Shown here one piece after another: positions 1 to 64,000 of a stretch of DNA of 64,000 bases (the first letter of the stretch is position 1; each line of letters starts with the position of its first letter). The notes beneath the pieces were generated by a model. That model ran no database searches. It had not been told where the DNA came from and saw only the letters and a program-made list of their open reading frames with translations. The position numbers and the translations under genes were made by a program. Origin of the DNA: Flavobacteriaceae bacterium PS02337 (GTDB lineage Bacteria; Bacteroidota; Bacteroidia; Flavobacteriales; Flavobacteriaceae); NCBI GenBank assembly GCA_029959285.1, contig JASCOE010000011.1:176332-240331 (forward strand), read 5' to 3'.

Positions 1-123
1 TTTTCTTAATGCATTATCCTGTATATGATTCCAAACTTTTTGACGTAAATCAATTGAATTCAAATATGGAAATCTATTTTTTGTACTCCAAACACAATGA
101 ATGTAAACTTTAGTAAATGGCAT
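1..123 (-). CDS. REP-associated / IS200-like Y1 transposase, N-terminal 41 residues (cut by window edge)
   Basis: Reading the minus strand from the ATG at 121-123 gives an open frame of 41 codons that runs off the left edge. It starts MPFTKVYIHCVWSTKNRFPY, which matches the usual start of the Y1 (HUH, IS200/IS605 TnpA) transposase family, where a first beta strand ends in H-x-V-W-x-T-K-x-R. The HUH motif and catalytic Tyr would lie outside the window, so activity cannot be judged. Stand-alone copies of this kind are often RAYTs that mobilise palindromic REP sequences. That is relevant here because REP-like palindromes occur in this window (6089-6181, 23897-23986, 26562-26665). The family call is fairly secure. 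The RAYT subtype is an inference. Confidence 0.7.
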   Translation of the reverse strand, partial: MPFTKVYIHCVWSTKNRFPYLNSIDLRQKVWNHIQDNALRK

Positions 124-189
124 ATATAACTTCTTAAAATCATTTTAATTTGATATTCAAAGTTATAAACTGTAATTTAAAACTGAAAG

Positions 190-1869
190 TTATTTCTTAC
201 TTATTCCTGCGCTCTCAAAACTAGCCATTTCATTCAAAAATGCTTCAGCTGATTTTAAAATTGGAAAAGCAACCGCACAGCCCGTTCCTTCGCCTAAGCG
301 CAAATCTAGATTTAAAATTGGTTTTGCCTCAAGGTAATTCAATAATTTTTGATGTGCTTTTTCAGCAGAGCAATGACAGAAAACAGCATTTTTTTTAATA
401 TTTGTATTGATTTTCAAAGCTATTAAAAAGGCGACTGTACAAATAAAACCATCAACCAAAATGAGCATTTTATTTTCAAAAGCAGAAAGCATTCCGCCTG
501 CCATTTGGATAATTTCAAAACCTCCGAAATAAGAAAGTTGAGATCTTAAATCGGCTTGACCGGAATAATTTTCTATTGCTTTTTTGAGAATATTTTGTTT
601 TTGAATGAGTTTTTCATCTGAAACTCCAGTTCCTTTTCCGACACATTCTTCAATCGAAAAACCAGTTAAAAGACTCATTAAAACAGAAGCCGTAGAAGTA
701 TTTCCGATTCCCATTTCGCCAAAACCGATACAATTTGAGCCAGTTTTGGCAATATTCTCAACAATAGATTTTCCTTTATTCAAACACAATTGAACTTCAG
801 TTTCGCTCATTGCGGGAACATGAAGAAAAGATTGAGTTCCTTTGGCAATTTTTGCGTCAATTAGTTTAGTATTTGTTGGAAAATCATAATTTACGCCAGC
901 ATCTACAATGGATAATTCAATATCGTTTTGATTGCAAAATACATTTATTGCCGCGCCGCCATCTAGAAAATTAGTAACCATTTGGCGTGTTACATCTTGC
1001 GGATAATCGCTTACGCTATGATTGGCAATTCCGTGATCTGCCGCAAAAACGACTATATTTGGATTTGTAATTTTCGGATTTAAAGTTTCGAAAACAGTTG
1101 CCATTTGAAAAGCTAGAGTTTCTAAAGTGCCCAGAGAACCGACCGGTTTTGTTTTAGAATCTATTTTTTCTTGTAAAAGAGTATTGAAATCAGCTTTATT
1201 TTCGGTTTTGATTTTCGATTTTAAATCAAAATCAGAAATATTTATTTTATGAATTTCGGTAATCTCAGAACAAATAGGAGCTTCCGATTTCTGTTTCCAA
1301 TGCAATTGTTGCAACATTGGCTGATTGTTATAATTTGTTGCTGGTTTTCCGATACAGAAATAACCCAACGGTTCAATATTTTCGGGTAAATCGAGGATTT
1401 TTTTAAACTGATAATAATTCAAAATCGAAACCCAGCCCATTCCGTAACCTTGTTCTGTGAGCGAAAGCCAGATATTCTGAGCCGCACAAACCGAACTGAA
1501 TTTCACAGCTTCGTTACTGCCAATTGTTCCAATAGTAAACTGATTCAAAACCGAACGATCATAAGCAATGATAAGTCCAATTGGAGCTTCTTCAATCGCT
1601 TCTAATTTCAGTGATCTATAAAGTTCTTTTTGTTCTGGATTATCGGTAAGTTCTTCGGCTTTTTTATTATAATCTAAAAAGAGTTTTTTGATCGAAGTTT
1701 TCACTTCATCCGATTTAATGAGGAAATATCTAGTGGCATCAGTCAACCCAACAGAAGGCGCCCAATGTCCAGCCTGCAAAGCTTTCTGAATTACTTCGTC
1801 GGGAACTTCATCGGTTGTAAAATGTCGGGTGTCGCGTCGGGATTTTAATATATCGTCTAGATTGCTCAT
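190..1869 (-). CDS. cobT: BluB-CobT fusion: 5,6-dimethylbenzimidazole synthase + nicotinate-nucleotide-DMB phosphoribosyltransferase
   Basis: About 559 residues. Residues 1-210 are a nitroreductase-fold BluB domain (RRDTRHF near the start, GHWAPSVGLTDATRY), which breaks down FMNH2 to make the lower ligand DMB. Residues ~225-559 are CobT, with KPVGSLGTLE, FAADHGI, GEMGIGNTSTASVL, a QMAGGMLSA segment and LGEGTG, whose Glu is the family's catalytic base. CobT activates DMB to alpha-ribazole phosphate for the nucleotide loop of cobalamin. One polypeptide therefore makes and activates the ligand. I chose the ATG at 1867-1869; a TTG five codons upstream (1884) is the alternative. cobU follows upstream on the same strand. 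No cobS is in view, so the pathway is incomplete within this window. Confidence 0.93.
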   Translation of the reverse strand: MSNLDDILKSRRDTRHFTTDEVPDEVIQKALQAGHWAPSVGLTDATRYFLIKSDEVKTSIKKLFLDYNKKAEELTDNPEQKELYRSLKLEAIEEAPIGLIIAYDRSVLNQFTIGTIGSNEAVKFSSVCAAQNIWLSLTEQGYGMGWVSILNYYQFKKILDLPENIEPLGYFCIGKPATNYNNQPMLQQLHWKQKSEAPICSEITEIHKINISDFDLKSKIKTENKADFNTLLQEKIDSKTKPVGSLGTLETLAFQMATVFETLNPKITNPNIVVFAADHGIANHSVSDYPQDVTRQMVTNFLDGGAAINVFCNQNDIELSIVDAGVNYDFPTNTKLIDAKIAKGTQSFLHVPAMSETEVQLCLNKGKSIVENIAKTGSNCIGFGEMGIGNTSTASVLMSLLTGFSIEECVGKGTGVSDEKLIQKQNILKKAIENYSGQADLRSQLSYFGGFEIIQMAGGMLSAFENKMLILVDGFICTVAFLIALKINTNIKKNAVFCHCSAEKAHQKLLNYLEAKPILNLDLRLGEGTGCAVAFPILKSAEAFLNEMASFESAGISKK

Positions 1870-1884
1870 AAATTTCAATTTCAA

Positions 1885-1998
1885 AAATCAATATCAATAT
1901 CAATTTGCTCTTTATGTAAAGATACTTCACGATATTGGAATTTGGAATTTAAAAGTTTAGAATTTGATTTTTGATATTCTAATTGACATTGAATTTGG
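1885..1998. repeat. Spacer with short periodic A/T-rich repeats
   Basis: The gap between the BluB-CobT gene and cobU contains a 6-base periodic tract (CAATAT, CAATAT, CAATTT around 1890-1905) and a doubled GGAATTT motif. I see no gene or clear terminator. It resembles the periodic spacers found elsewhere in this window. Confidence 0.4.
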
Positions 1999-2508
1999 TT
2001 ACCCTTTTATTTTAACTGGAATTCCCGAAACCATTAAAACAACTTCATCAGCATTTTCGGCAAGAAATTGATTCATCCAGCCTTGCAGTTCAACAAATTT
2101 TCTGCCGATATGAGTTTCAGCATGAACGCCCATTCCGATTTCGTTTGTTACAATAATAATATTGGAGTTTTGATTTTTCGAAATAGCAAGAAATTCTTTT
2201 TTAGCTTCTTCCAAACTCAAAGAAACATCATTTTTGTTGTCTACAAAAAAGTTTGTCAGCCAAAGTGTAACGCAGTCAATTAATGCTGTTTTTTCAGAAA
2301 AATCAATTTTACTTAAATATTTTTCTTCTTCAATATTGTTCCAGCGTTCGTCACGTTCGTTTTGATGACGATCAATTCGAGTTTGAAAATCCGAATCCCA
2401 TTTTCGAGCCGTTGCAATATATAGTGGATTATCGGAAAATTCTAAAGCAATTTTCTGAGCATAACTGCTTTTTCCAGAGCGTTCGCCGCCAGTGATTAGA
2501 AAAATCAT
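1999..2508 (-). CDS. cobU: Adenosylcobinamide kinase / adenosylcobinamide-phosphate guanylyltransferase
   Basis: 169 residues, normal for CobU. The N-terminus carries the family P-loop GGERSGKSSYAQ. RHQNERDERW follows at ~47-56, and the C-terminal half has the diagnostic TNEIGMGVHAET, NQFLAENADEVVLMVSGIP block. The enzyme phosphorylates adenosylcobinamide and then guanylylates it, giving the substrate that CobS joins to alpha-ribazole. It lies upstream of the BluB-CobT gene on the same strand with about 130 bp between them, so the two probably share transcription. The supported role is corrinoid salvage and nucleotide-loop assembly. Confidence 0.94.
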   Translation of the reverse strand: MIFLITGGERSGKSSYAQKIALEFSDNPLYIATARKWDSDFQTRIDRHQNERDERWNNIEEEKYLSKIDFSEKTALIDCVTLWLTNFFVDNKNDVSLSLEEAKKEFLAISKNQNSNIIIVTNEIGMGVHAETHIGRKFVELQGWMNQFLAENADEVVLMVSGIPVKIKG

Positions 2509-2518
2509 TTTTTAATTA

Positions 2519-2612
2519 ATTATAAATTATGAGTTATAAATTATGAGTTTCGTTTGACAAGTTATGAATTTATGTAGATTACAACTCATAATTAATAATT
2601 CATAACTCATAA
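2519..2612. repeat. 7-base periodic spacer, inverted (TATGAGT / ACTCATA units)
   Basis: Directly visible 7-base units: TATAAAT, TATGAGT, TATAAAT, TATGAGT at about 2521-2550, then the reverse-complement series ACTCATA, ATTAATA, ATTCATA, ACTCATA at about 2583-2612. The two series could pair as a long imperfect hairpin between the Cys-rich protein gene and cobU. Similar ATGAGTT heptads recur at 6652-6690 and 40308-40328. Confidence 0.65.
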
Positions 2613-2615
2613 CTT

Positions 2616-2978
2616 TTAATACGGGCAATGTCGACAATTATTTCCGCAGCAAGTTCCTCTTTTTAAATGGTACCAGGTTTTAAAAACTGTATTTCCATTT
2701 TCAAGATAATAATCGATTCCTTCAATTAATATTTCTGTTTTGGGTAAATCTTTGGCTTTATTTTGAAGCGCTTTTTCTGGAGGAAGAGTTTCGACATACG
2801 CGTCAATTTTATCTTCGCAGGCTTCTTTGAAACAAACTGGACAAAGACAATCTCCGCCATCAGAGAGATTGAAGATAGGCGGAAAATCATTACACCAACA
2901 TTTGTTTTCTACAGATATATCTCCACAGCTGAATTCAGAATCACAGCTTGAGCAAATTTTCATTTTTGTGGTATTCAT
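2616..2978 (-). CDS. Cysteine-rich CWC-type protein with DUF5522-like tail
   Basis: 120 residues from the ATG at 2976-2978. The N-terminal half has paired cysteines (CSSCDSEFSCG, then a CWC tripeptide in NKCWCND, then CLCPVCF) as in the CWC zinc-binding-like family. The C-terminus ends GTCCGNNCRHCPY, the signature of the short DUF5522 domain. Eleven or more cysteines suggest metal (Zn or Fe-S) binding; the function is unknown. An in-frame extension to 3176 is possible but would overlap the promoter and start of the divergent binding-protein gene, so I rejected it. A second ATG five codons in (2963) is also possible. It sits between cobU and the corrinoid importer, but a B12 role is only contextual. 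Confidence 0.8.
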   Translation of the reverse strand: MNTTKMKICSSCDSEFSCGDISVENKCWCNDFPPIFNLSDGGDCLCPVCFKEACEDKIDAYVETLPPEKALQNKAKDLPKTEILIEGIDYYLENGNTVFKTWYHLKRGTCCGNNCRHCPY

Positions 2979-3044
2979 GTTGTAAAGATACAATTGTTTA
3001 AATTTGTAAGAATAAAGGTAAACAAAAAAAATATAAAAATACTT

Positions 3045-3052
3045 TACCTTTG
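3045..3052 (+). promoter_or_regulatory. Bacteroidota -7 promoter box (TACCTTTG)
   Basis: Exact match to TAnnTTTG, 20 bp before the ATG of the binding-lipoprotein gene. I do not see a good TTTG at the usual -33 distance. The whole intergenic space is only 94 bp, too small for a full cobalamin riboswitch. Confidence 0.6.
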
Positions 3053-3072
3053 TCGCATCCAAAACCGAAACC

Positions 3073-4215
3073 ATGAGAGATTTATTCCCTAAAATGATTT
3101 TTGCAACTGCTTTTTTCATCCTTATCGGATGTAAGAAGAATGAAAAAGTTGAAACTGCAAAATTAGAAAATGCCAAAAATAGTATCGAATACGCATCTGG
3201 ACTTTCAATCGTAAAATATGCCTATTATTCTGTGGTAACTGTTTCAAATCCATGGCCTAATGCAGATAAAGATTTCAAATATATCTTAAAAGAAAAAGAC
3301 GCAAAAGTGCCGGATAGTCTTCAATCTTACACTACAATTCAGGTTCCGTTAGAGTCTGTGGTTGTTACTTCAACCACTAATATTCCGTTTTTAGAAATGT
3401 TGGAAGTAGAAAACAAATTAGTTGGTTTTCCGCATACCGATTATATTTCTTCAGAAAAAACAAGAGCCTTAATTGACAAAGGTTCTGTGAAAAATGTTGG
3501 ACAAAATGAAAAACTAAATATCGAGCAATTGATAGAATTAGCGCCAAATTTGATAGTGACTTTTGGAGTTGACAATAATAATCCGATGTTGGATAATCTG
3601 AAGAAAAGTGGCTTAAATGTTTTAATTCAAGGCGATTGGATGGAGCAATCTCCACTTGGAAAAGCAGAATGGATCAAGCTTTACGGAGCTTTATTTGGAA
3701 AAGAAGACAAAGCAAAAGAGCTTTTTGATAAAATTGTAGAAAGTTATAATCAAGCTTTAAAGTTAGTTAAAGATAAACCTGCAACTTCAAAAGTTTTATA
3801 CGGTTCGATGTATGAAGATGTTTGGTACGTTGCGAAAGGAAACAGCTGGGTTGCACAATTTATGAAAGATGCTCAAGCGACTTATTTATGGGCAGATTTG
3901 AAAGGAAGTGGGAGCGAAGGTTTATCTTTTGAAAAAGTTTTAGATAAAGCGAAAACTGCCAACATTTGGATTGCTTCAGGTTCTTTTAAAAGTTTAGACG
4001 AATTGCAAAAAGCAAATCCGCATTATGGAGAATTCGATGCTTTTAAAAATAAAAGTGTTTACAATTTTGAAGGTAAATTGGGCGCAACAGGCGGAACAGT
4101 TTATTACGAATTAGCGCCAAGCCGTCCAGATTTAGTTTTGAAAGATTATATCAAGATTTTTCACCCTGATTTATTGTCAAGTTATGAATTTACTTTTGCA
4201 TCAAAACTGAATTAA
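3073..4215 (+). CDS. ABC importer substrate-binding lipoprotein (BtuF/FecB type)
   Basis: 380 residues. A signal peptide ends in the lipobox ILIGC (Cys about residue 20), so the mature protein is a lipoprotein. Residues ~85-350 fit a type III periplasmic binding fold: LEMLEVENKLVGFP, NIEQLIELAPNLIVTFG, then a C-lobe with KVLYGSMYED and ATGGTVYYELAPSRPDLVLKD. This family binds cobalamin, haem or ferric siderophores. The permease and ATPase follow immediately and bluB-cobT/cobU lie beside it, which favours a corrinoid; this is an inference. The ATG at 3073 follows a -7 box. An internal ATG seven codons in (MIFATAF) would also leave a usable signal peptide. Confidence 0.88.
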   Translation: MRDLFPKMIFATAFFILIGCKKNEKVETAKLENAKNSIEYASGLSIVKYAYYSVVTVSNPWPNADKDFKYILKEKDAKVPDSLQSYTTIQVPLESVVVTSTTNIPFLEMLEVENKLVGFPHTDYISSEKTRALIDKGSVKNVGQNEKLNIEQLIELAPNLIVTFGVDNNNPMLDNLKKSGLNVLIQGDWMEQSPLGKAEWIKLYGALFGKEDKAKELFDKIVESYNQALKLVKDKPATSKVLYGSMYEDVWYVAKGNSWVAQFMKDAQATYLWADLKGSGSEGLSFEKVLDKAKTANIWIASGSFKSLDELQKANPHYGEFDAFKNKSVYNFEGKLGATGGTVYYELAPSRPDLVLKDYIKIFHPDLLSSYEFTFASKLN

Positions 4216-4216
4216 T

Positions 4217-5245
4217 TTGACCAATAAAAAACGAAATACCATTTTATTTGCCGCTTTGACTTTAGGTCTTTTGCTAATGTTTTTTGCGAGCATTAGTTTA
4301 GGATCGGTTACAATTCCGCTAAAAGATGTTTTTGCGAGTTTAACAGGTGGGCAAGCAACAAAATCAACTTGGGAATATATTATCATTAATTACCGTTTGC
4401 CAAAAGCGATTACGGCTGTTTTGGTCGGAAGCGGACTTTCAATAAGCGGACTTTTAATGCAGACTTTATTTCGAAATCCGCTTGCTGGACCTTATGTTTT
4501 AGGACTAAGTTCAGGCGCGAGTTTGGGAGTCGCTTTTGTTATTTTAGGCGCAGGATTTCTGCCTTCATTTTTAAGTGTAATTGCATTATCGTCATACGGA
4601 ATTGTTTTGGCTTCAACTTTTGGAAGCACTTTGGTTTTGCTTTTGGTTTTAGTCGTTTCGCAAAGATTACGAGATACAATGGCAATCTTAATTATTGGTT
4701 TAATGTTTGGAAGTTTTACGACAGCAATTGTAAGTGTTCTAACTTATTTTAGTACAGCAGAACAGCTTCAAAAATTTACTTTTTGGTCAATGGGAAGTTT
4801 AGGAAATCTTTCGTGGTCGACAATCGGAATTTTGACATCTTGTGTTATAATCGGATTGCTTTTGAGCGCAAAAAGTATCAAACCATTAAATGCCTTGTTA
4901 TTAGGAGAAAACTACGCAAAAAGCATGGGTTTAAATTTTAAGCAAGCGCGTTTAATCATCATATTTGCAACAAGTATTTTATCTGGCGCAATAACAGCAT
5001 TTGCAGGTCCAATTGCCTTTATCGGATTAGCAGTTCCGCATATAGCAAAACTGACTTTTCAAACCAGTAATCATACTATATTATTTTGGAGTACTTTATT
5101 TTTCGGATCGATTATTATGTTGTTTTGCGATATTGTTTCACAAATGCCAGGATTAGATATTACGCTTCCAATAAATGCGATAACGTCTATTATTGGAGCA
5201 CCAGTGGTAATTTGGCTTTTAGTTAGAAAAAGAAATTTTCAATAA
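4217..5245 (+). CDS. FecCD/BtuC-family ABC permease
   Basis: 342 residues with about nine to ten hydrophobic segments, the normal size and pattern for BtuC/FecCD permeases. Recognisable stretches are RLPKAITAVLVGSGLSISG, NPLAGPYVLGLSSGAS, AGPIAFIGLAVPHIAK (the cytoplasmic coupling region) and the DITLPINAITSIIGAPV C-terminal block. It forms the inner-membrane channel for the lipoprotein encoded just upstream. The only fitting start is TTG at 4217, one base after the upstream stop. The next in-frame ATG would cut into the first membrane helix. The tight junction suggests translational coupling. Confidence 0.92.
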   Translation: MTNKKRNTILFAALTLGLLLMFFASISLGSVTIPLKDVFASLTGGQATKSTWEYIIINYRLPKAITAVLVGSGLSISGLLMQTLFRNPLAGPYVLGLSSGASLGVAFVILGAGFLPSFLSVIALSSYGIVLASTFGSTLVLLLVLVVSQRLRDTMAILIIGLMFGSFTTAIVSVLTYFSTAEQLQKFTFWSMGSLGNLSWSTIGILTSCVIIGLLLSAKSIKPLNALLLGENYAKSMGLNFKQARLIIIFATSILSGAITAFAGPIAFIGLAVPHIAKLTFQTSNHTILFWSTLFFGSIIMLFCDIVSQMPGLDITLPINAITSIIGAPVVIWLLVRKRNFQ

Positions 5246-5302
5246 TTAGATAAAGAAAAAAACTTAGAACCTTAGCATCTCAGAACCTTAGCACCTTTAA
5301 AA
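5246..5302. repeat. 8-base periodic spacer (CTTAGNAC units)
   Basis: Units CTTAGAAC, CTTAGCAT, CTCAGAAC, CTTAGCAC run in phase at about 5260-5294, just before the ATPase gene. The same octamer family appears inverted at about 35345-35385, between the two transketolase genes. Confidence 0.6.
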
Positions 5303-6079
5303 ATGAAAGCAATTCTTTCCACATCAAATTTAAATATTGGATATAAATCCAAGAAAGGTGTTACGACTATTGCTGAGAATCTGAATCTAAATCTGGATTC
5401 GGGAAAACTAATCACTTTAATAGGAGCAAACGGAATTGGAAAGTCAACTTTATTGCGTACGATTACAGGAATTCAAAAACCTTTATCAGGAAATGTTTAT
5501 TTGAATGAGAAAGAGATTTCGAATTATAAACCTTTAGAATTAGCACAGAATTTAAGTTTGGTTTTAACCGAAAAACTTCCTCCAAGTAATCTTTCTGTTT
5601 TTGAATTAGTGGCGCTTGGACGTCAGCCGTATACTAATTGGGTTGATAAATTATCTAATGAAGATGTTGCAAAAGTTCAAGAAGCGATGCAATTGACTCA
5701 AATTGAACATTTAGCTTCTAAAAAGCATTTTCAAATTAGTGACGGACAATTACAAAAAGTACTAATTGCAAGAGCTTTGGCTCAAGATACACCGTTGATT
5801 ATTTTAGATGAACCAACAACTCATTTAGATTTATTGCATAAAGTTTCGTTATTCAAATTATTAAAAAAGCTAACGCAAGAAACTCAAAAATGTATTTTGT
5901 TTTCAACGCACGATATTGATTTGGCAATTCAGTTAAGCGACGAAATGATTATGATGACGCCCGAAAATATTACACAAGATCAGCCTTGTAATTTAATTTC
6001 AAACGGAAGTTTCAGCAATTTATTCAAAGATGAAAATATTGTTTTTGATGCTGAAAAAGGAAAGTTTATTGTGAATTGA
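5303..6079 (+). CDS. ABC transporter ATPase (BtuD/FecE type)
   Basis: 258 residues. Walker A is GANGIGKST (residues ~38-46), the signature is ISDGQLQK (an ISDGQ variant of LSGGQ), and Walker B is LIILDEPTTHLD, with the H-loop in FSTHDIDLAI. This is the complete set for an active ABC ATPase. It drives import through the permease encoded 57 bp upstream. With the preceding two genes it forms a BtuFCD-like importer for corrinoid or iron chelate. The B12 neighbours tip the balance to corrinoid, but the sequence alone does not fix the substrate. Confidence 0.92.
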   Translation: MKAILSTSNLNIGYKSKKGVTTIAENLNLNLDSGKLITLIGANGIGKSTLLRTITGIQKPLSGNVYLNEKEISNYKPLELAQNLSLVLTEKLPPSNLSVFELVALGRQPYTNWVDKLSNEDVAKVQEAMQLTQIEHLASKKHFQISDGQLQKVLIARALAQDTPLIILDEPTTHLDLLHKVSLFKLLKKLTQETQKCILFSTHDIDLAIQLSDEMIMMTPENITQDQPCNLISNGSFSNLFKDENIVFDAEKGKFIVN

Positions 6080-6088
6080 TTTTCAACT

Positions 6089-6181
6089 CTTCCTGCAAGG
6101 TTTTCAAAACCTTGTAGGTTTAAATCTTAGATTTTCGAGGAGAATAATATACCTACAAGGTTTTGAAAACCTTGCAGGAAG
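6089..6181. repeat. Perfect 31-bp-arm inverted repeat with nested palindromes (REP-like)
   Basis: Arms at 6089-6119 and 6151-6181 are exact reverse complements around a 31-base loop. Each arm is itself palindromic around CAAGGTTTTCAAAACCTTG (19 bases, centre 6105 in the left arm). It lies between convergent genes (ABC ATPase and trmL) and could also act as a terminator. The nested architecture is that of a BIME/REP pair rather than a simple terminator. Confidence 0.85.
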
Positions 6182-6189
6182 TTTATAAA

Positions 6190-6645
6190 TTATTTTTTCA
6201 ATCCAATTTGTCTTTTCGCTTCGCCAACCACAAAAGCCACAGAATTAGCAATATTAAAACTGCGAATCAATTTTGACATCGGAATTGTTAAATGATTTTC
6301 GAATAAAGCTAAAACTTCTTTGCTCAACCCAACGCTTTCTTTTCCGAAAACTAACCAGTCTCCATCTTGAAAGTCTGTTTCTAAATAGGACTTTTCAGCA
6401 TGAGAACTCATTAAAAAAACACGAGATTTATCTGGAATCTGCTGCATCCATTCTTCTACATTTTGATATTCAGTAACATCAAGATGAACCCAATAATCCA
6501 ATCCAGAACGTTTTAGATTTTTATCATTAATAACAAATCCGAAAGGATGAATTAAATGCAATCGGCTTTCTGTACCTACGCACAATCTTCCGATATTTCC
6601 GGTATTATTTGGTATTTCTGGTTCTACAAGAACAACATTTAGCAT
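6190..6645 (-). CDS. trmL: tRNA (cytidine/uridine-34-2'-O)-methyltransferase, SPOUT family
   Basis: 151 residues, the usual length. It starts MLNVVLVEPEIPNNTGNIGR, contains FGKESVGLS and ends with IPMSKLIRSFNIANSVAFV. These are the three motifs that form the SAM-binding trefoil knot of TrmL. The enzyme 2'-O-methylates the wobble base of leucine tRNAs. Nothing is unusual in length or motifs. It faces the ABC importer convergently across the 6089-6181 palindrome. Confidence 0.92.
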   Translation of the reverse strand: MLNVVLVEPEIPNNTGNIGRLCVGTESRLHLIHPFGFVINDKNLKRSGLDYWVHLDVTEYQNVEEWMQQIPDKSRVFLMSSHAEKSYLETDFQDGDWLVFGKESVGLSKEVLALFENHLTIPMSKLIRSFNIANSVAFVVGEAKRQIGLKK

Positions 6646-6651
6646 TTTTTT

Positions 6652-6690
6652 TAATTATGAGTTATGAATTATAAGTTATGAGTTTGTTTT
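6652..6690. repeat. 7-base periodic spacer (TTATGAG units)
   Basis: In-phase units TTATGAG, TTATGAA, TTATAAG, TTATGAG just upstream of trmL. Same unit family as 2519-2612 and 40308-40328. Confidence 0.6.
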
Positions 6691-6707
6691 TTTAAATTTT
6701 CTAATTA

Positions 6708-7289
6708 TCAAATTGACATATTTTCTAATTTAAAATCTTCCACTTCACGAACTTCTCCAGCTTTTAGGTTTTGCAAATATACATTTCCTATTCGAACACG
6801 AACAAGTCGCAGAGTTGGAAAACCAACTGCAGCGGTCATTTTTCTAACTTGGCGAAATTTACCTTCATTTACAGTTATAGATGCCCACGAAGTCGGGCCG
6901 TGACGTTCGTCTCTGATTTTTTTTGCTCTTGATCCGAAATCTGGAATTTCGGTAACAATAAAAGCTGTACAAGGTTTTGTTTTGTATTTTCCGCCATCAA
7001 AACCAATTTCGACACCTTTTTGCAATTGTTCAATGGCTTCTGGAGTAATAACGCCGTCAACTTGAACATAATATTCTTTATCGACTTTTTTGCTTCTTAT
7101 TTGTTCGCTAACTTTTCCGTCTGTTGTCAATAAAAGCAAACCTTCAGAATCTTCGTCTAATCTTCCAATTGCCATTGTTCCTTCGGGAAAATCATATAAT
7201 TCGCCCAAAAGCTTTTTCTTTCTTTTTAATTCATAAATAAATTGGCTTAAGTAGCCGTAAGGTTTAAAAAGAATGAAGTGTCTGTGCAT
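6708..7289 (-). CDS. rRNA pseudouridine synthase, RsuA/RluE/RluF family
   Basis: 193 residues without an N-terminal S4 domain, resembling RluE in layout. It opens with ILFKPYGYLSQF (family motif FxKPxGxL). The catalytic segment is GRLDEDSEGLLLLT with the Asp nucleophile at about residue 44, and NEGKFRQVRKMTAAVG lies near residue 150. It isomerises uridine in 23S rRNA or possibly tRNA; the exact site cannot be read from sequence. It is on the same strand as trmL, 62 bp upstream, so the two RNA-modification genes may be co-transcribed. Confidence 0.88.
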   Translation of the reverse strand: MHRHFILFKPYGYLSQFIYELKRKKKLLGELYDFPEGTMAIGRLDEDSEGLLLLTTDGKVSEQIRSKKVDKEYYVQVDGVITPEAIEQLQKGVEIGFDGGKYKTKPCTAFIVTEIPDFGSRAKKIRDERHGPTSWASITVNEGKFRQVRKMTAAVGFPTLRLVRVRIGNVYLQNLKAGEVREVEDFKLENMSI

Positions 7290-7334
7290 TTTTAATTTTT
7301 TGCAAAGATAGTTGGTTTCTCAAATTAAAACGAA

Positions 7335-7541
7335 TTACTGCTTTTGAGATTTCATTTTCTTTATCCATTGATAAACAAACCAAATTGCTGTAAAAGCAAA
7401 AATTTCGATTAAAGCCCAATAATAGTTTTGGAAAAATTCATGAAAATAACTTCCAACAAAAATATAAATGGAAGCCATGCAAATTTTAATCAGAATGAAT
7501 TCGGCGTTAGACCAGCTGGTTTTGATTTGGAAGAAATTCAT
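7335..7541 (-). CDS. Small two-helix membrane protein, unknown function
   Basis: 68 residues from the ATG at 7539-7541: about 14 polar residues, a hydrophobic helix (EFILIKICMASIYIFVGSY), a short loop, a second helix (WALIEIFAFTAIWFVYQW) and a Lys-rich tail. I recognise no family. A longer frame to 7625 adds an AT-driven stretch lacking features, so I did not use it. It sits 45 bp upstream of the pseudouridine synthase on the same strand. Confidence 0.6.
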   Translation of the reverse strand: MNFFQIKTSWSNAEFILIKICMASIYIFVGSYFHEFFQNYYWALIEIFAFTAIWFVYQWIKKMKSQKQ

Positions 7542-7693
7542 AAGCGTTGCTTTAAGGTAAAACGTAAAATATTGTAAATAAAGATAATGAATTATGAAAA
7601 ATGAATGCTTATAATCCAAAAGCAATGTTAAACCATTTAGTTTTAAGTTTTATTATTCGTAATATTATAATAGAAACTCAAAAGAAAAATGCC

Positions 7694-8068
7694 ATGGAAA
7701 CGAATGATTTAGGAACAAAAAAGATAAACGGAACGCAAAAAAATATAGATGAATCTAAAGGAAAAAACGTTTCGCACGATAAAGACTTAAAAGACGGAAA
7801 ACTCAATAAAGAATTAATAACGGATAAAGACGGCGATAAAAAGATTGTAGAAAGAGCCCGAAACGAAAACGAAGATATTAAAACTAAAATTTCAAAAACG
7901 GATTCTAAAAATCCAAATGCGAATCGAGGTGTTTCTACTGAAGAAGAAGCCGAAAAAACAGTTGAAAATAAAGATCGTAATTCTGACATAACACCAAATC
8001 GATATCCGAATTCACATCCAGACAATCATGAAGATCGTGGAAACATGAAATTGGACGAAGACGAATAA
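7694..8068 (+). CDS. Highly charged, probably disordered protein of unknown function
   Basis: 124 residues from the ATG at 7694. The composition is dominated by Lys, Glu, Asp and Asn with almost no hydrophobic residues (for example GKNVSHDKDLKDGKLN, and the acid tail NMKLDEDE). This predicts an unfolded cytosolic protein. Extending to 7601 would add a hydrophobic, AT-driven segment out of keeping with the rest, so the shorter start is preferred. No family recognised. A second acidic, unfolded-looking protein is at 38847-39152. Confidence 0.6.
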   Translation: METNDLGTKKINGTQKNIDESKGKNVSHDKDLKDGKLNKELITDKDGDKKIVERARNENEDIKTKISKTDSKNPNANRGVSTEEEAEKTVENKDRNSDITPNRYPNSHPDNHEDRGNMKLDEDE

Positions 8069-8222
8069 TAGTATACGAAATTTTCGGGTAAATGAAGTCA
8101 TTTTATTATCAAATAACATAACATTAGCGATTCGCGTTAATCTTATTGTAAACTCTTCTTAAGACTTGAGTATCCTTTTAGTTCTTCGTAAATTAGAGGG
8201 AACAAATTTAAATTTTAAGAAT

Positions 8223-8975
8223 ATGTCACTTTTAGAAAACAAAGTAGCATTTGTATCTGGCGGCGGTTCAGGAATCGGACGCGCAGTTGCAGAAGCTTAC
8301 GCTCGAGAAGGAGCAAAAGTAGTAGTATCTGATATTAATGTAGAGCACGGTGAAGAAACCGTAAAAAATATAAAGGACAAAGGCGGAGAAGCTTTTTTTG
8401 TAAAAGGAGATTCGTCTAGTGCCGCTGATAATAAACACATGGTTGAGGTTACGGTTTCAAAATACGGTCGACTTGACATTGCATGCAACAACGCAGGAAT
8501 GGGCGGACCGGCAAAACCAACTGGCGAATACGAGCCCGCAGATTGGGATAGAGTTATTGCTCTTAATCTAAATGGTGTTTTTTATGCCTGTCGTTATCAA
8601 TTAGAACAAATGGAAAAAAATGGCGGTGGAAGCATTGTTAATATCGCTTCTATTCACGGACAAGTTGCCGCGCCACTTAGTCCAGCATATACGGCTTCTA
8701 AACATGCTGTTGTTGGTTTGACAAAAAATATAGCTGTTGAATATGCGCAGAAAAACATTCGTTGTAATGCAGTTGGACCTGGATATATTGAAACAGCACT
8801 TTTAAAAGATAATTTGAATAAAGATATGATGAATGCTGTTGCAGCGAAATCAGCTATGAATCGTTTAGGAACCGCAGAAGAAATTGCAGAATTGGTCGTT
8901 TTCTTAAATTCGGATAAATCATCATTTACAACAGGAAGTTATATTATAGCCGATGGTGGTTATACAGCAGTATAA
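8223..8975 (+). CDS. Short-chain dehydrogenase/reductase, glucose-1-dehydrogenase-like
   Basis: 250 residues from the ATG at 8223, typical of classical SDRs. The NAD(P) site is SGGGSGIGRA, CNNAG follows at ~86-90, and the catalytic set is Ser in NIASIHG, Tyr and Lys in AYTASKH. The C-terminal GPGYIETALL and SYIIADGGYTA fit the family. The substrate is unknown; many relatives are annotated as glucose or 3-oxoacyl reductases. A longer frame back to 8166 lacks family similarity. It stands alone, with a terminator just downstream. Confidence 0.9.
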   Translation: MSLLENKVAFVSGGGSGIGRAVAEAYAREGAKVVVSDINVEHGEETVKNIKDKGGEAFFVKGDSSSAADNKHMVEVTVSKYGRLDIACNNAGMGGPAKPTGEYEPADWDRVIALNLNGVFYACRYQLEQMEKNGGGSIVNIASIHGQVAAPLSPAYTASKHAVVGLTKNIAVEYAQKNIRCNAVGPGYIETALLKDNLNKDMMNAVAAKSAMNRLGTAEEIAELVVFLNSDKSSFTTGSYIIADGGYTAV

Positions 8976-9004
8976 TTTTTTAGACTACATAACAAAGTGA
9001 GAAG

Positions 9005-9033
9005 GCAGTAAGCGAAAGTTTACTGCTTTTTTT
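9005..9033 (+). terminator. Rho-independent terminator after the SDR gene
   Basis: Stem GCAGTAA (9005-9011) pairs with TTACTGC (9020-9026), followed by seven T (9027-9033). Confidence 0.8.
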
Positions 9034-9241
9034 ATGCTAAATTCCTTTGTTTGTAGGAAACATGGAGTTTTTTTGAGTGCTTTTGATATTATGTGGTTTT
9101 GAATAATGTTTGGTGTTTGAGCTTTTTGATTGTTTTTATTTTAGTATCTTTAATATAGTATTGTGCTTTATTGAATTATATTGATAAAACTGTAAGCATT
9201 AAGTTTAAGGTTTTATAATATTGGCTTAACTTTAAAGGCAA

Positions 9242-9249
9242 TAAATTTG
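9242..9249 (+). promoter_or_regulatory. Bacteroidota -7 promoter box (TAAATTTG)
   Basis: Exact TAnnTTTG, 28 bp before the ATG of the large secreted protein. A TTGG at 9221-9224 lies 17 bp upstream and may serve as the -33 element. Confidence 0.6.
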
Positions 9250-9277
9250 ACTTCTAAAAACTCTATTCTTCAACAGT

Positions 9278-12200
9278 ATGAAAAAACTCTACTTTTCACG
9301 CCAACTTTTGGCTTTTATATGTTTAATCGGTGGCTTTTCTGGAGATATTTTTGCTCAGACTATGCCAACTCCACAGACATTGCCCATTAATCAGAAGTTT
9401 GATGATTTAACTGCTGGTAAGACAGATTATCCAGCGGGATTTCAAGGGTACACTATGACAGGTTCGCCTTCTTCAGCTTTCAAAACAAATGCTGCTTTAA
9501 CAGATAAATCAATGGGATCTGGAACTGCTGCTATTGGAACAGGAAATATTTATAATTATGATCAAAAATTGGGTTTTTTGATTACTTCATCTTTAGATTT
9601 TACTGTTTGTTTGGCATTCTCAACTTCTCAGCAAACGAGTGTACAACTTCAATATGATGCTATGACTATTCGTAATCCATACGGAACTACCATAAGCGGA
9701 ACATATTCTGATCGTGTTAATGAGATGATTTTGCAATATCGTGTTGGTACAACTGGAGCTTTTACGTCAATAGCAGAAACACTATATTCAAATAATACTA
9801 CCTCTCAAATTAATGCAGATGCAGCACCACAAAATTCAAAAAGTATAAAAATCACTTTACCGGCAGAATGTGACAATCAGGGAGTTGTACAGGTTAGATG
9901 GGTTTCAAGACAAGTGTCTGGAGGTGGTTCAAGACCATCTTTTGCAATTGATAATATAAAAGTTGGTGGAGATACAACTGCTCCAATTAATGAAACGGGT
10001 TATCCAAAAGTTGCTGAGGTTTTATCAGATGGTTTCGACTTTATTAATAAAATAAATGAAACAGGTAAAACATATTTCATTTTAACTGCTTCTGGAAGCG
10101 CACAGCCAACTGCAGCACAAGTAAAAGCTGGTTTAGATGCAACTGGAGCTGCGGCTTTACAGTCAGGATCTTTAAATATTACTGACAAAGCTTTAGAATA
10201 TTCTAAAATCTTTACAGGCTTAACTTTAAATACTGCTTACATTGTTTATTCTGTGTCTGAAGATAGTTCTGAGAACCTTCAAGCTACGGTTAACAAATTA
10301 GATGTTACAACAGCAACTATTTTAATACCGTCTATAAGAACTACTAGTACAGCGCTTAACTTTGGAAGTGTAGAACAAAATCTAGATTCAGCTAGTTTAA
10401 ATTATCAAATTAAAGGAACAAATATTAATGCTCCTGTAACTGTAACTGCTCCGACTAATTACACAGTTTCAAAAGATAATACTACTTTCCAAACTACTAT
10501 AAGTTTTGATGCAGTAGATTTTGCTTCAAATGCAACGCCAACGGTTTATGTGCGTTTCAAACCAAGTGCTGCTGGTATTTTATCTGGAACAATAACACAT
10601 GAAACTACTGGAGCTGTAAGCAAAACGGTTTCAGTTTCAGGAATTGGAACTAATCCATACATTCAAAATTTTGATGATCCAAACGTACTTTCAAACAGCG
10701 GATGGACACAATTTAATGTTTCAGGGCCTTTAAATAAATGGACTTATACAAATGTTACACGAAATGTAAATTCTGGAGTAGGTGCTGTTTTAATGAATGG
10801 TTTTTCAGATACGAATGCACCAAGTAAAGATTGGTTGATTTCTCCAAAAATGCGTTTAGACAGTTTTGGACAATTTCCATTATTGTCTTTCTATTCTCGT
10901 AAATTTTATGCTGGACCATCTTTAAAATTAATGGTTTCTACCAATTATGATGGAGTAAGCGATCCAACTTTAGCAACTTGGACAGAAATTGATGGCAATT
11001 TCCCGACCGTTACAGGAAGTTATGTAAAATCTGAGTTCATCAATTTAGGAGCTTACAAAACAGATCATACTTATTTGGCTTGGGTTTATGAAACTACAGC
11101 TGGCGGAACAAATAATGCTTCAGAATGGTCTTTTGATGATTTTGCCATTACAAATGAATCAGGTTATGTATCTTCAAATCCAGTTTTAGATTTTGGAGAT
11201 GTGGCTCAAAATGCAGTTTCTGCAAGTCAGTCTTTTGCTTTTAAAGCAGATGGATATGGTAACTTAACGTTGACAGCTCCAGCTTCTTATCAATTATCAT
11301 TAGATAATGTTTCTTTTGCTTCAAGTATTGCAATTTCTTCTACTGTTGCAGCGGCAGGAACAACGCTTTATGCAAGATTTATTCCAACTACAAAAGAATT
11401 AAAAATTTTTGGAGCACTTACAGTTACAGGAACTTCATTAAACAAACAAATTGGTTCTCTTACTGGATCTTCTTTACCAAAAGCAGATACTTTTGATGTT
11501 GTTACTTATAATTTAGAATTCTTTGGTGCGCCAACTACGGCTTATGGTCCAGCTGATAAAACTATACAATTAGAAAACGTAGCCAAAGTAATGAATAAAT
11601 TAGACGCAGACGTTTATGTAGTTCAAGAGGTTTCTAGCGATGCTCAGATTGATAATTTAATTACAAAAATCAACGTAAACGGTAAAACGTTCGAAAAAAC
11701 AGTTTCAACTTCTTGGTCTTATTCTTGGGATCCAACTTCAGATCCAAGTTTTCCACCTCAAAAATTAGTTGTTCTTTATAATACAAAAACAACAACATTG
11801 AAGAAAACTCGTGTAATGTTTAAAGAGTTTTACGATGAATTGCGTGCTGGTACAAAAACGCTGGCTAATTATCCTGGAGGAACAAACAGCAGTTTCTTCT
11901 CATCTGGACGTTTGCCTTACATGGTAACTTTAGAAACAAATCTTAATGGAGTTAAAAATGAAATTAAGTTAATTGACCTTCACGCACGTGCAAACAGCGG
12001 AACAGATATTTCTCGTTACAATATGCGTAAATACGATACACAAGTTCTTAAAGACAGTTTAGATGCACATTATGCAAACTCAAATATTATTCTTTTAGGA
12101 GATTATAATGATGATGTAAAAGCGTCTGTAATTGCTGGACAACCATCTTCTTATGAAGCTTTTGTAAATGATACTAATAATTATAAAGCGCTTACTTTAG

Positions 12201-12688
12201 AGATTAGCCAAGCGGGTGCTTATAGTTTCTTAAGCTCAGGCGGATTCTTAGATCATATTACAATTTCTAATGAACTGTTAGACGATTATATTGCAAATTC
12301 TACAGCGGTTTACGATCCACGTAATGATATTGCTAGTTACACCACTACAACTTCAGATCACGGACCAGTAATTGCTCGTTTTGACTTGAAACAAGATGTA
12401 TTGGCAACTCCAGATTTTGGATCTAATAAAAAATATTTAGTTCGTGCGTATCCAAATCCGGCAACAGATGTTGTTAATTTTGATTTGCAAACAACGCAAG
12501 GAAGAGATTTAAAAATCAAACTTTATGATATCAACGGACATGTAATTGGAAATCCGATTAACGTAAAAAGCGAATCTGAAATCAGTACAGCAGTTATGTC
12601 TGTTCACAATCTAGTTTCTGGATTCTATATTTACACGGTTACAGAAAATAATAAAGTTATTTTTAAAGATAAGATTATCAAAAAATAA
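9278..12688 (+). CDS. Secreted multidomain endonuclease/exonuclease/phosphatase-family protein with type IX sorting domain
   Basis: 1136 residues. The signal peptide ends near FAQ (residue ~27). Two jelly-roll-like, choice-of-anchor-type regions follow (~28-235 and ~455-640), separated by repeats of an Ig-like/ASH character (SIRTTSTALNFGSVEQN; a second copy NPVLDFGDVAQN near 650). Residues ~745-1060 are an EEP nuclease-fold domain: VVTYNLEFFG, VYVVQEVSS (metal Glu), LIDLHARANSG, LLGDYNDD and a TSDHGPVIARF end motif. The last ~80 residues (RAYPNPATDVVNFDL to KIIKK) are a type A type IX secretion tail. It is probably an extracellular or surface DNase or phosphoesterase. It has its own promoter and terminator. 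Confidence 0.88.
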   Translation: MKKLYFSRQLLAFICLIGGFSGDIFAQTMPTPQTLPINQKFDDLTAGKTDYPAGFQGYTMTGSPSSAFKTNAALTDKSMGSGTAAIGTGNIYNYDQKLGFLITSSLDFTVCLAFSTSQQTSVQLQYDAMTIRNPYGTTISGTYSDRVNEMILQYRVGTTGAFTSIAETLYSNNTTSQINADAAPQNSKSIKITLPAECDNQGVVQVRWVSRQVSGGGSRPSFAIDNIKVGGDTTAPINETGYPKVAEVLSDGFDFINKINETGKTYFILTASGSAQPTAAQVKAGLDATGAAALQSGSLNITDKALEYSKIFTGLTLNTAYIVYSVSEDSSENLQATVNKLDVTTATILIPSIRTTSTALNFGSVEQNLDSASLNYQIKGTNINAPVTVTAPTNYTVSKDNTTFQTTISFDAVDFASNATPTVYVRFKPSAAGILSGTITHETTGAVSKTVSVSGIGTNPYIQNFDDPNVLSNSGWTQFNVSGPLNKWTYTNVTRNVNSGVGAVLMNGFSDTNAPSKDWLISPKMRLDSFGQFPLLSFYSRKFYAGPSLKLMVSTNYDGVSDPTLATWTEIDGNFPTVTGSYVKSEFINLGAYKTDHTYLAWVYETTAGGTNNASEWSFDDFAITNESGYVSSNPVLDFGDVAQNAVSASQSFAFKADGYGNLTLTAPASYQLSLDNVSFASSIAISSTVAAAGTTLYARFIPTTKELKIFGALTVTGTSLNKQIGSLTGSSLPKADTFDVVTYNLEFFGAPTTAYGPADKTIQLENVAKVMNKLDADVYVVQEVSSDAQIDNLITKINVNGKTFEKTVSTSWSYSWDPTSDPSFPPQKLVVLYNTKTTTLKKTRVMFKEFYDELRAGTKTLANYPGGTNSSFFSSGRLPYMVTLETNLNGVKNEIKLIDLHARANSGTDISRYNMRKYDTQVLKDSLDAHYANSNIILLGDYNDDVKASVIAGQPSSYEAFVNDTNNYKALTLEISQAGAYSFLSSGGFLDHITISNELLDDYIANSTAVYDPRNDIASYTTTTSDHGPVIARFDLKQDVLATPDFGSNKKYLVRAYPNPATDVVNFDLQTTQGRDLKIKLYDINGHVIGNPINVKSESEISTAVMSVHNLVSGFYIYTVTENNKVIFKDKIIKK

Positions 12689-12711
12689 TCAATCTTAAAC
12701 ATAAAAAGAAA

Positions 12712-12739
12712 GGCAGTCATTTTAAAGACTGCCTTTTTT
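12712..12739. terminator. Bidirectional terminator
   Basis: GGCAGTC (12712-12718) pairs with GACTGCC (12727-12733), with T-rich runs on both sides. It serves the secreted nuclease (+) and the convergent mepB (-), whose stop overlaps the T run. Confidence 0.85.
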
Positions 12740-13266
12740 TATACAAATATATTTTTTAGCTGATCGAAATCAATTTGATTTTTTGAGAAATGAAAGAAAT
12801 AATCCAATTGCCATTTTTGCGTTTTTTGAGCTTGTTTACTTGTAGTTTCGTCCCAAGGCGGGTAAACGCGTGTTGCTCTAATTCCTTCTTTGTTTTCAGT
12901 AGAAAAAATACCTTTTTCGAGTAAAGTTTTTTTAGGAAAAATAAATTGTCCCCAATTCTCTTCTTTTCGAACACTTACCATTACAAAATCTATAGCGTCA
13001 GAAAAATCAAAAGGCTCAATAATTCCAGTTTTATCCCGTTTCCATAACGTTACAAATTGTCCCGTTTTGGTCGGCGTTATTTTGGCTTCACGATAGCAAA
13101 TATTTTTATGGTTTAAAGAAAAACGAAAAGCACTGTATTCGTCACTTTCATTTTCTTTTTGAAGATCATTTAACTCAAAACCCATTTTATCAAAAGCTAT
13201 TTCTTTAGCATTTAATAAATCATCCGGCATTAATTTCATATCAATTGTAGAAGCTGTAAAATTCAT
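12739..13266 (-). CDS. MepB family protein
   Basis: 175 residues. The central stretch YSAFRFSLNHKNICYREAKI, TKTGQFVTLWKRD and DFVMVSVRKEENWGQFIFPK matches the MepB family, named from the staphylococcal mepRAB locus. The C-terminus AQKTQKWQLDYFFHF is also typical. The biochemical function of MepB proteins is not established. There is no MATE pump (MepA) or MarR gene next to it here, so the original mep context is absent. Length is normal. Confidence 0.82.
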   Translation of the reverse strand: MNFTASTIDMKLMPDDLLNAKEIAFDKMGFELNDLQKENESDEYSAFRFSLNHKNICYREAKITPTKTGQFVTLWKRDKTGIIEPFDFSDAIDFVMVSVRKEENWGQFIFPKKTLLEKGIFSTENKEGIRATRVYPPWDETTSKQAQKTQKWQLDYFFHFSKNQIDFDQLKNIFV

Positions 13267-13311
13267 AAAAAAAGGAATTGTTTTTTTTCTGAAAATTACT
13301 ACAAATAAAGA

Positions 13312-14952
13312 TTAGAAAGAAACATTCAAACCAAAATTTAATCCCCACTGAAACTGATTGAAAGACTGGCTGTTCAACGGATTTATATAATAATTTACAG
13401 CAGGTTCTACAAAAACATTTGTTTTTTTATAAACGCGATATTGCACCGTACTACTCAAAGTCGAACCGTAAACGTAATCATTTGCAGCCGTATTTTGCCC
13501 GATCGAATGTCCGTCCAAAGCAACATTATTCGAAATCAATTTTCCAACAAAACCTCCAGTATTTAAATTAATGCTTGCTTTGTTTTTATTAAAAAGCGAA
13601 TAAGAAACTTCAAGAGGCATTTCGATATATCTTAAACTTTGGTCTAATTTTCCGCTTTGAATATTATTATCACCTTTTAAGGCTTCTTTTGTAGTATTCG
13701 ATATTAAGATATAATCTGAACTAGCAGCTGGCGCATTATTATATTCTGCGGCATTGGCTCCAGGTATAAACAAAGCATTGTTTTTGGCACTTACATAAGA
13801 AACATTTGCAACACTTTGACCTAATTCATTAAATTTAAGACCCGAACTTACAGCCCATTTATTGCTAATATTGTATTTGGTTTTAACTCCGTAAGAATTA
13901 GATTGTTTAGAATCGTTTACATTGCCTAAAGTCTTATCGTTTTTGGTGTTTTCAGAATTTGCAAGACCTGCAAAAACTGCAACGGCCCATCTTTCTTTTA
14001 AATCAATTTTCTTATCCTTTTTATCTTTCTTGTCTTTTTTCTCATCCAAAGGCAAAATTCCTTTTTCTAAGTTTTGAAGTTCGGCAAGCTGTACAGAATC
14101 TTGTTTGGTTAAAGCTGAACCAAATTTTGAATTATCTTTTACAATATTGTTTTCCGATTTTTCAGAAGCATTATTTTGATTTTTCGAATTATTCAGATTC
14201 TGTTTAGAAACATTCGAGTTTACAACCGCGCTTTCAGTATTAAATGCAAAGTTTTTATTGTTTTTTGGAACAAATTTTTCTTCGAAAATAGAATTAGAAA
14301 GTTGTTTTTGTGCTGTCGAATTAAATTTATTTGGTTTCCCAAAAGCAATTCTTTCCTCAGAAATTCCTTTGTTAGCCGTTTTTTTATTGTTTCCTAATGA
14401 AGATTTAGTTGAAGCTTTCGCGCTAGATTTTTCTTCAGAAGCAATTAAACTTTGATTTCCAATATTTTGATTTGGAGCATTTCTATTGATTTGCTCTTCG
14501 TATTTAGAATTGCTTTTATTTTTATTCGATTTATTTTTTGAATCTGAATTTGCAATAGCACTTTCTTGATTTTGATTCGGCTGATTTTTCAGTAATGAAT
14601 TTTTTGTCGAAACAGCATTATTGGTTGTGTCTAAAGTTTTCTCTTCGTTTTCTTTAGCAGAATTATTTTTGTTTTGATTTTTATTATTTGAATTATTTTC
14701 AAGAACTACGCTATTGTTGTCAAAACCGCCATTGTTTAAGTTTTTATTTTGAGGCGAACCGGTAAAATATAAAATTGAAGGCAGAAGCAGCCCCAATAAT
14801 AAGCATGCAGCAGCCGACCACCAAAGAATCACTCGTTTCTTCTTTTTAGGTTTGTTTAGTTTTTCTTCAATTTGCCCCCATAATTCTGGCGGCGGAACAC
14901 TTGAAAAGTCTTCCATTGATGAAAAAATATCTTCTATTTTTTGCTTCTTCAT
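13312..14952 (-). CDS. Inner-membrane-anchored protein with long linker and C-terminal beta-barrel domain; likely regulator of the adjacent sigma factor
   Basis: 546 residues. Residues 1-40 are a charged cytosolic segment (IEDIFSSMEDFSSVPPPELWGQIEEKL) like those of Bacteroidota anti-sigma-type proteins, followed by one membrane helix (~41-65, WWSAAACLLLGLLLPSILYF). Residues ~66-300 are a low-complexity linker rich in Asn, Lys and Ser, ending in a DKKDKKDKK run. Residues ~320-546 look like a porin-type beta-barrel domain (alternating strands, terminal Phe in LNVSF). The start overlaps the sigma gene stop by 4 bp (ATGA), so translation is coupled. The regulator role is inferred from this pairing. 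The double-membrane topology is discussed in the findings. Confidence 0.72.
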   Translation of the reverse strand: MKKQKIEDIFSSMEDFSSVPPPELWGQIEEKLNKPKKKKRVILWWSAAACLLLGLLLPSILYFTGSPQNKNLNNGGFDNNSVVLENNSNNKNQNKNNSAKENEEKTLDTTNNAVSTKNSLLKNQPNQNQESAIANSDSKNKSNKNKSNSKYEEQINRNAPNQNIGNQSLIASEEKSSAKASTKSSLGNNKKTANKGISEERIAFGKPNKFNSTAQKQLSNSIFEEKFVPKNNKNFAFNTESAVVNSNVSKQNLNNSKNQNNASEKSENNIVKDNSKFGSALTKQDSVQLAELQNLEKGILPLDEKKDKKDKKDKKIDLKERWAVAVFAGLANSENTKNDKTLGNVNDSKQSNSYGVKTKYNISNKWAVSSGLKFNELGQSVANVSYVSAKNNALFIPGANAAEYNNAPAASSDYILISNTTKEALKGDNNIQSGKLDQSLRYIEMPLEVSYSLFNKNKASINLNTGGFVGKLISNNVALDGHSIGQNTAANDYVYGSTLSSTVQYRVYKKTNVFVEPAVNYYINPLNSQSFNQFQWGLNFGLNVSF

Positions 14953-15500
14953 GCTGTCTTAAAATTTTTGATACTCAAAATTCGCTTTTGTAAAATGTGT
15001 TTGGCGCGGTTTAAATTTGATTTTGATGTTCCTTCGGATATTTTTAATAATTCGGCTATTTCTTTGTGTTTCATCTTTTCAAAAACATACAAGTTAAAAA
15101 CCGTCCGATATTGATCTGGTAAATCCCGAATGTATTCTAACAGTTTTTCCTGTTCCATCGGAATAGCCTCTAATTCTTCTTCTTCAACAAAATCGGTATC
15201 AGGATCAAAAACATCCAAAAAGAAACTTTCTTTTTTCTTTTTATTTAAAGTTTCGATCAGCTTATTGATAAAAATCCGTTTCATCCATCCTTCAAAACTT
15301 CCTTCAAATTTGTATTGGCTTATTTTCTGAAAAACAATCACAAAAGCTTCCTGAAAAACGTCTTTAGCGTCGTCTTCGTTTTTCATATATTTCAAACAAA
15401 TTCCATACAAAACAGGAGAGAACAACTGATATATTTTCAGTTGTCCCTCTCGGTCATTTTTCATGCACAGTTTGATATATTTTTCTACGTCGTCTTTCAA
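14949..15500 (-). CDS. ECF-type RNA polymerase sigma-70 factor
   Basis: 183 residues. Region 2 contains MKNEDDAKDVFQEAFVIVFQ and FEGWMKRIFINKLIE. Region 4 contains LPDQYRTVFNLYVFEKMKHK and EIAELLKISEGTSKSNLNRAK, a helix-turn-helix. An acidic stretch of ~25 residues links them. It directs transcription of an unknown regulon, probably an envelope response given its partner at 13312-14952. The start is TTG at 15498-15500: no in-frame ATG fits, and a -7 box lies 24 bp upstream. Confidence 0.92.
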   Translation of the reverse strand: MKDDVEKYIKLCMKNDREGQLKIYQLFSPVLYGICLKYMKNEDDAKDVFQEAFVIVFQKISQYKFEGSFEGWMKRIFINKLIETLNKKKKESFFLDVFDPDTDFVEEEELEAIPMEQEKLLEYIRDLPDQYRTVFNLYVFEKMKHKEIAELLKISEGTSKSNLNRAKHILQKRILSIKNFKTA

Positions 15501-15523
15501 AAAAGTGGTATTGTTTGGTTTTG

Positions 15524-15531
15524 CAAAAATA
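15524..15531 (-). promoter_or_regulatory. -7 promoter box (TATTTTTG) of the sigma factor operon
   Basis: Minus-strand TAnnTTTG match. A TTTG at 15547-15550 lies 15 bp upstream, slightly short for the -33 spacing. It supports the start chosen for the sigma gene. Confidence 0.55.
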
Positions 15532-15551
15532 GTTCTAAAAAGCTTACAAAA

Positions 15552-15950
15552 CTATCTTTTAAAAATAGTTCGAGCACCATCTTGATCGTTTGCTACAATC
15601 GTTAGGTTTTGATTGTCAAGGTTTTCAATCACGTAAGTTTTGCCTTCAAACGAAATCAAATCATGTTCTGTTTTGTCTGAAATTGCAATTCCTTTTCCTA
15701 CTTGATAAACACTATTTCGTATTTCTACATTGTTTTTATAAGTGATAACTCTTCCTTCTGGAGTAAAGACAATTTTTTTACTAAAACCAATAGTTTTTGG
15801 AGTTGCAATGTATGGATTTACATTTCCGCCAACAGATTTTTCCCAAGTCCATGTATTGATAATAGAACCAGATTCTACTTTAGAAGCATCTAAAGAATAT
15901 ACTGTTGTAAAAAGAAAACAAACAATAAAAGCGATATAAAGTTTTTTCAT
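15552..15950 (-). CDS. Secreted lipocalin-like small protein, unknown function
   Basis: 132 residues with an N-terminal signal peptide (MKKLYIAFIVCFLFTTVYS). The mature part is beta-rich (NTWTWEKSVGG, KIVFTPEGRVITYKNN, KTYVIENLDNQNLTIVANDQ), the pattern of Bacteroidota lipocalin-like proteins of about this size. There is no lipobox Cys. The ligand is unknown. It lies 7 bp downstream of the PrcB-like lipoprotein gene on the same strand, so the two probably form an operon. Confidence 0.65.
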   Translation of the reverse strand: MKKLYIAFIVCFLFTTVYSLDASKVESGSIINTWTWEKSVGGNVNPYIATPKTIGFSKKIVFTPEGRVITYKNNVEIRNSVYQVGKGIAISDKTEHDLISFEGKTYVIENLDNQNLTIVANDQDGARTIFKR

Positions 15951-15957
15951 AATCTAA

Positions 15958-16833
15958 TTATTTTAATGTTGTAATTTTATCCTTAATCAATTTTTTGAAA
16001 GCTTTTATAGCTGTGCTTTGATCATCTGTGTCATTATTATCAATGTAAACTCTTGTAATAACAGAAGCTTGATTCAATTCAAAATAAACACCGCCTTGAT
16101 CTGCTGCATCTGGAGTTCCGTATGTTTTAGTTTGTCCTTTAAGAGCTAAAATTTCTGCTGGAACATCTTTTAATAATAAAGTGTATTCTCCTTTTTTTAT
16201 AGTTGGGGTATATTTATATTGACTAAAATCGTATTTACCTGATTCAACATTTAAGAATTTTAAAGTATTATAATCATTGATTTGGTAGAATTTCTGGCAA
16301 TCTGCACCAGTACAATTTTTAGCATAACTTCCGATTACCATATTATCTGGACTTTCATTATTTTTAATGAAAATAAACCCTTTTGACGTTTTTGGAATCA
16401 AAACCACATCAAACGGACTCGTCGGAGTTTGTGTTACAACCTCGTTTGCCGAAGGTGTTTTTTCGTAGTAATTCACGATAATTTCGCAATTGTTTTCTAC
16501 AATAGAAGTAATTTTTAAGGCATAACCTGTTGTTGGTCTTGTTCCTGCAAAAACACCAACTAAATATTGTTTCGTAAAATCGATATTTGGATCACTTGCA
16601 ACAGAACAGCTGTTTGCATGCTTTGTAAATAACTCATCCATTTTTGTCTGAGAAGCAACAACAGTAACAGCGGCTGCAGGAGGAGGCGTTTTTACACTAT
16701 AATTACATAAGAAAGGAAATCCGGTAAAATCTACAGCTGTATTAACACCACAATCTGTATATTGTGTATCATCGCCCAGCGAACAAGCGCTAATTCCAAA
16801 GGCTACAAATAAGCCAAGCATTAATTTTTTCAT
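15958..16833 (-). CDS. Lipoprotein with PrcB C-terminal-like domain
   Basis: 291 residues. The lipobox is ISAC (Cys ~17). Residues ~65-150 (QYLVGVFAGTRPTTGYALKI, VNYYEKTP, PFDVVLIPK) match the PrcB_C domain, first described in a subunit that stabilises the treponemal dentilisin protease. The remaining ~140 residues, including a TGADCQKFYQIND segment, are not recognised and resemble small Bacteroidota lipoprotein domains. It is likely on the periplasmic or outer face. It is co-directional with the lipocalin-like gene that follows. The domain call is moderately sure; the function is unknown. Confidence 0.7.
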   Translation of the reverse strand: MKKLMLGLFVAFGISACSLGDDTQYTDCGVNTAVDFTGFPFLCNYSVKTPPPAAAVTVVASQTKMDELFTKHANSCSVASDPNIDFTKQYLVGVFAGTRPTTGYALKITSIVENNCEIIVNYYEKTPSANEVVTQTPTSPFDVVLIPKTSKGFIFIKNNESPDNMVIGSYAKNCTGADCQKFYQINDYNTLKFLNVESGKYDFSQYKYTPTIKKGEYTLLLKDVPAEILALKGQTKTYGTPDAADQGGVYFELNQASVITRVYIDNNDTDDQSTAIKAFKKLIKDKITTLK

Positions 16834-17019
16834 GAATATTTTGTAATAGGTTATATCTTGTAGATTGAGGTTTTTAAAAAAGGTTGCGTGGCGGTTTAAA
16901 ATTTTTTAGAAAAATAAAATGTTGATTTAGTTTGGATTAATTCTTAATTCGTGAAATTTCGATTTTAAAAACTAAGTACTACGTATTATTGCGTATTTTT
17001 ACGTAAAATAAACTTACTT

Positions 17020-18393
17020 ATGTTAGATTATCTACCGTTTTTATTGGGTTTTGTAATAGCATTATTCCTTGGGATTTACTTAGGAAAATTGCTTACTGCG
17101 TCTAAAAATCAGTCAGAAAAAGCCATTTCTGAAGAAAGATTACATGCATTAAACAATCAATTGCTAATGCAGAAAGAACAATTTGAAAACGAAAAAAATA
17201 ATTTTCAAAAACAATTGCAATTTAATACTTCGGAGAAAGAAAGTATTCGAACAGAAAAAGATAGTTTGGCAATTCAGCTTTCTAAAAAAGAAGTTGACTT
17301 TGAAAATTTATGGGAAAGACATAAAGAACAAAAAAGCGAAATCAACGAACTTCAAGAAAAATTCACCAAAGAGTTTGAAAATCTAGCCAATAAAATTCTC
17401 GAAGAAAAATCGGCAAAATTTACAGAACAAAATAGCGAGAATATGAAAAATATTCTGCTGCCGCTTCAAGATAAAATTCACATTTTTGAACAAAAAGTAG
17501 ATCAAACGCACAAAGAAAGTATTGATTATCATGCCGCGCTTCGCCAGCAGATTATTGGTTTGAGTGAAATGAACGCACAAATGAGCAAAGAAACCTTAAA
17601 TCTTACCAAAGCATTAAAAGGTGATAGCAAAATGCAGGGAAATTGGGGTGAATTGGTTTTAGAACGTGTTTTAGAAAAATCAGGTTTAGAAAAAGGAAGA
17701 GAATACGAAGTACAGCAAAGTTTTACCAATGCCGAAGGAAATCGTGTTTTTCCAGACGTTGTAATTAATCTTCCAGACGGAAAAAAGATGATTGTCGATT
17801 CGAAAGTTTCGCTTGTTGCGTATGAAAAATGGGTAAACGAAGAATCTGATTTATTAAAAGTAGAATTATTAAAAGAACATGTTATTTCTATAAAAAGACA
17901 TGTCGAGCAACTCGGAAACAAAAATTATCACGATTTGTATCAAATAGAAAGTCCAGATTTTGTACTACTTTTTATTCCGATGGAACCCGCTTTTGCCATT
18001 GCGTTAAATGAAGATCCGGCTTTATACACAAAAGCTTTCGATAGAAATATTGTAATTGTAACGCCAAGTACGCTTTTAGCGACTTTAAGAACAATCGACA
18101 GCATGTGGACGAATCAGAAACAGCAAGAAAATGCTTTTGAGATTGCTAGACAAGCGGGCGCCTTATATGATAAATTTGAAGGTTTTGTATCAGATTTGGT
18201 CAGAATCGGAAATAAAATTAAAGACACCAAAACAGAATACGAAAGTGCCATGAACAAATTGGTAGACGGAAAAGGCAATCTAATTTCGAGCGTAGAAAGA
18301 TTAAAAAAAATGGGAGCAAAGGCTAAAAAATCGCTTCCAGAAAATATTATTGCCAGAGCCATAAATTCAGATGAAAATGAATTATTGAATTAA
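17020..18393 (+). CDS. rmuC: DNA recombination protein RmuC
   Basis: 457 residues. An N-terminal membrane helix (LPFLLGFVIALFLGIYLG) is followed by ~140 residues of Lys/Glu-rich coiled coil and then the RmuC domain (~205-400) with KMQGNWGELVLERVLEKSGL, VFPDVVINLPDGKKMIVDSKVS, FVLLFIPMEPAF and IVTPSTLLATLRTI. RmuC carries a PD-(D/E)xK-like nuclease core and limits inversions at repeats in E. coli. The D...DSK motif is intact. It is the first gene of a rightward run ending at 20030, although a repeat element separates it from the next gene. Confidence 0.93.
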   Translation: MLDYLPFLLGFVIALFLGIYLGKLLTASKNQSEKAISEERLHALNNQLLMQKEQFENEKNNFQKQLQFNTSEKESIRTEKDSLAIQLSKKEVDFENLWERHKEQKSEINELQEKFTKEFENLANKILEEKSAKFTEQNSENMKNILLPLQDKIHIFEQKVDQTHKESIDYHAALRQQIIGLSEMNAQMSKETLNLTKALKGDSKMQGNWGELVLERVLEKSGLEKGREYEVQQSFTNAEGNRVFPDVVINLPDGKKMIVDSKVSLVAYEKWVNEESDLLKVELLKEHVISIKRHVEQLGNKNYHDLYQIESPDFVLLFIPMEPAFAIALNEDPALYTKAFDRNIVIVTPSTLLATLRTIDSMWTNQKQQENAFEIARQAGALYDKFEGFVSDLVRIGNKIKDTKTEYESAMNKLVDGKGNLISSVERLKKMGAKAKKSLPENIIARAINSDENELLN

Positions 18394-18397
18394 ATTT

Positions 18398-18534
18398 AAA
18401 CACATAGTAACATAGAAATTTTGATAAAGAAAAGAAGGCGTTTCACTTATATAAATGCACATAGCTATGTGTGAGAAACTGGTTTCTTTCTTTTAATCTT
18501 TTCAAAAAAATTAAAAACTATGTTTCTATGTGTT
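18398..18534 (+). repeat. MITE-like element, copy 1 (inverted termini AACACATAG...)
   Basis: About 137 bp with terminal inverted repeats: left AACACATAGTAACATAG, right end the complement of AACACATAGAAACATAG (16 of 17 match). An internal perfect palindrome CACATAGCTATGTG is flanked by GGCGTTTCACTT and GGTTTCTTTC. A second copy lies in the opposite orientation at 25381-25514. Both copies sit between genes and have the same orientation relative to the flanking genes' transcription. Confidence 0.8.
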
Positions 18535-18570
18535 GAAAAAAATAACTACACATTCCAAAAAAAACAAAAC

Positions 18571-19119
18571 ATGAGTACAGATTTTAAACCCGTTTCTTCA
18601 TCAAAAGTGAGCATATCAGAATTAATGCTTCCGTCGCATACTAATTTTAGCGGTAAAATTCACGGTGGATATATTTTACAATTATTAGATCAAATTGCTT
18701 TTGCTTCTGCGTCAAAATTTAGCGGAAATTATTGTGTAACAGCTTCTGTAGATACGGTAAACTTTTTAAAACCAATTGAAGTTGGAGAATTAGTAACCAT
18801 GAAAGCTTCTGTAAATTATGTTGGAAGAAGTTCTATGGTTGTCGGAATTCGTGTTGAAGCAGAAAATATTCAAACAGGCGCAATAAAACATTGCAATTCG
18901 TCTTATTTTACAATGGTTGCCAAAGATAAAGAAGGTAAAAGTGTTCAAGTTCCGGGATTGATTTTATCTAATCTTCAGGAAGTTCGCCGTTTTAGAAAAG
19001 CAATCAAACACATCGAAGTTCGAAAAGAAGTAGAAGAACACGAAAAATTGGCAGGAATAAGTTCTATCGAAGATTTGGCAAGTTTAGAAAAATATAATGT
19101 TCTTTTAGAAATCAGCTAA
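18571..19119 (+). CDS. Acyl-CoA thioesterase, hotdog fold (YciA/ACOT type)
   Basis: 182 residues from the ATG at 18571. The hotdog signature is SHTNFSGKIHGGYILQLLDQIAF (catalytic region HGGYIL...D), followed by ASVDTVNFLKPIEVGELV and YVGRSSMVVGI. About 50 extra C-terminal residues contain a charged helix (VRRFRKAIKHIEVRKEVEEH), as in Bacteroidota homologues. It hydrolyses acyl-CoA; chain specificity is unknown. A frame open back to 18520 runs into the right end of the MITE-like element, so that extension is artefactual. Confidence 0.88.
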   Translation: MSTDFKPVSSSKVSISELMLPSHTNFSGKIHGGYILQLLDQIAFASASKFSGNYCVTASVDTVNFLKPIEVGELVTMKASVNYVGRSSMVVGIRVEAENIQTGAIKHCNSSYFTMVAKDKEGKSVQVPGLILSNLQEVRRFRKAIKHIEVRKEVEEHEKLAGISSIEDLASLEKYNVLLEIS

Positions 19120-19160
19120 ATTTCTTATATTTATGTAAAACACATTAAATACTAGAAATT

Positions 19161-19556
19161 ATGATAAAGTTCGGATATACAATTTTATACGTTGAAAATG
19201 TAGAAGAATCAATTTCGTTTTATGAAAACGCTTTTGGTTTTTCTAGAAAATTCGTCTCGCCAGACAATGATTATGGCGAATTGGTTACGGGAGAAACAAC
19301 GCTTTCATTTGCTTCAAAAAAATTGGCAGAAAGTAATTTAAAAGAAGGTTTTATAGAAAGCAGTTTAGAAGACAAACCTTTTGCAATAGAAATCGGTTTT
19401 ATTGTGGAAAACGTTCCAGAAGTTTTACAGAAAGCAACTTCATTTGGTGCTGTTATCGTTTTAGAACCTGTAGAAAAACCTTGGGGACAAATTGTAGCAT
19501 ACGTAAGAGACTTAAACGGATTTTTAATTGAAATTTGTACAGAGGTAAAAAGTTAG
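19161..19556 (+). CDS. VOC (glyoxalase/dioxygenase superfamily) protein
   Basis: 131 residues, one VOC module pair: YTILYVENVEESISFYENAFGF at the start, FVENVPEVLQKATSFGA in the middle, and GQIVAYVRDLNGFLIEIC at the end. Potential metal ligands are a Glu in the last strand (IEIC) and residues in the first repeat, but the first-strand His of glyoxalase I is not evident. It could be a lyase, a dioxygenase or a binding protein; the substrate is unknown. It is 41 bp after the thioesterase on the same strand. Confidence 0.85.
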   Translation: MIKFGYTILYVENVEESISFYENAFGFSRKFVSPDNDYGELVTGETTLSFASKKLAESNLKEGFIESSLEDKPFAIEIGFIVENVPEVLQKATSFGAVIVLEPVEKPWGQIVAYVRDLNGFLIEICTEVKS

Positions 19557-19577
19557 TAACAATAAGTTTTTTGTAGA

Positions 19578-20030
19578 ATGAATGTTATAAAGGAGAAGCC
19601 GTATTTTTTATTTATTGGTCTAATAGTAATTCTTTTAAGTTTTGGTTTTTATAAAAGAATGGAAACTATTGATATTAATATTCATGATACTTATTTTGTT
19701 ACTTCCTGGATGTATGGAATGATTGTCATTTCCTTCATTTACGGATTATTAGGTTTGATTTATTTTACACTTTTAAAACTAAAATTTAAACCAATAAACT
19801 GGATGACGGTTTTACATGTTTTAATAAGTATAATTGGTTTAATCGCGCTTTTTATTTTGCCTAAATTGATGCGCGAAGATCTTCCAGTAGATTTTTCAGC
19901 CATAATGGAAAATGCAAAATTCAATGAAAAAATAGCATATGGAATTGGAGTTGCCATTCTTGCCTTATTTGGGGCTCAAATTTTATTTTTCATCAATGTA
20001 ATATATGCTTTAGTAAAAGGAAGAAATTAA
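19578..20030 (+). CDS. Small membrane protein resembling a cytochrome c oxidase subunit I fragment
   Basis: 150 residues with four hydrophobic helices. Residues ~29-62 (TIDINIHDTYFVTSW then GMIVISFIYGLLGLIYF) closely resemble the COX1 helix IX-X region, where the family reads DI-LHDTYYVVAHFHYVLS. The COX1 haem/copper ligand His pair (HFH) is replaced (SWM), so no haem-copper chemistry is expected. The function is unknown. It could be a domesticated fragment or a chance match to a general motif. It is the last of four rightward genes from 17020, 21 bp after the VOC gene. Confidence 0.7.
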   Translation: MNVIKEKPYFLFIGLIVILLSFGFYKRMETIDINIHDTYFVTSWMYGMIVISFIYGLLGLIYFTLLKLKFKPINWMTVLHVLISIIGLIALFILPKLMREDLPVDFSAIMENAKFNEKIAYGIGVAILALFGAQILFFINVIYALVKGRN

Positions 20031-20230
20031 AAATTTTGCATTTCACAACTCTCATTTCACACCAAAAAACATTCACAAATATTTAGCATAAGTTCTCCAA
20101 CTCTGCAAGTTAAAATTTCGTAACTTTAAGTATAACAATTGGGTTACGGAATTTTTTCACTGAGTACTGCCGTTCCATTTATTCTTTTTAAAATAAATTG
20201 AATGACATAATTGTTTAACTGTAGACGATT

Positions 20231-20800
20231 ATGAAAACAACTACCTTATTACTTTTATTTTTTACCGCTATTTCTGTCCTTGCCCAAGACAAATATTTTA
20301 CCAATTCTGGAACTATAAATTTTGAAGCATCTGTTCCTTTATTTGAAGAAGTAAAAGCTGTAAACAGACAGGTTGCCATTCTTTTGGAACCTAAATCCAG
20401 TACTTTTATCTGTACTGTTGCAATCAAAGATTTTCGTTTTAAACTAGATTTAATGCAAGAGCATTTTAACGAAAATTATATGGAAAGTAACCGTTATCCT
20501 AAAGCGGTTTTTAAAGGCAAAATAGAAAAATTTGATTTGAAAGATATCAATGAAATTGAAAAGCCTTATCAGATTAAAGGAAAATTGAATTTGAAAGGAA
20601 AATCAAAAGAGATTGTAGTCAATGCTTTAATTAAACGTGTTCCAGAAGGAATTCAAGTTATTTCAGATTTTCCAATTTCTTTTTCCGATTTTAATATTCG
20701 TATTCCTGCTCCAATAGCGGCTAAAATTTCTCAGACGGCAAATACCGCATTAACGGGAATTGTGCATAGCGATGAGGTAAGTTTTGCGGTCTTAAAATAA
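20231..20800 (+). CDS. Secreted YceI-family protein
   Basis: 189 residues with a signal peptide ending near VLAQ (~19). The YceI lipocalin-like barrel follows: GTINFEASVPLFEEVKAVNR, VAIKDFRFKLDLMQEHFNENYMES, RYPKAVFKGKI, YQIKGKLNLKGKSKEI. YceI proteins bind isoprenoid or fatty-acyl lipids in the periplasm. The neighbour across one base, converging, is the TIGR01777 epimerase of the proposed photoprotection block, where YceI genes are sometimes found. Membership here is speculative. Confidence 0.88.
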   Translation: MKTTTLLLLFFTAISVLAQDKYFTNSGTINFEASVPLFEEVKAVNRQVAILLEPKSSTFICTVAIKDFRFKLDLMQEHFNENYMESNRYPKAVFKGKIEKFDLKDINEIEKPYQIKGKLNLKGKSKEIVVNALIKRVPEGIQVISDFPISFSDFNIRIPAPIAAKISQTANTALTGIVHSDEVSFAVLK

Positions 20801-20801
20801 A

Positions 20802-21713
20802 TTATTTCAAACAATTTATTAAAGTCTTTTCTAAATCTGTGTCTTGAAATTCGAAGCCAGTTCGTTGAATTTTTTCTGAAGAAATTCTCTGACCTGTCAA
20901 AACAACGATGCTCATTTCTCCCAAAAGAATTTTTAGCACAAAAGGAGGCACTTTCGGAAGCCAAATCGAATAACCGTATATTTTAGCTATTATTTTAGAA
21001 AGTCTAGAATTAGTAGTATTGTCGGTAATACATGCATTATACGGACCTTCAAGTTGAGAATCTTGAATACTTTTTAAATAAATATGACATAGATCTTCAA
21101 TATGAATCCAAGGTAGATATTGTTTGCCTGATCCAATTATAGCACCAAAACCAGATTTAAAACTTGGAGTTACTTTTTTTAGAAAACCTTCGTCTTTTCC
21201 TAAAACAATTCCAGTTCGTATTTTAACAGTTCTAATGCCTAAAGCGCCAATCTTATCTGCGGCGCTTTCCCATTTTTGGCAAACCGTTCCTAAAAAATCA
21301 TTTGCTGGCGGTGTTTCTTCTTTGCAAATTTTATGGCTAGTAATGGCACCATAAATTCCAACTGCCGATGCAGAAACAAAAGCGTCCAATTTTTTATTGT
21401 GTTTTTCTAAAACGGACAAGATTAAATCTACTGGTTTGAGACGGCTTTCAAGAAGTGCTTTTTTTCTTCTTTTGGTCCATCTTTTATCAACGATTCCTTC
21501 GCCTGCAAGATGAATGATGTAATCGGCATTTAAAACAGCATTTTCATCAATATAATTCTTCTTTAAATCCCATTTATAGAATGAAATTCTTGGAGTATCT
21601 TCTCTGTCAGAACGACTTAAAACTGATACAGAAAACCCAGCTTCGATAAGAACATCTGTTAAATGTTTTCCAATGAAGCCGCTTCCGCCAGTTAATAGAA
21701 CATTTTGAGCCAT
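20802..21713 (-). CDS. TIGR01777 family NAD-dependent epimerase (SDR39U1/YfcH-like)
   Basis: 303 residues. The Rossmann start is VLLTGGSGFIGKHL, followed by YIIHLAGEGIVDKRWTKRRK (a family hallmark), SRLKPVDLIL, SASAVGIYG, KIRTGIVLGKDEG, PWIHIEDLC and a C-terminal SEKIQRTGFEFQ. The reaction is unknown. In many bacteria this gene co-occurs with photolyase, SRPBCC and light-responsive MerR (LitR) genes, as it does here within 10 kb. It diverges from the TetR-like/ABC1 kinase operon across a 98-bp region with a possible operator. Confidence 0.9.
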   Translation of the reverse strand: MAQNVLLTGGSGFIGKHLTDVLIEAGFSVSVLSRSDREDTPRISFYKWDLKKNYIDENAVLNADYIIHLAGEGIVDKRWTKRRKKALLESRLKPVDLILSVLEKHNKKLDAFVSASAVGIYGAITSHKICKEETPPANDFLGTVCQKWESAADKIGALGIRTVKIRTGIVLGKDEGFLKKVTPSFKSGFGAIIGSGKQYLPWIHIEDLCHIYLKSIQDSQLEGPYNACITDNTTNSRLSKIIAKIYGYSIWLPKVPPFVLKILLGEMSIVVLTGQRISSEKIQRTGFEFQDTDLEKTLINCLK

Positions 21714-21758
21714 AATAGTTTATCATATATTTAACAGTGAAGACTGTTTCATCATTAG

Positions 21759-21787
21759 TAAAGATACTTAAACAATGTTTACCTTTA
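21759..21787. promoter_or_regulatory. Divergent promoter/operator region: back-to-back -7-like boxes around a TAAACA-A-TGTTTA palindrome
   Basis: TATCTTTA on the minus strand (21759-21766) and TACCTTTA on the plus strand (21780-21787) are one base off TAnnTTTG and face outward. Between them lies the 13-base palindrome TAAACAATGTTTA (21769-21781), overlapping ACTTAAACAA (21766-21775). The latter also appears just upstream of the crtI -7 box (29033-29042). A shared repressor site is plausible; this is an inference. Confidence 0.4.
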
Positions 21788-21811
21788 TGGCAAATTCTAA
21801 ATTTTAATAAA

Positions 21812-22471
21812 ATGACGACTAAAAAACAGGTAATTACCAAAGATGATATCGTTTCAAAATATATGGAAGAAGTTTTAGAAAAAGGTCAAAAACCAAAATC
21901 GGTTTATCATTTTGCAAAAGAAAATGATTTTACCGAAGCTGAGTTTTATGCTTTTTTTGGAACATTGGAAGGTTTAGAAAAAGAAATATTCCGTTTGTTT
22001 TTTGAAAACACAGTCAATCTTCTTCACAAAAATGAAGAATATCAGGAATATGACATGAAAAACAAAATGTTGAGTTTTTATTTCACTTTCTTCGAAATGC
22101 TGACTGCGAACAGAAGTTACGTTTTACAATCGCTTAAAGTAGATCGAAATCCGCTTAAAAATTTAGTGCAATTGACAACTCTTAGAAATAGTTTCAAAGA
22201 ATATGTTGCCGAAATTCTAACAGACGATTATAGATTAGAGCAAGAAAAATTTCAGAAATTTCAAGAAAAAGCCATTCAAGAATCGTCTTGTTTGCAATTA
22301 ATGTTGACCATTAAATTCTGGATGGAAGATGAATCTGCTGCTTTTGAGAAAACAGATATTTTTATCGAAAAATCGGTTAACGCTTCATTTGAATTAATGA
22401 ATGTAGCGCCAATGAATCATTTAATAGATTTTGGAAAATTTCTATTTAAAGAAAAAATACACAGCAGATAA
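21812..22471 (+). CDS. TetR-like regulator/partner protein encoded with an ABC1 kinase
   Basis: 219 residues from the ATG at 21812. The N-terminal ~50 residues (ITKDDIVSKYMEEVLEKG, SVYHFAKENDFTEAEFYAFFG) resemble a TetR helix-turn-helix, but without the usual strong DNA-contact motif (TxxxLYYHF). The rest is helical, like a TetR C-terminal domain (VNLLHKNEEYQEY, FFEMLTANRSYV). Its stop overlaps the ABC1 kinase start by one base (TAATG), so the two are translationally coupled. It may regulate or accompany that kinase. The DNA-binding role is uncertain. Confidence 0.75.
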   Translation: MTTKKQVITKDDIVSKYMEEVLEKGQKPKSVYHFAKENDFTEAEFYAFFGTLEGLEKEIFRLFFENTVNLLHKNEEYQEYDMKNKMLSFYFTFFEMLTANRSYVLQSLKVDRNPLKNLVQLTTLRNSFKEYVAEILTDDYRLEQEKFQKFQEKAIQESSCLQLMLTIKFWMEDESAAFEKTDIFIEKSVNASFELMNVAPMNHLIDFGKFLFKEKIHSR

Positions 22472-23775
22472 TGAAAACGATCGACTATATTCCTACCTCA
22501 AAAATTGAGCGCGCTGGAAAACTGGTTCAAACTGGAGCAAAAATTGGCGTAAATTATATAAAACATTATGCCGAGAAAGTTGTAAATCCAGATTTGACTC
22601 GAGATAAACTCAACGAAAACAACGCAGAAGATATTTACGACGGACTTAAAAGCTTAAAAGGAAGCGCCTTGAAAGTAGCGCAAATGTTGAGCATGGACAA
22701 GAATTTTCTTCCGCAGGCTTATGTAGAGAAATTTTCTTTGTCGCAATTTTCAGTTCCGCCACTTTCTGCGCCTTTGGTTTTAAAAACCTTCAAAAATAAT
22801 TTTGGTAAAACGCCGTATGAAATTTTCGACGAGTTTAACCCAAATTCTGTAAATGCGGCAAGTATTGGGCAAGTGCATTTGGCAAAGAAAAATGATAAGA
22901 AACTAGCGGTTAAAATTCAATATCCTGGAGTTGCTAATAGTATTTCGTCAGATTTGGCTTTGGTAAAACCCATTGCGATTAGAATGTTTAATTTGCAAGG
23001 AAAAGATTCTGATAAATATTTTAAAGAAGTTGAAGACAAATTGATTGAAGAAACAAACTATTTGTTAGAATTGAAACAAAGTCAGGAAGTTGTAGAAGCT
23101 TGTAATAAAATAGAAAACATCACTTTCCCTAATTACTATCCGGAGTTTTCATCAGAAAAAATTATTACAATGGATTGGATGACAGGAATTCACCTTTCTG
23201 AATTTACAGCAAAAACATTTGATCAAGAAGTTGGCGATAAAATAGGGCAGGCACTTTGGGACTTTTATATGTACCAAATTCATGTTTTGAGAAAAGTGCA
23301 CGCAGATCCGCATCCGGGAAATTTTTTGGTTGACGATCAAAATCAATTGATTGCTTTGGATTTTGGTTGTATGAAACAAATTCCAGAAGAATTTTACGTG
23401 CCATATTTTGAGTTAATCAATAAAAATGTAATTACAGATCAAAAGCTTTTCAACGAGAAATTATTCGAATTAGAAATTTTGCGTCCAGACGATATACAAG
23501 CAGAAATTGAATATTTTACCGAAATGTTTCATGATTTGTTATCACGTTTTACCAAACCTTTTCAAAACGAAACTTTCGATTTTTCCGATGAGAAATTCTT
23601 TAATGCAATTGCCGAATTAGGAAAACGTTTTTCGGAAGATACAAACTTGAAGAAAATGAACGGAAATCGCGGTTCTAAGCACTTTATTTACATGAATCGT
23701 ACTTTCTTTGGTTTGTACAATTTAATGTTCGATTTGAAAGCTAAAATTGTGGTAGATAATTATTTGAAGTATTAG
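22471..23775 (+). CDS. ABC1/AarF/UbiB family atypical kinase
   Basis: 434 residues. Family motifs in order: KGSALKVAQMLSMD (variant of the KxGQ motif), NAASIGQVHLAK, the ATP Lys in LAVKIQYPGV, EETNYLLEL, HADPHPGNFLV (catalytic Asp and Asn) and LDFGCMKQIP (metal Asp). UbiB/ADCK proteins act in quinone lipid biosynthesis. In this genetic setting (epimerase, photolyase, carotenoid genes) a lipid or quinone stress role is plausible. The KxGQ Gly-Gln is replaced by VAQ, which keeps the Gln. A strong hairpin terminator follows at 23843-23880. Confidence 0.9.
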   Translation: MKTIDYIPTSKIERAGKLVQTGAKIGVNYIKHYAEKVVNPDLTRDKLNENNAEDIYDGLKSLKGSALKVAQMLSMDKNFLPQAYVEKFSLSQFSVPPLSAPLVLKTFKNNFGKTPYEIFDEFNPNSVNAASIGQVHLAKKNDKKLAVKIQYPGVANSISSDLALVKPIAIRMFNLQGKDSDKYFKEVEDKLIEETNYLLELKQSQEVVEACNKIENITFPNYYPEFSSEKIITMDWMTGIHLSEFTAKTFDQEVGDKIGQALWDFYMYQIHVLRKVHADPHPGNFLVDDQNQLIALDFGCMKQIPEEFYVPYFELINKNVITDQKLFNEKLFELEILRPDDIQAEIEYFTEMFHDLLSRFTKPFQNETFDFSDEKFFNAIAELGKRFSEDTNLKKMNGNRGSKHFIYMNRTFFGLYNLMFDLKAKIVVDNYLKY

Positions 23776-23842
23776 GTTTTGTTTCAAGTTTCAAGTTTCA
23801 AGTTGATGAACTTTATATATAGAACTTTGTCAAAATATATAG

Positions 23843-23880
23843 AACTTTGTCAAAGTTTTAAACTTTGACAAAGTTTTTTT
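23843..23880 (+). terminator. Strong hairpin terminator after the ABC1 kinase gene
   Basis: AACTTTGTCAAAGTTT (23843-23858) is exactly complementary to 23860-23875, followed by a T run. The stem has 16 bp on paper, with the centre forming the loop. Confidence 0.8.
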
Positions 23881-23896
23881 CAGTTTAGTTTGTCTT

Positions 23897-23986
23897 CCTG
23901 AGGAACGAAGGATCTCCACAAGTGGCTCGATTTGGTTTATAATCAATCTTTGTAGAGTTTCTTGCGGAGATCCTTCGTTCCTCAGG
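23897..23986. repeat. Inverted repeat element, 26-bp arms (CCTGAGGAACGAAGGATCTC type)
   Basis: Arms 23897-23922 and 23961-23986 match at 25 of 26 positions, with a 38-base loop containing AATCAATCTTTGTAGAG. Its loop and outer ends resemble the element at 26562-26665, so the two belong to one dispersed family. Confidence 0.85.
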
Positions 23987-24066
23987 ATGGCAAGTTTGCG
24001 CATAAATCTGCGTAAAAAATAACCGTCTAGTAAAAACCTGAAACCTAAAACTTGAAATAAAAAAAC

Positions 24067-25362
24067 TTATTTCAAAATCCCCGCTTTATAGGTCGAAATT
24101 GCGCGATCTCTTGCAAAAGCATGATCAACCATTGGTTCATTATAACCAAAATCAAATTCAGGAATCCATTTGCGAATGTATTCTCCTTTTTCGTCAAATT
24201 TCTTTTGCTGAATTTCCGGATTAAAAACTCTAAAATAAGGCGCCGCATCGCAACCCGTTCCTGCAGCCCATTGCCAATTTCCTACATTGGAAGCTAATTC
24301 AAAATCAAGTAATTTTTCTGCGAAATACGCTTCTCCCCATTGCCAATTAATTAGCAAATGTTTGCATAAAAAACTAGCAACTACCATTCGAACACGATTG
24401 TGCATATAACCCGTTTCATTTAGTTGACGCATTCCGGCATCAACCATCGGATATCCGGTTGTTCCAGAACACCAACGTTTAAAATCTTCTTCATTATTTC
24501 GCCATTGAATTCCGTCGTAAGCCGACTTAAAATTATGATTAACACAATTTGGAAAACTGAATAAAATCTGGATAAAGAATTCTCTCCAAATCAATTCGCT
24601 TAAAAAAGTTTGGTTTTTTCTATTTGCCCAGTTTACTAATTTTCGAATGCTAACAGTTCCAAAACGCAAATGTGGTGAAAGATAAGAAGTGCTGTCTAAA
24701 GCAGGAAAATCTCTGGTTTCTTTATAATTAGCAATTTGAGTTAAATTATGTGGCTGAACTTTTATGATGCTTTTTTCAAAACCGATTTCAGATAAATCAG
24801 GAAATTTGAAATTATTTTTTGCAAAATTTGATTGAAATGCAGTCGAATCATTTTCTGAAACCGAACCTAAAAAACGATATTTTTCTAACCATTTATTTTT
24901 ATACGGCGTGTAAACCGTGTAAGGAAGTCCATCTGCTTTTGTGATTTCTTTTTCTTCAAAGATTACATGATCTTTAAATGAAAAAGATTCGATGTTGTTT
25001 TCTTTCAATAAAGATGAAATAAAATTATCGCGTTTAATGGCAAAAGGTTCGTAATCTTTATTGAAGAATACATTTTGAATATCGAATTCTTCTACAAGTG
25101 ATTTCCAAACGTCTTTTGTTTTTCCTTTTTTAATTAAAATGGAAGAATTGAATTTATTTAATTCTGAATTTATTTTTTCAAGTGAATCATAAATAAAAGT
25201 TACTCTAGCATCGTTTTTTGGAAGATGTTCCAGAATATCTTCATCAAAAATGAATAATGGAATTACAGGAAAATCAGATTGGAGAGCGTGAAATAATCCG
25301 GTATTGTCTTCTAAACGCAAATCGCGTCTAAACCAGAAAAGGGTAACTTTTTGTTTTGTCAT
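24067..25362 (-). CDS. phrB: Deoxyribodipyrimidine photolyase (class I CPD type)
   Basis: 431 residues. The N-terminal antenna-domain start is LFWFRRDLRLEDNTGL. The FAD-binding half contains SELIWREFFIQILF, GTTGYPMVDAGMRQLNETGYMHNRVRM and NWQWAAGTGCDAAPYFRVFNP, the class I photolyase signature with the Trp electron chain. It repairs UV dimers using blue light. It heads a minus-strand run toward SRPBCC and crtZ, upstream of which a MITE-like element is inserted. The placement beside carotenoid and B12-regulator genes supports light-induced expression. Confidence 0.92.
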   Translation of the reverse strand: MTKQKVTLFWFRRDLRLEDNTGLFHALQSDFPVIPLFIFDEDILEHLPKNDARVTFIYDSLEKINSELNKFNSSILIKKGKTKDVWKSLVEEFDIQNVFFNKDYEPFAIKRDNFISSLLKENNIESFSFKDHVIFEEKEITKADGLPYTVYTPYKNKWLEKYRFLGSVSENDSTAFQSNFAKNNFKFPDLSEIGFEKSIIKVQPHNLTQIANYKETRDFPALDSTSYLSPHLRFGTVSIRKLVNWANRKNQTFLSELIWREFFIQILFSFPNCVNHNFKSAYDGIQWRNNEEDFKRWCSGTTGYPMVDAGMRQLNETGYMHNRVRMVVASFLCKHLLINWQWGEAYFAEKLLDFELASNVGNWQWAAGTGCDAAPYFRVFNPEIQQKKFDEKGEYIRKWIPEFDFGYNEPMVDHAFARDRAISTYKAGILK

Positions 25363-25380
25363 TGTTGAAGGTAATTTTTA

Positions 25381-25514
25381 AACACATAGAGACATAGATT
25401 TAATTTTCTTTTAAAAAGTTAATTAAAAAGAAACTCATTTCTTCACACATAGCTCTGTGTTTTTATGCAAGTGAAACGCCTTTTCTAGGTTTGTAATCTA
25501 TGTTTCTATGTGTT
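25381..25514 (-). repeat. MITE-like element, copy 2
   Basis: About 134 bp. Left end AACACATAGAGACATAGATT; right end is the complement of AACACATAGAAACATAGATT (19 of 20 match). Its reverse complement aligns along most of its length with 18398-18534, including GGCGTTTCACTT and ACACAGAGCTATGTGTG. Located between the photolyase and SRPBCC genes. Confidence 0.8.
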
Positions 25515-25525
25515 TAATTTTTTAT

Positions 25526-25996
25526 TTAAGCTTTTTTTGAATTAAACAATTCTTCAATTTTATTGTATCTGTAATCGAAGATGCTTTTTAGTTTATTTTT
25601 TACAACTAATTTGTTCATGATTCTGCCTAAAATTCCGAATGGTAAAGCATAATGAACGATATCTGTCATTTTAGTCCCGCCATCTTCAGTTCGTTCAAAA
25701 AAGTGTTTATGATGCCATAATTTGTAAGGTCCAAATTGTTGAATGTCTACAAAATACTCATTTTCTTTGCAAGCAGTAATTTCGGTAACCCATGAAACTT
25801 TTATACCTAAAAGCGGTTTTAAAGTATAAGTAATAATTTGTCCTTGATACATGCGTTTGTCATCATAATCCTGAATTTCGAAATTCATATTATCTAATGT
25901 AATCGTCTGCAGATTTTTTGGGCTGGAGAAAAAATCCCAGCAATCTTCTGGACTTGCATTTATATTTTGTACGGTTACTATCTTGTATAATTTCAT
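25526..25996 (-). CDS. SRPBCC (START-like) family protein
   Basis: 156 residues. It begins VTVQNINASPEDCWDFFSSPKNLQTIT and has YTLKPLLGIKVSWVTEIT, FVDIQQFGPYKLWHHKHFFE and MTDIVHYALPFGILGRI, typical of the SRPBCC subfamily linked to TIGR01777 epimerases and photolyases. It has a hydrophobic ligand cavity by family; the ligand is unknown. It is transcribed away from crtZ (16 bp) toward the photolyase. Confidence 0.87.
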   Translation of the reverse strand: MKLYKIVTVQNINASPEDCWDFFSSPKNLQTITLDNMNFEIQDYDDKRMYQGQIITYTLKPLLGIKVSWVTEITACKENEYFVDIQQFGPYKLWHHKHFFERTEDGGTKMTDIVHYALPFGILGRIMNKLVVKNKLKSIFDYRYNKIEELFNSKKA

Positions 25997-26011
25997 CTTC
26001 TTAAAATCAAT

Positions 26012-26452
26012 TTACATTCTATAATATTTGAAAGGAACAAACAGCATTCCGAAACATTCTCCTTTTTCTTTCTGTAAATGTTTATGATGAATTTTATGCG
26101 CTTTTCGAAGTCCGATGAGGTATTTGTTTTTGGTGTTTTTAAACCATTTAAATCGTTGATGAATAAGAACATCGTGAATTAAAAAATAACAAGCACCATA
26201 AAGTGTGATTCCGCAAGCAACGAAAAACAAATAATTGAATCCGCCTTGAACTCCAAAATAAAATAAAACAATACTCGGAATCGCAAAAATGATAAAGAAA
26301 ACGTCGTTGCGTTCAAATGTATTTTCGTATTTCGGCTGATGATGATCGGCATGAAAATACCACATAAATCCGTGCATGACATATTTATGCGTTAGCCAAG
26401 TAACACATTCCATAAAAAGAAAAACGCCTAAAAAGATTAAAAAAGAAATCAT
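26012..26452 (-). CDS. crtZ: Beta-carotene hydroxylase
   Basis: 146 residues and about four membrane helices. Histidine clusters of the di-iron fatty-acid-hydroxylase superfamily are all present: HKYVMH, HADHH, HDVLIH and KAHKIHHKH. CrtZ adds 3-hydroxyls to beta-carotene rings, giving zeaxanthin. Lycopene cyclase is not in the window, so the final pigment depends on genes elsewhere. The gap of 16 bp to the SRPBCC gene implies co-transcription. The upstream repeat element (26562-26665) separates it from crtB. Confidence 0.92.
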   Translation of the reverse strand: MISFLIFLGVFLFMECVTWLTHKYVMHGFMWYFHADHHQPKYENTFERNDVFFIIFAIPSIVLFYFGVQGGFNYLFFVACGITLYGACYFLIHDVLIHQRFKWFKNTKNKYLIGLRKAHKIHHKHLQKEKGECFGMLFVPFKYYRM

Positions 26453-26561
26453 TTTATATATGTTGAATTATTAAAAGTATTATTTAATTGTTTTTGAGTT
26501 TAGCTTTAGATTATAAAAGATTGACTCAAAAGAAAAGTTTTTATTTGTTGATTCTCTCATT

Positions 26562-26665
26562 TTTGTCATCCTGAGCGAAGTCGAAGGGACGCCAGCAAAT
26601 CCATAGCAATAATCCAATCTTTGTCGAGCTTCTCGTGTTCCTTCGACTTCGCTCAGGATGACAAA
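26562..26665. repeat. Inverted repeat element, perfect 26-bp arms (TCATCCTGAGCGAAGTCGAA type)
   Basis: Arms 26562-26587 and 26640-26665 are exact complements around a ~52-base loop that contains AATCCAATCTTTGTCGAG, similar to the loop of the 23897-23986 element. It lies between crtB and crtZ and could attenuate transcription between them. Confidence 0.88.
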
Positions 26666-26699
26666 CTGGACTTATTGATGACAACAACTAGATGATAAT

Positions 26700-27539
26700 T
26701 TATACCAACTTCAATTTATAAGTCACAAAAGACTGCGCTAAAAGCCCTGCTTTTGTATAATTAGAAACTCGAATTCTAGAATTTCCGATTTCATAATAAG
26801 GCGTATTTTTTAGTTTTTTGAGTAATTTTCTATAATAGACATAAGCGGTGTAAACGCCAAACTTGGCTTCAATTGGCAATTTTACAATTCCTTGATAAGC
26901 GACTCTGAAATCTTCTTCGATTTCTTTAATGATTTGCGTTTTAGAATCTTCGTTGAAATTATTCAGATTAACGCCCGGAAAATAAGTTCGGTTTAAAATG
27001 GTATTGTCATCTTTTAAATCTCTCAGAAAATTTACTTTCTGAAAAGCAGAACCCAAACGCATCGCTTCATTTTTCAATTGCTCGTATTTGTGTTCTTTTC
27101 CAGAAACAAAAACTTTAAGACACATTAAACCGACAACATCTGCAGAACCGTAGATATAATCGATATATTCTGTTTGTGTTTGGTAATTTGATTTGATCAG
27201 ATCCATTTTCATACTTTTTAAAAATGCCTGAATTAAATCGTCTGTAATATTATATTCTTTTACGGTATGCTGAAAAGAATTTAAAATTGGATTTAAACTA
27301 ATGCCTAATTCCATTGCTTTGTAATATTCTTTTTCGAAATCGTCAATAAGATATTCTTTTTCATAATCATGAAATGAATCTACGATTTCGTCAGCAAAAC
27401 GAACAAATCCGTAAATGCTATAAATGGCATCGCGAATGCTTGGTGAAAGCATTTTTACGGCAAGCGAAAATGAAGTACTGTAACTTTTAGTAACAAGTTT
27501 GCTGCATTTGAAAGAAACGGCGTCGAATAGTGATTTCAT
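26700..27539 (-). CDS. crtB: Phytoene synthase
   Basis: 279 residues. The Asp-rich motifs of squalene/phytoene synthases are DEIVD (~50-54) and NFLRDLKDD within SAFQKVNFLRDLKDD (~165), with SKLVTKSYSTSFSLA at the N-terminus and a TYFPG segment. It condenses two geranylgeranyl diphosphates to phytoene. The start is 4 bp after crtI's stop, so crtI-crtB are coupled. Confidence 0.93.
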   Translation of the reverse strand: MKSLFDAVSFKCSKLVTKSYSTSFSLAVKMLSPSIRDAIYSIYGFVRFADEIVDSFHDYEKEYLIDDFEKEYYKAMELGISLNPILNSFQHTVKEYNITDDLIQAFLKSMKMDLIKSNYQTQTEYIDYIYGSADVVGLMCLKVFVSGKEHKYEQLKNEAMRLGSAFQKVNFLRDLKDDNTILNRTYFPGVNLNNFNEDSKTQIIKEIEEDFRVAYQGIVKLPIEAKFGVYTAYVYYRKLLKKLKNTPYYEIGNSRIRVSNYTKAGLLAQSFVTYKLKLV

Positions 27540-27543
27540 TTTT

Positions 27544-29010
27544 TTAAGATCTTAAAGATTTTTGAATTAATTCAGCTGCTAGTTTTCCTGAAATTAAAGC
27601 AGGCGGAACACCTGGGCCAGGAACCGTTAATTGTCCTGTAAAAAACAAATTCTTGACTTTTTTGCTTTTTAATTTTGGTCTTAAAAAAGCCGTTTGCAAT
27701 AATGTATTTGCCATTCCGTAAGCGTTTCCTTTGTAGGCGTTATAATCGTTTACAAAGTCATTTTTGCAGAATGATCTCTTAAAGATAATATTATTTTTTA
27801 TTTTTTGTTTTGTAAGTTGCTCAAAACGAGTTATTATCTTTTCAAAATATTCTTCTCGTAAAGTTTCGTTATCTTCGATTCCTGGCGCAAGCGGAATTAA
27901 GAAAAATCCGGATTCCATTCCGTCTGGAGCGGCAGTTTTGTCTGTTAGAGATGGAAAATTTGCATAGAATAATGGAGCTTCAGGCCATTTAGGATTGTCA
28001 TAAATATCAACAGCATGCTGATTAAAATCGACATCAAAAAATAAAGCGTGATGCGAAATGTTTTCTATTTTTTTATTAAAACCAACAAAAAATAGGAGAG
28101 AAGAAGGCGCAAAAATCCTGCTTTCCCAATATTTTTCAGAATACATTCGATGTTCTTTTTCGAGTAAAGATTCAGAATGCTGGTAATCTGCACCGCTTAA
28201 AACAATATCTGCATTTATGATTTCGCCGTTAATTACGATTCCTTTTGCAGTTTTATTTTCTACGATTATTTTTTCAATTGATGAATTGGTTTTAATTGTT
28301 ACACCAAGTTCTAATGCTAATTTTTCAATTCCTAGAATAACATCAAACATTCCTGTTTTCGGATGCCAAGTTCCTAAACCAAAATCGGCATAATTCATAA
28401 AATTATAAAATGAAGGCGTTTTGGTCGGTTTTGCTCCAAGAAATAAAACTGGAAACTCAAGAATCTGTATAAGCCTTTCGTTCTTGAAATTTCTTCGAAT
28501 GTCAGAACTAACATTATTAAAAAACTGATTGAGTTTTAATGCAGTTTCTTTTGTGATTAATTCAAGCGGAGAAACTCCAGGGCGATAAACTAGATCTTTT
28601 ATTGCAATGTCATAATTACTTTTTGCTAGATCAATAAAGTTTTGCAGTTTTTGACCGCTTCCTTTTTCGATTGTTTCAAAAGTGTATTTTATCTCATCTA
28701 GATTATCATAAATACTTATAAAATCATTGATTCCAAAATAAACACGATACGCTGGATTTAATTTTATGAGTTCGTAGTAATCAGAAGTTTTTTTATCGAA
28801 ATCCTGAAAAAAGCGTTCAAAAACATCGGGCATCCAATACCAGCTTGGTCCCATGTCAAAAGTAAAGCCATCTTTTTTGAATTGTCTGGCGCGACCTCCA
28901 ATTGTTTCGTTTTTTTCGTAGATAGTAACATTGTTTCCTTGTTTGGCAAGGTAACACGCGGCAGCTAAAGAAGAGAAGCCAGAACCTATTATTTGGATAG
29001 TTTTTCTCAT
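27544..29010 (-). CDS. crtI: Phytoene desaturase (carotenoid desaturase)
   Basis: 488 residues. The FAD dinucleotide motif is GSGFSSLAAACYLAKQG then EKNETIGGRARQF. Further CrtI hallmarks are FDMGPSWYWMPDVFERFF and the C-terminal GQLTVPGPGVPPALISGKL. It desaturates phytoene to lycopene. It is followed by crtB at 4 bp. A perfect -7 box lies just 8 bp before the ATG, so it may have its own, nearly leaderless, transcript as well as readthrough from the regulator gene upstream. Confidence 0.93.
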   Translation of the reverse strand: MRKTIQIIGSGFSSLAAACYLAKQGNNVTIYEKNETIGGRARQFKKDGFTFDMGPSWYWMPDVFERFFQDFDKKTSDYYELIKLNPAYRVYFGINDFISIYDNLDEIKYTFETIEKGSGQKLQNFIDLAKSNYDIAIKDLVYRPGVSPLELITKETALKLNQFFNNVSSDIRRNFKNERLIQILEFPVLFLGAKPTKTPSFYNFMNYADFGLGTWHPKTGMFDVILGIEKLALELGVTIKTNSSIEKIIVENKTAKGIVINGEIINADIVLSGADYQHSESLLEKEHRMYSEKYWESRIFAPSSLLFFVGFNKKIENISHHALFFDVDFNQHAVDIYDNPKWPEAPLFYANFPSLTDKTAAPDGMESGFFLIPLAPGIEDNETLREEYFEKIITRFEQLTKQKIKNNIIFKRSFCKNDFVNDYNAYKGNAYGMANTLLQTAFLRPKLKSKKVKNLFFTGQLTVPGPGVPPALISGKLAAELIQKSLRS

Positions 29011-29018
29011 TTGTTTAA

Positions 29019-29042
29019 CAAATATAAGAAAAACTTAAACAA
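29019..29042 (-). promoter_or_regulatory. crtI promoter: -7 box TATATTTG plus TTGTTTAAGT motif
   Basis: TAnnTTTG on the minus strand at 29019-29026. The complement of ACTTAAACAA at 29033-29042 repeats the sequence in the 21766-21775 divergent region. The placement just upstream of the -7 box is where a MerR-type regulator could act. Confidence 0.45.
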
Positions 29043-29049
29043 AATAAAA

Positions 29050-29949
29050 TTAGATCATATTAATAGTTTCTTCCATCGAATCGAATATTTTTATCCTTTC
29101 AGGTAAAAGAGATTGATCAATATGTTCAACCATATTCCCCATAAGCCAAATTTCGTTGTTTTTTAGTAACAATTTTTGCCCCATAGATTTAACATATTGA
29201 TTAATTACAGTTCGATCTGGCTGAACGGTCATAAAAGAAACAAATGTTATGTTCTCAAAATGCTTGGTTAAATCTTGCAGATTTTCAATCGGCATGCTTT
29301 CTCCTAAATAAATCGTTTTGTAGCCTTTGTCTAGAATTTCGTATTGCAGATACAATAATCCAATTTGATGAATTTCGTTTAGCGGAAGTGATAAAACAAA
29401 AATTCTGTCGGTCTTGATTGGTTTTCTAATTTGAAGACTTTCGGTATAAATTAATATTTTTTGTTTGATCAAATGACTCATGAAGTGCTCATTTGCAGGC
29501 GTAATTGTCTCCGATTGCCAAAGTAATCCAAGCTCTTTTAAAAGAGGTAAAAAATGTTCTTTGAAAACTTCTTTAAACGTTTTTTCAGAAATAAGCCAGT
29601 CAAAAGTATTAAAGAATAATTCTTGGTCAAAATTCATCATCGCCAATTTAAAAGACGTAATGGCGTAATTTTGAGAATTTTTCTTCGAAATTATTTCACG
29701 AACTAACTGCGGAATTTTTTCTTCTGGATAAGTTGCTATTTTAGAAATCTTATAGCCATATTCATGTAATAATGTAATATTTAAAAGTTTCTGTAAGTTT
29801 TGAAGATTGTAGAACCTGATATTAGTATCCGTTCGCATTGGTTCAAGTACATTGTATCTTTTTTCCCAGATGCGAATAGTATGTGCTTTAATTCCAGATA
29901 AGTTCTCAAGATCTTTAATACTGAAAACAGTTTTAATATTGTTTATCAT
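29050..29949 (-). CDS. MerR-family regulator with B12-binding domain (CarH/LitR type, light-responsive)
   Basis: 299 residues from the ATG at 29947-29949; an upstream TTG (29958) is possible. Residues ~8-75 are a MerR winged helix (FSIKDLENLSGIKAHTIRIWEKRY, NIRFYN). Residues ~170-185 hold the CarH-type helical-bundle motif W-x9-EH (LLWQSETITPANEH). A B12 Rossmann domain follows with E-x-H-x-x-G (NEIHQIG), whose His is the lower ligand of the cobalt. By family it binds adenosylcobalamin, represses carotenoid genes in the dark and is released by light. It sits 39 bp upstream of crtI-crtB on the same strand. Confidence 0.88.
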   Translation of the reverse strand: MINNIKTVFSIKDLENLSGIKAHTIRIWEKRYNVLEPMRTDTNIRFYNLQNLQKLLNITLLHEYGYKISKIATYPEEKIPQLVREIISKKNSQNYAITSFKLAMMNFDQELFFNTFDWLISEKTFKEVFKEHFLPLLKELGLLWQSETITPANEHFMSHLIKQKILIYTESLQIRKPIKTDRIFVLSLPLNEIHQIGLLYLQYEILDKGYKTIYLGESMPIENLQDLTKHFENITFVSFMTVQPDRTVINQYVKSMGQKLLLKNNEIWLMGNMVEHIDQSLLPERIKIFDSMEETINMI

Positions 29950-29968
29950 TTTTAGCAATTAAGGTCAA

Positions 29969-29976
29969 CAAATGTA
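29969..29976 (-). promoter_or_regulatory. -7 promoter box (TACATTTG) of the MerR/B12 regulator
   Basis: Exact TAnnTTTG, 19 bp before the ATG. Two TTACAT copies (one inside the box, one about 19 bases upstream) could be operator half-sites. Confidence 0.55.
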
Positions 29977-30111
29977 AAACAAAATCTTAGATGTAACCTT
30001 AAAACTACATTAAAAAGATAGAGGATTAGTGGTTAAGGTACTTAAAATATATTTTTTACCTAAAATCAGGTATTTGTTTCTTAAGAAAATTATTACTTTG
30101 ATAAAAAATAG

Positions 30112-30144
30112 ACAGTCTGTAATGTTTAAATTGTTACAGACTGT
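30112..30144 (-). terminator. Terminator after the TPR protein gene
   Basis: ACAGTCTGTAA (30112-30122) and TTACAGACTGT (30134-30144) form a perfect 11-bp stem. On the minus strand it is followed by CTATTTTTTATC. Confidence 0.75.
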
Positions 30145-30160
30145 TCTTGTTTTAAGGTAA

Positions 30161-30661
30161 TTATTTGCAGAAAGTTGCTTTGTTTTTTATCGCGCTTTGA
30201 CTTCCTAGTTCAATTGCTTTTGTGAAATCTTTACAAGAGTTTTTCTTGTCTCCAATTTTATTATAAGCCAAAGCTCTCAAATTGTATGCGATATAATCTT
30301 TAGGATTTAGGCCTAATGAAGCAGTACAATCGTCAATTGTTCCTTGATAGTTTAGCAATTTGTAATTTACATTGGCTCTTCCTGTAAAAGCGTCAGCATT
30401 CATATTGTCTAATTCAATTGTTTTGCTAAAATCGCTTTGTGCGCCTTTTAAATCATTTTGTTTAAGTTTTGCTACACCTCGGTTTTGATACGCTTCTACG
30501 AATTTAGAATTCAGATTGATGGCCTTGGTGTAATCGGCAATTGCACCTTTTGTGTTTCCAGCCTCGGCTTTTTTCATGGCTTTGTCAAAATAAGCGGTGG
30601 CAGATTGTGCCCAGATAGAGCAGGTAAACATCATTAGAGATGCTAATAGTAGGTTTTTCAT
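30161..30661 (-). CDS. Secreted TPR-repeat protein
   Basis: 166 residues with a signal peptide (ASLMMFTCSIWAQ, cleavage ~20). About four TPR units follow (for example EAGNTKGAIADYTKAINLNSKFVEAYQNRG, then KQNDLKGAQSDFSKTIEL, LLNYQGTIDDCTASLGL, KKNSCKDFTKAIEL). It is probably a periplasmic scaffold; the partner is unknown. It is monocistronic with a terminator. Confidence 0.85.
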   Translation of the reverse strand: MKNLLLASLMMFTCSIWAQSATAYFDKAMKKAEAGNTKGAIADYTKAINLNSKFVEAYQNRGVAKLKQNDLKGAQSDFSKTIELDNMNADAFTGRANVNYKLLNYQGTIDDCTASLGLNPKDYIAYNLRALAYNKIGDKKNSCKDFTKAIELGSQSAIKNKATFCK

Positions 30662-30800
30662 AAACTAATTTGGGATTAGTGATTAATTATTTCCAAACGA
30701 ATTTAAGAAAGTTTTGTTTTGTAATGGAATTCTTCTCGATAAAATTAAAGTTAGTAAATCGAAAAAATAATGTATAGAGATAAGTTGTAAAATAAAAAAA

Positions 30801-30823
30801 GGTCAAGTAAAATTTACTTGACC
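30801..30823 (-). terminator. Terminator of tRNA-Lys copy 1
   Basis: GGTCAAGTAA (30801-30810) pairs with TTACTTGACC (30814-30823). On the minus strand a run of seven T follows. Confidence 0.8.
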
Positions 30824-30828
30824 TTTTG

Positions 30829-30901
30829 TGACCCGACTGGGGCTCGAACCCAGGACCCCATCATTAAAAGTGATGTGCTCTACCGACTGAGCTATCGAGT
30901 C
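30829..30901 (-). tRNA. tRNA-Lys (anticodon TTT), copy 1
   Basis: 73 nt cloverleaf: acceptor GACTCGA/TCGGGTC with discriminator A, D-arm AGCTCAGTCGGTAGAGC, anticodon loop CTTTTAA, T-arm GGTTCGAGCC. CCA is not encoded. Identical to copy 2. Confidence 0.97.
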
Positions 30902-30923
30902 ATTGCTTTCTTCAATGAGGGTG

Positions 30924-30931
30924 CAAATATA
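30924..30931 (-). promoter_or_regulatory. Stable-RNA type promoter (TATATTTG followed by CACCC)
   Basis: -7 box TATATTTG with the downstream GCACCC that also marks the promoters at 31378 and 63898. It drives tRNA-Lys copy 1. Confidence 0.65.
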
Positions 30932-30998
30932 GTGACTTTATTTAGTTTGTTAAGACTTTTTTGAAATGATTTTTGCAATAAATTTCAATAAAATTGAT

Positions 30999-31028
30999 AA
31001 AAGCCTATTCTACAACAGTATAGGTTTT
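30999..31028 (-). terminator. Possible terminator of tRNA-Leu
   Basis: AAAAGCCTAT and ATAGGTTTT pair with one bulge. The structure lies just 3' of tRNA-Leu on the minus strand. Confidence 0.45.
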
Positions 31029-31040
31029 ATATTTTTTTTG

Positions 31041-31123
31041 TGACCACGGTGGGATTTGAACCCACACGCCCTTACGAGCACCACCCCCTCAAGATGGCAA
31101 GTCTACCGTTTCTCCACGTGGCC
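31041..31123 (-). tRNA. tRNA-Leu (anticodon GAG)
   Basis: 83 nt with a long variable arm. Acceptor GGCCACG/CGTGGTC with discriminator A; anticodon stem CCATC/GGTGG with loop TTGAGGG, giving GAG. T-arm GGGTTCAAATCCC. Confidence 0.95.
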
Positions 31124-31136
31124 GAAAATAAAAAAA

Positions 31137-31162
31137 GGTCGAGTAAAATAAATTACCCGACC
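31137..31162 (-). terminator. Terminator between tRNA-Lys copy 2 and tRNA-Leu
   Basis: GGTCGAGTAA and TTACCCGACC pair (one mismatch) around AATAAA. A T-rich run follows on the minus strand. It resembles the 30801-30823 hairpin, as expected if tRNA-Lys plus terminator was duplicated. Confidence 0.65.
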
Positions 31163-31167
31163 TTTTG

Positions 31168-31240
31168 TGACCCGACTGGGGCTCGAACCCAGGACCCCAT
31201 CATTAAAAGTGATGTGCTCTACCGACTGAGCTATCGAGTC
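31168..31240 (-). tRNA. tRNA-Lys (anticodon TTT), copy 2
   Basis: Sequence identical to copy 1 over all 73 nt. Confidence 0.97.
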
Positions 31241-31281
31241 ATTGCTTTCAAGAAATTTTAATTTGTTTATCACAAAATTTG

Positions 31282-31354
31282 TGACCCGACTGGGGCTCGA
31301 ACCCAGGACCCCATCATTAAAAGTGATGTGCTCCACCGACTGAGCTATCGAGTC
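31282..31354 (-). tRNA. tRNA-Lys (anticodon TTT), copy 3
   Basis: 73 nt, differing from copies 1 and 2 by one base in the D-arm (GGTGGAGC instead of GGTAGAGC). Cloverleaf intact, anticodon loop CTTTTAA. Confidence 0.97.
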
Positions 31355-31377
31355 ATTTAATTTCTTGAATGCGGGTG

Positions 31378-31409
31378 CAAATATAAGGAGTTTTTTTTGA
31401 AGTTTCCAA
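31378..31409 (-). promoter_or_regulatory. Stable-RNA type promoter of the tRNA cluster
   Basis: -7 box TATATTTG (31378-31385), followed downstream by CACCCGC. CTTGG (31406-31410 complement) lies 21 bp upstream as the -33 element. Confidence 0.65.
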
Positions 31410-31480
31410 GCAATTTTATCATAAATTTGTCTTTTTTTTGGAAAAATCTCCAATTGCTTAGTTTATAAGGTTTTATTAAT

Positions 31481-31999
31481 ATGAAAAAAATTGTGTTGTT
31501 AGGTTACATGGGTTGCGGAAAGTCTACAATCGCCCAAAATTTGTCAAAAATTACCAAAATTCCGTTTTTAGATTTAGATGAATGCATCGAAAAAAAAGCA
31601 AATTTATCTATAAATGAGATTTTTTCGCAGCATGGTGAGGTGTATTTTCGAAAATTAGAACATCAAATGTTTGTCGAATTGCTGCAATCTCCAGAAAATA
31701 TAATTATAGGTTTAGGAGGAGGAACTCCATGTTATGCAAATAATCATGAATTGTTAAAAGGTGAGAATGTTGCTTCTATTTATTTAAAAGCATCAATTGA
31801 TACTTTATATAATAGACTCGTATATAATAAGAGCAAACGCCCTTTAATTGCAAATATGAATGAAGAGGAAATGAGAGAGTTTATTGCGAAACATTTATTC
31901 GACAGAAGTTTTTATTACAATCAGGCACAACATAAAGTTGTGGTAGATGAAAAATCTGTCGAAGAAACGGTTCAGGATATTTTAGATATTTTAGCTTAA
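31481..31999 (+). CDS. aroK: Shikimate kinase
   Basis: 172 residues. P-loop GYMGCGKSTI, shikimate-binding DLDECIE, IIGLGGGTPC (GGGxP motif) and SKRPLIA with adenine-loop Arg. It phosphorylates shikimate in the aromatic amino acid pathway. Its last nine bases overlap, tail to tail, the end of the PyrR-like gene. Length is normal. Confidence 0.95.
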   Translation: MKKIVLLGYMGCGKSTIAQNLSKITKIPFLDLDECIEKKANLSINEIFSQHGEVYFRKLEHQMFVELLQSPENIIIGLGGGTPCYANNHELLKGENVASIYLKASIDTLYNRLVYNKSKRPLIANMNEEEMREFIAKHLFDRSFYYNQAQHKVVVDEKSVEETVQDILDILA

Positions 32000-32491
32000 A
32001 GAAGCATAATCTCCATTTTCAGAGTTGAAAACAACTTGAACATGTTCTAATAATGAGGTTGAAAGGGAGATTCCTTTAAAATCTGCCTTTACAGGATATT
32101 TTTTATGATTTCGGTCTACTAGCACTGCTGTTTTGAATTTTTTAAGCGGAACGTCTAAGAAATGACGAACAGCATAGATTAATGTGGTTCCTGAGTTTAA
32201 AACATCATCAACCAAAACCAATCCTTTGTTTTTGTATTCGTCGGGATTTAAAGATGTTTGTATCGCTTCTTGCGGATTTTGTTTGTTTACGGTGACTTCG
32301 CAGATTGAAACTTTTAAAGTTGAGATGCTGCTTAGTGCTGAAGCAATTTTTTCGGCAAAAACAAATCCGTTTGAAGCAATTCCTGCAATAACAACTTCTT
32401 CTTCGTTAACAAAAGTCTCGTAGATTTGATAGGCGATACGTTTTATTTTATGTTCGACTTCTTGGTGGCTTAAAATGATGTTGTTGCTCAT
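31991..32491 (-). CDS. PyrR-like phosphoribosyltransferase
   Basis: 166 residues, type I PRTase. The PRPP loop is LVLVDDVLNSGTTL (~94-107), and TAVLVDRNHKKYPVKADFKG is the flexible segment typical of PyrR. N-terminal residues (EVEHKIKRIAYQIYE) also fit. It is either a uracil phosphoribosyltransferase or a pyrimidine attenuation protein. Bacteroidota lack the Bacillus-type operon here, so the regulatory role is unproven. Confidence 0.82.
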   Translation of the reverse strand: MSNNIILSHQEVEHKIKRIAYQIYETFVNEEEVVIAGIASNGFVFAEKIASALSSISTLKVSICEVTVNKQNPQEAIQTSLNPDEYKNKGLVLVDDVLNSGTTLIYAVRHFLDVPLKKFKTAVLVDRNHKKYPVKADFKGISLSTSLLEHVQVVFNSENGDYASLS

Positions 32492-32559
32492 GATTTATTT
32501 TTTTTACTAATGTACAAATTTAGGTATTTAGACTTTTTAGAATAATAGATTTTTAAAAT

Positions 32560-32955
32560 TTAGATTTCGTTTTCTTCATCTTCATCAAAAATTTCGTTTC
32601 CATATTCATCAATGTCTCTTCTGTCTTTCTTCGTCGGGCGCCCAGTTCCGCTTTTGCGATAATGTTCTTTAGAAAGTTTTAATAATTCTAAATGTGCGTA
32701 TGCTTCTGCTGGAGTTTCGTTTTTACGATAAATATCAACAAGTTTTGCTCCTACACGACTTTCCGGAATATCTAAGACTGTTATTATTTGTGTAATTTGA
32801 TCTTTTCTAAAGGTAATTCGGTCTGTAGGAAAAACTTCTTTCGATGGTTTTGCAACCTGTCCATTTACAGTGATATGATTCTTTTTACAAGCCTCAGTTA
32901 CCATGTTTCTCGTCTTATAATATCTTACGCACCACAAGTATTTATCTATTCTCAT
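32560..32955 (-). CDS. S4-domain RNA-binding protein, Hsp15 (HslR) family
   Basis: 131 residues from the ATG at 32953-32955. The S4 domain is MRIDKYLWCVRYYKTRNMVTEACKKNHITVNGQ, followed by AKPSKEVFP and a basic then acidic tail (RKSGTGRPTKKDRRDIDEY). Hsp15 rescues stalled 50S subunits carrying nascent chain-tRNA. An in-frame extension to 33000 lacks family similarity. Confidence 0.88.
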   Translation of the reverse strand: MRIDKYLWCVRYYKTRNMVTEACKKNHITVNGQVAKPSKEVFPTDRITFRKDQITQIITVLDIPESRVGAKLVDIYRKNETPAEAYAHLELLKLSKEHYRKSGTGRPTKKDRRDIDEYGNEIFDEDEENEI

Positions 32956-33034
32956 AATTTTTCTAAAATAGAAGTTAAATTCTTTACAAAAATAAATCAA
33001 TATTGTATCTTGCGCACCTAAAAAAAAGATAATA

Positions 33035-34234
33035 ATGAATAAATTTAAATATTATTTTGTTTTATTACTTGCTGGTATTGCCATCGTTTCTTGTAATAAA
33101 AAGGATGATGATGAAGCAGAAGTTGTTCCTTTGAGGGATTATCAAGAACAATTTAATACAGATAATGCAGATATTGAAGAATATTTAAACACAAATTATA
33201 TTACAGTAACCCAAAATCCTGGCGGACAAACCGATCAAGATGTTACTTTTACTAAAATTACAGATCCTACAACACAGGTTCCTATCATGTCTTACTTAAA
33301 TAGCGCTACATTTCCTAAGTTGCTGGTAAGAAATATCGATTTACACGGAATATTATACAAAATGTATTATTTGGTTTTAAGAGAAGGAGTTGGAACTTCG
33401 CCAATGAATACTGATGGTGTAGTAACTTCATATTATGGACAGTATATAAAACGTGTCGAAAAAACAGATACAGAGCCATCGCATTTGACAACTACTTTTT
33501 TTGAACAAGTTGTGTTTCCAAAAGGAAGTTTAGATTTATTTGGTACTATTAAAGGGTGGAGCGAGGTTTTTCCTCAATTTAAAACTGGTACCACCACATA
33601 CAATGCTGATGGTACAGCAAAATATGAAAATTTTGGGGCTGGAGTTTTATTTATTCCTTCTGGGTTAGGATATTATTCTGGGTCAGGTTCGATTCCTGCG
33701 TACGTGCCTTTGATATTTAGTATTAAATTATACGATTATAAAAGATTAGATCATGAAAACAACGGTTTTTCTGCTGCTACTGGTCTTTTAATAGAGAATC
33801 CTGATGGGATTTTTGATTATCAAGAAGATATTAACGGTGATGGATATGTTCGTGATTATAGAAATACAACTTTGTATCCTAATGCGCCTGTTAATCCAGA
33901 TGATACTGATGGGGATGGAATTCCAGACTTTTTAGACCACGATGATGATGGTGATGGATATACAACACGTTTTGAAATTACAAAGCCAACAGATGCAGCT
34001 TATTCAGGTTTAAGTAAATATTATCCTTATGATCCTGTTTTAGACGATCCGTCTACTCCAAACTTTAATGAGAGTGAAATCTGGGGAGTTCCTAGAAGAC
34101 CAACAGGAGAACTTACAGATCCTACTAAGCCAGAATCAATAAATAATCCTAGAAAATTTGTTCCTGAAGATTATACAGCGCCAGGCAGAAAAAGAATTTA
34201 TTTAGATAATACTTATCCTTATCAAAAACAATAA
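33035..34234 (+). CDS. FKBP-type prolyl isomerase lipoprotein with calcium-binding C-terminal repeats
   Basis: 399 residues. The lipobox is IAIVSC (Cys ~20). An FKBP domain (~120-255) shows VVTSYYGQYI, LFGTIKGWSEVFPQFKTG, VLFIPSGLGYY and YVPLIFSIKLYDY, with the family's GW and IPSGLGY signatures. Residues ~285-320 carry DTDGDGIPDFLDHDDDGDGY, thrombospondin-type-3 calcium loops. A Pro-rich tail follows. It is related to the GldI-like periplasmic foldases of gliding bacteria. The coupling of an isomerase with Ca loops is unusual outside Bacteroidota. Confidence 0.87.
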   Translation: MNKFKYYFVLLLAGIAIVSCNKKDDDEAEVVPLRDYQEQFNTDNADIEEYLNTNYITVTQNPGGQTDQDVTFTKITDPTTQVPIMSYLNSATFPKLLVRNIDLHGILYKMYYLVLREGVGTSPMNTDGVVTSYYGQYIKRVEKTDTEPSHLTTTFFEQVVFPKGSLDLFGTIKGWSEVFPQFKTGTTTYNADGTAKYENFGAGVLFIPSGLGYYSGSGSIPAYVPLIFSIKLYDYKRLDHENNGFSAATGLLIENPDGIFDYQEDINGDGYVRDYRNTTLYPNAPVNPDDTDGDGIPDFLDHDDDGDGYTTRFEITKPTDAAYSGLSKYYPYDPVLDDPSTPNFNESEIWGVPRRPTGELTDPTKPESINNPRKFVPEDYTAPGRKRIYLDNTYPYQKQ

Positions 34235-34251
34235 GCTTAAGAAAATTTATA

Positions 34252-34287
34252 AAAGCCTCGAAATTAGTTTTTCGAAGCTTTTTTTAT
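34252..34287 (+). terminator. Terminator of the FKBP lipoprotein gene
   Basis: 12-bp stem (34252-34263 with 34270-34281) with one mismatch, followed by T run. Confidence 0.75.
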
Positions 34288-34325
34288 GCTTTGTAATTAA
34301 TTAAAATAAGACTTTGGTGAAAATG

Positions 34326-34357
34326 AAAAACCTCGAAAATTGCTTTTCGAGGTTTTT
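34326..34357. terminator. Terminator (transketolase side), palindromic
   Basis: CCTCGAAAA (34331-34339) pairs with TTTTCGAGG (34344-34352), extended by A5/T5 on both flanks. Works in either direction; mainly ends the transketolase genes. Confidence 0.85.
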
Positions 34358-34380
34358 CTATAAGTAGGAAAATGTGAAAA

Positions 34381-35334
34381 TTATTTTCTTTTAATAACTC
34401 TTTCTACAGCTTCAACAATTGCTTGATTGTTTAATTTGTATTTCTCCATTAATTGCTCTGGAGTTCCAGATTCACCAAAACTATCTTGTACTGCTACAAA
34501 TTCTTGTGGAGTTGGGTTGTTTAAAGCTAATACACCTGAAACGCTTTCTCCAAGACCTCCAAGGTAGTTGTGTTCTTCTGCAGTAACAATACATCTTGTT
34601 TTAGCAACCGATTTAAGAATCGCTTCTTCATCAAGAGGTTTGATTGTGTGAATGTTGATTACTTCAGCAGAAATTCCTTTTGCTTCTAAAGCTTCAGCAG
34701 CAATAAGAGCTTCCCAAACTAAATGTCCAGTTGCTACGATTGTAACATCTGTTCCTTCGTTTAATAAGATTGCTTTTCCAATTACGAATGGTTCGTCAGC
34801 AGGAGTGAAGTTTGGTACAACTGGGCGTCCGAAACGTAAATAAGCTGGACCGTGGTGATCTGCTAATGCCAAAGTTGCTGCTTTAGTCTGGTTGTAATCG
34901 CAAGTATTGATTACAGTCATTCCTGGCAACATTTTCATTAATCCGATATCTTCTAAAATTTGGTGTGTAGCTCCGTCTTCTCCTAGTGTTAAACCAGCGT
35001 GAGAAGCACAGATTTTTACGTTTTTATCTGAATAAGCAACAGATTGACGAATTTGATCGTAAACTCTTCCTGTAGAGAAGTTGGCGAAAGTTCCTGTGAA
35101 AGGAATTTTTCCTCCAATTGTTAAACCTGCAGCGATTCCGATCATGTTAGCTTCTGCAATTCCGATTTGGAAAAAACGCTCTGGGTGATTTTTCTTGAAT
35201 TCATCAAATTTTAATGAACCAATTAAATCTGCACATAACGCCACAACGTTTTCATTTTTCTGACCTAATTCAGTCATTCCCGCTCCAAAACCTGAACGAG
35301 TATCTTTACTTCCTGTATTTTCGTATTTTTTCAT
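34381..35334 (-). CDS. tkt: Transketolase, C-terminal (Pyr + C) subunit
   Basis: 317 residues. Pyrimidine-binding domain: GMTELGQKNENVVALCADL, FFQIGIAEANMIGIAAGL with the catalytic Glu, HAGLTLGEDGATHQ. C-terminal domain: DVTIVATGHLVWEAL, IHTIKPLDEEAI, EEHNYLGGLGE. It works with the N-terminal subunit at 35421-36272 as a split transketolase in the pentose phosphate pathway. Split transketolases are common in Bacteroidota and archaea. The gap of 86 bp includes an octamer-repeat spacer. Confidence 0.92.
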   Translation of the reverse strand: MKKYENTGSKDTRSGFGAGMTELGQKNENVVALCADLIGSLKFDEFKKNHPERFFQIGIAEANMIGIAAGLTIGGKIPFTGTFANFSTGRVYDQIRQSVAYSDKNVKICASHAGLTLGEDGATHQILEDIGLMKMLPGMTVINTCDYNQTKAATLALADHHGPAYLRFGRPVVPNFTPADEPFVIGKAILLNEGTDVTIVATGHLVWEALIAAEALEAKGISAEVINIHTIKPLDEEAILKSVAKTRCIVTAEEHNYLGGLGESVSGVLALNNPTPQEFVAVQDSFGESGTPEQLMEKYKLNNQAIVEAVERVIKRK

Positions 35335-35339
35335 TGTTT

Positions 35340-35400
35340 TCTTTTGAGATGCTAAGTTTCTAAGGAACTGAGTTTCTAAGTTTTTTAAACTGGAAACAGA
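35340..35400. repeat. 8-base periodic spacer (CTTAGAAA/CTCAG units, inverted)
   Basis: Read on the minus strand: CTTAGAAA, CTCAGTTC, CTTAGAAA, CTTAGCAT in phase. Same family as 5260-5294. It separates the two transketolase subunit genes. Confidence 0.6.
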
Positions 35401-35420
35401 TTACTTAGACTTAATACTTT

Positions 35421-36272
35421 TTAATAGTCGATTTGATCTGGAGAAACGTTTTGAGCTAAAGCATTTGCTAGTTGTTCGTCGTTTGGAGCTTTACCATGCC
35501 AAGCGTGTGTGTGCATCATAAAGTCTACTCCGTTACCCATTTCTGTATGTAATAAAATACAAACTGGTTTTCCTTTTCCTGTCTTAGATTTGGCATCATT
35601 TAATCCTGCAAGAATTGCATCAATGTCATTTCCTTTTTCGATATCGATAACATCCCAGCCAAAAGCTTCAAATTTAGCACGGATACTTCCCATTGGTAAA
35701 ACTTCATCCGTTGTTCCGTCAATTTGTTTTCCGTTAAGGTCGATTGTTGAAATAATATTGTCTACTTTTTTAGCAGATGCGTACATAATTGCTTCCCAGT
35801 TTTGACCTTCTTGCAATTCTCCGTCACCGTGCAAAGTATAAATTAAGTGATTATCACCGTTTAATTTTTTAGCTTGCGCCGCTCCAAGAGCTACAGATAA
35901 ACCTTGTCCTAATGAACCAGAGGCAATACGAACTCCAGGTAAACCTTCGTGAGTTGTTGGGTGTCCTTGTAAACGAGAATTTAATAATCTAAAAGTAGCC
36001 AATTCTGAAACTGGAAAATAACCGCTTCTTGCTAAAACGCTATAGAATACAGGAGAAATATGTCCGTTTGAAAGGAAAAATAAATCTTCTCCAATTCCGT
36101 CCATATCAAAACCTTCTTTGCGGTCCATGATATTTTGATATAGTGTTACCAAAAATTCAGTACAACCTAATGAACCACCTGGGTGTCCAGAGTTTACAGC
36201 ATGTACCATTCTAAGAATATCTCTTCTTACTTGGATCGTTAAATCGCTTAATTGTTGTGTGTTAGGCTTCAT
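35421..36272 (-). CDS. tkt: Transketolase, N-terminal (thiamine diphosphate-binding) subunit
   Basis: 283 residues. TPP motifs: HAVNSGHPGGSLG, GHPTTHEGLPGVRIASGSLGQG, GDGELQEGQNWEA (GDG...N metal/TPP site) and STIDLNGKQIDG. The catalytic His in AWHGKAP is near the end. It pairs with the downstream subunit gene. A textbook promoter lies upstream (36299-36330). Confidence 0.93.
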   Translation of the reverse strand: MKPNTQQLSDLTIQVRRDILRMVHAVNSGHPGGSLGCTEFLVTLYQNIMDRKEGFDMDGIGEDLFFLSNGHISPVFYSVLARSGYFPVSELATFRLLNSRLQGHPTTHEGLPGVRIASGSLGQGLSVALGAAQAKKLNGDNHLIYTLHGDGELQEGQNWEAIMYASAKKVDNIISTIDLNGKQIDGTTDEVLPMGSIRAKFEAFGWDVIDIEKGNDIDAILAGLNDAKSKTGKGKPVCILLHTEMGNGVDFMMHTHAWHGKAPNDEQLANALAQNVSPDQIDY

Positions 36273-36661
36273 TTTATATGTAAAATTTTAAACTGAAGCA
36301 AAAGTAAAGGTTATTTTGCGGGAAGACAAATCATTTTTTGTTTTAGTTTGCTTCAATTGTTAAATTTTTAATCCAATTTTATTGGTATTGAATAAAAAAT
36401 TCTTCTATTTCATTTATTCAACAAAATTATTTTGCAATAATTGTATTTGTGAGAGAACACATGTGACGTGAATAAAAAGATTTCGATGTTAATGTTCACA
36501 ATGTGTTTAGATGGAAGAAATATTAAAAATATATATTCTATATATCATAAAAAAATTACTTTTACGCAAATTTTTTTTGATATAAATTCTTCTGTATTTC
36601 ACTAGAAAATCTTAAAAAAAAAGATATTTTTTTTCAAATAAAGAACCTACAAAAACGAATA
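36273..36661. other. Intergenic region (389 bp)
   Basis: Divergent control region. The left part holds the transketolase promoter (36299-36330). The right part is very AT-rich with a near-consensus TACTTTTA at 36557-36564 that may serve the glycosyltransferase genes. An ACACATGTGACGTG segment near 36455 is partly palindromic. I see no gene or stable RNA. Confidence 0.6.
36299..36330 (-). promoter_or_regulatory. Full Bacteroidota promoter of the transketolase operon
   Basis: -7 TACTTTTG (36299-36306) and -33 TTTG (36327-36330) on the minus strand, separated by exactly 20 bp. The best promoter match I found in the window. Confidence 0.75.
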
Positions 36662-37375
36662 ATGAGCCAGAAACTATCAATCATTATACCAGCCTATAAT
36701 GAAGAGAATACCATAAAATTTATATTAGATAAAATTAAAAAAGTTGAATTAATTGAGAATGTTACTAAAGAAATAATAATTGTAGATGACTGTTCTTCAG
36801 ATAATTCATTGACAGTTTTCAATGAATATAAAATGGCTAATAGCGAATTAGATATTGTCATTCTATCTCATTCTGTAAATAAAGGTAAAGGTGCGGCTCT
36901 TCATTCTGGAATAAGTAAAGCGACAGGCGATATCTTAGTGATTCAAGATGCTGATTTAGAATATGATCCAAAAGAATATAATGTACTCCTTGCACCTATT
37001 TTAGAAGGATTTGCAGATGTAGTTTACGGAAGTAGGTTTATGGGAGGGAAGCCGCATAGAATATTGTTTTTCTGGCACAGTATAGGAAATAAATTTTTGA
37101 CATTTTTAAGCAATATGTTTACTAATCTAAATTTGACAGATATGGAAACTTGTTATAAAATGTTTAGAACTGAAATAATACAACAGATAAAACTGAAAGA
37201 AAACAGATTTGGGTTTGAACCTGAGGTTACGGCAAAAATTTCTAAAATGAAAGGGATCAGGATTTATGAAGTAGGAATTAGTTATTACGGAAGAACATTT
37301 GAAGAAGGAAAAAAAATAAGTTGGAAAGATGGTTTTAGAGCTATCTATTGTATATTTAAGTATGCAGTAAGATGA
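36662..37375 (+). CDS. Glycosyltransferase family 2 (polyprenyl-phosphate sugar synthase type)
   Basis: 237 residues. GT2 start LSIIIPAYNEENTI, then IIVDDCSSDNS, IQDADLEYDPKEY (DxD-like metal site) and METCYKMFRTEI. This pattern is typical of dolichol/undecaprenyl-phosphate mannose or glucose synthases without membrane helices. It would charge a lipid carrier for the membrane transferase encoded next, with which it overlaps by 4 bp. Confidence 0.9.
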   Translation: MSQKLSIIIPAYNEENTIKFILDKIKKVELIENVTKEIIIVDDCSSDNSLTVFNEYKMANSELDIVILSHSVNKGKGAALHSGISKATGDILVIQDADLEYDPKEYNVLLAPILEGFADVVYGSRFMGGKPHRILFFWHSIGNKFLTFLSNMFTNLNLTDMETCYKMFRTEIIQQIKLKENRFGFEPEVTAKISKMKGIRIYEVGISYYGRTFEEGKKISWKDGFRAIYCIFKYAVR

Positions 37376-38784
37376 AAAAGCTCTATTTATTTCTTCTAAT
37401 TTTAGGTATAGCTTTAAGAGTTGTAATTCAATTTGTTTTTCCTGCTTTTAATACAGACGAAATAGCATTGGGTGATAATATCAAATATTCGGGTTTTGTC
37501 GAATTGCTATATCCTTTAAAATTTAATCAGAGCGCACCGCCATTGTATTTGTGGTTGCAAAGATTTATTGTCCAGTTTTTTCCATTTAGTTTTTGGATAA
37601 ATATTAAGATTTTAAGTTTTGTGTCTTCAATTTTAGGTATTGTTTTGTTTTATATTTTTATAAAAAGAAATAATTTTAATCTCCTTTTCGTACTACTATT
37701 TATCGTTCTGCTTTTTAATCCGTTTATTGTTAATAATTCATTGACTGTCAAACAATATACAATTGACTTGACAGGGATTGTTTTTTTATTAGTTTATTTC
37801 AAATCTGAAAAATTTAAGAAATACAATTGGGTTTTCTTTTTAATTTGGTGTTTGATGTCTAATATCGGTTTGTTTGCCTGTGGCGGATATTTACTTTATA
37901 TTTTATTTAGTAAATACTCTTGGCGTAATTTTTATGAGGTTTTTAATTTTATTAAAAAAAACGTACTCACAATTTTAGCTCCAGTCCCATATTTGCTATA
38001 TTTTTTCTGGTTTATGAATCAGGAAGGAGCTTCGGAATTGAAAGCCTATATGACTGAATATTGGAGTAACGCATTTATACCGCTTAATAGTTCTATTTTT
38101 AAACATCTACTTTTTACAACTCATGAGTTATGGATTTTTATTCTTAATGCTTTTGAATTTTGGGGTATTTTTATGATGTTGCTAATGGTTCCTTTTTTCA
38201 TATTTTTATATAAAAAGCAATCCATATTTAAAGAAGAAATTTTACTGCTTTTTTATGTTATTTTAATACATTTAGTGTTGAATGTTTTTCACCTGTATCC
38301 TTTTTCAGACAGGTTATTTTTGTACATTGCACCACTTCTTATTTTGGTTTTAGGATCTTCTATAGCCACTATTTCAGATTTTCCGATAATTAAAAATCAT
38401 TTTCAAAAAATATATATACTGATTTCAATTGTTACGTTGTTTTTATATTCTTTATATACTCCTGCTAATGATAATAACGTATATGTTCTTTATAAAAAGG
38501 TTAATGCTCTAAATGCAGATAAAATTTATGTTACAGAGAAATCTAAAAATACGATTGATTCTTTTAATGAATTTGTAGATAATCAATTCACAATCAATAA
38601 AAAGGTTTTGTTGATTGATTCAGAATTAGATGAATCACATTACATTGTTTCTAGAGTGGCTAAAAAAGTAAAAATGAATGTAACTTCTAGCGAAGAACTG
38701 GAAATTCAGGAATTAATTGATTTAAAAAAAATAAAAAAAATTGACTTTGTAAATGGGTATAATATCTATGAAGTTATAAGATAA
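37372..38784 (+). CDS. Membrane glycosyltransferase-like protein (GT-C fold)
   Basis: 470 residues with about ten membrane helices. The first loop holds FVFPAFNTDEIALGDNIKY (acidic GT-C site) and LKFNQSAPPLYLWLQRF (the PPLY motif of ArnT/PMT relatives). A soluble ~80-residue tail follows (YKKVNALNADKIYVTEKS). It probably transfers the sugar made available by the GT2 partner, with which its start overlaps (ATGA). The acceptor is unknown. Codon use is very AT-rich, like its neighbours. Confidence 0.8.
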   Translation: MKKLYLFLLILGIALRVVIQFVFPAFNTDEIALGDNIKYSGFVELLYPLKFNQSAPPLYLWLQRFIVQFFPFSFWINIKILSFVSSILGIVLFYIFIKRNNFNLLFVLLFIVLLFNPFIVNNSLTVKQYTIDLTGIVFLLVYFKSEKFKKYNWVFFLIWCLMSNIGLFACGGYLLYILFSKYSWRNFYEVFNFIKKNVLTILAPVPYLLYFFWFMNQEGASELKAYMTEYWSNAFIPLNSSIFKHLLFTTHELWIFILNAFEFWGIFMMLLMVPFFIFLYKKQSIFKEEILLLFYVILIHLVLNVFHLYPFSDRLFLYIAPLLILVLGSSIATISDFPIIKNHFQKIYILISIVTLFLYSLYTPANDNNVYVLYKKVNALNADKIYVTEKSKNTIDSFNEFVDNQFTINKKVLLIDSELDESHYIVSRVAKKVKMNVTSSEELEIQELIDLKKIKKIDFVNGYNIYEVIR

Positions 38785-38795
38785 TGTAGCGCAAA

Positions 38796-38824
38796 AAAAA
38801 GTCCTAATTATTAGGACTTTTTTT
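38796..38824. terminator. Terminator after the glycosyltransferase pair
   Basis: GTCCTAAT (38801-38808) and ATTAGGAC (38810-38817) with flanking A and T runs. Bidirectional, between convergent genes. Confidence 0.85.
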
Positions 38825-38846
38825 GATTGATTAAATGAAGAAAGCT

Positions 38847-39152
38847 TTAGTTTGTATCGCTTTCGCTATAGAAATTATTTTCTTCATCTTCAGATCCAAT
38901 ATCTTCTTGTTCATCGTCTAATTCTGAACCTGGAACATCCAAATCATTTCCAATTTTATCGGTGTTTTGTTTCCATTCGTGATTATTGTCTTGGTTGATG
39001 ATTCTTTCGCCAGAAATGCCTTCTGGATCTATATCTTCTAATTTATCTTCTTGATTGTAAATATCTTCGTTTGCTGGATAATCTAAATTTTCAAGGTTTC
39101 TTTCAATTTGTTCGTCCTTGATTTGATCTAATTTTTCTTCTGAATTTATCAT
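38847..39152 (-). CDS. Acidic, probably disordered protein of unknown function
   Basis: 101 residues, very rich in Glu, Asp and Asn and without hydrophobic core (EEKLDQIKDEQIERNLENLD, ELDDEQEDIGSEDEENN). Coding is supported by an intact frame, its own ATG and a terminator shared with the convergent genes. Its composition resembles 7694-8068, though that protein has far more Lys. No function recognised. Confidence 0.55.
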   Translation of the reverse strand: MINSEEKLDQIKDEQIERNLENLDYPANEDIYNQEDKLEDIDPEGISGERIINQDNNHEWKQNTDKIGNDLDVPGSELDDEQEDIGSEDEENNFYSESDTN

Positions 39153-39258
39153 GATTTCTATAATTTTAAAAGTGTCTTATAAAATTATGAAATGAATGGT
39201 TTTTGTCTGTTACATTTTTAGAATCACGAAATTGCAGTATTCACATTAAAAAGAAAAA

Positions 39259-40119
39259 TTATCTAATTGCAGTAATCTCTTTCCAGGTAATTAATTGAAT
39301 GTTATTTTCTTTAAGTTTAGCTTCGCATTCTTTGCTTGTAAAGAAATCAAAATCGATCTGACGCCATTCTGATCCAAAATTCGGATGGTTAATCGTGATT
39401 CCCTGCATTTCAAAATCGTCAAAAGCTGGATGAAGTAAGAAAACGTTCAATCCTGAAACTGTATTGTCTAAAGCATTTTCATAAGATTTTCTAAGTTCTC
39501 CTTTTTCAAAATCAGCATAATATCCAATTAAAAGTTTGTTGGCTAAAAGTGTATTTTCAAAGTCATATTTTTCGTCTGATAAACGAATAGTTTCTATAAA
39601 ATCTTTATTGATAAAAACGGGAAGATTATAAGTTTTGCCAAGTTCTTTATATATCTCAAAAATTTCTGGAGTTACTCCGACGCTATACATATGGGAATCG
39701 AGATGCGTTGGTTTGATGCCAAATTGTAAAGCTCTTTCAATTTGAGCGGTAAGTTCTTTTTTGATTTCAGAAGGTTTAGCGTTGTTCTTGAAATCTTTTC
39801 TGTTTTTATAAAAATAGCCGTTTGAATCAACTAAACTTGAAACTTCAGCAACAGGAAGAACTGGTCCGAATTTATAATTTTCCCATTCGCAAGTCAGCGT
39901 TAAATGAATTCCGCAGTCATATTCTGTATTTTCTCTAGCAAATGTTGCCATTTCGTAAAACCACGGACAAGGCACCATTATACTATACGAATTTACAGAG
40001 CCGTTTTGAAGTGCTTTTATAGTAGCTTGATTTTCAGAATGTGATAATCCGGCATCATCGGCATGAATAATTAATAGTTTGGTGTTTTCTGGATATCCGA
40101 GTTTTTGAGCTAAATTCAT
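39259..40119 (-). CDS. ChbG/HpnK (YdjC) family carbohydrate deacetylase
   Basis: 286 residues from the ATG at 40117-40119. Metal-binding motifs: [15 protein letters not shown] (DD pair), [11 protein letters not shown] (His), THLDSHMY (His-x-Asp-Ser-His) and FLLHPAFD. The family deacetylates N-acetylated sugars such as chitooligosaccharides. A 19-codon extension to 40176 is possible but has no family counterpart. It is monocistronic. Confidence 0.88.
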
Positions 40120-40193
40120 TTGATTTGTTTTTTGTAAGCAGATTTTATTCAAATTTAAAATTTTCTTATGAAACACTTGCTTCTTTTTGCGTT

Positions 40194-40283
40194 AGGGATA
40201 GCAGCGACATCCTTTTGTGACAAATGTCTGGTCTAAATTGAAAATGATAATTTCTGGAACAAAAGATATAGCGGATAGCCCGA
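40194..40283 (-). repeat. Dispersed hairpin element, copy 1 (GGGCTATCCGCTA...)
   Basis: On the minus strand the ends read GGGCTATCCGCTATATCTTT and CACAAAAGGATGTCGCTGCT, which are imperfect complements. The same core is seen at 63473-63541 with a shorter loop. Confidence 0.65.
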
Positions 40284-40307
40284 CCGAAGGGAACGCCCAA
40301 AAAAATA

Positions 40308-40328
40308 TGAGTTATGAGTTATGAGTTT
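40308..40328. repeat. Three ATGAGTT heptads
   Basis: ATGAGTT repeated three times in tandem, about 105 bp upstream of tgt. Confidence 0.75.
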
Positions 40329-40405
40329 TTTTGTATCAGAATTTCAGTTATTATCTCAATTTTCTAATTGACAAATTATCTAATTAAATTTCTCTGAAAT
40401 TAGCT

Positions 40406-40413
40406 TATCTTTG
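40406..40413 (+). promoter_or_regulatory. -7 promoter box (TATCTTTG) of tgt
   Basis: Exact TAnnTTTG 19 bp before the ATG. I do not see a clear -33 element. Confidence 0.55.
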
Positions 40414-40432
40414 CCGACTGAAAAACGAATTT

Positions 40433-41563
40433 ATGAAGTTTGATTTATTACAAAAAGATCCGCAGTCTAAAGCTAGAGCGGGAAGTATAACTACAGATCA
40501 CGGAGTTATTGAAACTCCTATTTTTATGCCTGTTGGAACGGTTGCTTCTGTAAAAGGAGTACATCAGCGTGAATTGAAAGATGATATTAATCCAGATATT
40601 ATTCTTGGAAATACGTATCATTTATATTTACGCCCGCAAACCGAAATTCTTGAAAAAGCTGGAGGATTGCATAAATTTATGAATTGGGATCGTAATATTT
40701 TGACCGATTCAGGCGGATATCAAGTATATTCTCTTTCTTCTAATAGAAAAATTAAAGAAGAAGGTGTTAAGTTTAAATCGCATATTGATGGTTCTTATCA
40801 CTTTTTTACTCCAGAAAATGTAATGGAAATTCAGCGTACCATTGGTGCTGATATTATTATGGCTTTTGACGAATGTACGCCTTATCCTTGCGATTATAGA
40901 TATGCACAGCGTTCTATGCATATGACACATAGATGGTTGGATCGTTGCATTAATCATTTGGAAAAAGTTCCTTATAAATATGGTTACGAACAAACGTTTT
41001 TCCCGATTGTTCAAGGAAGTACTTATAAAGATTTACGTCGTCAGTCGGCTGAATATATCGCTAATTCTGGACAGCAAGGAAATGCAATTGGTGGACTTTC
41101 TGTTGGAGAGCCAGCAGAAGAAATGTATGCTATGACAGAAGTGGTTTGCGAAATTCTTCCAGAAGATAAACCTCGTTATTTAATGGGAGTTGGGACTCCA
41201 ATAAATATTCTAGAAAATATTGCGTTAGGAATTGATATGTTCGACTGTGTTATGCCAACGCGTAACGCTAGAAACGGAATGCTTTTTACGGCAAACGGAA
41301 CAATCAACATCAAAAATAAAAAATGGGAAGCTGATTTCTCTCCGATTGATGAAATGGCACATACTTTTGTTGATACTGAATATTCAAAAGCGTATTTACG
41401 CCACTTGTTTGCAGCAAACGAATATTTAGGAAAACAAATCGCTACGATTCATAATCTTGGTTTTTATATGTGGTTGGTTCGTGAAGCTAGAAAACATATC
41501 TTAGCAGGAGATTTTAGACCATGGAAAGAAATGATGGTTAAAAATATGAGCCAAAGACTATAA
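40433..41563 (+). CDS. tgt: Queuine/preQ1 tRNA-guanine transglycosylase
   Basis: 376 residues. Active-site motifs are intact: LTDSGGYQVYSLS, FDECTPYP, GNAIGGLSVGEP and DMFDCVMPTRNARNG (nucleophile Asp). It exchanges G34 for a queuine precursor in Asn, Asp, His and Tyr tRNAs. The structural zinc site of most bacterial Tgt (CxCxxC near 300-315) is absent: the segment reads FSPIDEMAHTFVDTEYSKAY with no Cys, although the His in TIHNLGFY is kept. It is upstream of the LptF/G gene on the same strand. Confidence 0.94.
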   Translation: MKFDLLQKDPQSKARAGSITTDHGVIETPIFMPVGTVASVKGVHQRELKDDINPDIILGNTYHLYLRPQTEILEKAGGLHKFMNWDRNILTDSGGYQVYSLSSNRKIKEEGVKFKSHIDGSYHFFTPENVMEIQRTIGADIIMAFDECTPYPCDYRYAQRSMHMTHRWLDRCINHLEKVPYKYGYEQTFFPIVQGSTYKDLRRQSAEYIANSGQQGNAIGGLSVGEPAEEMYAMTEVVCEILPEDKPRYLMGVGTPINILENIALGIDMFDCVMPTRNARNGMLFTANGTINIKNKKWEADFSPIDEMAHTFVDTEYSKAYLRHLFAANEYLGKQIATIHNLGFYMWLVREARKHILAGDFRPWKEMMVKNMSQRL

Positions 41564-41665
41564 AAAGTTTCAAGTTTTTTTAGTTTCAAGTTTCAAGTTG
41601 CTCAGCGTAACCTGAAACTTGAAACGTGAAACCTGAAGCTTTTAAAACTTGAAACAAAAAACTAT
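41564..41665. repeat. 7-base periodic spacer (TTTCAAG / CTGAAAC units)
   Basis: TTTCAAG units followed by the complementary series CTGAAAC, TTGAAAC, GTGAAAC, CTGAAGC; the two series can pair. Same unit family as 23783-23806 and 24036-24057. Confidence 0.65.
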
Positions 41666-42754
41666 ATGTTGTCAATAATAGATAAATACATCTTAAAAAG
41701 ATATCTGGGAACTTTCTCTGTGATGTTGCTTTTGTTTGCGCCAATCGGAATCGTTATTGACGTTTCTGAAAAAGTAAATAAAATGCTAGAAAACAAGATT
41801 CCGTTTGGAGATATTGCCTTCTATTATTACAATTTTACCATCTATTTTATCAATTCGCTTTTTCCGATCTTTTTGTTTTTATCGGTAATTTGGTTTACTT
41901 CAAAACTGGCGAATAATACAGAGATTATTGCGATTTTGAGTTCGGGAATTTCGTATACTCGATTCTTGCGTCCTTATATTATCGGAGCTACAATTGTTTC
42001 GCTTTTTGTATTGCTAATGGGATTTTTTATTGTTCCTGCCGCAAGTGAAGGCTATAATAATTTTAGATATACATATTTAAAAGGAAACGGAAAAGAGCTC
42101 ATGCGGGGCGAAAACACCAACGTTTACAGGCAAATTAATGATAACGATTTTATTTTTGTAAATAGTTTTAATGAAGAATCCAAAACAGCTTTCAATTTTT
42201 CATTAGAGCATTTTGAGAAAGAGAAAATGACTTATAAAATCACTGCAAGCCGTATTAAATGGGATCCTAAGAAAAAAGTTTATATTTTATATGATTACAC
42301 AAAAAGGACTCTTGGCGATTTGGATGATGTGATTGAAAAAGTTCCTGAAAAAAATGTAGCTTTTAAGTTTGAATTGGCCGATTTAACTCCAGTAGTTTAC
42401 ATCGCCGAAACTTTGACATTAGGTAAATTAATTGATTTTATTGAAAAAGAAAGAAAAAGAGGTTCTGGAAATATCAATACTTATTTAGTTGTTCTTTACA
42501 AAAAATATAGCGTACCAGTTTCTGCATTTATTCTAACGATTATTGCCGTAGCGGTTTCTTCAATGAAACGACGTGGTGGAATGGGAACCAATTTAGCAAT
42601 CGGAATTGCTATTGCATTCTCATTTGTATTCTTCGATAAAATATTTGGAACACTTGCCGAAAAATCTACTTTCTCACCTTTATTAGCTGTTTGGTTCCCG
42701 AATATAGTTTTCGGAATCTTAGCAGTTTACTTATTACGTAATGCGAAACGATAA
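41666..42754 (+). CDS. LptF/LptG family LPS-export permease
   Basis: 362 residues. Three N-terminal membrane helices (IDKYILKRYLGTFSVMLLLFA; FINSLFPIFLFLSVIWFTSKL), a periplasmic beta-jellyroll (~120-270, including YDYTKRTLGD) and three C-terminal helices (SAFILTIIAVAVSSMKRRGG; LAVWFPNIVFGILAVYLL). This is the LptF/G architecture of the inner-membrane LPS extractor. Whether it is F or G cannot be decided. Its end overlaps the EamA gene by 14 bp. Confidence 0.9.
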   Translation: MLSIIDKYILKRYLGTFSVMLLLFAPIGIVIDVSEKVNKMLENKIPFGDIAFYYYNFTIYFINSLFPIFLFLSVIWFTSKLANNTEIIAILSSGISYTRFLRPYIIGATIVSLFVLLMGFFIVPAASEGYNNFRYTYLKGNGKELMRGENTNVYRQINDNDFIFVNSFNEESKTAFNFSLEHFEKEKMTYKITASRIKWDPKKKVYILYDYTKRTLGDLDDVIEKVPEKNVAFKFELADLTPVVYIAETLTLGKLIDFIEKERKRGSGNINTYLVVLYKKYSVPVSAFILTIIAVAVSSMKRRGGMGTNLAIGIAIAFSFVFFDKIFGTLAEKSTFSPLLAVWFPNIVFGILAVYLLRNAKR

Positions 42755-43631
42755 TTTAAAAAGTTATTTAAATCTTCATTTAATTGTTTTTATTTGGGGT
42801 TTTACTGCTATTTTAGGCGCTTTAATCACTATTGATGCTGACAATTTAGTTTGGTTTAGAATGCTCCTCGCTTTAATTTTTCTTGGAGGATTTATCATTT
42901 ATAAAAAACAATCGTTTCGAGTTCCTATAAAAGAACTTTTTAAATTGATTTTTGTTGGTTTGCTAATTGCTCTACATTGGATTTTCTTTTTTAAAGCAAT
43001 TCACGTTTCCAACGTTTCAATTACACTTTCGATATTTTCTTTAGGCGCTTTTTTTGCTTCGCTTTTAGAACCATTATTTTACGGACGTAAAGTATTATGG
43101 TACGAAGTTTTCTTTGGATTAATAATTATTGCTGGCTTAGGACTTATTCTTCAAGTTGAAATAAAATACCTTACAGGAGTTTATTACGCTTTGGCAGCCA
43201 TAATTTTAGGCGTTTTATTTACTTTAATGAATGGAAAATTGATTTCGGATCATGAACCGTCTGTCATTACTTTTTATGAATTTGGTGCTGGCGTTGCATT
43301 TATTTCTATTTATTTTTTATTTCAAGGAAAATTTACTGCCGAGTTCTTCCAGATGTCATTAAACAACTGGATTTTATTGCTGATTTTGGCATCAATTTGT
43401 ACGGCTTACGCATTTACTGCTTCGGTAAAAGTGATGCAAAGATTGACACCTTACACAGTAATGTTAACCACTAATTTAGAGCCAGTTTACGGAATAGTTT
43501 TAGCCTATTTTATATTAGGTGGAAAAGAAAAAATGAGTGTCGAATTTTATATTGGTGCAGTCATAATAATTATCACAGTTATTCTAAATGGTGTTTTCAA
43601 ACATTACCAGAATAAGAAAGAAAACTTGTAA
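42741..43631 (+). CDS. EamA/DMT-superfamily transporter
   Basis: 296 residues, ten hydrophobic helices in two EamA repeats: FIWGFTAILGALITIDADNLVWFRML at the start, ALHWIFFFKAIHVSNVSITL in repeat one, and CTAYAFTASVKVMQRLTPYTVMLTTNLEPVYG in repeat two. It is an inner-membrane metabolite exporter or importer; the substrate is unknown. Translational coupling to the LptF/G gene is implied by the 14-bp overlap. Confidence 0.88.
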   Translation: MRNDNLKSYLNLHLIVFIWGFTAILGALITIDADNLVWFRMLLALIFLGGFIIYKKQSFRVPIKELFKLIFVGLLIALHWIFFFKAIHVSNVSITLSIFSLGAFFASLLEPLFYGRKVLWYEVFFGLIIIAGLGLILQVEIKYLTGVYYALAAIILGVLFTLMNGKLISDHEPSVITFYEFGAGVAFISIYFLFQGKFTAEFFQMSLNNWILLLILASICTAYAFTASVKVMQRLTPYTVMLTTNLEPVYGIVLAYFILGGKEKMSVEFYIGAVIIIITVILNGVFKHYQNKKENL

Positions 43632-43703
43632 TAGTTTCCTTATTTTTAAAATGCATTTTTATACTTTAAATAACAATTAACTTCGCCAATGATATAATAT
43701 TTT

Positions 43704-43711
43704 TATATTTG
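43704..43711 (+). promoter_or_regulatory. -7 promoter box (TATATTTG) of accA
   Basis: Exact TAnnTTTG, 32 bp before the ATG of accA. Confidence 0.55.
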
Positions 43712-43743
43712 CGGTTCGATTTACAAACAAAATTCAAAAATCC

Positions 43744-44697
43744 ATGGAATATTTAGATTTTGAGCTTCCCATTAAAGAACTTGAAGAACAGTTAGAAAAG
43801 TGTGTTGTTATAGGGAAAGAATCTGATGTTGATGTAACCCCAACTTGCAAGGAAATCAACAAAAAATTAGTTGAAACTAAGAAAGAAATATACAAAAACC
43901 TTACGGCTTGGCAAAGAGTACAATTGTCAAGACACCCAAATAGACCTTATACTTTAGATTATATTAAAGCAATTTGTTGTGAAACTTTTTTAGAGCTTCA
44001 TGGAGACAGAGGTTTTAAAGATGATAAAGCAATGGTTGGTGGTCTTGGTAAAGTAAACGGACAATCGTTTATGATTATCGGTCAGCAAAAAGGTTTTAAT
44101 ACAAAAACACGTCAGTACCGTAATTTTGGTATGGCAAATCCAGAAGGATACCGTAAAGCTTTGCGTTTGATGAAAATGGCAGAGAAATTTGGAATTCCAG
44201 TTTTAACTTTAGTAGATACTCCGGGTGCATATCCAGGACTTGAAGCTGAAGAAAGAGGACAAGGAGAAGCGATTGCTAGAAATATTTTCGAAATGGTTCG
44301 TTTGCAAGTGCCAATTATCACAATTATTGTGGGAGAAGGTGCTTCTGGTGGAGCTTTAGGAATTGGTGTTGGAGACAAAGTATATATGTTAGAAAATACT
44401 TGGTATTCTGTAATTTCTCCAGAATCTTGCTCTTCTATTTTATGGAAAAGCTGGGAATACAAAGAGCGTGCAGCAGATGCTTTAAAATTGACTTCTTCTG
44501 ACATGAAAAAACAAAAATTAGTTGATGATGTTATCCCTGAACCACTAGGCGGAGCGCACTACGACAGAGAAACTACTTTTAAAACAGTAGCAGACTACAT
44601 CACTAAAGGATATAATGAATTGAAAGACTTATCAACAGCCGACTTAATTGCCCAAAGAATGGACAAATACAGTAATATGGGCGAGTATAAAGAGTAA
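43744..44697 (+). CDS. accA: Acetyl-CoA carboxylase carboxyltransferase subunit alpha
   Basis: 317 residues. [17 protein letters not shown] at the start is the usual alpha N-terminus. [53 protein letters not shown] and [17 protein letters not shown] form the biotin/acyl-CoA site. It is the first step of fatty acid synthesis. It stands alone with its own promoter and terminator; accD is elsewhere. Confidence 0.96.
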
Positions 44698-44717
44698 ATT
44701 CATAAAAAATGACTTAC

Positions 44718-44750
44718 AATCCGAAGCCTTACCGTTTCGGATTTTTTTTT
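44718..44750 (+). terminator. Terminator of accA
   Basis: AATCCGAA (44718-44725) and TTCGGATT (44736-44743) followed by T run. Confidence 0.85.
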
Positions 44751-44825
44751 GGTTATCAACAAATCAAAATTATTTATAAACAATTATTAGTTATAACTCG
44801 ATAGCATATTTTTTTTAAATTTTGC

Positions 44826-44833
44826 TACTTTCG
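44826..44833 (+). promoter_or_regulatory. -7-like box (TACTTTCG) immediately before dnaB
   Basis: One base off TAnnTTTG and only 4 bp before the ATG. If used, the transcript would be leaderless. Confidence 0.4.
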
Positions 44834-44837
44834 CTTT

Positions 44838-46382
44838 ATGGAAAATTTCAAAAACTTTAGCCCTGTAAAGGTCGACAAAACCACAATTATCAATCTAGAA
44901 AAAGGTAAGCTTCCTCCTCAAGTAATTGACTTAGAAGAGGCTGTGCTTGGTGCGATGATGATTGACAAGAAAGGGGTAGATGATGTAATTGATATTTTGC
45001 AGCCAGACGCTTTTTACAAAGACGCACACAAACATATTTTTGAAGCGATTTTGCAGCTTTTTACAGAAACGCAGCCAATCGATATTTTGACTGTTTCAAC
45101 TCAGTTAAAGAAAAATGGAAAATTAGATTTAGCGGGAGGCGATTTTTATTTAATTCAGCTTACGCAGAAAATTGCATCTTCAGCTCACATCGAATTTCAC
45201 TCGCGTATTATTCTTCAAAAATTCATTCAAAGAAGTTTGATCAGAATTTCTTCTGAAATTATCGAAGAATCTTATGATGAAACAACAGACGTATTTGATT
45301 TGCTGGATAAAGCCGAATCTAAATTATACGAGGTAACACAAGGAAATATTAAACGTAGTTCTGAAACTGCACAAAGTTTGGTTTTACAAGCAAAGAAACG
45401 TATCGAAGAAATTGCTGGTAAAGAAGGTTTGAGTGGTGTTGCAACTGGATTTGAGAAACTAGACGAAGTAACTTCAGGATGGCAGCCTTCGGATTTAATT
45501 ATTATCGCGGCTCGTCCGGGTATGGGTAAAACCGCTTTCGTACTTTCGATGGCAAGAAACGTTGCCATTCAGTTTGGGCATGCGGTGGCAGTTTTCTCTC
45601 TGGAGATGGCATCAGTTCAGCTGATTACAAGGCTTATTTCTTCTGAAACAGGTTTGTCTTCTGAAAAACTAAGAACAGGTAAATTAGAAAAACACGAATG
45701 GGAGCAATTAAGTACCAAAGTTAAAAACTTAGAAAAAGCACCATTATTTATTGATGATACACCTTCACTTTCGATATTCGATTTACGTGCAAAATGCCGT
45801 CGTTTGGCTTCGCAACACGGAATTAAATTAATTATTATTGACTATTTGCAGTTAATGACAGCAGGAGGTAATGGTAAAGGAGGAGGAAATCGTGAGCAGG
45901 AAATTTCTACAATTTCCCGAAACTTAAAAGCTTTGGCAAAAGAGCTTAACGTTCCGGTAATTGCACTTTCTCAGTTATCGCGTGCCGTTGAAACCCGTGG
46001 ATCTAGTAAAAGACCTTTGCTTTCGGATCTTCGTGAATCTGGAGCGATTGAGCAGGATGCTGATATTGTATCGTTTATTTATCGTCCTGAATATTATAAA
46101 ATTGAAGAATGGGATGATGATGAAGCATCTCCGACAGCAGGTCAGGCAGAATTTATTATTGCAAAACACCGTAATGGTGGTTTAGAGAATATTCGTTTGA
46201 AATTCTTAGGACATCTTGGTAAATTTGATAATCTTGAAGATTTTACTGGAGGTTATGATGATTTGCCTTCAAAAATGAATCATGATGATAATCCTTTCAT
46301 AACAAAAAATTTACCATCTGCTAACGAAGCTTTTGGAAGTAATTTGAACGACGATGATGATGACAGTGATGTTCCATTCTAA
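44838..46382 (+). CDS. dnaB: Replicative DNA helicase
   Basis: 514 residues. The N-terminal DnaB domain is PPQVIDLEEAVLGAMMIDKKG. The helicase core has Walker A ARPGMGKTAFVLS, FSLEMASVQLITRL, Walker B LIIIDYLQLM and REQEISTISRNLKALAKELNVPVIALSQLSR. An acidic Asp-rich tail ends it. It unwinds DNA ahead of the replisome. No intein is seen. A terminator follows. Confidence 0.96.
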   Translation: MENFKNFSPVKVDKTTIINLEKGKLPPQVIDLEEAVLGAMMIDKKGVDDVIDILQPDAFYKDAHKHIFEAILQLFTETQPIDILTVSTQLKKNGKLDLAGGDFYLIQLTQKIASSAHIEFHSRIILQKFIQRSLIRISSEIIEESYDETTDVFDLLDKAESKLYEVTQGNIKRSSETAQSLVLQAKKRIEEIAGKEGLSGVATGFEKLDEVTSGWQPSDLIIIAARPGMGKTAFVLSMARNVAIQFGHAVAVFSLEMASVQLITRLISSETGLSSEKLRTGKLEKHEWEQLSTKVKNLEKAPLFIDDTPSLSIFDLRAKCRRLASQHGIKLIIIDYLQLMTAGGNGKGGGNREQEISTISRNLKALAKELNVPVIALSQLSRAVETRGSSKRPLLSDLRESGAIEQDADIVSFIYRPEYYKIEEWDDDEASPTAGQAEFIIAKHRNGGLENIRLKFLGHLGKFDNLEDFTGGYDDLPSKMNHDDNPFITKNLPSANEAFGSNLNDDDDDSDVPF

Positions 46383-46390
46383 TAAAATTT

Positions 46391-46419
46391 AAAGCCTTAT
46401 TTTTAAGGCTTTTTTTTGT
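46391..46419 (+). terminator. Terminator of dnaB
   Basis: AAGCCTTA (46392-46399) and TAAGGCTT (46404-46411) followed by T run. Confidence 0.85.
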
Positions 46420-46514
46420 TTGAAAGTTAATTCTTTAATAAAAATGACTAGTTTAGCGTAACCAAATTTTGAACCGACGAATTTTTAAATTATTAACCAA
46501 TAACAAATTAAATT

Positions 46515-46898
46515 ATGAGTGAAAAATTAGATTTAGGAAGTGTTGAAATCCCGTTGTCAGAAGGTATTGTGTGGGCAGACAAATACCGTAAATCCATTCA
46601 AACTGAAGAAGGAAGAAAAAAACAAGTTGATGGTTACTTAATTCCATTACAAACTTTAAAATTGGTTATGAATCAGGATATCGATGCCGTTCGTGCATAC
46701 AAAGGTATCAATAAAGCTGGTGAGCAAACTTTAATATTTGTTGGTGCTAAATGGGATGCTAAAGAAGGTATCTATGTTGATGTTTTTAAAACTGAAGGAC
46801 TTGAAGGAGGTGAAGGTGAAGAAGAAGGTTCTGTTGTTTACGATGGAGCTCGTCCTGTGCCACCTTATGGAGATCCAAACAGTCCATTAAATCCTTAA
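46515..46898 (+). CDS. Conserved-looking hypothetical protein, 127 aa
   Basis: Soluble, mixed alpha/beta composition (LGSVEIPLSEGIVWADKYRK, LIPLQTLKLVMNQDIDAVRA, TLIFVGAKWDAKEGIYVDVF) with a Glu/Gly then Pro-rich tail. No signal peptide or membrane helix. No family recognised. It lies 2 bp before a polytopic membrane protein and then a histidine kinase, so it may be the soluble effector or sensor of that unit. Confidence 0.7.
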   Translation: MSEKLDLGSVEIPLSEGIVWADKYRKSIQTEEGRKKQVDGYLIPLQTLKLVMNQDIDAVRAYKGINKAGEQTLIFVGAKWDAKEGIYVDVFKTEGLEGGEGEEEGSVVYDGARPVPPYGDPNSPLNP

Positions 46899-46900
46899 TA

Positions 46901-47518
46901 ATGTTTGACCTCATTATTTACTTAGGTTATTTTACTTTAACAATTGACCTAATTTTATATACATATAGCTTTTTTCGAGAGAAAAAAGCTAATGTTTTTT
47001 TTGTAAGTTATCTCGCTTTTTCTTTTTTGATGCAATTTTCTATGGAGACGTTATATCACCTTCGTATGAATAATTTATTTCTAGTAAATATTTTTATTAT
47101 TGGTCAAATGATATTATTGGGATTGTTTTACAACTCTATTTTTAGTGTTAAAAGTCAAAAAAGATTTGTTTTGATTAGTGTTGGTGTTGCGTTATTAATT
47201 TTAGCTGTTCAATTTATAATGGATTGGAATCAATTTTTGCGCTTCAATTTGTTCGAAATTACTTTGACTTCTTTATTAGTAGTGATTTTCGCCTTGATTC
47301 ATTTTTATAATATGCTTACAGAAAGTAAAATATATTATTACGTTAGCATTGGCGTTGTATTTTATTTGCTGGCGAGCACAGTGCTTTTTTTAATTGGAAA
47401 TTTAACTCATAATTTAAGTGATGAATTTAAATTTTTGAGTTGGCAGTTAAATTCGGTACTCTTAGTTATGTATTACGGATTCATTCTCTATGAATGGAAA
47501 AAAAGCTTCTCAAAATAA
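46901..47518 (+). CDS. Seven-helix membrane protein, candidate sensor for the adjacent kinase
   Basis: 205 residues with about seven hydrophobic segments and short loops (YLGYFTLTIDLILYTYSFF at the start, MEWK-like basic end). The layout recalls the 7TM region of sensor kinases (7TMR-DISM-like), but as a stand-alone gene. It lies 2 bp after the 127-aa gene and 29 bp before the kinase, so all three are probably one operon. No catalytic motif seen. Confidence 0.75.
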   Translation: MFDLIIYLGYFTLTIDLILYTYSFFREKKANVFFVSYLAFSFLMQFSMETLYHLRMNNLFLVNIFIIGQMILLGLFYNSIFSVKSQKRFVLISVGVALLILAVQFIMDWNQFLRFNLFEITLTSLLVVIFALIHFYNMLTESKIYYYVSIGVVFYLLASTVLFLIGNLTHNLSDEFKFLSWQLNSVLLVMYYGFILYEWKKSFSK

Positions 47519-47547
47519 CCCCAACTTAGAATTATTTCGCAAACATT

Positions 47548-48339
47548 ATGGATGTACATTCTCTACCAGAAAAAGAAATTGTTGCTATTATCTTGTATAC
47601 GTCACTTTTTTTAATGGTTTTATCTGTAGTTCTAATCGTGTTTTTTTACTTTTCCAGAAAAAAAATTATTCAGAAAGAGTTAGAGAAAAAAGATTTAATA
47701 CTTCAATACCAAAAAGAACAATTACACGCAATTATTATAACGCAAGAAGAAGAACGTAAAAGAATTGCGCAAGATCTTCATGATGACATTAGTTCTAAAT
47801 TAAATATTGTTTCATTAAACAGCCATTTACTAACTGCGCCAAATCTTACAGAAACTGAAACTGCAGAAATTACTGGGAATATTATCGCTTTAACTACAAA
47901 AGCCTTAGATAATTCTAGAAAAATTGCTCATAATTTATTGCCGCCAGTTTTCGAAAAGTTCGGATTAAATGCCGGAGTAGAAGAGCTATGTGAAGAATTT
48001 GAAACTAGTAAATCGGTTAAAACGCATTATAAAAATGAAATCGATTTTGATGAAAAAGAAATTGATAGACATTTGCATATTTTCAGGATTCTGCAAGAAT
48101 TAATGAATAATTCTCTTCGACATGGAAAAGCGACAGAAATTTGGATTTCTTTTTCCAATGAAGATGGAATAGATACTTGTAATTATGAAGATAATGGAGT
48201 TGGTTTTGATAGCTCTAATGCTGAAAATCAGAAAGGCCTTGGTATGAAGAACATCGATAGCCGTATATCGTTTTTAGAAGGTACAATCAAAATTACGTCT
48301 GAAATTAACAATGGAATTGCAGTTAATTTTACTTTTTAG
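47548..48339 (+). CDS. Sensor histidine kinase (HisKA_3 / NarL-type)
   Basis: 263 residues. One membrane helix (~10-35), then a short coiled coil with the H-box EEERKRIAQDLHDDISSKL (His ~71). The ATPase domain follows with N-box QELMNNSLRHGKA, G1 EDNGVGF and G2 KGLGMKNIDSRI. The catalytic set is complete. It has no input domain of its own, which fits sensing through the upstream 7-helix protein. The response regulator follows 115 bp downstream. Confidence 0.92.
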   Translation: MDVHSLPEKEIVAIILYTSLFLMVLSVVLIVFFYFSRKKIIQKELEKKDLILQYQKEQLHAIIITQEEERKRIAQDLHDDISSKLNIVSLNSHLLTAPNLTETETAEITGNIIALTTKALDNSRKIAHNLLPPVFEKFGLNAGVEELCEEFETSKSVKTHYKNEIDFDEKEIDRHLHIFRILQELMNNSLRHGKATEIWISFSNEDGIDTCNYEDNGVGFDSSNAENQKGLGMKNIDSRISFLEGTIKITSEINNGIAVNFTF

Positions 48340-48454
48340 ATTAAACTGTTAATTTTAACAAGTGTTTAGTCAATAAAATCAGGTAATTAGGTTTTTTGTA
48401 ATTCATAATTTCGTAAATTCGGCAGACCAAAACAAACTACCAAAATCAAATAAG

Positions 48455-49120
48455 ATGAATGTCGCTATTAAAATTGCCCTAGTCGATGATGAAATTTTGT
48501 TTAGAAAAGGAATTTCTTTTTTATTGCAGAGAGAAGAAAATATAGATGTTCTCTTTGAAGCTTCAAATGGAGACGAGCTTATTACTCAGCTAGATAAAAA
48601 TGAAATTAAACCCGATATAATTATAATGGATTTGAAAATGCCGATTTTAAACGGTGTTGAAGCCACAAAAATTATTCGAAAATCATATCCTGACATTAAG
48701 ATTATTGCGCTAACGAGTTATGATACTAAGTCGTTTATAGCCAATATGATTCAGGTGGGTGCGGTAGCGTATTTAATAAAAAATACTACTCCAAAAGACC
48801 TAATTGTGACTATAAATGAAGTAGCCGCAAAAGGGTTTTATTACAACGAAAGTGTTTTAAAAACAATTCAGGAAACAATAGTTTCTCCAAAAAATACAAG
48901 AGGCGGATTAGACACTAATTTTCTTTCACCTCGTGAGGTTGAAATTCTTCAATTAATATGTCAGCAGAAAACTACTGCTGAAATTGCAGAACATCTTTTT
49001 TTAAGTCCAAGGACTATTGAAGGGCACAGAAATAATTTACTGCTTAAAACAGAATCCCGAAATATCGCCGGTTTGGTTGTCTATGCCATTCAAAATGACT
49101 TGGCCGATTTAACTATCTAA
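48455..49120 (+). CDS. NarL/LuxR-type response regulator
   Basis: 221 residues. The receiver has the acidic pair in ALVDDEILFRKG, phospho-Asp in IIIMDLKMP, Thr/Ser in IALTSYD and Lys in LIKNTTP. The C-terminal LuxR HTH is LSPREVEILQLICQQKTTAEIAEHLFLSPRTIEGHRNNLLLKT. It is the likely partner of the kinase encoded upstream. All active residues are present. Confidence 0.93.
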   Translation: MNVAIKIALVDDEILFRKGISFLLQREENIDVLFEASNGDELITQLDKNEIKPDIIIMDLKMPILNGVEATKIIRKSYPDIKIIALTSYDTKSFIANMIQVGAVAYLIKNTTPKDLIVTINEVAAKGFYYNESVLKTIQETIVSPKNTRGGLDTNFLSPREVEILQLICQQKTTAEIAEHLFLSPRTIEGHRNNLLLKTESRNIAGLVVYAIQNDLADLTI

Positions 49121-49125
49121 TTTTT

Positions 49126-49251
49126 TTATGCTGTCAAAAACTGAATTGACAATACATAATATATTATGATTGTTAATACTAAAACACATAAACCTATTTT
49201 CTGAATTATATTCATACCCTTTTCTTGATTATTGTGATCATTAAACTTCAT
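49126..49251 (-). CDS. Possible 41-aa single-helix membrane protein
   Basis: From the ATG at 49249-49251: a polar start (MKFNDHNNQEKGMN) and one hydrophobic helix (LCVLVLTIIIYYVLSIQF). It abuts the response regulator stop tail to tail. There is no other support; it may be chance. Confidence 0.3.
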   Translation of the reverse strand: MKFNDHNNQEKGMNIIQKIGLCVLVLTIIIYYVLSIQFLTA

Positions 49252-49335
49252 GGTGGTTGTTTTTTTACTTTGATTAGTTTGATGACTTGGGATAGCAAAT
49301 GTATATACAATATTCAATGATACTATAGGTGTTTT

Positions 49336-49367
49336 TACCTGTTTTTTTAAAGATTGTAAATCAGGTA
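49336..49367. promoter_or_regulatory. Possible operator: TACCTG ... CAGGTA
   Basis: Six-base inverted half-sites (49336-49341 and 49362-49367) 20 bases apart, in the 150-bp space before the 49470 gene. The spacing fits two turns of helix. No known regulator is assigned. Confidence 0.25.
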
Positions 49368-49469
49368 TTTACCCCTGTTTTTACATTTAACATTCTATTA
49401 TGCTAGAAAATATTCTAACGATTCTTTTTTTAGATTCTTCCTTTATATCTTTACTAAAATAATTTTCGG

Positions 49470-50729
49470 ATGAATAGGGGTTTATTCTACATTTTTATAC
49501 TATTAATTACATTTAATGCTCGAGCATCGTTTATCTTACTTCCGATGGACGAGTCAACACAGCAAAATCATTTAAAAGCTTATGGTATAACATATTGGTG
49601 TTTAAGTCGAGATTATAAAGCAAGCTGGCTTTTAAATTACCGCGGAGGTTCTTTTCTTTTGCCAGATGCTGAAGAGATTAGAAAAGAATGTAAAATTAGA
49701 GGTGTAAGTTTTGAAGTTATTTCAGACAGCGAGGAAGCTTCGATATTAAATGAAATTTCAAGCCCTTCTCAAAATATGGAATCGGTGATTTTAGAAAAAG
49801 CACCAAAAATTGCTGTATACACGCCCAAAGGAAAACAGCCTTGGGATGACGCTGTAACTTTAGTTCTAACTTATGCCGAAATTCCGTTTACACCAATTTA
49901 TGACGAAGAAGTTTTAAGCGATCAGTTATTAATGTATGATTGGCTGCATTTGCATCATGAAGATTTTACTGGACAATATGGAAAATTTTATGCCGCATAC
50001 AAAAATACGCCTTGGTACATTGATCAAAAAAGAGATTCTGAAGCGCTTGCTGTAAAATTAGGTTATGAGAAAGTTTCTCAAGAAAAAGGTGCAGTAGCAA
50101 AAAAAATTAGAGACTTTGTTGTCGGCGGCGGTTTTATGTTTGCAATGTGTTCTGCTACCGATAGTTTTGATATTGCGCTTGCCGCAGATGGAGTTGATAT
50201 TTGCGAAACTATGTTTGATGGAGATCCGAGTGAATCGAATTATCAATCAAAATTAAATTACAATAACTCTTTTGCTTTTAAAAATTTTACTTTAGAAAGA
50301 AGACCAGAAGTTTATGAATTTTCAGATATTGATATGACAACGAAAAGACGTGTCATGATGGACAAAGATTATTTTACTTTAATGGAATTTTCTGCAAAAT
50401 GGGATCCAATTCCAAGTATGCTTTGTCAAAATCATACGCAATTGGTTAAAGGTTTTATGGGTCAAACGACTTCATTTGATACTTCATTAATAAAATCGAA
50501 TGTATTGATTATGGGAACTTGCGAATTAAACGGAGAATCGAGATACATTCATGGTGAAAAAGGAAAAGGAATGTTTACTTTTTTTGGCGGACATGATCCA
50601 GAAGATTTTCAACATCAAGTAGGAGATCCGCCAACGGTTTTAGATTTACATCCAAATTCTCCAGGTTATCGATTGATTTTGAATAATGTTTTGTTTCCAG
50701 CTGCAAAGAAAAAGAAACTAAAAACCTAA
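49470..50729 (+). CDS. Secreted protein of the group often labelled asparagine synthetase B; GATase-1-like fold, function unknown
   Basis: 419 residues with a signal peptide (FYIFILLITFNARA). FILLPMDESTQQNHLKAYG, YWCLSRDYKASWLLNYRGGSF, WDDAVTLVLTYAEIPFTPIYDEEVL and GGGFMFAMCSATDSFDIALA are recognisable. Relatives in Flavobacteria carry the name asparagine synthetase B, but the synthetase ATP motif (SGGLDS) and N-terminal Cys2 are absent. The Cys in FAMCSAT sits in an elbow like class I glutamine amidotransferases. The envelope location argues against amino acid biosynthesis. Confidence 0.75.
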   Translation: MNRGLFYIFILLITFNARASFILLPMDESTQQNHLKAYGITYWCLSRDYKASWLLNYRGGSFLLPDAEEIRKECKIRGVSFEVISDSEEASILNEISSPSQNMESVILEKAPKIAVYTPKGKQPWDDAVTLVLTYAEIPFTPIYDEEVLSDQLLMYDWLHLHHEDFTGQYGKFYAAYKNTPWYIDQKRDSEALAVKLGYEKVSQEKGAVAKKIRDFVVGGGFMFAMCSATDSFDIALAADGVDICETMFDGDPSESNYQSKLNYNNSFAFKNFTLERRPEVYEFSDIDMTTKRRVMMDKDYFTLMEFSAKWDPIPSMLCQNHTQLVKGFMGQTTSFDTSLIKSNVLIMGTCELNGESRYIHGEKGKGMFTFFGGHDPEDFQHQVGDPPTVLDLHPNSPGYRLILNNVLFPAAKKKKLKT

Positions 50730-51533
50730 TTAGTTTAATTGAAATTCGAACCAAATTGGTATATGATCGGATATTTTTCTTGCTTCTTGAAGAGAATCAA
50801 AATCCTCATAAAATTTAATTATTCCAGAGTTGGTTATTTTTAAACTTGAAGTTTTGTAAAAGATATTGTCAAATTCTGAAGCGAGACAAATATCATTTTT
50901 ACATTTTAGTTTTAAAGTAGTTTTTTGATTCTTCAAAACAGAATCATAACCCATTTTTTTTAGTGGAAAGAAAACGGTGTGTTTTTCAGGACAATTAAAA
51001 TCACCTAAGAATACTAAGTTTAAATTGGGATATTCAGCAGGCAAAAACTTAAAAAACTTGATTTCTGTTTCTGGTTGCTTGTTTTTTGTTATTGCATGAA
51101 AATTAACAAGCGTAATTGTTTTTTTGTTAATCTCAAACGTTGAAAAATAAGGCTCTCGATCAATCTCTAGATTGAATTTTTTCTCTAGCCAAGGATTATT
51201 TTTTAATTTTACTTTGCTTGTTTTCCAGATAAAAGCATAACGCTCAGTTTTATAGCTGCTGCCCGTAGTTGGATCACTAATGCTGTAATCCCATTTAAAT
51301 CCTTTTTCATTTAAAATTTGGACAAATTTGGCAACAGTCTGTGCTCCTCCATAACCTGCGACAACTTCTTGAATTGCAATTATATCATAAGTCGAAACTT
51401 TTTTAGCAATATAATTTAATTCAACAGTTGATTTAGATTTTCCGAAGTTTTCTAAATTCCAGGAAAGAACTTTGGTTTGAGAAAAAGATAAAAATGTAAG
51501 TAATAGAAAAAAAAGGCTGAGAACGTTCTTCAT
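50730..51533 (-). CDS. Secreted endonuclease/exonuclease/phosphatase family protein
   Basis: 267 residues with a signal peptide ending FSQ (~19). EEP motifs: KVLSWNLENFGKS, DIIAIQEVVAG (metal Glu), LVNFHAITKNKQPE, LVFLGDFNCPE (Asp, Asn) and ISDHIPIWFEF (Asp-His). All catalytic residues are present, so a periplasmic or extracellular DNase or phosphodiesterase is likely. It converges with and abuts the 49470 gene. Confidence 0.88.
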   Translation of the reverse strand: MKNVLSLFFLLLTFLSFSQTKVLSWNLENFGKSKSTVELNYIAKKVSTYDIIAIQEVVAGYGGAQTVAKFVQILNEKGFKWDYSISDPTTGSSYKTERYAFIWKTSKVKLKNNPWLEKKFNLEIDREPYFSTFEINKKTITLVNFHAITKNKQPETEIKFFKFLPAEYPNLNLVFLGDFNCPEKHTVFFPLKKMGYDSVLKNQKTTLKLKCKNDICLASEFDNIFYKTSSLKITNSGIIKFYEDFDSLQEARKISDHIPIWFEFQLN

Positions 51534-51603
51534 GCAAAATTTAAAATAATTTCAAATATAAGCATTTTTTCCTACAAATGATTTCGGTCTTTCTTTATAT
51601 TAA

Positions 51604-51837
51604 TTAGTGTTTTTTGTATCTGTTTTTTAAAGCAGTTCCAATAATTATAATCTGCAAAACTAATAATGCTGGAATAAATATCATTTTCCAATCAATTTCG
51701 AGCCAACCCGTTTTTTCAGAAATAAAAGCAAAAGTTATTGATAAAAAAAGACAAAGAAACATTGTTTTCATAACGATTTTGTTTTGAGTAGTATTAATTC
51801 TTGACAATATAATTGTCGTTCTATTTTTTGGTTTCAT
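51604..51837 (-). CDS. Small two-helix membrane protein, unknown
   Basis: 77 residues, or 55 if the internal MKTMFLCLFL start is used. Helices: TMFLCLFLSITFAFI and MIFIPALLVLQIIIIGTAL, with a basic end (KNRYKKH). No family recognised. Upstream and downstream genes are on the same strand. Confidence 0.5.
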   Translation of the reverse strand: MKPKNRTTIILSRINTTQNKIVMKTMFLCLFLSITFAFISEKTGWLEIDWKMIFIPALLVLQIIIIGTALKNRYKKH

Positions 51838-51912
51838 TGTAGGTTAATAGTTAAAACAAATTTAAAATGATTAAAGGGCTAATCCTTACATAAATCTGTG
51901 AAATAGTTATAC

Positions 51913-52581
51913 TTATACCAGTCCAAAATCTTTTGCAATTGCAATTAAATGGACATTATTATTAGCTTTAAAATAAATTTTTAACTTATTGATTCTCTTT
52001 TCGATGCTGCTTGTTCCATTTGGGGTAATTGACAAATCTTTAAATTCTTTTGAGATACTTTCTAAAATATATCCTTGAGATAAAAGCTTTAAAATAGAAA
52101 TGTCATACGATTCAATTTCTATCAAAGACTTATCATTAAATGTAAAAGACAAATCAGACGAAAGTATTTTTTCCTCATTATTAAATGTTGCTACAATAGC
52201 ATTTTTAAGCTCTGCAATACTATTTCTGCCTTTAGAAACATAAGCGTTTATGCCTAAATCATTAAAAAGAGATTTAATTCTATAACTTTTATCTTCTATA
52301 GAAAAAACAATCTTTTTTATGTTTGGCTGTACTTTATTAACGGCTTCAATTAATTCGTCTCCGCTTGTAAGAGTTACTTTTCTATGATCCGATTTAAATG
52401 ATAAATCAGTTATTAGTAAATCGTAAGGTTCATTCTCAAATGAAGCTTTTTTAATTTTGAGTAAACCTTCGTCGCAATATTTGACATGATGAATCACTGG
52501 GATTTTCAGTTCTTCAAGTACTTGAACTACAGTTATACTGATGCTGTCTAAATCTTCGGCAACTAAAACTTTCTTAAACAT
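51913..52581 (-). CDS. Response regulator of the triple-kinase operon
   Basis: 222 residues. Receiver: acidic pair in VAEDLDS, phospho-Asp in LLITDLSF and Lys in YVSKGRN; the Thr/Ser position reads FSIED. The C-terminal part is a diverged LuxR-type HTH (ISILKLLSQGYILESISKEF, SSIEKRINKLKIYF), so DNA binding is plausible but weaker than usual. Nine bp after the third kinase gene; last gene of the operon. Confidence 0.85.
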   Translation of the reverse strand: MFKKVLVAEDLDSISITVVQVLEELKIPVIHHVKYCDEGLLKIKKASFENEPYDLLITDLSFKSDHRKVTLTSGDELIEAVNKVQPNIKKIVFSIEDKSYRIKSLFNDLGINAYVSKGRNSIAELKNAIVATFNNEEKILSSDLSFTFNDKSLIEIESYDISILKLLSQGYILESISKEFKDLSITPNGTSSIEKRINKLKIYFKANNNVHLIAIAKDFGLV

Positions 52582-52590
52582 ATTGTCGAT

Positions 52591-54342
52591 CTATATAGGA
52601 ATTGTGAAACTTATTTTAAAACCATTTTCTTGATTTGATTCAAAATTAATAGTTCCTTTTATTGTTTTAATACGGTTTTCCACATTTTGTAGTATTTTTT
52701 TTAAAATCATATCATCTTTTTTAATTTCAGTATCATTATCAACGTAAGTTATTTGAATATTCTTTTCATATTTTTTGAAACTAATACTCGCCAAAGACGC
52801 AGTACTATTGCTTTTCATGTTTTCAAAAAGCTCTTGGAGAATTCTATAAACAGTAATTTTTTTAATTCTATCGATTTTAGACCACGAAAAGGTGTTTAAT
52901 CCATTTATGATAATATTTAGATTAGAGTTAGAATACTCAGAAACCATTTCTTTTAAAGAATCTTCGTAGTTTTTGTCGGTTAAAATGGTGCAGCTTTCTT
53001 TAGAAATCTTTCTAGTTTTAACATAAATATTATCTAAACCATTGAGTAAATCTTCTTTATTATTCGGTTTTTCAAGTTCGACGTTTTGTATATTTTTAAA
53101 TAATTTGAAAACCTCAGTGCTTAATTCTTTATGCAGTTTTTGAGAAATCCTCAATTCACTTTTAAATGCGGCTTCGTTTCTTTCTCTTTTTCCTTTTAAT
53201 GTTTTATGAATAACTAAAAAGAGTAATATGAAAACACTCAGGAAAATAATAAAATAAGAAATGTAGCTTCTGTTTTTTTGTCTTTGAAGCTGTAATTCGT
53301 TTTCGGCTTTTTGTTTTTTGAGTTCTAAATTTTCGTCTCTATCTTTTTTGAAATTATATTTTATACTAGCAAATTGATTCTTTTCTATTAATCGAGTTTT
53401 AGCAATACTATCTGTAAATTTGACATAAAGATTAGTATATTTCTTTAAATCATTTCCTGTGCTTGTTCGTATTAAGCATAACAGAGCAAATCGTTTTTCT
53501 TTATAAAAGTTGATTTCGCAAGCAATCTTATATGACATTTCAGCATATTTTTTAGATAAACTTGGATTTTTATCAAAATAATAATCAGAAAGATTGCCGT
53601 AGCTATCCGGTAATTTTTGTCTATCATTTATTTTAAGTCTGCTTTTTAGAGCTTCATTATAATAATCTATTGTTTTAGGATCGTGCAATTGAAAACTAGA
53701 AATACCTAGATTGCTTATCATAATTGCATAATCCATTAATTCATAACCTTCTAAAGTATTTGCTTTCTTTTTTTCTGCATAATATCCACTCGTTGTTATT
53801 TGAGTATAAATTTTTATTGCTTTTTTGTAATCACCTTTATGCATGTAAACGAGCGCTATGTTAGCCAATGCATTTGCTTCTCTCCTTGGACTTGCATTTA
53901 AATCGTAAGCTTTTTTTGCATATAAAAGAGCGTTGTCATAATCTTTTGTCGACAAATAATTATCTGCGAAAATTTTATAAGTCTCCCAAGCAAATCTTGG
54001 TTTTTTTAAATATTTCAGGTGAGGTAATATTTTTGTAGCTGTGATTTCGCTTTTAAGATAATTACCTTCAAATTGTTGAATAAGCGCAATTGAAACTAAT
54101 GCATCTACATAATCTATTCTATTCTTTTCTGGATCAGAAAGCTGTATTATAATTTCGTAATTCTTATAAGCCTTTTGAAATTCATTCTTATCATAATCGG
54201 CATCAGCAATAGCTGTCAGTCTTTTTATTTCAGCCGTATTGTCAATTTTAGGTGCAATCTCCTCCCTTTTCTTTTCACAAGCAGTGATAAGAAGGAAAGC
54301 AAATAGCAGAAACAAAATTTTAATAGCAGGAGAAATTTTCAT
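52591..54342 (-). CDS. TPR lipoprotein-histidine kinase C (degenerate ATP-binding site)
   Basis: 583 residues. Lipobox LITAC (Cys ~22), periplasmic TPR repeats (~35-340), one membrane helix (~357-377, ISYFIIFLSVFILLFLVIH) and a C-terminal kinase core. The H-box reads SQKLHKELSTE: His 404 is kept, but the next acidic residue of LHDE is Lys. G1 reads DNDTEI (535-540) instead of DNGxGI, and G2 reads ILQNVENRI instead of GLxNxxxRI. ATP binding is therefore doubtful. It is paralogous with the next two genes. It may be phosphorylated in trans by a partner. Confidence 0.85.
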   Translation of the reverse strand: MKISPAIKILFLLFAFLLITACEKKREEIAPKIDNTAEIKRLTAIADADYDKNEFQKAYKNYEIIIQLSDPEKNRIDYVDALVSIALIQQFEGNYLKSEITATKILPHLKYLKKPRFAWETYKIFADNYLSTKDYDNALLYAKKAYDLNASPRREANALANIALVYMHKGDYKKAIKIYTQITTSGYYAEKKKANTLEGYELMDYAIMISNLGISSFQLHDPKTIDYYNEALKSRLKINDRQKLPDSYGNLSDYYFDKNPSLSKKYAEMSYKIACEINFYKEKRFALLCLIRTSTGNDLKKYTNLYVKFTDSIAKTRLIEKNQFASIKYNFKKDRDENLELKKQKAENELQLQRQKNRSYISYFIIFLSVFILLFLVIHKTLKGKRERNEAAFKSELRISQKLHKELSTEVFKLFKNIQNVELEKPNNKEDLLNGLDNIYVKTRKISKESCTILTDKNYEDSLKEMVSEYSNSNLNIIINGLNTFSWSKIDRIKKITVYRILQELFENMKSNSTASLASISFKKYEKNIQITYVDNDTEIKKDDMILKKILQNVENRIKTIKGTINFESNQENGFKISFTIPI

Positions 54343-54368
54343 TTGGGTGTTTAAGATAATTTTGAAAT

Positions 54369-56096
54369 TTATATTGGCAGTTTTATAAAAACTTTGAAAC
54401 CGTGATCTAAAGAAGAGATGTCAACGTGCCCTTTTACAGATTTTATTCGGTCTTCTAGATTTTGTAATCCCTTTTTAAAAATGATTTTGTTTGTTCTTAT
54501 GCCTTCGCCATTATCCGTATAATTTAGATTTAGAATTTTATTTTGCGATTTAAGAGCAACGCTAATAAGATTTGCATTGCTATGATTTTTCATGTTTTGA
54601 AATAGTTCTTGCAATATTCTGTAAAGCACTATTTTTATGTTTTTATCAATTGTATTCCATAAAATAACATCAAAACCATTCAATAAAATATTTATGTTTT
54701 GAGTTTTATATTCAGAAATCATGTCTTTTAAACCCAAAACATATCTTTCGTCAGTTAGGATTTGGCTATTTTCTTTAGAAATATTTCGTGTTTTAATGTA
54801 AATATCATTTAAACTAGAAAGCAGTTTTTCTTTATTATCTATATTTTTTAAATCATTATTTTCTGCAAAAAGAAAAGTCTGATACACTTTTTTGGAAAGT
54901 TCATCTTGTAATTTGCCAGAAATTCGCATTTCGCTTTTTAAAACAATATCGTTTTTCTCTTTTTTTCCTTTTGTGATAATATAAAAAGCTAATCCAGCCA
55001 AACTGATAATACTTATAGTAATGATGATGTAAGAAATAAAACTCCTGTTTTTTTGCCTTTGGAGTTGCAATTCATTTTCGGCTTTTTGAGATTTTAGAAC
55101 CAAATTTTCTTTTTTGTCCTTTTTAAAATTAAATTTTAGAGCAGAAGATTGATTTTTATAAGTTATTCTCGCATCATTTATACTGTCAATTAGACTGATA
55201 TAGAGCTGAGAATATTTTTTTAGAGCATCACCTTCACTCCAGTTCATTAATCTAGCCAGACAATTAACTTTCATAATTGCTGCCTTTCCTTTTATAGAGC
55301 AGAAGTATGCCTTTTCTGCGTAAAACTTTGCAAGCTTTGTGTTTTTATTTCTGTTGTGATAAATAGCAAGAATATTATAGGTGCCTATTAATTCATAATA
55401 GTCATTTGTTGGCAGAATTAATTGTAAACTTTTTTCCAAACAATCAAGGGCCTTTGGATTTCCAATATTCATATAACAACAACCTAAATTGTTGTATAAG
55501 AGAGAATAATGATTTAAAGTTCTAGTAGAATCTGTTGCATGTTTTACTTTTTGCTCAACGAGAGGTTCTAACAAATGTATCGCTTCTTTGTATTTGCCTT
55601 GGTTCAAATATAGAATTGCTATATCGGCAGTTAATACCGATTTTTTGAAAGGTGTATCAGCAAGTTTTAAGGCTTTTTGATGATATAATAGAGCATTTTT
55701 GTAATCATAATTATGGCTGTAATTAAAAGCCATAATAGTATAAACGTTATAAATAAATTTTGGTTTAGAAGTCTTTTCTAAATAAGGAAGTGTTTTTGTT
55801 AGTTCTTCTTCACTTTCATAAAAATCTCCATTATTTTGTAGAATATTTGCTTTAAGAGTTAATGCGTAAACATAATCATCTGCATAATCATCAATCGGAT
55901 TACATAATGAAATGGATTTATCAAAACAATAAATGGCACTATCATTAAAAGTATCAAAATAATATTTTCCTTTATCTATAAGTTTTTTTATCTCTTTTGT
56001 ATTGTCAATTTTTTCAACGATGATTTGCTTTTTCTTTTCACAAGCAGTGATAAGAAAAAGGAAGCACAAAATTTTGACTAAATTGGAAATTTTCAT
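54369..56096 (-). CDS. TPR lipoprotein-histidine kinase B (phospho-acceptor His replaced by Gln)
   Basis: 575 residues with the same plan: lipobox LITAC, TPRs (~45-330), helix (~350-372), kinase core. The H-box reads SGKLQDELSKK: the His is Gln 397 (codon CAA at 54906-54908). N-box QELFQNMKNHSN, G1 DNGEGI and G2 GLQNLEDRI are intact, so ATP binding should be retained. It cannot autophosphorylate on the usual residue. It could phosphorylate a His-bearing paralogue in a heterodimer. 26 bp before gene C. Confidence 0.87.
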   Translation of the reverse strand: MKISNLVKILCFLFLITACEKKKQIIVEKIDNTKEIKKLIDKGKYYFDTFNDSAIYCFDKSISLCNPIDDYADDYVYALTLKANILQNNGDFYESEEELTKTLPYLEKTSKPKFIYNVYTIMAFNYSHNYDYKNALLYHQKALKLADTPFKKSVLTADIAILYLNQGKYKEAIHLLEPLVEQKVKHATDSTRTLNHYSLLYNNLGCCYMNIGNPKALDCLEKSLQLILPTNDYYELIGTYNILAIYHNRNKNTKLAKFYAEKAYFCSIKGKAAIMKVNCLARLMNWSEGDALKKYSQLYISLIDSINDARITYKNQSSALKFNFKKDKKENLVLKSQKAENELQLQRQKNRSFISYIIITISIISLAGLAFYIITKGKKEKNDIVLKSEMRISGKLQDELSKKVYQTFLFAENNDLKNIDNKEKLLSSLNDIYIKTRNISKENSQILTDERYVLGLKDMISEYKTQNINILLNGFDVILWNTIDKNIKIVLYRILQELFQNMKNHSNANLISVALKSQNKILNLNYTDNGEGIRTNKIIFKKGLQNLEDRIKSVKGHVDISSLDHGFKVFIKLPI

Positions 56097-56125
56097 TTGG
56101 GGATTTTGAAAAGGTAATTCTAAAA

Positions 56126-57850
56126 TTAAATCGGAAGTTTAATAAAAACTTTGAATCCATTATTTGGACTCGAAGAAATATCAATCTGTCCTTTTATCTT
56201 ATGAATTCGATTTTCTACATTATAAAGACCATTTTTAAATATAATTTTTTCAGTATCAATTCCCTTTCCATTGTCAGTGTAGTTAATTAAGATGTTTTTT
56301 TCGGTTTGTTTAAAATTAATTCCCACCAAAGAAGCGTTGCTATATTTTCGCATATTGACAAGCAATTCCTGTAGAACTCTATAAATTGTGATCTTTTTAT
56401 TTTTATCAACTTCATTCCAAGAAATGTTATCCAGACCGTTTAAAATCAAATTTATATTTAAAGTGCTAAAACCAGAAATCATTTCTTTGAGAGATGAAAT
56501 GTAATTTTGATCGGTTATAATAGTGCAGTTTTCTTTTGAAATATCTCTCGTTCGCGAATAAATAGCGTCTAAATTATTCAAAAGCTGTTCTTTGTTTTCA
56601 GCAAGAGATAAATTTTTGTTTTCGGCGAAAGCCATTGTATGATAAATATCGTTTGCTAATTCGTCATGCAATTTTTTAGAAATTCTTGTTTCGCTATTGT
56701 AAGCCGCTTCAATTTTCTCTCGATTAGCTTTAGAAGTTAAATAATAATATAAAATTAAAATCAAGCAAAGACTCAAAACAATAATGATGTAAGAAATAAT
56801 ATTCCTGTTTTTTTGTCTTTCAAGCTTTAATTCATTTTCTGCTTTATGTGTTTTAAGCCTTAAATTTTCTTCTTTTTCACGTTTAGAATCATATTTAATT
56901 CGAGCAAATTGGTTTTTTGCTTTTTGAGTAACTTCATAAGTACTGTCAACCAAATTGATATAAATATCAGAATTGGTTCTAAGTTCTGTACCAGAACTAT
57001 TTTTAATAATCATTTTTAAAGCAGATAATCTTCCTTCAATATAATTTCCTTTGTTGAATTCTTTGTAGCTTAGAATCATATACTTCTTTGCCAAAGAAGG
57101 ATTTTTTAATTCATATAATTGAGCGAGATGAATGTAACTTTTGCCTAGTTCATTCGGGATTTTTAGTTTTTCTCTAATTTCTAAACTTCTAGATAGATAA
57201 TCTAAACTACTGTCATAATTGTCGATTTCATGGTAACATAATCCGATATTGTCTAATAAACAGCTGTAAAATTTTTGGTCTGCAATAATTTTTTTATTGT
57301 TTTCTAAAGGGAGAAAAAGATCGAGAGCTTCGTAAAATTTTCTACTCTGCATTAATACTTCTCCAATATTATTTTTAGATGCTAATTTTTTATTAGGCGT
57401 AACATTTAGCTGTAACGCTTTTTTATGGTATAAAAGAGCATTTTTATAATCGAATGTATTTAGGTAATTAACGCCTAGAGTAGTATAAAGATTCCAGATA
57501 TTAAGTTGATTTTTTACAAGTTTTAAGTATGGTAATGCTTTTGTGATAGTAGTTTCACTTCCTGCGTAATCTTCATGATTTTGTTGAATGGAAGCCATAC
57601 GGGTCAAAGCGCTTACATAATTTTCTGGATCTTGTGTAGGAGAACAAATGAATACCGTTTCATTGTAGTAAAAAAAAGCACTGTCAAATTTATTTTTTTT
57701 GAAATAATTATCGGCAACTAAAATTAACCTATTAACTTCAGTATTATTATTCGCTTCATTTTTAATAATAATTGACTTCTTCTGGCAAGAGAAAACAATT
57801 AAAAAAGTAATTATTATATAGGAGAAAAATTGTTTTCTTTTTGGTATCAT
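56126..57850 (-). CDS. TPR lipoprotein-histidine kinase A (complete catalytic set)
   Basis: 574 residues from the ATG at 57848-57850. Lipobox VFSC, TPRs (~40-340), membrane helix (~345-370, NIISYIIIVLSLCLILILYY) and kinase core with H-box SKKLHDELAND (His 395), N-box QELLVNMRKYSN, G1 DNGKGI (526-531) and G2 GLYNVENRI. It is the only one of the three paralogues with both His and glycine boxes. First gene of the operon. A TATTTTTG box lies 4 bp before the ATG. An earlier in-frame start (57907) would put a hydrophobic stretch before the signal peptide and is unlikely. Confidence 0.9.
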   Translation of the reverse strand: MIPKRKQFFSYIIITFLIVFSCQKKSIIIKNEANNNTEVNRLILVADNYFKKNKFDSAFFYYNETVFICSPTQDPENYVSALTRMASIQQNHEDYAGSETTITKALPYLKLVKNQLNIWNLYTTLGVNYLNTFDYKNALLYHKKALQLNVTPNKKLASKNNIGEVLMQSRKFYEALDLFLPLENNKKIIADQKFYSCLLDNIGLCYHEIDNYDSSLDYLSRSLEIREKLKIPNELGKSYIHLAQLYELKNPSLAKKYMILSYKEFNKGNYIEGRLSALKMIIKNSSGTELRTNSDIYINLVDSTYEVTQKAKNQFARIKYDSKREKEENLRLKTHKAENELKLERQKNRNIISYIIIVLSLCLILILYYYLTSKANREKIEAAYNSETRISKKLHDELANDIYHTMAFAENKNLSLAENKEQLLNNLDAIYSRTRDISKENCTIITDQNYISSLKEMISGFSTLNINLILNGLDNISWNEVDKNKKITIYRVLQELLVNMRKYSNASLVGINFKQTEKNILINYTDNGKGIDTEKIIFKNGLYNVENRIHKIKGQIDISSSPNNGFKVFIKLPI

Positions 57851-57854
57851 GCGC

Positions 57855-57862
57855 CAAAAATA
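57855..57862 (-). promoter_or_regulatory. -7 promoter box (TATTTTTG) of the triple-kinase operon
   Basis: TAnnTTTG, four bases before the ATG of kinase A, which would give a leaderless or near-leaderless mRNA. Confidence 0.45.
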
Positions 57863-57956
57863 AATAATTCCAGAAATCCTGAAAGAGTATAAATACGGTA
57901 TTTTCAATTATTTTTAAATCCTCTTTTTTTTGATTCTCATTTTTAAATAAATACAA

Positions 57957-57981
57957 AAAGCCCTTTATACATAAGGGCTTT
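57957..57981 (-). terminator. Terminator of the CMD-family gene
   Basis: AAAGCCCTT (57957-57965) with AAGGGCTTT (57973-57981). A T-containing run follows on the minus strand. Confidence 0.8.
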
Positions 57982-58018
57982 CAATTGTTTTGGGCTTGTA
58001 AAATTTATCCTTATAAAA

Positions 58019-58453
58019 TTATACAGCTCTCATTCCGGTAGTAATTGCCAATCTATTCCAAGAGTTTATAGTAATGATTGCTAAAATGATTTCAGCAAGA
58101 TATTTTTCATCAAATAATTGCGCAGCATTTTGGTACACTTCATCAGAAACATGATGGCTAATTGAAGTTACTTGTTCTGTTAAAGCTAAAATTGCTTTTT
58201 CGTCTTCAGTATAAACATCAGCTTCACGCCAAGCACTTGTTAAATAAATTCTTTGTTCAGAAATTCCATGTTTTCTTGCATCAGCAGTATGCATATTGAT
58301 ACAATAAGCACAACCATTAATTTGGGATGCACGAATTTTAATTAACTCTTTATGTACAGGAGTTAATGACGTTGTAGAAATATATTTTTCTAAATTCATT
58401 AATGCTTGATAAGCTTCTGGAGCAACTTGCGGGATAACGATTCTTGATTTCAT
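58019..58453 (-). CDS. Carboxymuconolactone decarboxylase (AhpD-like) family protein
   Basis: 144 residues. The redox motif CAYCINMHTADARKHG (CxxC...H) is intact, preceded by LIKIRASQINGCAYC and followed by WREADVYTEDEKAILALTEQVT. The family includes peroxidase partners with a thiol proton relay. The nearest neighbour is a Crp-type regulator gene 79 bp upstream on the same strand, which may control it. Confidence 0.9.
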   Translation of the reverse strand: MKSRIVIPQVAPEAYQALMNLEKYISTTSLTPVHKELIKIRASQINGCAYCINMHTADARKHGISEQRIYLTSAWREADVYTEDEKAILALTEQVTSISHHVSDEVYQNAAQLFDEKYLAEIILAIITINSWNRLAITTGMRAV

Positions 58454-58532
58454 TTTTATTTGTTTTAAAAGTTCATTACAAAGGTCAGTAATGCATGCTC
58501 TTAAAAACTTGAACTACTTCAAGAAATTCAAT

Positions 58533-59105
58533 TCAGACTTTTCCTGCTCGTATTTTGCTCATAAATTCAGCAGAGAAATCTAGATAGGAGGCAAGCATGT
58601 ATTGTGGAACACGCTGTACAAAATCGGGTTGCTGGTTTTTAAAATGATTATAGCGTTCTTCGGCAGACATAGTAAATAAAAACTTAATTCTCATTTGAGC
58701 AGCACCAAAAGCTTTTTGCGCAACAATTCTAAAGTATTTTTCAAGCTTAGGAATTTGTATAAGTAGAGATTCTAAAACAGTTTTTTCTAAAGCAATAACT
58801 TGAGTTGTTTCTACAGCTTGAATATAAAAGTGAGAAGGAGTGTGGTTGTGGTAACTTAAGTAATCTGTTATCCACCAATTTTCTACACCAAATTGCAATG
58901 TTTGTTCCGTTCCTTTAGAATTAATAATATATTGTCGCATACAGCCTTTTACAATAAAATACATGGTATTGCAGATTTGTCCTTCTTGCAAAACGTGATC
59001 TTTCTTTTTTATTTGAGAAAGATTAAAACATGATTCTAACACATCAATTTCTGAAGGTTCAAGATCAATAAATTTTTGAATGTGATTTATGACTGCGTCT
59101 TGCAT
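58533..59105 (-). CDS. Crp/Fnr family transcriptional regulator
   Basis: 190 residues. A cyclic-nucleotide-binding beta-roll (KKDHVLQEGQICNTMYFIVKG, QTLQFGVENWWITDY) is followed by a dimer helix and a short C-terminal HTH (VPQYMLASYLDFSAEFMSKIR), typical of Bacteroidota Crp-like regulators of this length. The cAMP-binding Arg motif is not evident, so the ligand is unknown. Likely autoregulates or controls the AhpD-like gene downstream. Confidence 0.88.
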   Translation of the reverse strand: MQDAVINHIQKFIDLEPSEIDVLESCFNLSQIKKKDHVLQEGQICNTMYFIVKGCMRQYIINSKGTEQTLQFGVENWWITDYLSYHNHTPSHFYIQAVETTQVIALEKTVLESLLIQIPKLEKYFRIVAQKAFGAAQMRIKFLFTMSAEERYNHFKNQQPDFVQRVPQYMLASYLDFSAEFMSKIRAGKV

Positions 59106-59125
59106 TACTTTATTGATTATATAAA

Positions 59126-59941
59126 TTAATTGTAAAAATTAATATTAAAGTTACTATTTACTTTTATGTTATTACTAACAGCGGCAGTCCAATCTGCATT
59201 TTTAATAAAATTAATAATTTGATCAGCTATTAAATTATAAAACTCTTCATTTAGTCGATTTTTAAATTCAATATCTACGGTTATGTTTGATATTGAATTG
59301 TCTTTATTAATTCTGAATTTAGTTTTGGCAAAAAAATCTCTTTTTTCATTGCTTTGAATGAAATTTTTAGGAAGTACAAAATAAGAAAAAAAGTCTTTTT
59401 GAATTTGGAGCTTTTGGTCAAAAAAATCTCCAGCTTTAGGATATATCATGCAGTAATTATCGACCCCAAACGGATAATCAAAAGGTATGTCTATTCGACT
59501 CATTACATACAAACTGTCTGCAGATTTTTTAATATCCCTAATAAAGTGTGTTCCGTATTTTAGATTTAATAATTCATTAGATGCTTTGCAATAGCAATTT
59601 GTTACTAATGTATATTTACTTTCACCATCTGACATCCAAAAAGATGAGGAATCAAAATCATGAGATTCGTAAAAGTCAATTCCTTTTTCTTTCAATAATT
59701 TCTTTAAATAGGGATAATGTCTTTTATAATCGCTGTCAATGTATCCTTCAGGGATAATATCATAAAGAATTTCTATGTGTTTAAAACTTTGTTTTGCTTT
59801 TTTTATTTCGGAAAGACATTTTATATCCCGTATATCAATTTTGCCAATAATTGTTTGTATGGAATTTTTATCCAAATTTTTCTCTTGGGCTTTTACTAAA
59901 AGCATTTGCGCAACGAATAAAATTATAAATAGTTTCTTCAT
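59126..59941 (-). CDS. Secreted protein of unknown function, possible TonB-C-like end
   Basis: 271 residues with a signal peptide ending VKAQ (~19). Middle region unrecognised, with a CYCK pair and many aromatics. The last ~70 residues (KFRINKDNSISNITVDIEF, NFIKNADWTAAVSNNIKV) have the rhythm of the TonB C-terminal domain found in many Bacteroidota periplasmic proteins, without a membrane anchor. The fold call is tentative. It lies 20 bp upstream of the start of no other gene in the same unit; the Crp gene follows. Confidence 0.6.
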   Translation of the reverse strand: MKKLFIILFVAQMLLVKAQEKNLDKNSIQTIIGKIDIRDIKCLSEIKKAKQSFKHIEILYDIIPEGYIDSDYKRHYPYLKKLLKEKGIDFYESHDFDSSSFWMSDGESKYTLVTNCYCKASNELLNLKYGTHFIRDIKKSADSLYVMSRIDIPFDYPFGVDNYCMIYPKAGDFFDQKLQIQKDFFSYFVLPKNFIQSNEKRDFFAKTKFRINKDNSISNITVDIEFKNRLNEEFYNLIADQIINFIKNADWTAAVSNNIKVNSNFNINFYN

Positions 59942-59980
59942 TTCTTTATTGTGTTCGTAACGAAAGATAGTAAAAATAAA

Positions 59981-60006
59981 AAACCATTCGAGTTAACGAA
60001 TGGTTT
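59981..60006 (-). terminator. Terminator of the thrS-infC-rpmI-rplT operon
   Basis: AAACCATTCG (59981-59990) with CGAATGGTTT (59997-60006). A T-rich run follows on the minus strand. Confidence 0.85.
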
Positions 60007-60049
60007 TGATATAATAAGTAAGTAATCTTAAATTGAGTTTATAAAACGT

Positions 60050-60394
60050 TTATTTTACTTTATTAAGAATAGCTTTGAAAGCTTCTGGGTGGTTCATAGC
60101 TAAATCTGCAAGAACTTTACGGTTCAATTCGATTCCGTTAGCTTTAACTTTCCCCATGAATTGAGAATAAGACATTCCTTCTAATCTAGCTCCAGCGTTG
60201 ATACGTTGAATCCATAAAGAACGGAAATTTCTTTTGTTTTGTTTTCTATCGCGGTAAGCGTAGCTCATCGCTTTCTCTACTGCATTCTTAGCAACTGTCC
60301 AAACGTTTTTACGTCTTCCAAAGAAACCTTTGGCTTGCTTCATTATTTTTTTTCTTCTTGCTCTTTTAGCAACTGAATTTACCGATCTTGGCAT
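60050..60394 (-). CDS. rplT: 50S ribosomal protein L20
   Basis: 114 residues. The basic N-terminal tail ([20 protein letters not shown]), [40 protein letters not shown] and [12 protein letters not shown] match L20. It binds 23S rRNA early in assembly. Last gene of the operon, 101 bp after rpmI. Confidence 0.97.
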
Positions 60395-60495
60395 AATTTT
60401 AATGTGTTTTTGTAGCAGGCGTCCTGAATTGAATCAAAGGAACTTCAAAGCCATACTCCAAGGTTATATAAATAATTTTTTAACCTAAAGAATTA

Positions 60496-60693
60496 TTAGA
60501 TAATTCTTAATTGTTGTTTGATGCTTTTCATATCCGTTTGGTGAACTAGCGCTGAGTGTGTCAAAGCTAATTTACGTTTTTTAGATTTTTTAGTCAAGAT
60601 GTGACTTTTAAAAGCATGCTTTCTTTTAATCTTTCCAGAGCCAGTAACTTTAAAACGTTTCTTAGCGCTAGATTTTGTTTTCATTTTAGGCAT
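60496..60693 (-). CDS. rpmI: 50S ribosomal protein L35
   Basis: 65 residues. [20 protein letters not shown] and [19 protein letters not shown] are the L35 signature. Between infC and rplT in the conserved order. Confidence 0.97.
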
Positions 60694-60786
60694 TTTTCCT
60701 AGTGTTTTAATTTATTCTTACTTACTTATATTTTTCGTTTCAAATTTACAATTTCAATAAATGAATACTGAAACTGTAAACTGAGA

Positions 60787-61344
60787 CTATTTCTTTTTCT
60801 TCGGAGCAATGAACATAATCATTCTCTTTCCTTCAAGAACTGGCATAGCTTCAACTTTACCGTGTTCTTCTAAATCTTGAGCAAGACGCAACAACAAAAT
60901 CTGACCTTGATCTTTATAAATGATAGAACGACCTTTAAAGAATACAAAAGCTTTTAGTTTAGCTCCTTCTTTTAAGAACTTCTCAGCATTCTTTCTTTTA
61001 AATTCGTAATCATGCTCGTCAGTCTGAGGACCAAATCTAATTTCTTTTACAACAACCTGAGAAGATTTAGCTTTTAATGCTTTATCTCTTTTCTTTTGTT
61101 CGTAAACAAATTTCTTGTAATCCATAATTTTACAAACTGGCGGCTCAGCATTTGGTGAAATTTCAACCAAATCCAATTCAAATTGATCTGCCAATCGTAA
61201 AGCATCAGCAAGCTTAAAAACACCTGGTTCGATGTTTTCACCTACTAATCTTACTTCTTGTACGCCACGAATAAGGTTGTTTATTCTGTGTGCATCTTTT
61301 TTTTCTACTCGAGGTTGAAAACCTCTGTTGCTTCTTATTGCTAT
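60787..61344 (-). CDS. infC: Translation initiation factor IF-3 with non-canonical ATA start
   Basis: 185 residues if started at the ATA at 61342-61344. The C-terminal domain ([47 protein letters not shown]) and N-terminal domain ([34 protein letters not shown]) are both present in one frame. In that frame there is no ATG, GTG or TTG before residue 51 (TTG, 61192-61194), and an in-frame TAG lies at 61351-61353. Only GTC, ATA and ATA precede RSNRG. infC uses a rare start (AUU) in E. coli for autoregulation, so an ATA start is credible; a second ATA at 61338 is the alternative. Confidence 0.9.
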
Positions 61345-61360
61345 GACTTTCTAATTTAAG

Positions 61361-63307
61361 TTAAACTGTAAATACTTTTAATGTCTTTTTTATTTCTTCG
61401 TCTACAATCGAAGCAAATTCTTCGATAGAAACGGTAATATTACCTTTTCCTTCTTGTCCATGGCGACGAATAGAAATTGTACCATTTTTCTCTTCTTCCT
61501 CACCTACAATCAGCATAAATGGAATTTTCTGCATTTCTGCATCTCTAATTTTCTTGCCGATTGTTTCGTTTCGATTGTCAATTAGGGCGCGAATTTCGTG
61601 ATTTTCTAGCAAATCTAAAACTTTTTTAGCATAATTTTCGTATTTCTCGCTCAAAGACAAGATAATAGCCTGTTCAGGCATTAGCCAAAGTGGGAAATTT
61701 CCTGCTGTGTGCTCTAATAAAATTGCTATAAAACGTTCCATAGATCCAAAAGGAGCTCTGTGAATCATTACTGGACGATGTAATTCGTTATCTGCACCTT
61801 TATAAGTCAAATCAAAACGCTCAGGTAAGTTGTAATCTACCTGAATTGTTCCTAATTGCCATTGTCTTCCCAAAGCATCTTTAACCATAAAATCTAGTTT
61901 CGGGCCATAGAATGCTGCTTCACCATATTCAACAACGGTATTAAGACCTTTATCTCTTGCTGCGTTGATGATCGCGTTCTCTGCTTTTTCCCAGTTTTCG
62001 TCAGTACCAATATACTTTTCTCTGTTTTCCTGATCTCTCAATGAAATCTGAGCAGTAAAGTTTTCAAAACCTAATGAACCAAATACATACAATACAAGGT
62101 CAATTACTTTTTTAAACTCTTCATCCAATTGTTCTGGAGTACAGAAAATGTGAGCGTCATCTTGAGTAAATCCTCTTACACGAGTTAAACCGTGCAATTC
62201 ACCAGATTGCTCATATCTATATACAGTACCAAATTCAGCATAACGTTTTGGTAAGTCTTTATACGACCAAGGTCTTACATTGTAAATCTCACAGTGGTGA
62301 GGACAGTTCATTGGTTTCAATAAAAACTCTTCTCCTTCAGCTGGAGTATGAATTGGCTGAAAACTATCAGCACCATATTTTGCATAGTGGCCAGAAGTTA
62401 CATAAAGCTCTTTTTGTCCAATATGCGGACTAACAACTTGCTCGTAACCTGCTTTCTTTTGAGCTCTTTTTAAAAATTGCTCTAAACGCTCTCTTAACGC
62501 TGCGCCTTTTGGCAACCATAAAGGCAAACCTTGACCAACTTTTTGAGAGAAAGCAAACAATTCAAGTTCTTTTCCTAATTTACGGTGGTCACGACGTTTT
62601 GCCTCTTCAAGAAGTTCAAGATATTCAGTCAAATCTTTTTGTTTAGGAAAAGAAGTTCCATAAACGCGAGTCAACTGCTTGTTTTTCTCGTCACCTCTCC
62701 AATAAGCACCAGCAACACTCATGATTTTTACAGCTTTGATAATTCCAGTGTTCGGAATATGTCCTCCACGGCATAAATCAGTAAAAGTGGCATGATCGCA
62801 AAAAGTAATCGTTCCGTCTTCAAGGTTAGAAATCAATTCAGTTTTGTAAACATTGTCTTTATACATTTCTAAAGCTTCTGCTTTAGTTACTGGACGCATT
62901 TTGAAATCGTATTTTCCTCTCGAGATTTCAAGAATACGATCTTCAATCTTTTTAAAATCTGCTTCAGAAATTTTTTGATCTTCAAAATCTACATCATAAT
63001 AGAATCCATTTGCAATTGCAGGTCCAAGAGTTAATTTGATTCCTGGATATAATTCCTCAAGAGCTTGCGCCATTACGTGCGAAGTCGAATGCCAGAAAGC
63101 TTTTTTACCTTCAGCATCATTCCAAGTATATAGTATAAGATTACCGTCGGTCGTCAATGGAGTTTCGGTTTCAATAGTTGTACCATTAAAAGATGCTGAA
63201 ATCACGTTTCTAGCAAAACCTTCGCTAATGTTTTTAGCGACCTCCATTGGAGTTACGCCCGAAGCGAACTCTCTAATTGACCCATCGGGTAAAGTAATCT
63301 TGATCAT
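61361..63307 (-). CDS. thrS: Threonyl-tRNA synthetase
   Basis: 648 residues: TGS domain ([20 protein letters not shown]), editing domain with [16 protein letters not shown] and [10 protein letters not shown], and the class II core with [20 protein letters not shown] (zinc Cys and His), [17 protein letters not shown] and [14 protein letters not shown]. The anticodon-binding domain ends the protein. It charges tRNA-Thr. First gene of the operon with infC-rpmI-rplT, 16 bp before infC, and preceded by a clear promoter. Confidence 0.97.
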
Positions 63308-63327
63308 TGTTTATAATTTTGTGAATG

Positions 63328-63358
63328 CAAATATACATGATTACTAAAATACATACAA
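63328..63358 (-). promoter_or_regulatory. Promoter of thrS-infC-rpmI-rplT
   Basis: -7 TATATTTG (63328-63335) and a TTG -33 core (63356-63358) on the minus strand, 20 bp apart. The -7 box is 20 bp before the ATG. Confidence 0.7.
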
Positions 63359-63372
63359 TATATATGCAGAAG

Positions 63373-63398
63373 TTTACTCTATTATATATAAGAGTAAA
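63373..63398. repeat. Palindrome TTTACTCT ... AGAGTAAA
   Basis: 8-bp arms 63373-63380 and 63391-63398 around ATTATATATA, upstream of the thrS promoter. Confidence 0.5.
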
Positions 63399-63410
63399 TT
63401 TTATTTGTAC

Positions 63411-63439
63411 AACCCGACAGATTTAGAACCTGTCGGGTT
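63411..63439. terminator. Hairpin AACCCGACAG ... CTGTCGGGTT with T run
   Basis: 10-bp perfect arms 63411-63420 and 63430-63439, then TCTTTTTTA on the plus strand. It has terminator form, but no plus-strand gene precedes it. Such hairpins also occur as dispersed repeats. Confidence 0.55.
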
Positions 63440-63472
63440 TCTTTTTTATACATAATATATAAGGAGCTGTTT

Positions 63473-63541
63473 CCCGCTATCCGCTACAATCTTTTTGTGT
63501 CGAACCCCGCCACAAAAAGGATTTCCGCTACTATCGGGGCT
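63473..63541 (+). repeat. Dispersed hairpin element, copy 2
   Basis: CCCGCTATCCGCTACAATCT at the left and CACAAAAAGGATTTCCGCTA at the right form an imperfect hairpin with a TTTTTGTG/CACAAAAA core. It aligns with the minus strand of 40194-40283. Confidence 0.7.
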
Positions 63542-63875
63542 ATGGCAGTGGTTTTCAGAAGAAATCCATTGAATGAAAAGACAATTCGATGATAAAAACA
63601 GATTAAAAGAGATGAAACTTTGCGCCTTTGTGTCTCTTCGAGATCAAAAAGCAGCCGAAAGGCTTTCAGGAAACCTTGTTTTTTGTTCAGAAAAGCAGAG
63701 AAAAAGCTGCGAATTCCAAAAAGTGGATACTGAAAAAGTACCGAAAACAATCAAAAATGCATCGTAATTCAGAAAACCGCCACAAAGAGTCAAAAAAAGT
63801 TGTCTTGTAAAGAAACGGTTATCAGTAAGTTAAGAGAGATGATAAAAAAAGATTGAAAAAAGGGGGTAAAAAAGC

Positions 63876-63905
63876 TTGCATAACTGGAATTGTTGTGTAC
63901 TTTTG
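63876..63905 (+). promoter_or_regulatory. Stable-RNA promoter at the right edge (probable rRNA operon leader)
   Basis: TTG (63876-63878), 19 bp, TACTTTTG (63898-63905), then CACCCGC as in the tRNA promoters. An AAAAAAGATT...AAGCTTGC block before it (63844-63879) recurs at 63978-64000, as if a second promoter copy begins at the edge. The product lies outside the window. Confidence 0.6.
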
Positions 63906-64000
63906 CACCCGCAACAGCGAAGGCGTTCATCGAAATACTGGCAGTAGGGAAGAATCGGAAGGGAAGAAATTCTTGAAAAAAAAGATTCGGAAAAGCTTGC

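Follow-up and report, generated by a model that had tools for sequence, protein, structure and literature searches.

Organization of the locus

Three tandem genes for kinase-like proteins and one gene for a response regulator were found on the reverse strand of the window, the 64,000-nucleotide stretch of Flavobacteriaceae bacterium PS02337 DNA that was analyzed. All four reading frames were present and intact, including those of: (i) kinase A (56126..57850), a TPR sensor kinase that looks like a lipoprotein and lacks none of the scored catalytic motifs; (ii) companion B (54369..56096), which has kept the ATP-site motifs; (iii) companion C (52591..54342), which has lost G1 and the glycine of G2; and (iv) downstream of these, a regulator with a LuxR-like C-terminus (51913..52581). 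The gaps between the kinase genes are 29 and 26 bases, and the layout of at least two kinase-like genes with one regulator is operon-like by gene order, strand and spacing, representing a putative single unit. The start of A is most likely the ATG at 57850, since the sequence around it recurs in most of the loci listed for this region; the automatic ORF call had placed this start at TTG 57907.

Kinases A, B and C share one plan of a lipobox-like Cys, TPRs, one membrane helix and a kinase core (helix and lipobox judged by eye) and are 42-44% identical in pairwise comparison, in agreement with the original prediction that they are paralogues with one regulator alongside. The residues that it listed for A and B were likewise found. 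A has His395 (codon 56666-56668) with DNGKGI as G1 (56258-56275) and GLYN as G2, while B has Gln397 in place of the His (codon 54906-54908) and keeps DNGEGI (54498-54515) and GLQN. For C, His404 (codon 53131-53133), DNDTEI (52723-52740) and ILQN were as described, but a Lys rather than Asp directly after the His (LHKEL) had been overlooked, and by this neighbor the acceptor site of C is itself damaged. With its His replaced, B resembles a pseudo-histidine kinase in this feature, whereas C, which retains His404, does not. The receiver of the regulator has conserved Asp, Ser and Lys sites.

In profile searches, HATPase_c scores were 38.0 bits for A, 21.3 for B and 14.3 for C at a Pfam cut-off of 26.4, which only A exceeded. 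The regulator scored 26.1 bits with Response_reg, below the cut-off of 30.2. The HisKA_3 label of the original prediction was not borne out: searches with A, B and C at E 0.1 yielded neither HisKA_3 nor any other DHp model of Pfam, and none was among the best 25 of 27 families that an alignment of 44 kinases of this family matched (E 0.01). The catalytic part of A, B and C did match the UhpB, MctS and LiaS models, all far below their cut-offs, and A and B alone matched the NarX model, also far below cut-off. TPR proteins and the catalytic domain of VraS predominated among the best 60 of 92 matches of the 44-kinase profile to solved structures; the regulator as query matched no solved structure at E 0.01.

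A conserved element (57855..57896, reverse strand) precedes the ATG of A and consists of GTATTTATAC (57887-57896), a 24-base spacer and TATTTTTG (57855-57862), which is followed by 4 bases and the ATG. TATTTTTG is a putative Bacteroidetes -7 box of a promoter. In 20 genomes of this clade, GTATTTATAC was detected 23-25 bases before TANNTTTG at 37 sites, compared with 2 for the reversed pattern, and 15 of the 37 can be placed at this operon from their coordinates or from the gene that follows. A wider form of the pattern had 4 sites in the window's own genome versus 2 for its control. The sites were considered as a regulon of this regulator, and this was rejected: the pattern was also enriched outside the clade (24 sites versus 1 reversed in 20 hand-picked genomes), which makes assignment to this regulator impossible.

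Catalytic motifs in related loci

The comparison set comprised the window and 80 named loci. In this group of Flavobacterium-like bacteria, each intact first kinase (the A position) is accompanied by zero to three companions. All 72 first kinases scored were intact (of 75; the other three were cut, disordered or split), as were all 54 outgroup kinases. Among 88 scored companions, 44 were found to be without the His, 26 to keep the His without the ATP-site set, and 18 to keep both; the full N/G1/G2 set was missing in 47. Some companions may be ordinary second kinases, given the 18 with His and ATP set. In the laboratory strain CI04 of Flavobacterium johnsoniae (L156), A is joined by a single companion, whose His is retained and whose acid, N-box, G1 and G2 are altered. 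The scoring omitted the Asn after the G1 Asp, a position where a few outgroup kinases (L098, L103_k1) have Asp. Excluded from these counts were the fragments L154_k1, L170_k2, L170_k3, L186_k3, L200_k1 and L200_k2, together with the four frames of L187, a disordered locus, among them the full-length L187_k4 with all motifs; L126_k2 stops within G2 and was retained as lacking both functions.

The 88 companions have open frames of 550-610 amino acids, and 70 of 86 neighboring kinase pairs overlap or lie no more than 3 bases apart. Broken copies were also found (L170, L186 and L187). All five loci with A alone carry companion relics between A and the regulator, and the whole array was lost in five loci; by these two observations, companions are not indispensable on evolutionary timescales. 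A can be lost as well, the sole kinase of L200 being split.

Phylogeny, selection and covariation

In a quick tree that included 14 of the 54 outgroup rows, the companions (B and C among them) formed one clade and the first kinases another (SH-aLRT 99 and 94), with the contig-end copy L154_k1 as the sole exception. The His changed at least 14 times on this tree, or 22 times when residue states were counted. The dN/dS values were 0.09-0.24 for companions (18 comparisons from 16 close locus pairs, restricted to pairs with more than 60% identity and more than 300 shared codons) and 0.07-0.17 for A (16 comparisons). Values were equally low in companion cores with lost motifs, and the highest bootstrapped upper bound in 14 companion core comparisons was no greater than 0.36. 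Companions are under purifying selection despite their missing catalytic residues; the original prediction had proposed an examination of orthologous operons, in which this selection was found and a conserved pattern of B and C losses was not (2 of 20 loci).

Conservation of the membrane helix was examined at a core identity of 0.6-0.7, where helix identity was 0.65 for first kinases (1437 pairs), 0.47 for companions (715 pairs) and 0.28 for the outgroup (164 pairs), the pairs being non-independent. Positions in the coil, membrane helix and scaffold remain common to companions in which both functions are gone. Covariation was calculated for 63 of 65 loci (L154, L170, L186, L187 and L200 excluded). 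Between the cores of A and the last companion, covariation beyond seven flanking genes was small, at r 0.12 (permutation p 0.017), a value bracketed by six flanking-gene controls (-0.21 to 0.26); core-to-core coevolution was rejected on this basis. The TPR parts of A and companion covaried more (r 0.46), which could stem from linkage or joint transfer. Divergence of the A core and the regulator correlated at r 0.14.

Interpretation of the companion kinases

Considering the anatomy observed here, the two clades, the recurrent loss of motifs, the purifying selection and the synteny, we think it probable that an old duplication yielded an enzyme, A, and companions that are mostly non-catalytic sensor subunits, which would join A as partners or adjust it in some other way. 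A single duplication of a TPR sensor kinase would have given rise to the catalytic lineage (A) and the companion lineage (B, C and relatives), with autophosphorylation and phosphorylation of the regulator required of A alone. The companions would retain the TPR sensor, coil, membrane helix and core scaffold while being free to shed the His, its acidic neighbor and ATP-site residues. Their most likely role would be that of pseudokinase subunits, joined to A by way of coil, membrane helix and DHp, and their input would alter the activity of A in one direction or the other. The TPRs are presumably periplasmic, where they would meet a ligand, and the regulator would act on target genes.

The original prediction had instead suggested that B and C could make one working pair, with A as a self-sufficient kinase. 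In such a scheme, ATP-bound B would phosphorylate C at His404, C would hand the phosphate on, and A would be a separate homodimeric kinase. This motif pattern is seen in the window and in its near relative L128, and FasB and FasC are proposed to operate much alike (PMC12675982). Nevertheless, we consider it very improbable here and rejected it as a general rule: among the 20 loci with at least two scored companions, these two are the only ones with the complementary pattern, compared with a mean of 2.3 (and two or more in 74% of shuffles) when classes were shuffled among the same loci. In addition, the single scored companion has neither function in 7 of 67 loci. The part of C as acceptor is doubtful, as it is without the acid next to the His, like 21 of the 26 His-bearing, ATP-defective companions. 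In the near relative L126, Arg replaces the His in the orthologue of C, and the B orthologue ends inside G2. The claim of a self-sufficient A agrees with its full set of motifs, and since A is intact at every one of the 72 loci scored, a partnership with A is, by the sequences, the more general reading.

Redundant copies in decay, offered as the simpler alternative in the original prediction, would account for the many different motif losses, the broken copies at three loci, the truncated copy in L126 and the relics beside all five lone A genes. Recurrent loss under purifying selection makes plain decay unlikely to judge from these genes, and with the companions forming one old clade of open frames at dN/dS well below 1, even in motif-less cores, decay was rejected for the group though broken copies exist; we give it a highly remote chance. 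It is somewhat less far-fetched, but still unlikely, that companions leave A alone and either sequester or dock the regulator, or are periplasmic binding proteins with the core as a mere anchor. The receiver retains its usual residues, and DivL is described as a pseudokinase able to retain regulator binding (PMC5361649), which would suit a sink or docker; however, the divergence of regulator and companion core showed no covariation in excess of that with flanking genes (r -0.02), and the joint conservation of scaffold, coil and membrane helix in doubly defective copies exceeds the needs of an anchor. Overall, the results suggest that the 'dead' sister copies are regulatory partners rather than leftovers. 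More tentatively, the locus may be a combinatorial receptor array of one active kinase and exchangeable pseudokinase co-receptors, in which species-specific dead partners would set the input to one conserved regulator and the TPR sensors would diversify fast and be gained, lost and recombined.

Relationship to known systems

Among plant subfamily II ethylene receptors, sister receptors with degenerate kinase motifs work with intact ones, although these are plant membrane receptors with another sensor. To our knowledge, RetS and GacS are not tandem sister copies, nor do we know of a tandem sister kinase adjoining DivL. No description of this operon was found in open PMC papers by title and start of abstract. 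Among the closest known systems is FasBCA of group A Streptococcus, in which two kinase-like proteins and one regulator share an operon and the kinases form heterodimers by two-hybrid analysis, a precedent for pairing, with one partner proposed as a pseudokinase (PMC12675982). In contrast, each Fas kinase has six putative membrane domains, TPRs being unmentioned in the available part of that report, and two proteins have proposed fixed roles; here the companions are variable and number from none to three per intact kinase, the division of labor between ATP site and His seen in the window is unconserved, and pairing is proposed. RetS-GacS of Pseudomonas aeruginosa resembles our proposal in that a kinase controls a kinase through a mixed DHp-DHp interface, but has other sensor domains and is part of a multikinase network (PMC12148439). 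The ChrS pseudokinase and HrrS of Corynebacterium glutamicum are paralogues of which the dead one alters output; native forms heterodimerize and the dead form has no significant heterodimer signal. The dead form is a product of laboratory evolution, and there are two paralogous systems with two regulators (PMC9491836). DivL of Caulobacter has its His replaced, keeps the kinase fold and acts on another kinase, CckA, but its signal is a phosphorylated regulator and its sensors are PAS domains (PMC5361649); it is the only further relevant case in the available part of a review (PMC12471899).

About 1% of sequenced histidine kinases carry another residue in place of the phosphoacceptor His, and studies so far cover few of the bacterial pseudokinases (PMC5361649). 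Here, half of the scored sister lineage is without the His, beside a first kinase that is intact wherever it can be scored. Intact and partly degraded forms coexist in related species, which makes the route from kinase to pseudokinase directly testable in a genus that has laboratory strains, as is the idea of sensor kinases evolving mixed receptors. If true, the array would offer, within one sister-kinase lineage, a natural series in which the catalytic His changed 14 times or more.

Anatomy of the operon and sampling of relatives

The sensor kinases A (56126-57850), B (54369-56096) and C (52591-54342) and the LuxR-like response regulator (51913-52581) follow one another in this order on the minus strand, and all four genes are intact. 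The kinases were alignable over their full length (identity to A is 44% for B and 42% for C; B and C share 43%) and have in common a plan in which a signal sequence with a lipobox-like Cys is followed by TPR repeats, a coil, one membrane helix, and the kinase core. In A, His395, the following Asp, the N-box Asn, DNGKGI, and GLYN are all present. B has Gln397 at the His site together with DNGEGI and GLQN, while C has His404 followed by Lys, DNDTEI as G1, and ILQN as G2. The original prediction, in which an ATP-competent B and an acceptor-bearing C form a complementary pair, was correct as to the retained His404 and the altered G1 and G2; however, it overlooked the Lys after His404, with which both sites of C are damaged. 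Two other genes of this kind are located nearby on the plus strand of the window: a small, separate kinase-like ORF at 47548-48339 and, at 48455-49120, a response regulator of canonical LuxR type.

The regulator was used as query against 200 genomes of the genus, 166 of which had a match at E 0.001, many of these being distant regulators. Eighty stretches were extracted: 79 from matching genomes and one from elsewhere in the window's genome. The latter (L103, contig C55) carries a further copy of the system that has a single kinase and a regulator of 49% identity; another TPR kinase, with no such regulator detected adjoining, is located about 6 kb away, and both L103 kinases retain the scored motifs. 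The more distant loci from this search provided an outgroup of 54 kinases, mostly one per operon (L082 has two). A separate genome scan identified 136 relatives, the best 80 of which were used (titles: 78 Flavobacterium, 1 Flavobacteriaceae bacterium, and 1 [Flexibacter]). Since several contigs, judging by length, were common to both sets, counts are based on the 81 loci formed by these best 80 of 136 and the window, with the 54 kinases above as outgroup.

Array content and upstream element

Open kinase frames, fragments included, numbered two in 47 of the 81 loci, three in 21, four in 2, one in 5, and none in 6. One kinase-less locus (L177) begins at a contig end. In the other five (L192, L194, L196, L197, and L198), the regulator (76-78% identical to the window's) and the conserved neighbors are present, and a sequence similar to the upstream/start region of A remains (best E 3e-28 to 1e-25), indicating that the array was deleted. 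These five genomes have a kinase 37-40% identical to A located elsewhere. All five loci with A only (L143, L148, L180, L182, and L191) carry a relic of a companion (a later, B/C-type copy) C-terminus ahead of the regulator (E 7e-21 to 6e-4). The flanking genes, which from their sequences we take to be thrS, rplT, crp-like, carboxymuconolactone decarboxylase-like, and exonuclease-like, were in identical order in 17 of 18 loci tabulated; the exception was L200, for which the crp-like and decarboxylase-like genes had no match among those listed.

Upstream of A (57850-57896, minus strand), TATTTTTG is positioned four bases ahead of the ATG, a spacing that would mean a leaderless A mRNA, and GTATTTATAC lies 24 bases ahead of TATTTTTG. 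Searches over somewhat different spans detected GTATNNATAC near the A start in 56 of 75 loci, at 5 of the 5 kinase-less loci, and at 1 of the 51 outgroup loci. This element, again together with a -7-like box, also precedes curlin-repeat genes (L222, L223, L225, L228, and L235; Curlin_rpt matches the start of the L223 protein), a second protein family (L214, L234, and L239; no Pfam match for the L214 protein), and a gene presumably encoding an oxygenase-like protein, as read from sequence (L221, L232, and L241). The element is enriched also in genomes outside this regulator clade.

Catalytic motifs of first kinases and companions

The His, the acid after it, the N-box Asn, G1, and G2 were scored, with the N/G1/G2 residues as the ATP set. 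Among the 75 loci with a kinase frame, all 72 scored first (A-type) kinases keep all seven scored residues, as do 54 of 54 outgroup kinases; the three left unscored were cut by a contig end (L154), in a disordered array (L187), or the only kinase, split into two frames (L200). The 88 scored companions were divided between His plus ATP set (18), His only (26), ATP set only (23), and neither (21), and 38 of the 67 loci that have scored companions contain at least one lacking the His. Residues found in place of the His were Gln (13), Ser (8), Arg (7), Asp (7), Lys (4), Glu (3), and Asn (2). In kinases of this type, the acid that follows the His serves as general base. This acid is present in 17 of the 18 companions with His and ATP set and missing from 21 of the 26 with His only; thus, the retained His would often be a poor acceptor. 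The regulator retains the usual receiver residues in >98% of the 76 rows that include a kinase, and the five kinase-less rows have them in their consensus, so it is expected to need phosphate. Judged by its motifs, A is the only copy fit to provide it in every scored locus.

Phylogeny, selection, and divergence

A quick tree with a single support measure, built on 259 core columns after removal of six of the seven scored motif columns, placed the companions in one group (SH-aLRT 99) and the first kinases in another (94), except for the contig-end copy L154_k1, which fell among companions. The tree requires at least 14 changes for His/not-His, or 22 when individual residues are distinguished; the acid and the G1/G2 glycines each need at least 9 and the N-box Asn at least 5. 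These counts are root-independent and do not themselves give direction; that the changes were losses is suggested by the outgroup being intact and by the presence of intact companions among the early branches.

Mean identities of the TPR part, coil plus membrane helix, and core were 0.47, 0.72, and 0.67 for first kinases and 0.38, 0.55, and 0.55 for companions. The regulator is far more conserved (mean corrected distance 0.17, versus 0.91 for the TPR part of A). Mosaics occur: in L123, the companion (second kinase) resembles the L134 companion in its TPR part (0.86), whereas its core is closest to the last companion of L125 (0.76), suggesting sensor or core exchange between arrays.

Complementary pairing, decay, and co-sensing as candidate explanations

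A pair of a His-less, ATP-competent companion and a His-bearing, ATP-defective companion was found only in the window and L128 among 20 multi-companion loci, and shuffling of classes among these loci gave a mean of 2.3 (at least two in 74% of shuffles). The apparent complementarity of B and C is thus what independent losses would produce; the pair may be functional in this species, but across the group selection does not maintain this pairing. The simpler alternative in the original prediction, decay of redundant copies, was likewise rejected for the group. NG86 dN/dS across 16 close locus pairs ranged from 0.07 to 0.17 in the 16 A comparisons and from 0.09 to 0.24 in the 18 companion comparisons, with some dS >1, where NG86 is rough; close pairs at dS 0.1-0.5 agree in picture. 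In bootstraps of the cores (14 companion pairs and one A pair), no upper bound exceeded 0.36. The highest value (0.24, window B versus L128) is due to the TPR part (0.31) and not the core (0.06).

The coil, membrane helix, E-RIS-KL--EL start, and W, KKI, R--QE, and LQN-ENR positions are kept in companions at the 80-95% level, also in those without the His and ATP-site residues. The simplest role for a companion would be that of a sensor subunit pairing with A and shifting its on-off balance; a regulator sink or a periplasmic binding subunit is also conceivable. At core identity 0.6-0.7, membrane helix identity was 0.65 for first kinases, 0.47 for companions, and 0.28 for outgroup kinases, which fits, but does not prove, a clade-specific packing constraint, as the pairs are not independent. 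Covariation of A and companion cores was within the flanking-gene range (r 0.12; six controls, -0.21 to 0.26; 63/65 loci). The TPR parts covary more (r 0.46; 63/65 loci), which linkage can adequately explain.

Both kinase heteromers and pseudokinases have precedents. Published work describes FasB and FasC, encoded in one operon with the regulator FasA, as heterodimers in a two-hybrid assay, with FasC proposed to be a pseudokinase that FasB phosphorylates on its His (PMC12675982); RetS as replacing one GacS subunit at the DHp interface (PMC12148439); native ChrS and HrrS as heterodimerizing, with dead ChrS giving higher output but itself no significant heterodimer signal (PMC9491836); and DivL, with Tyr in place of His, as acting on CckA, about 1% of kinases being substituted at the phosphoacceptor His (PMC5361649). 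In the literature searched, no description was found of a clade-wide array in which a single intact kinase is accompanied by sister sensors that were repeatedly inactivated but remain under selection. Overall, the system most likely consists of an active kinase and its pseudokinase co-sensors, presumably in a heteromer.
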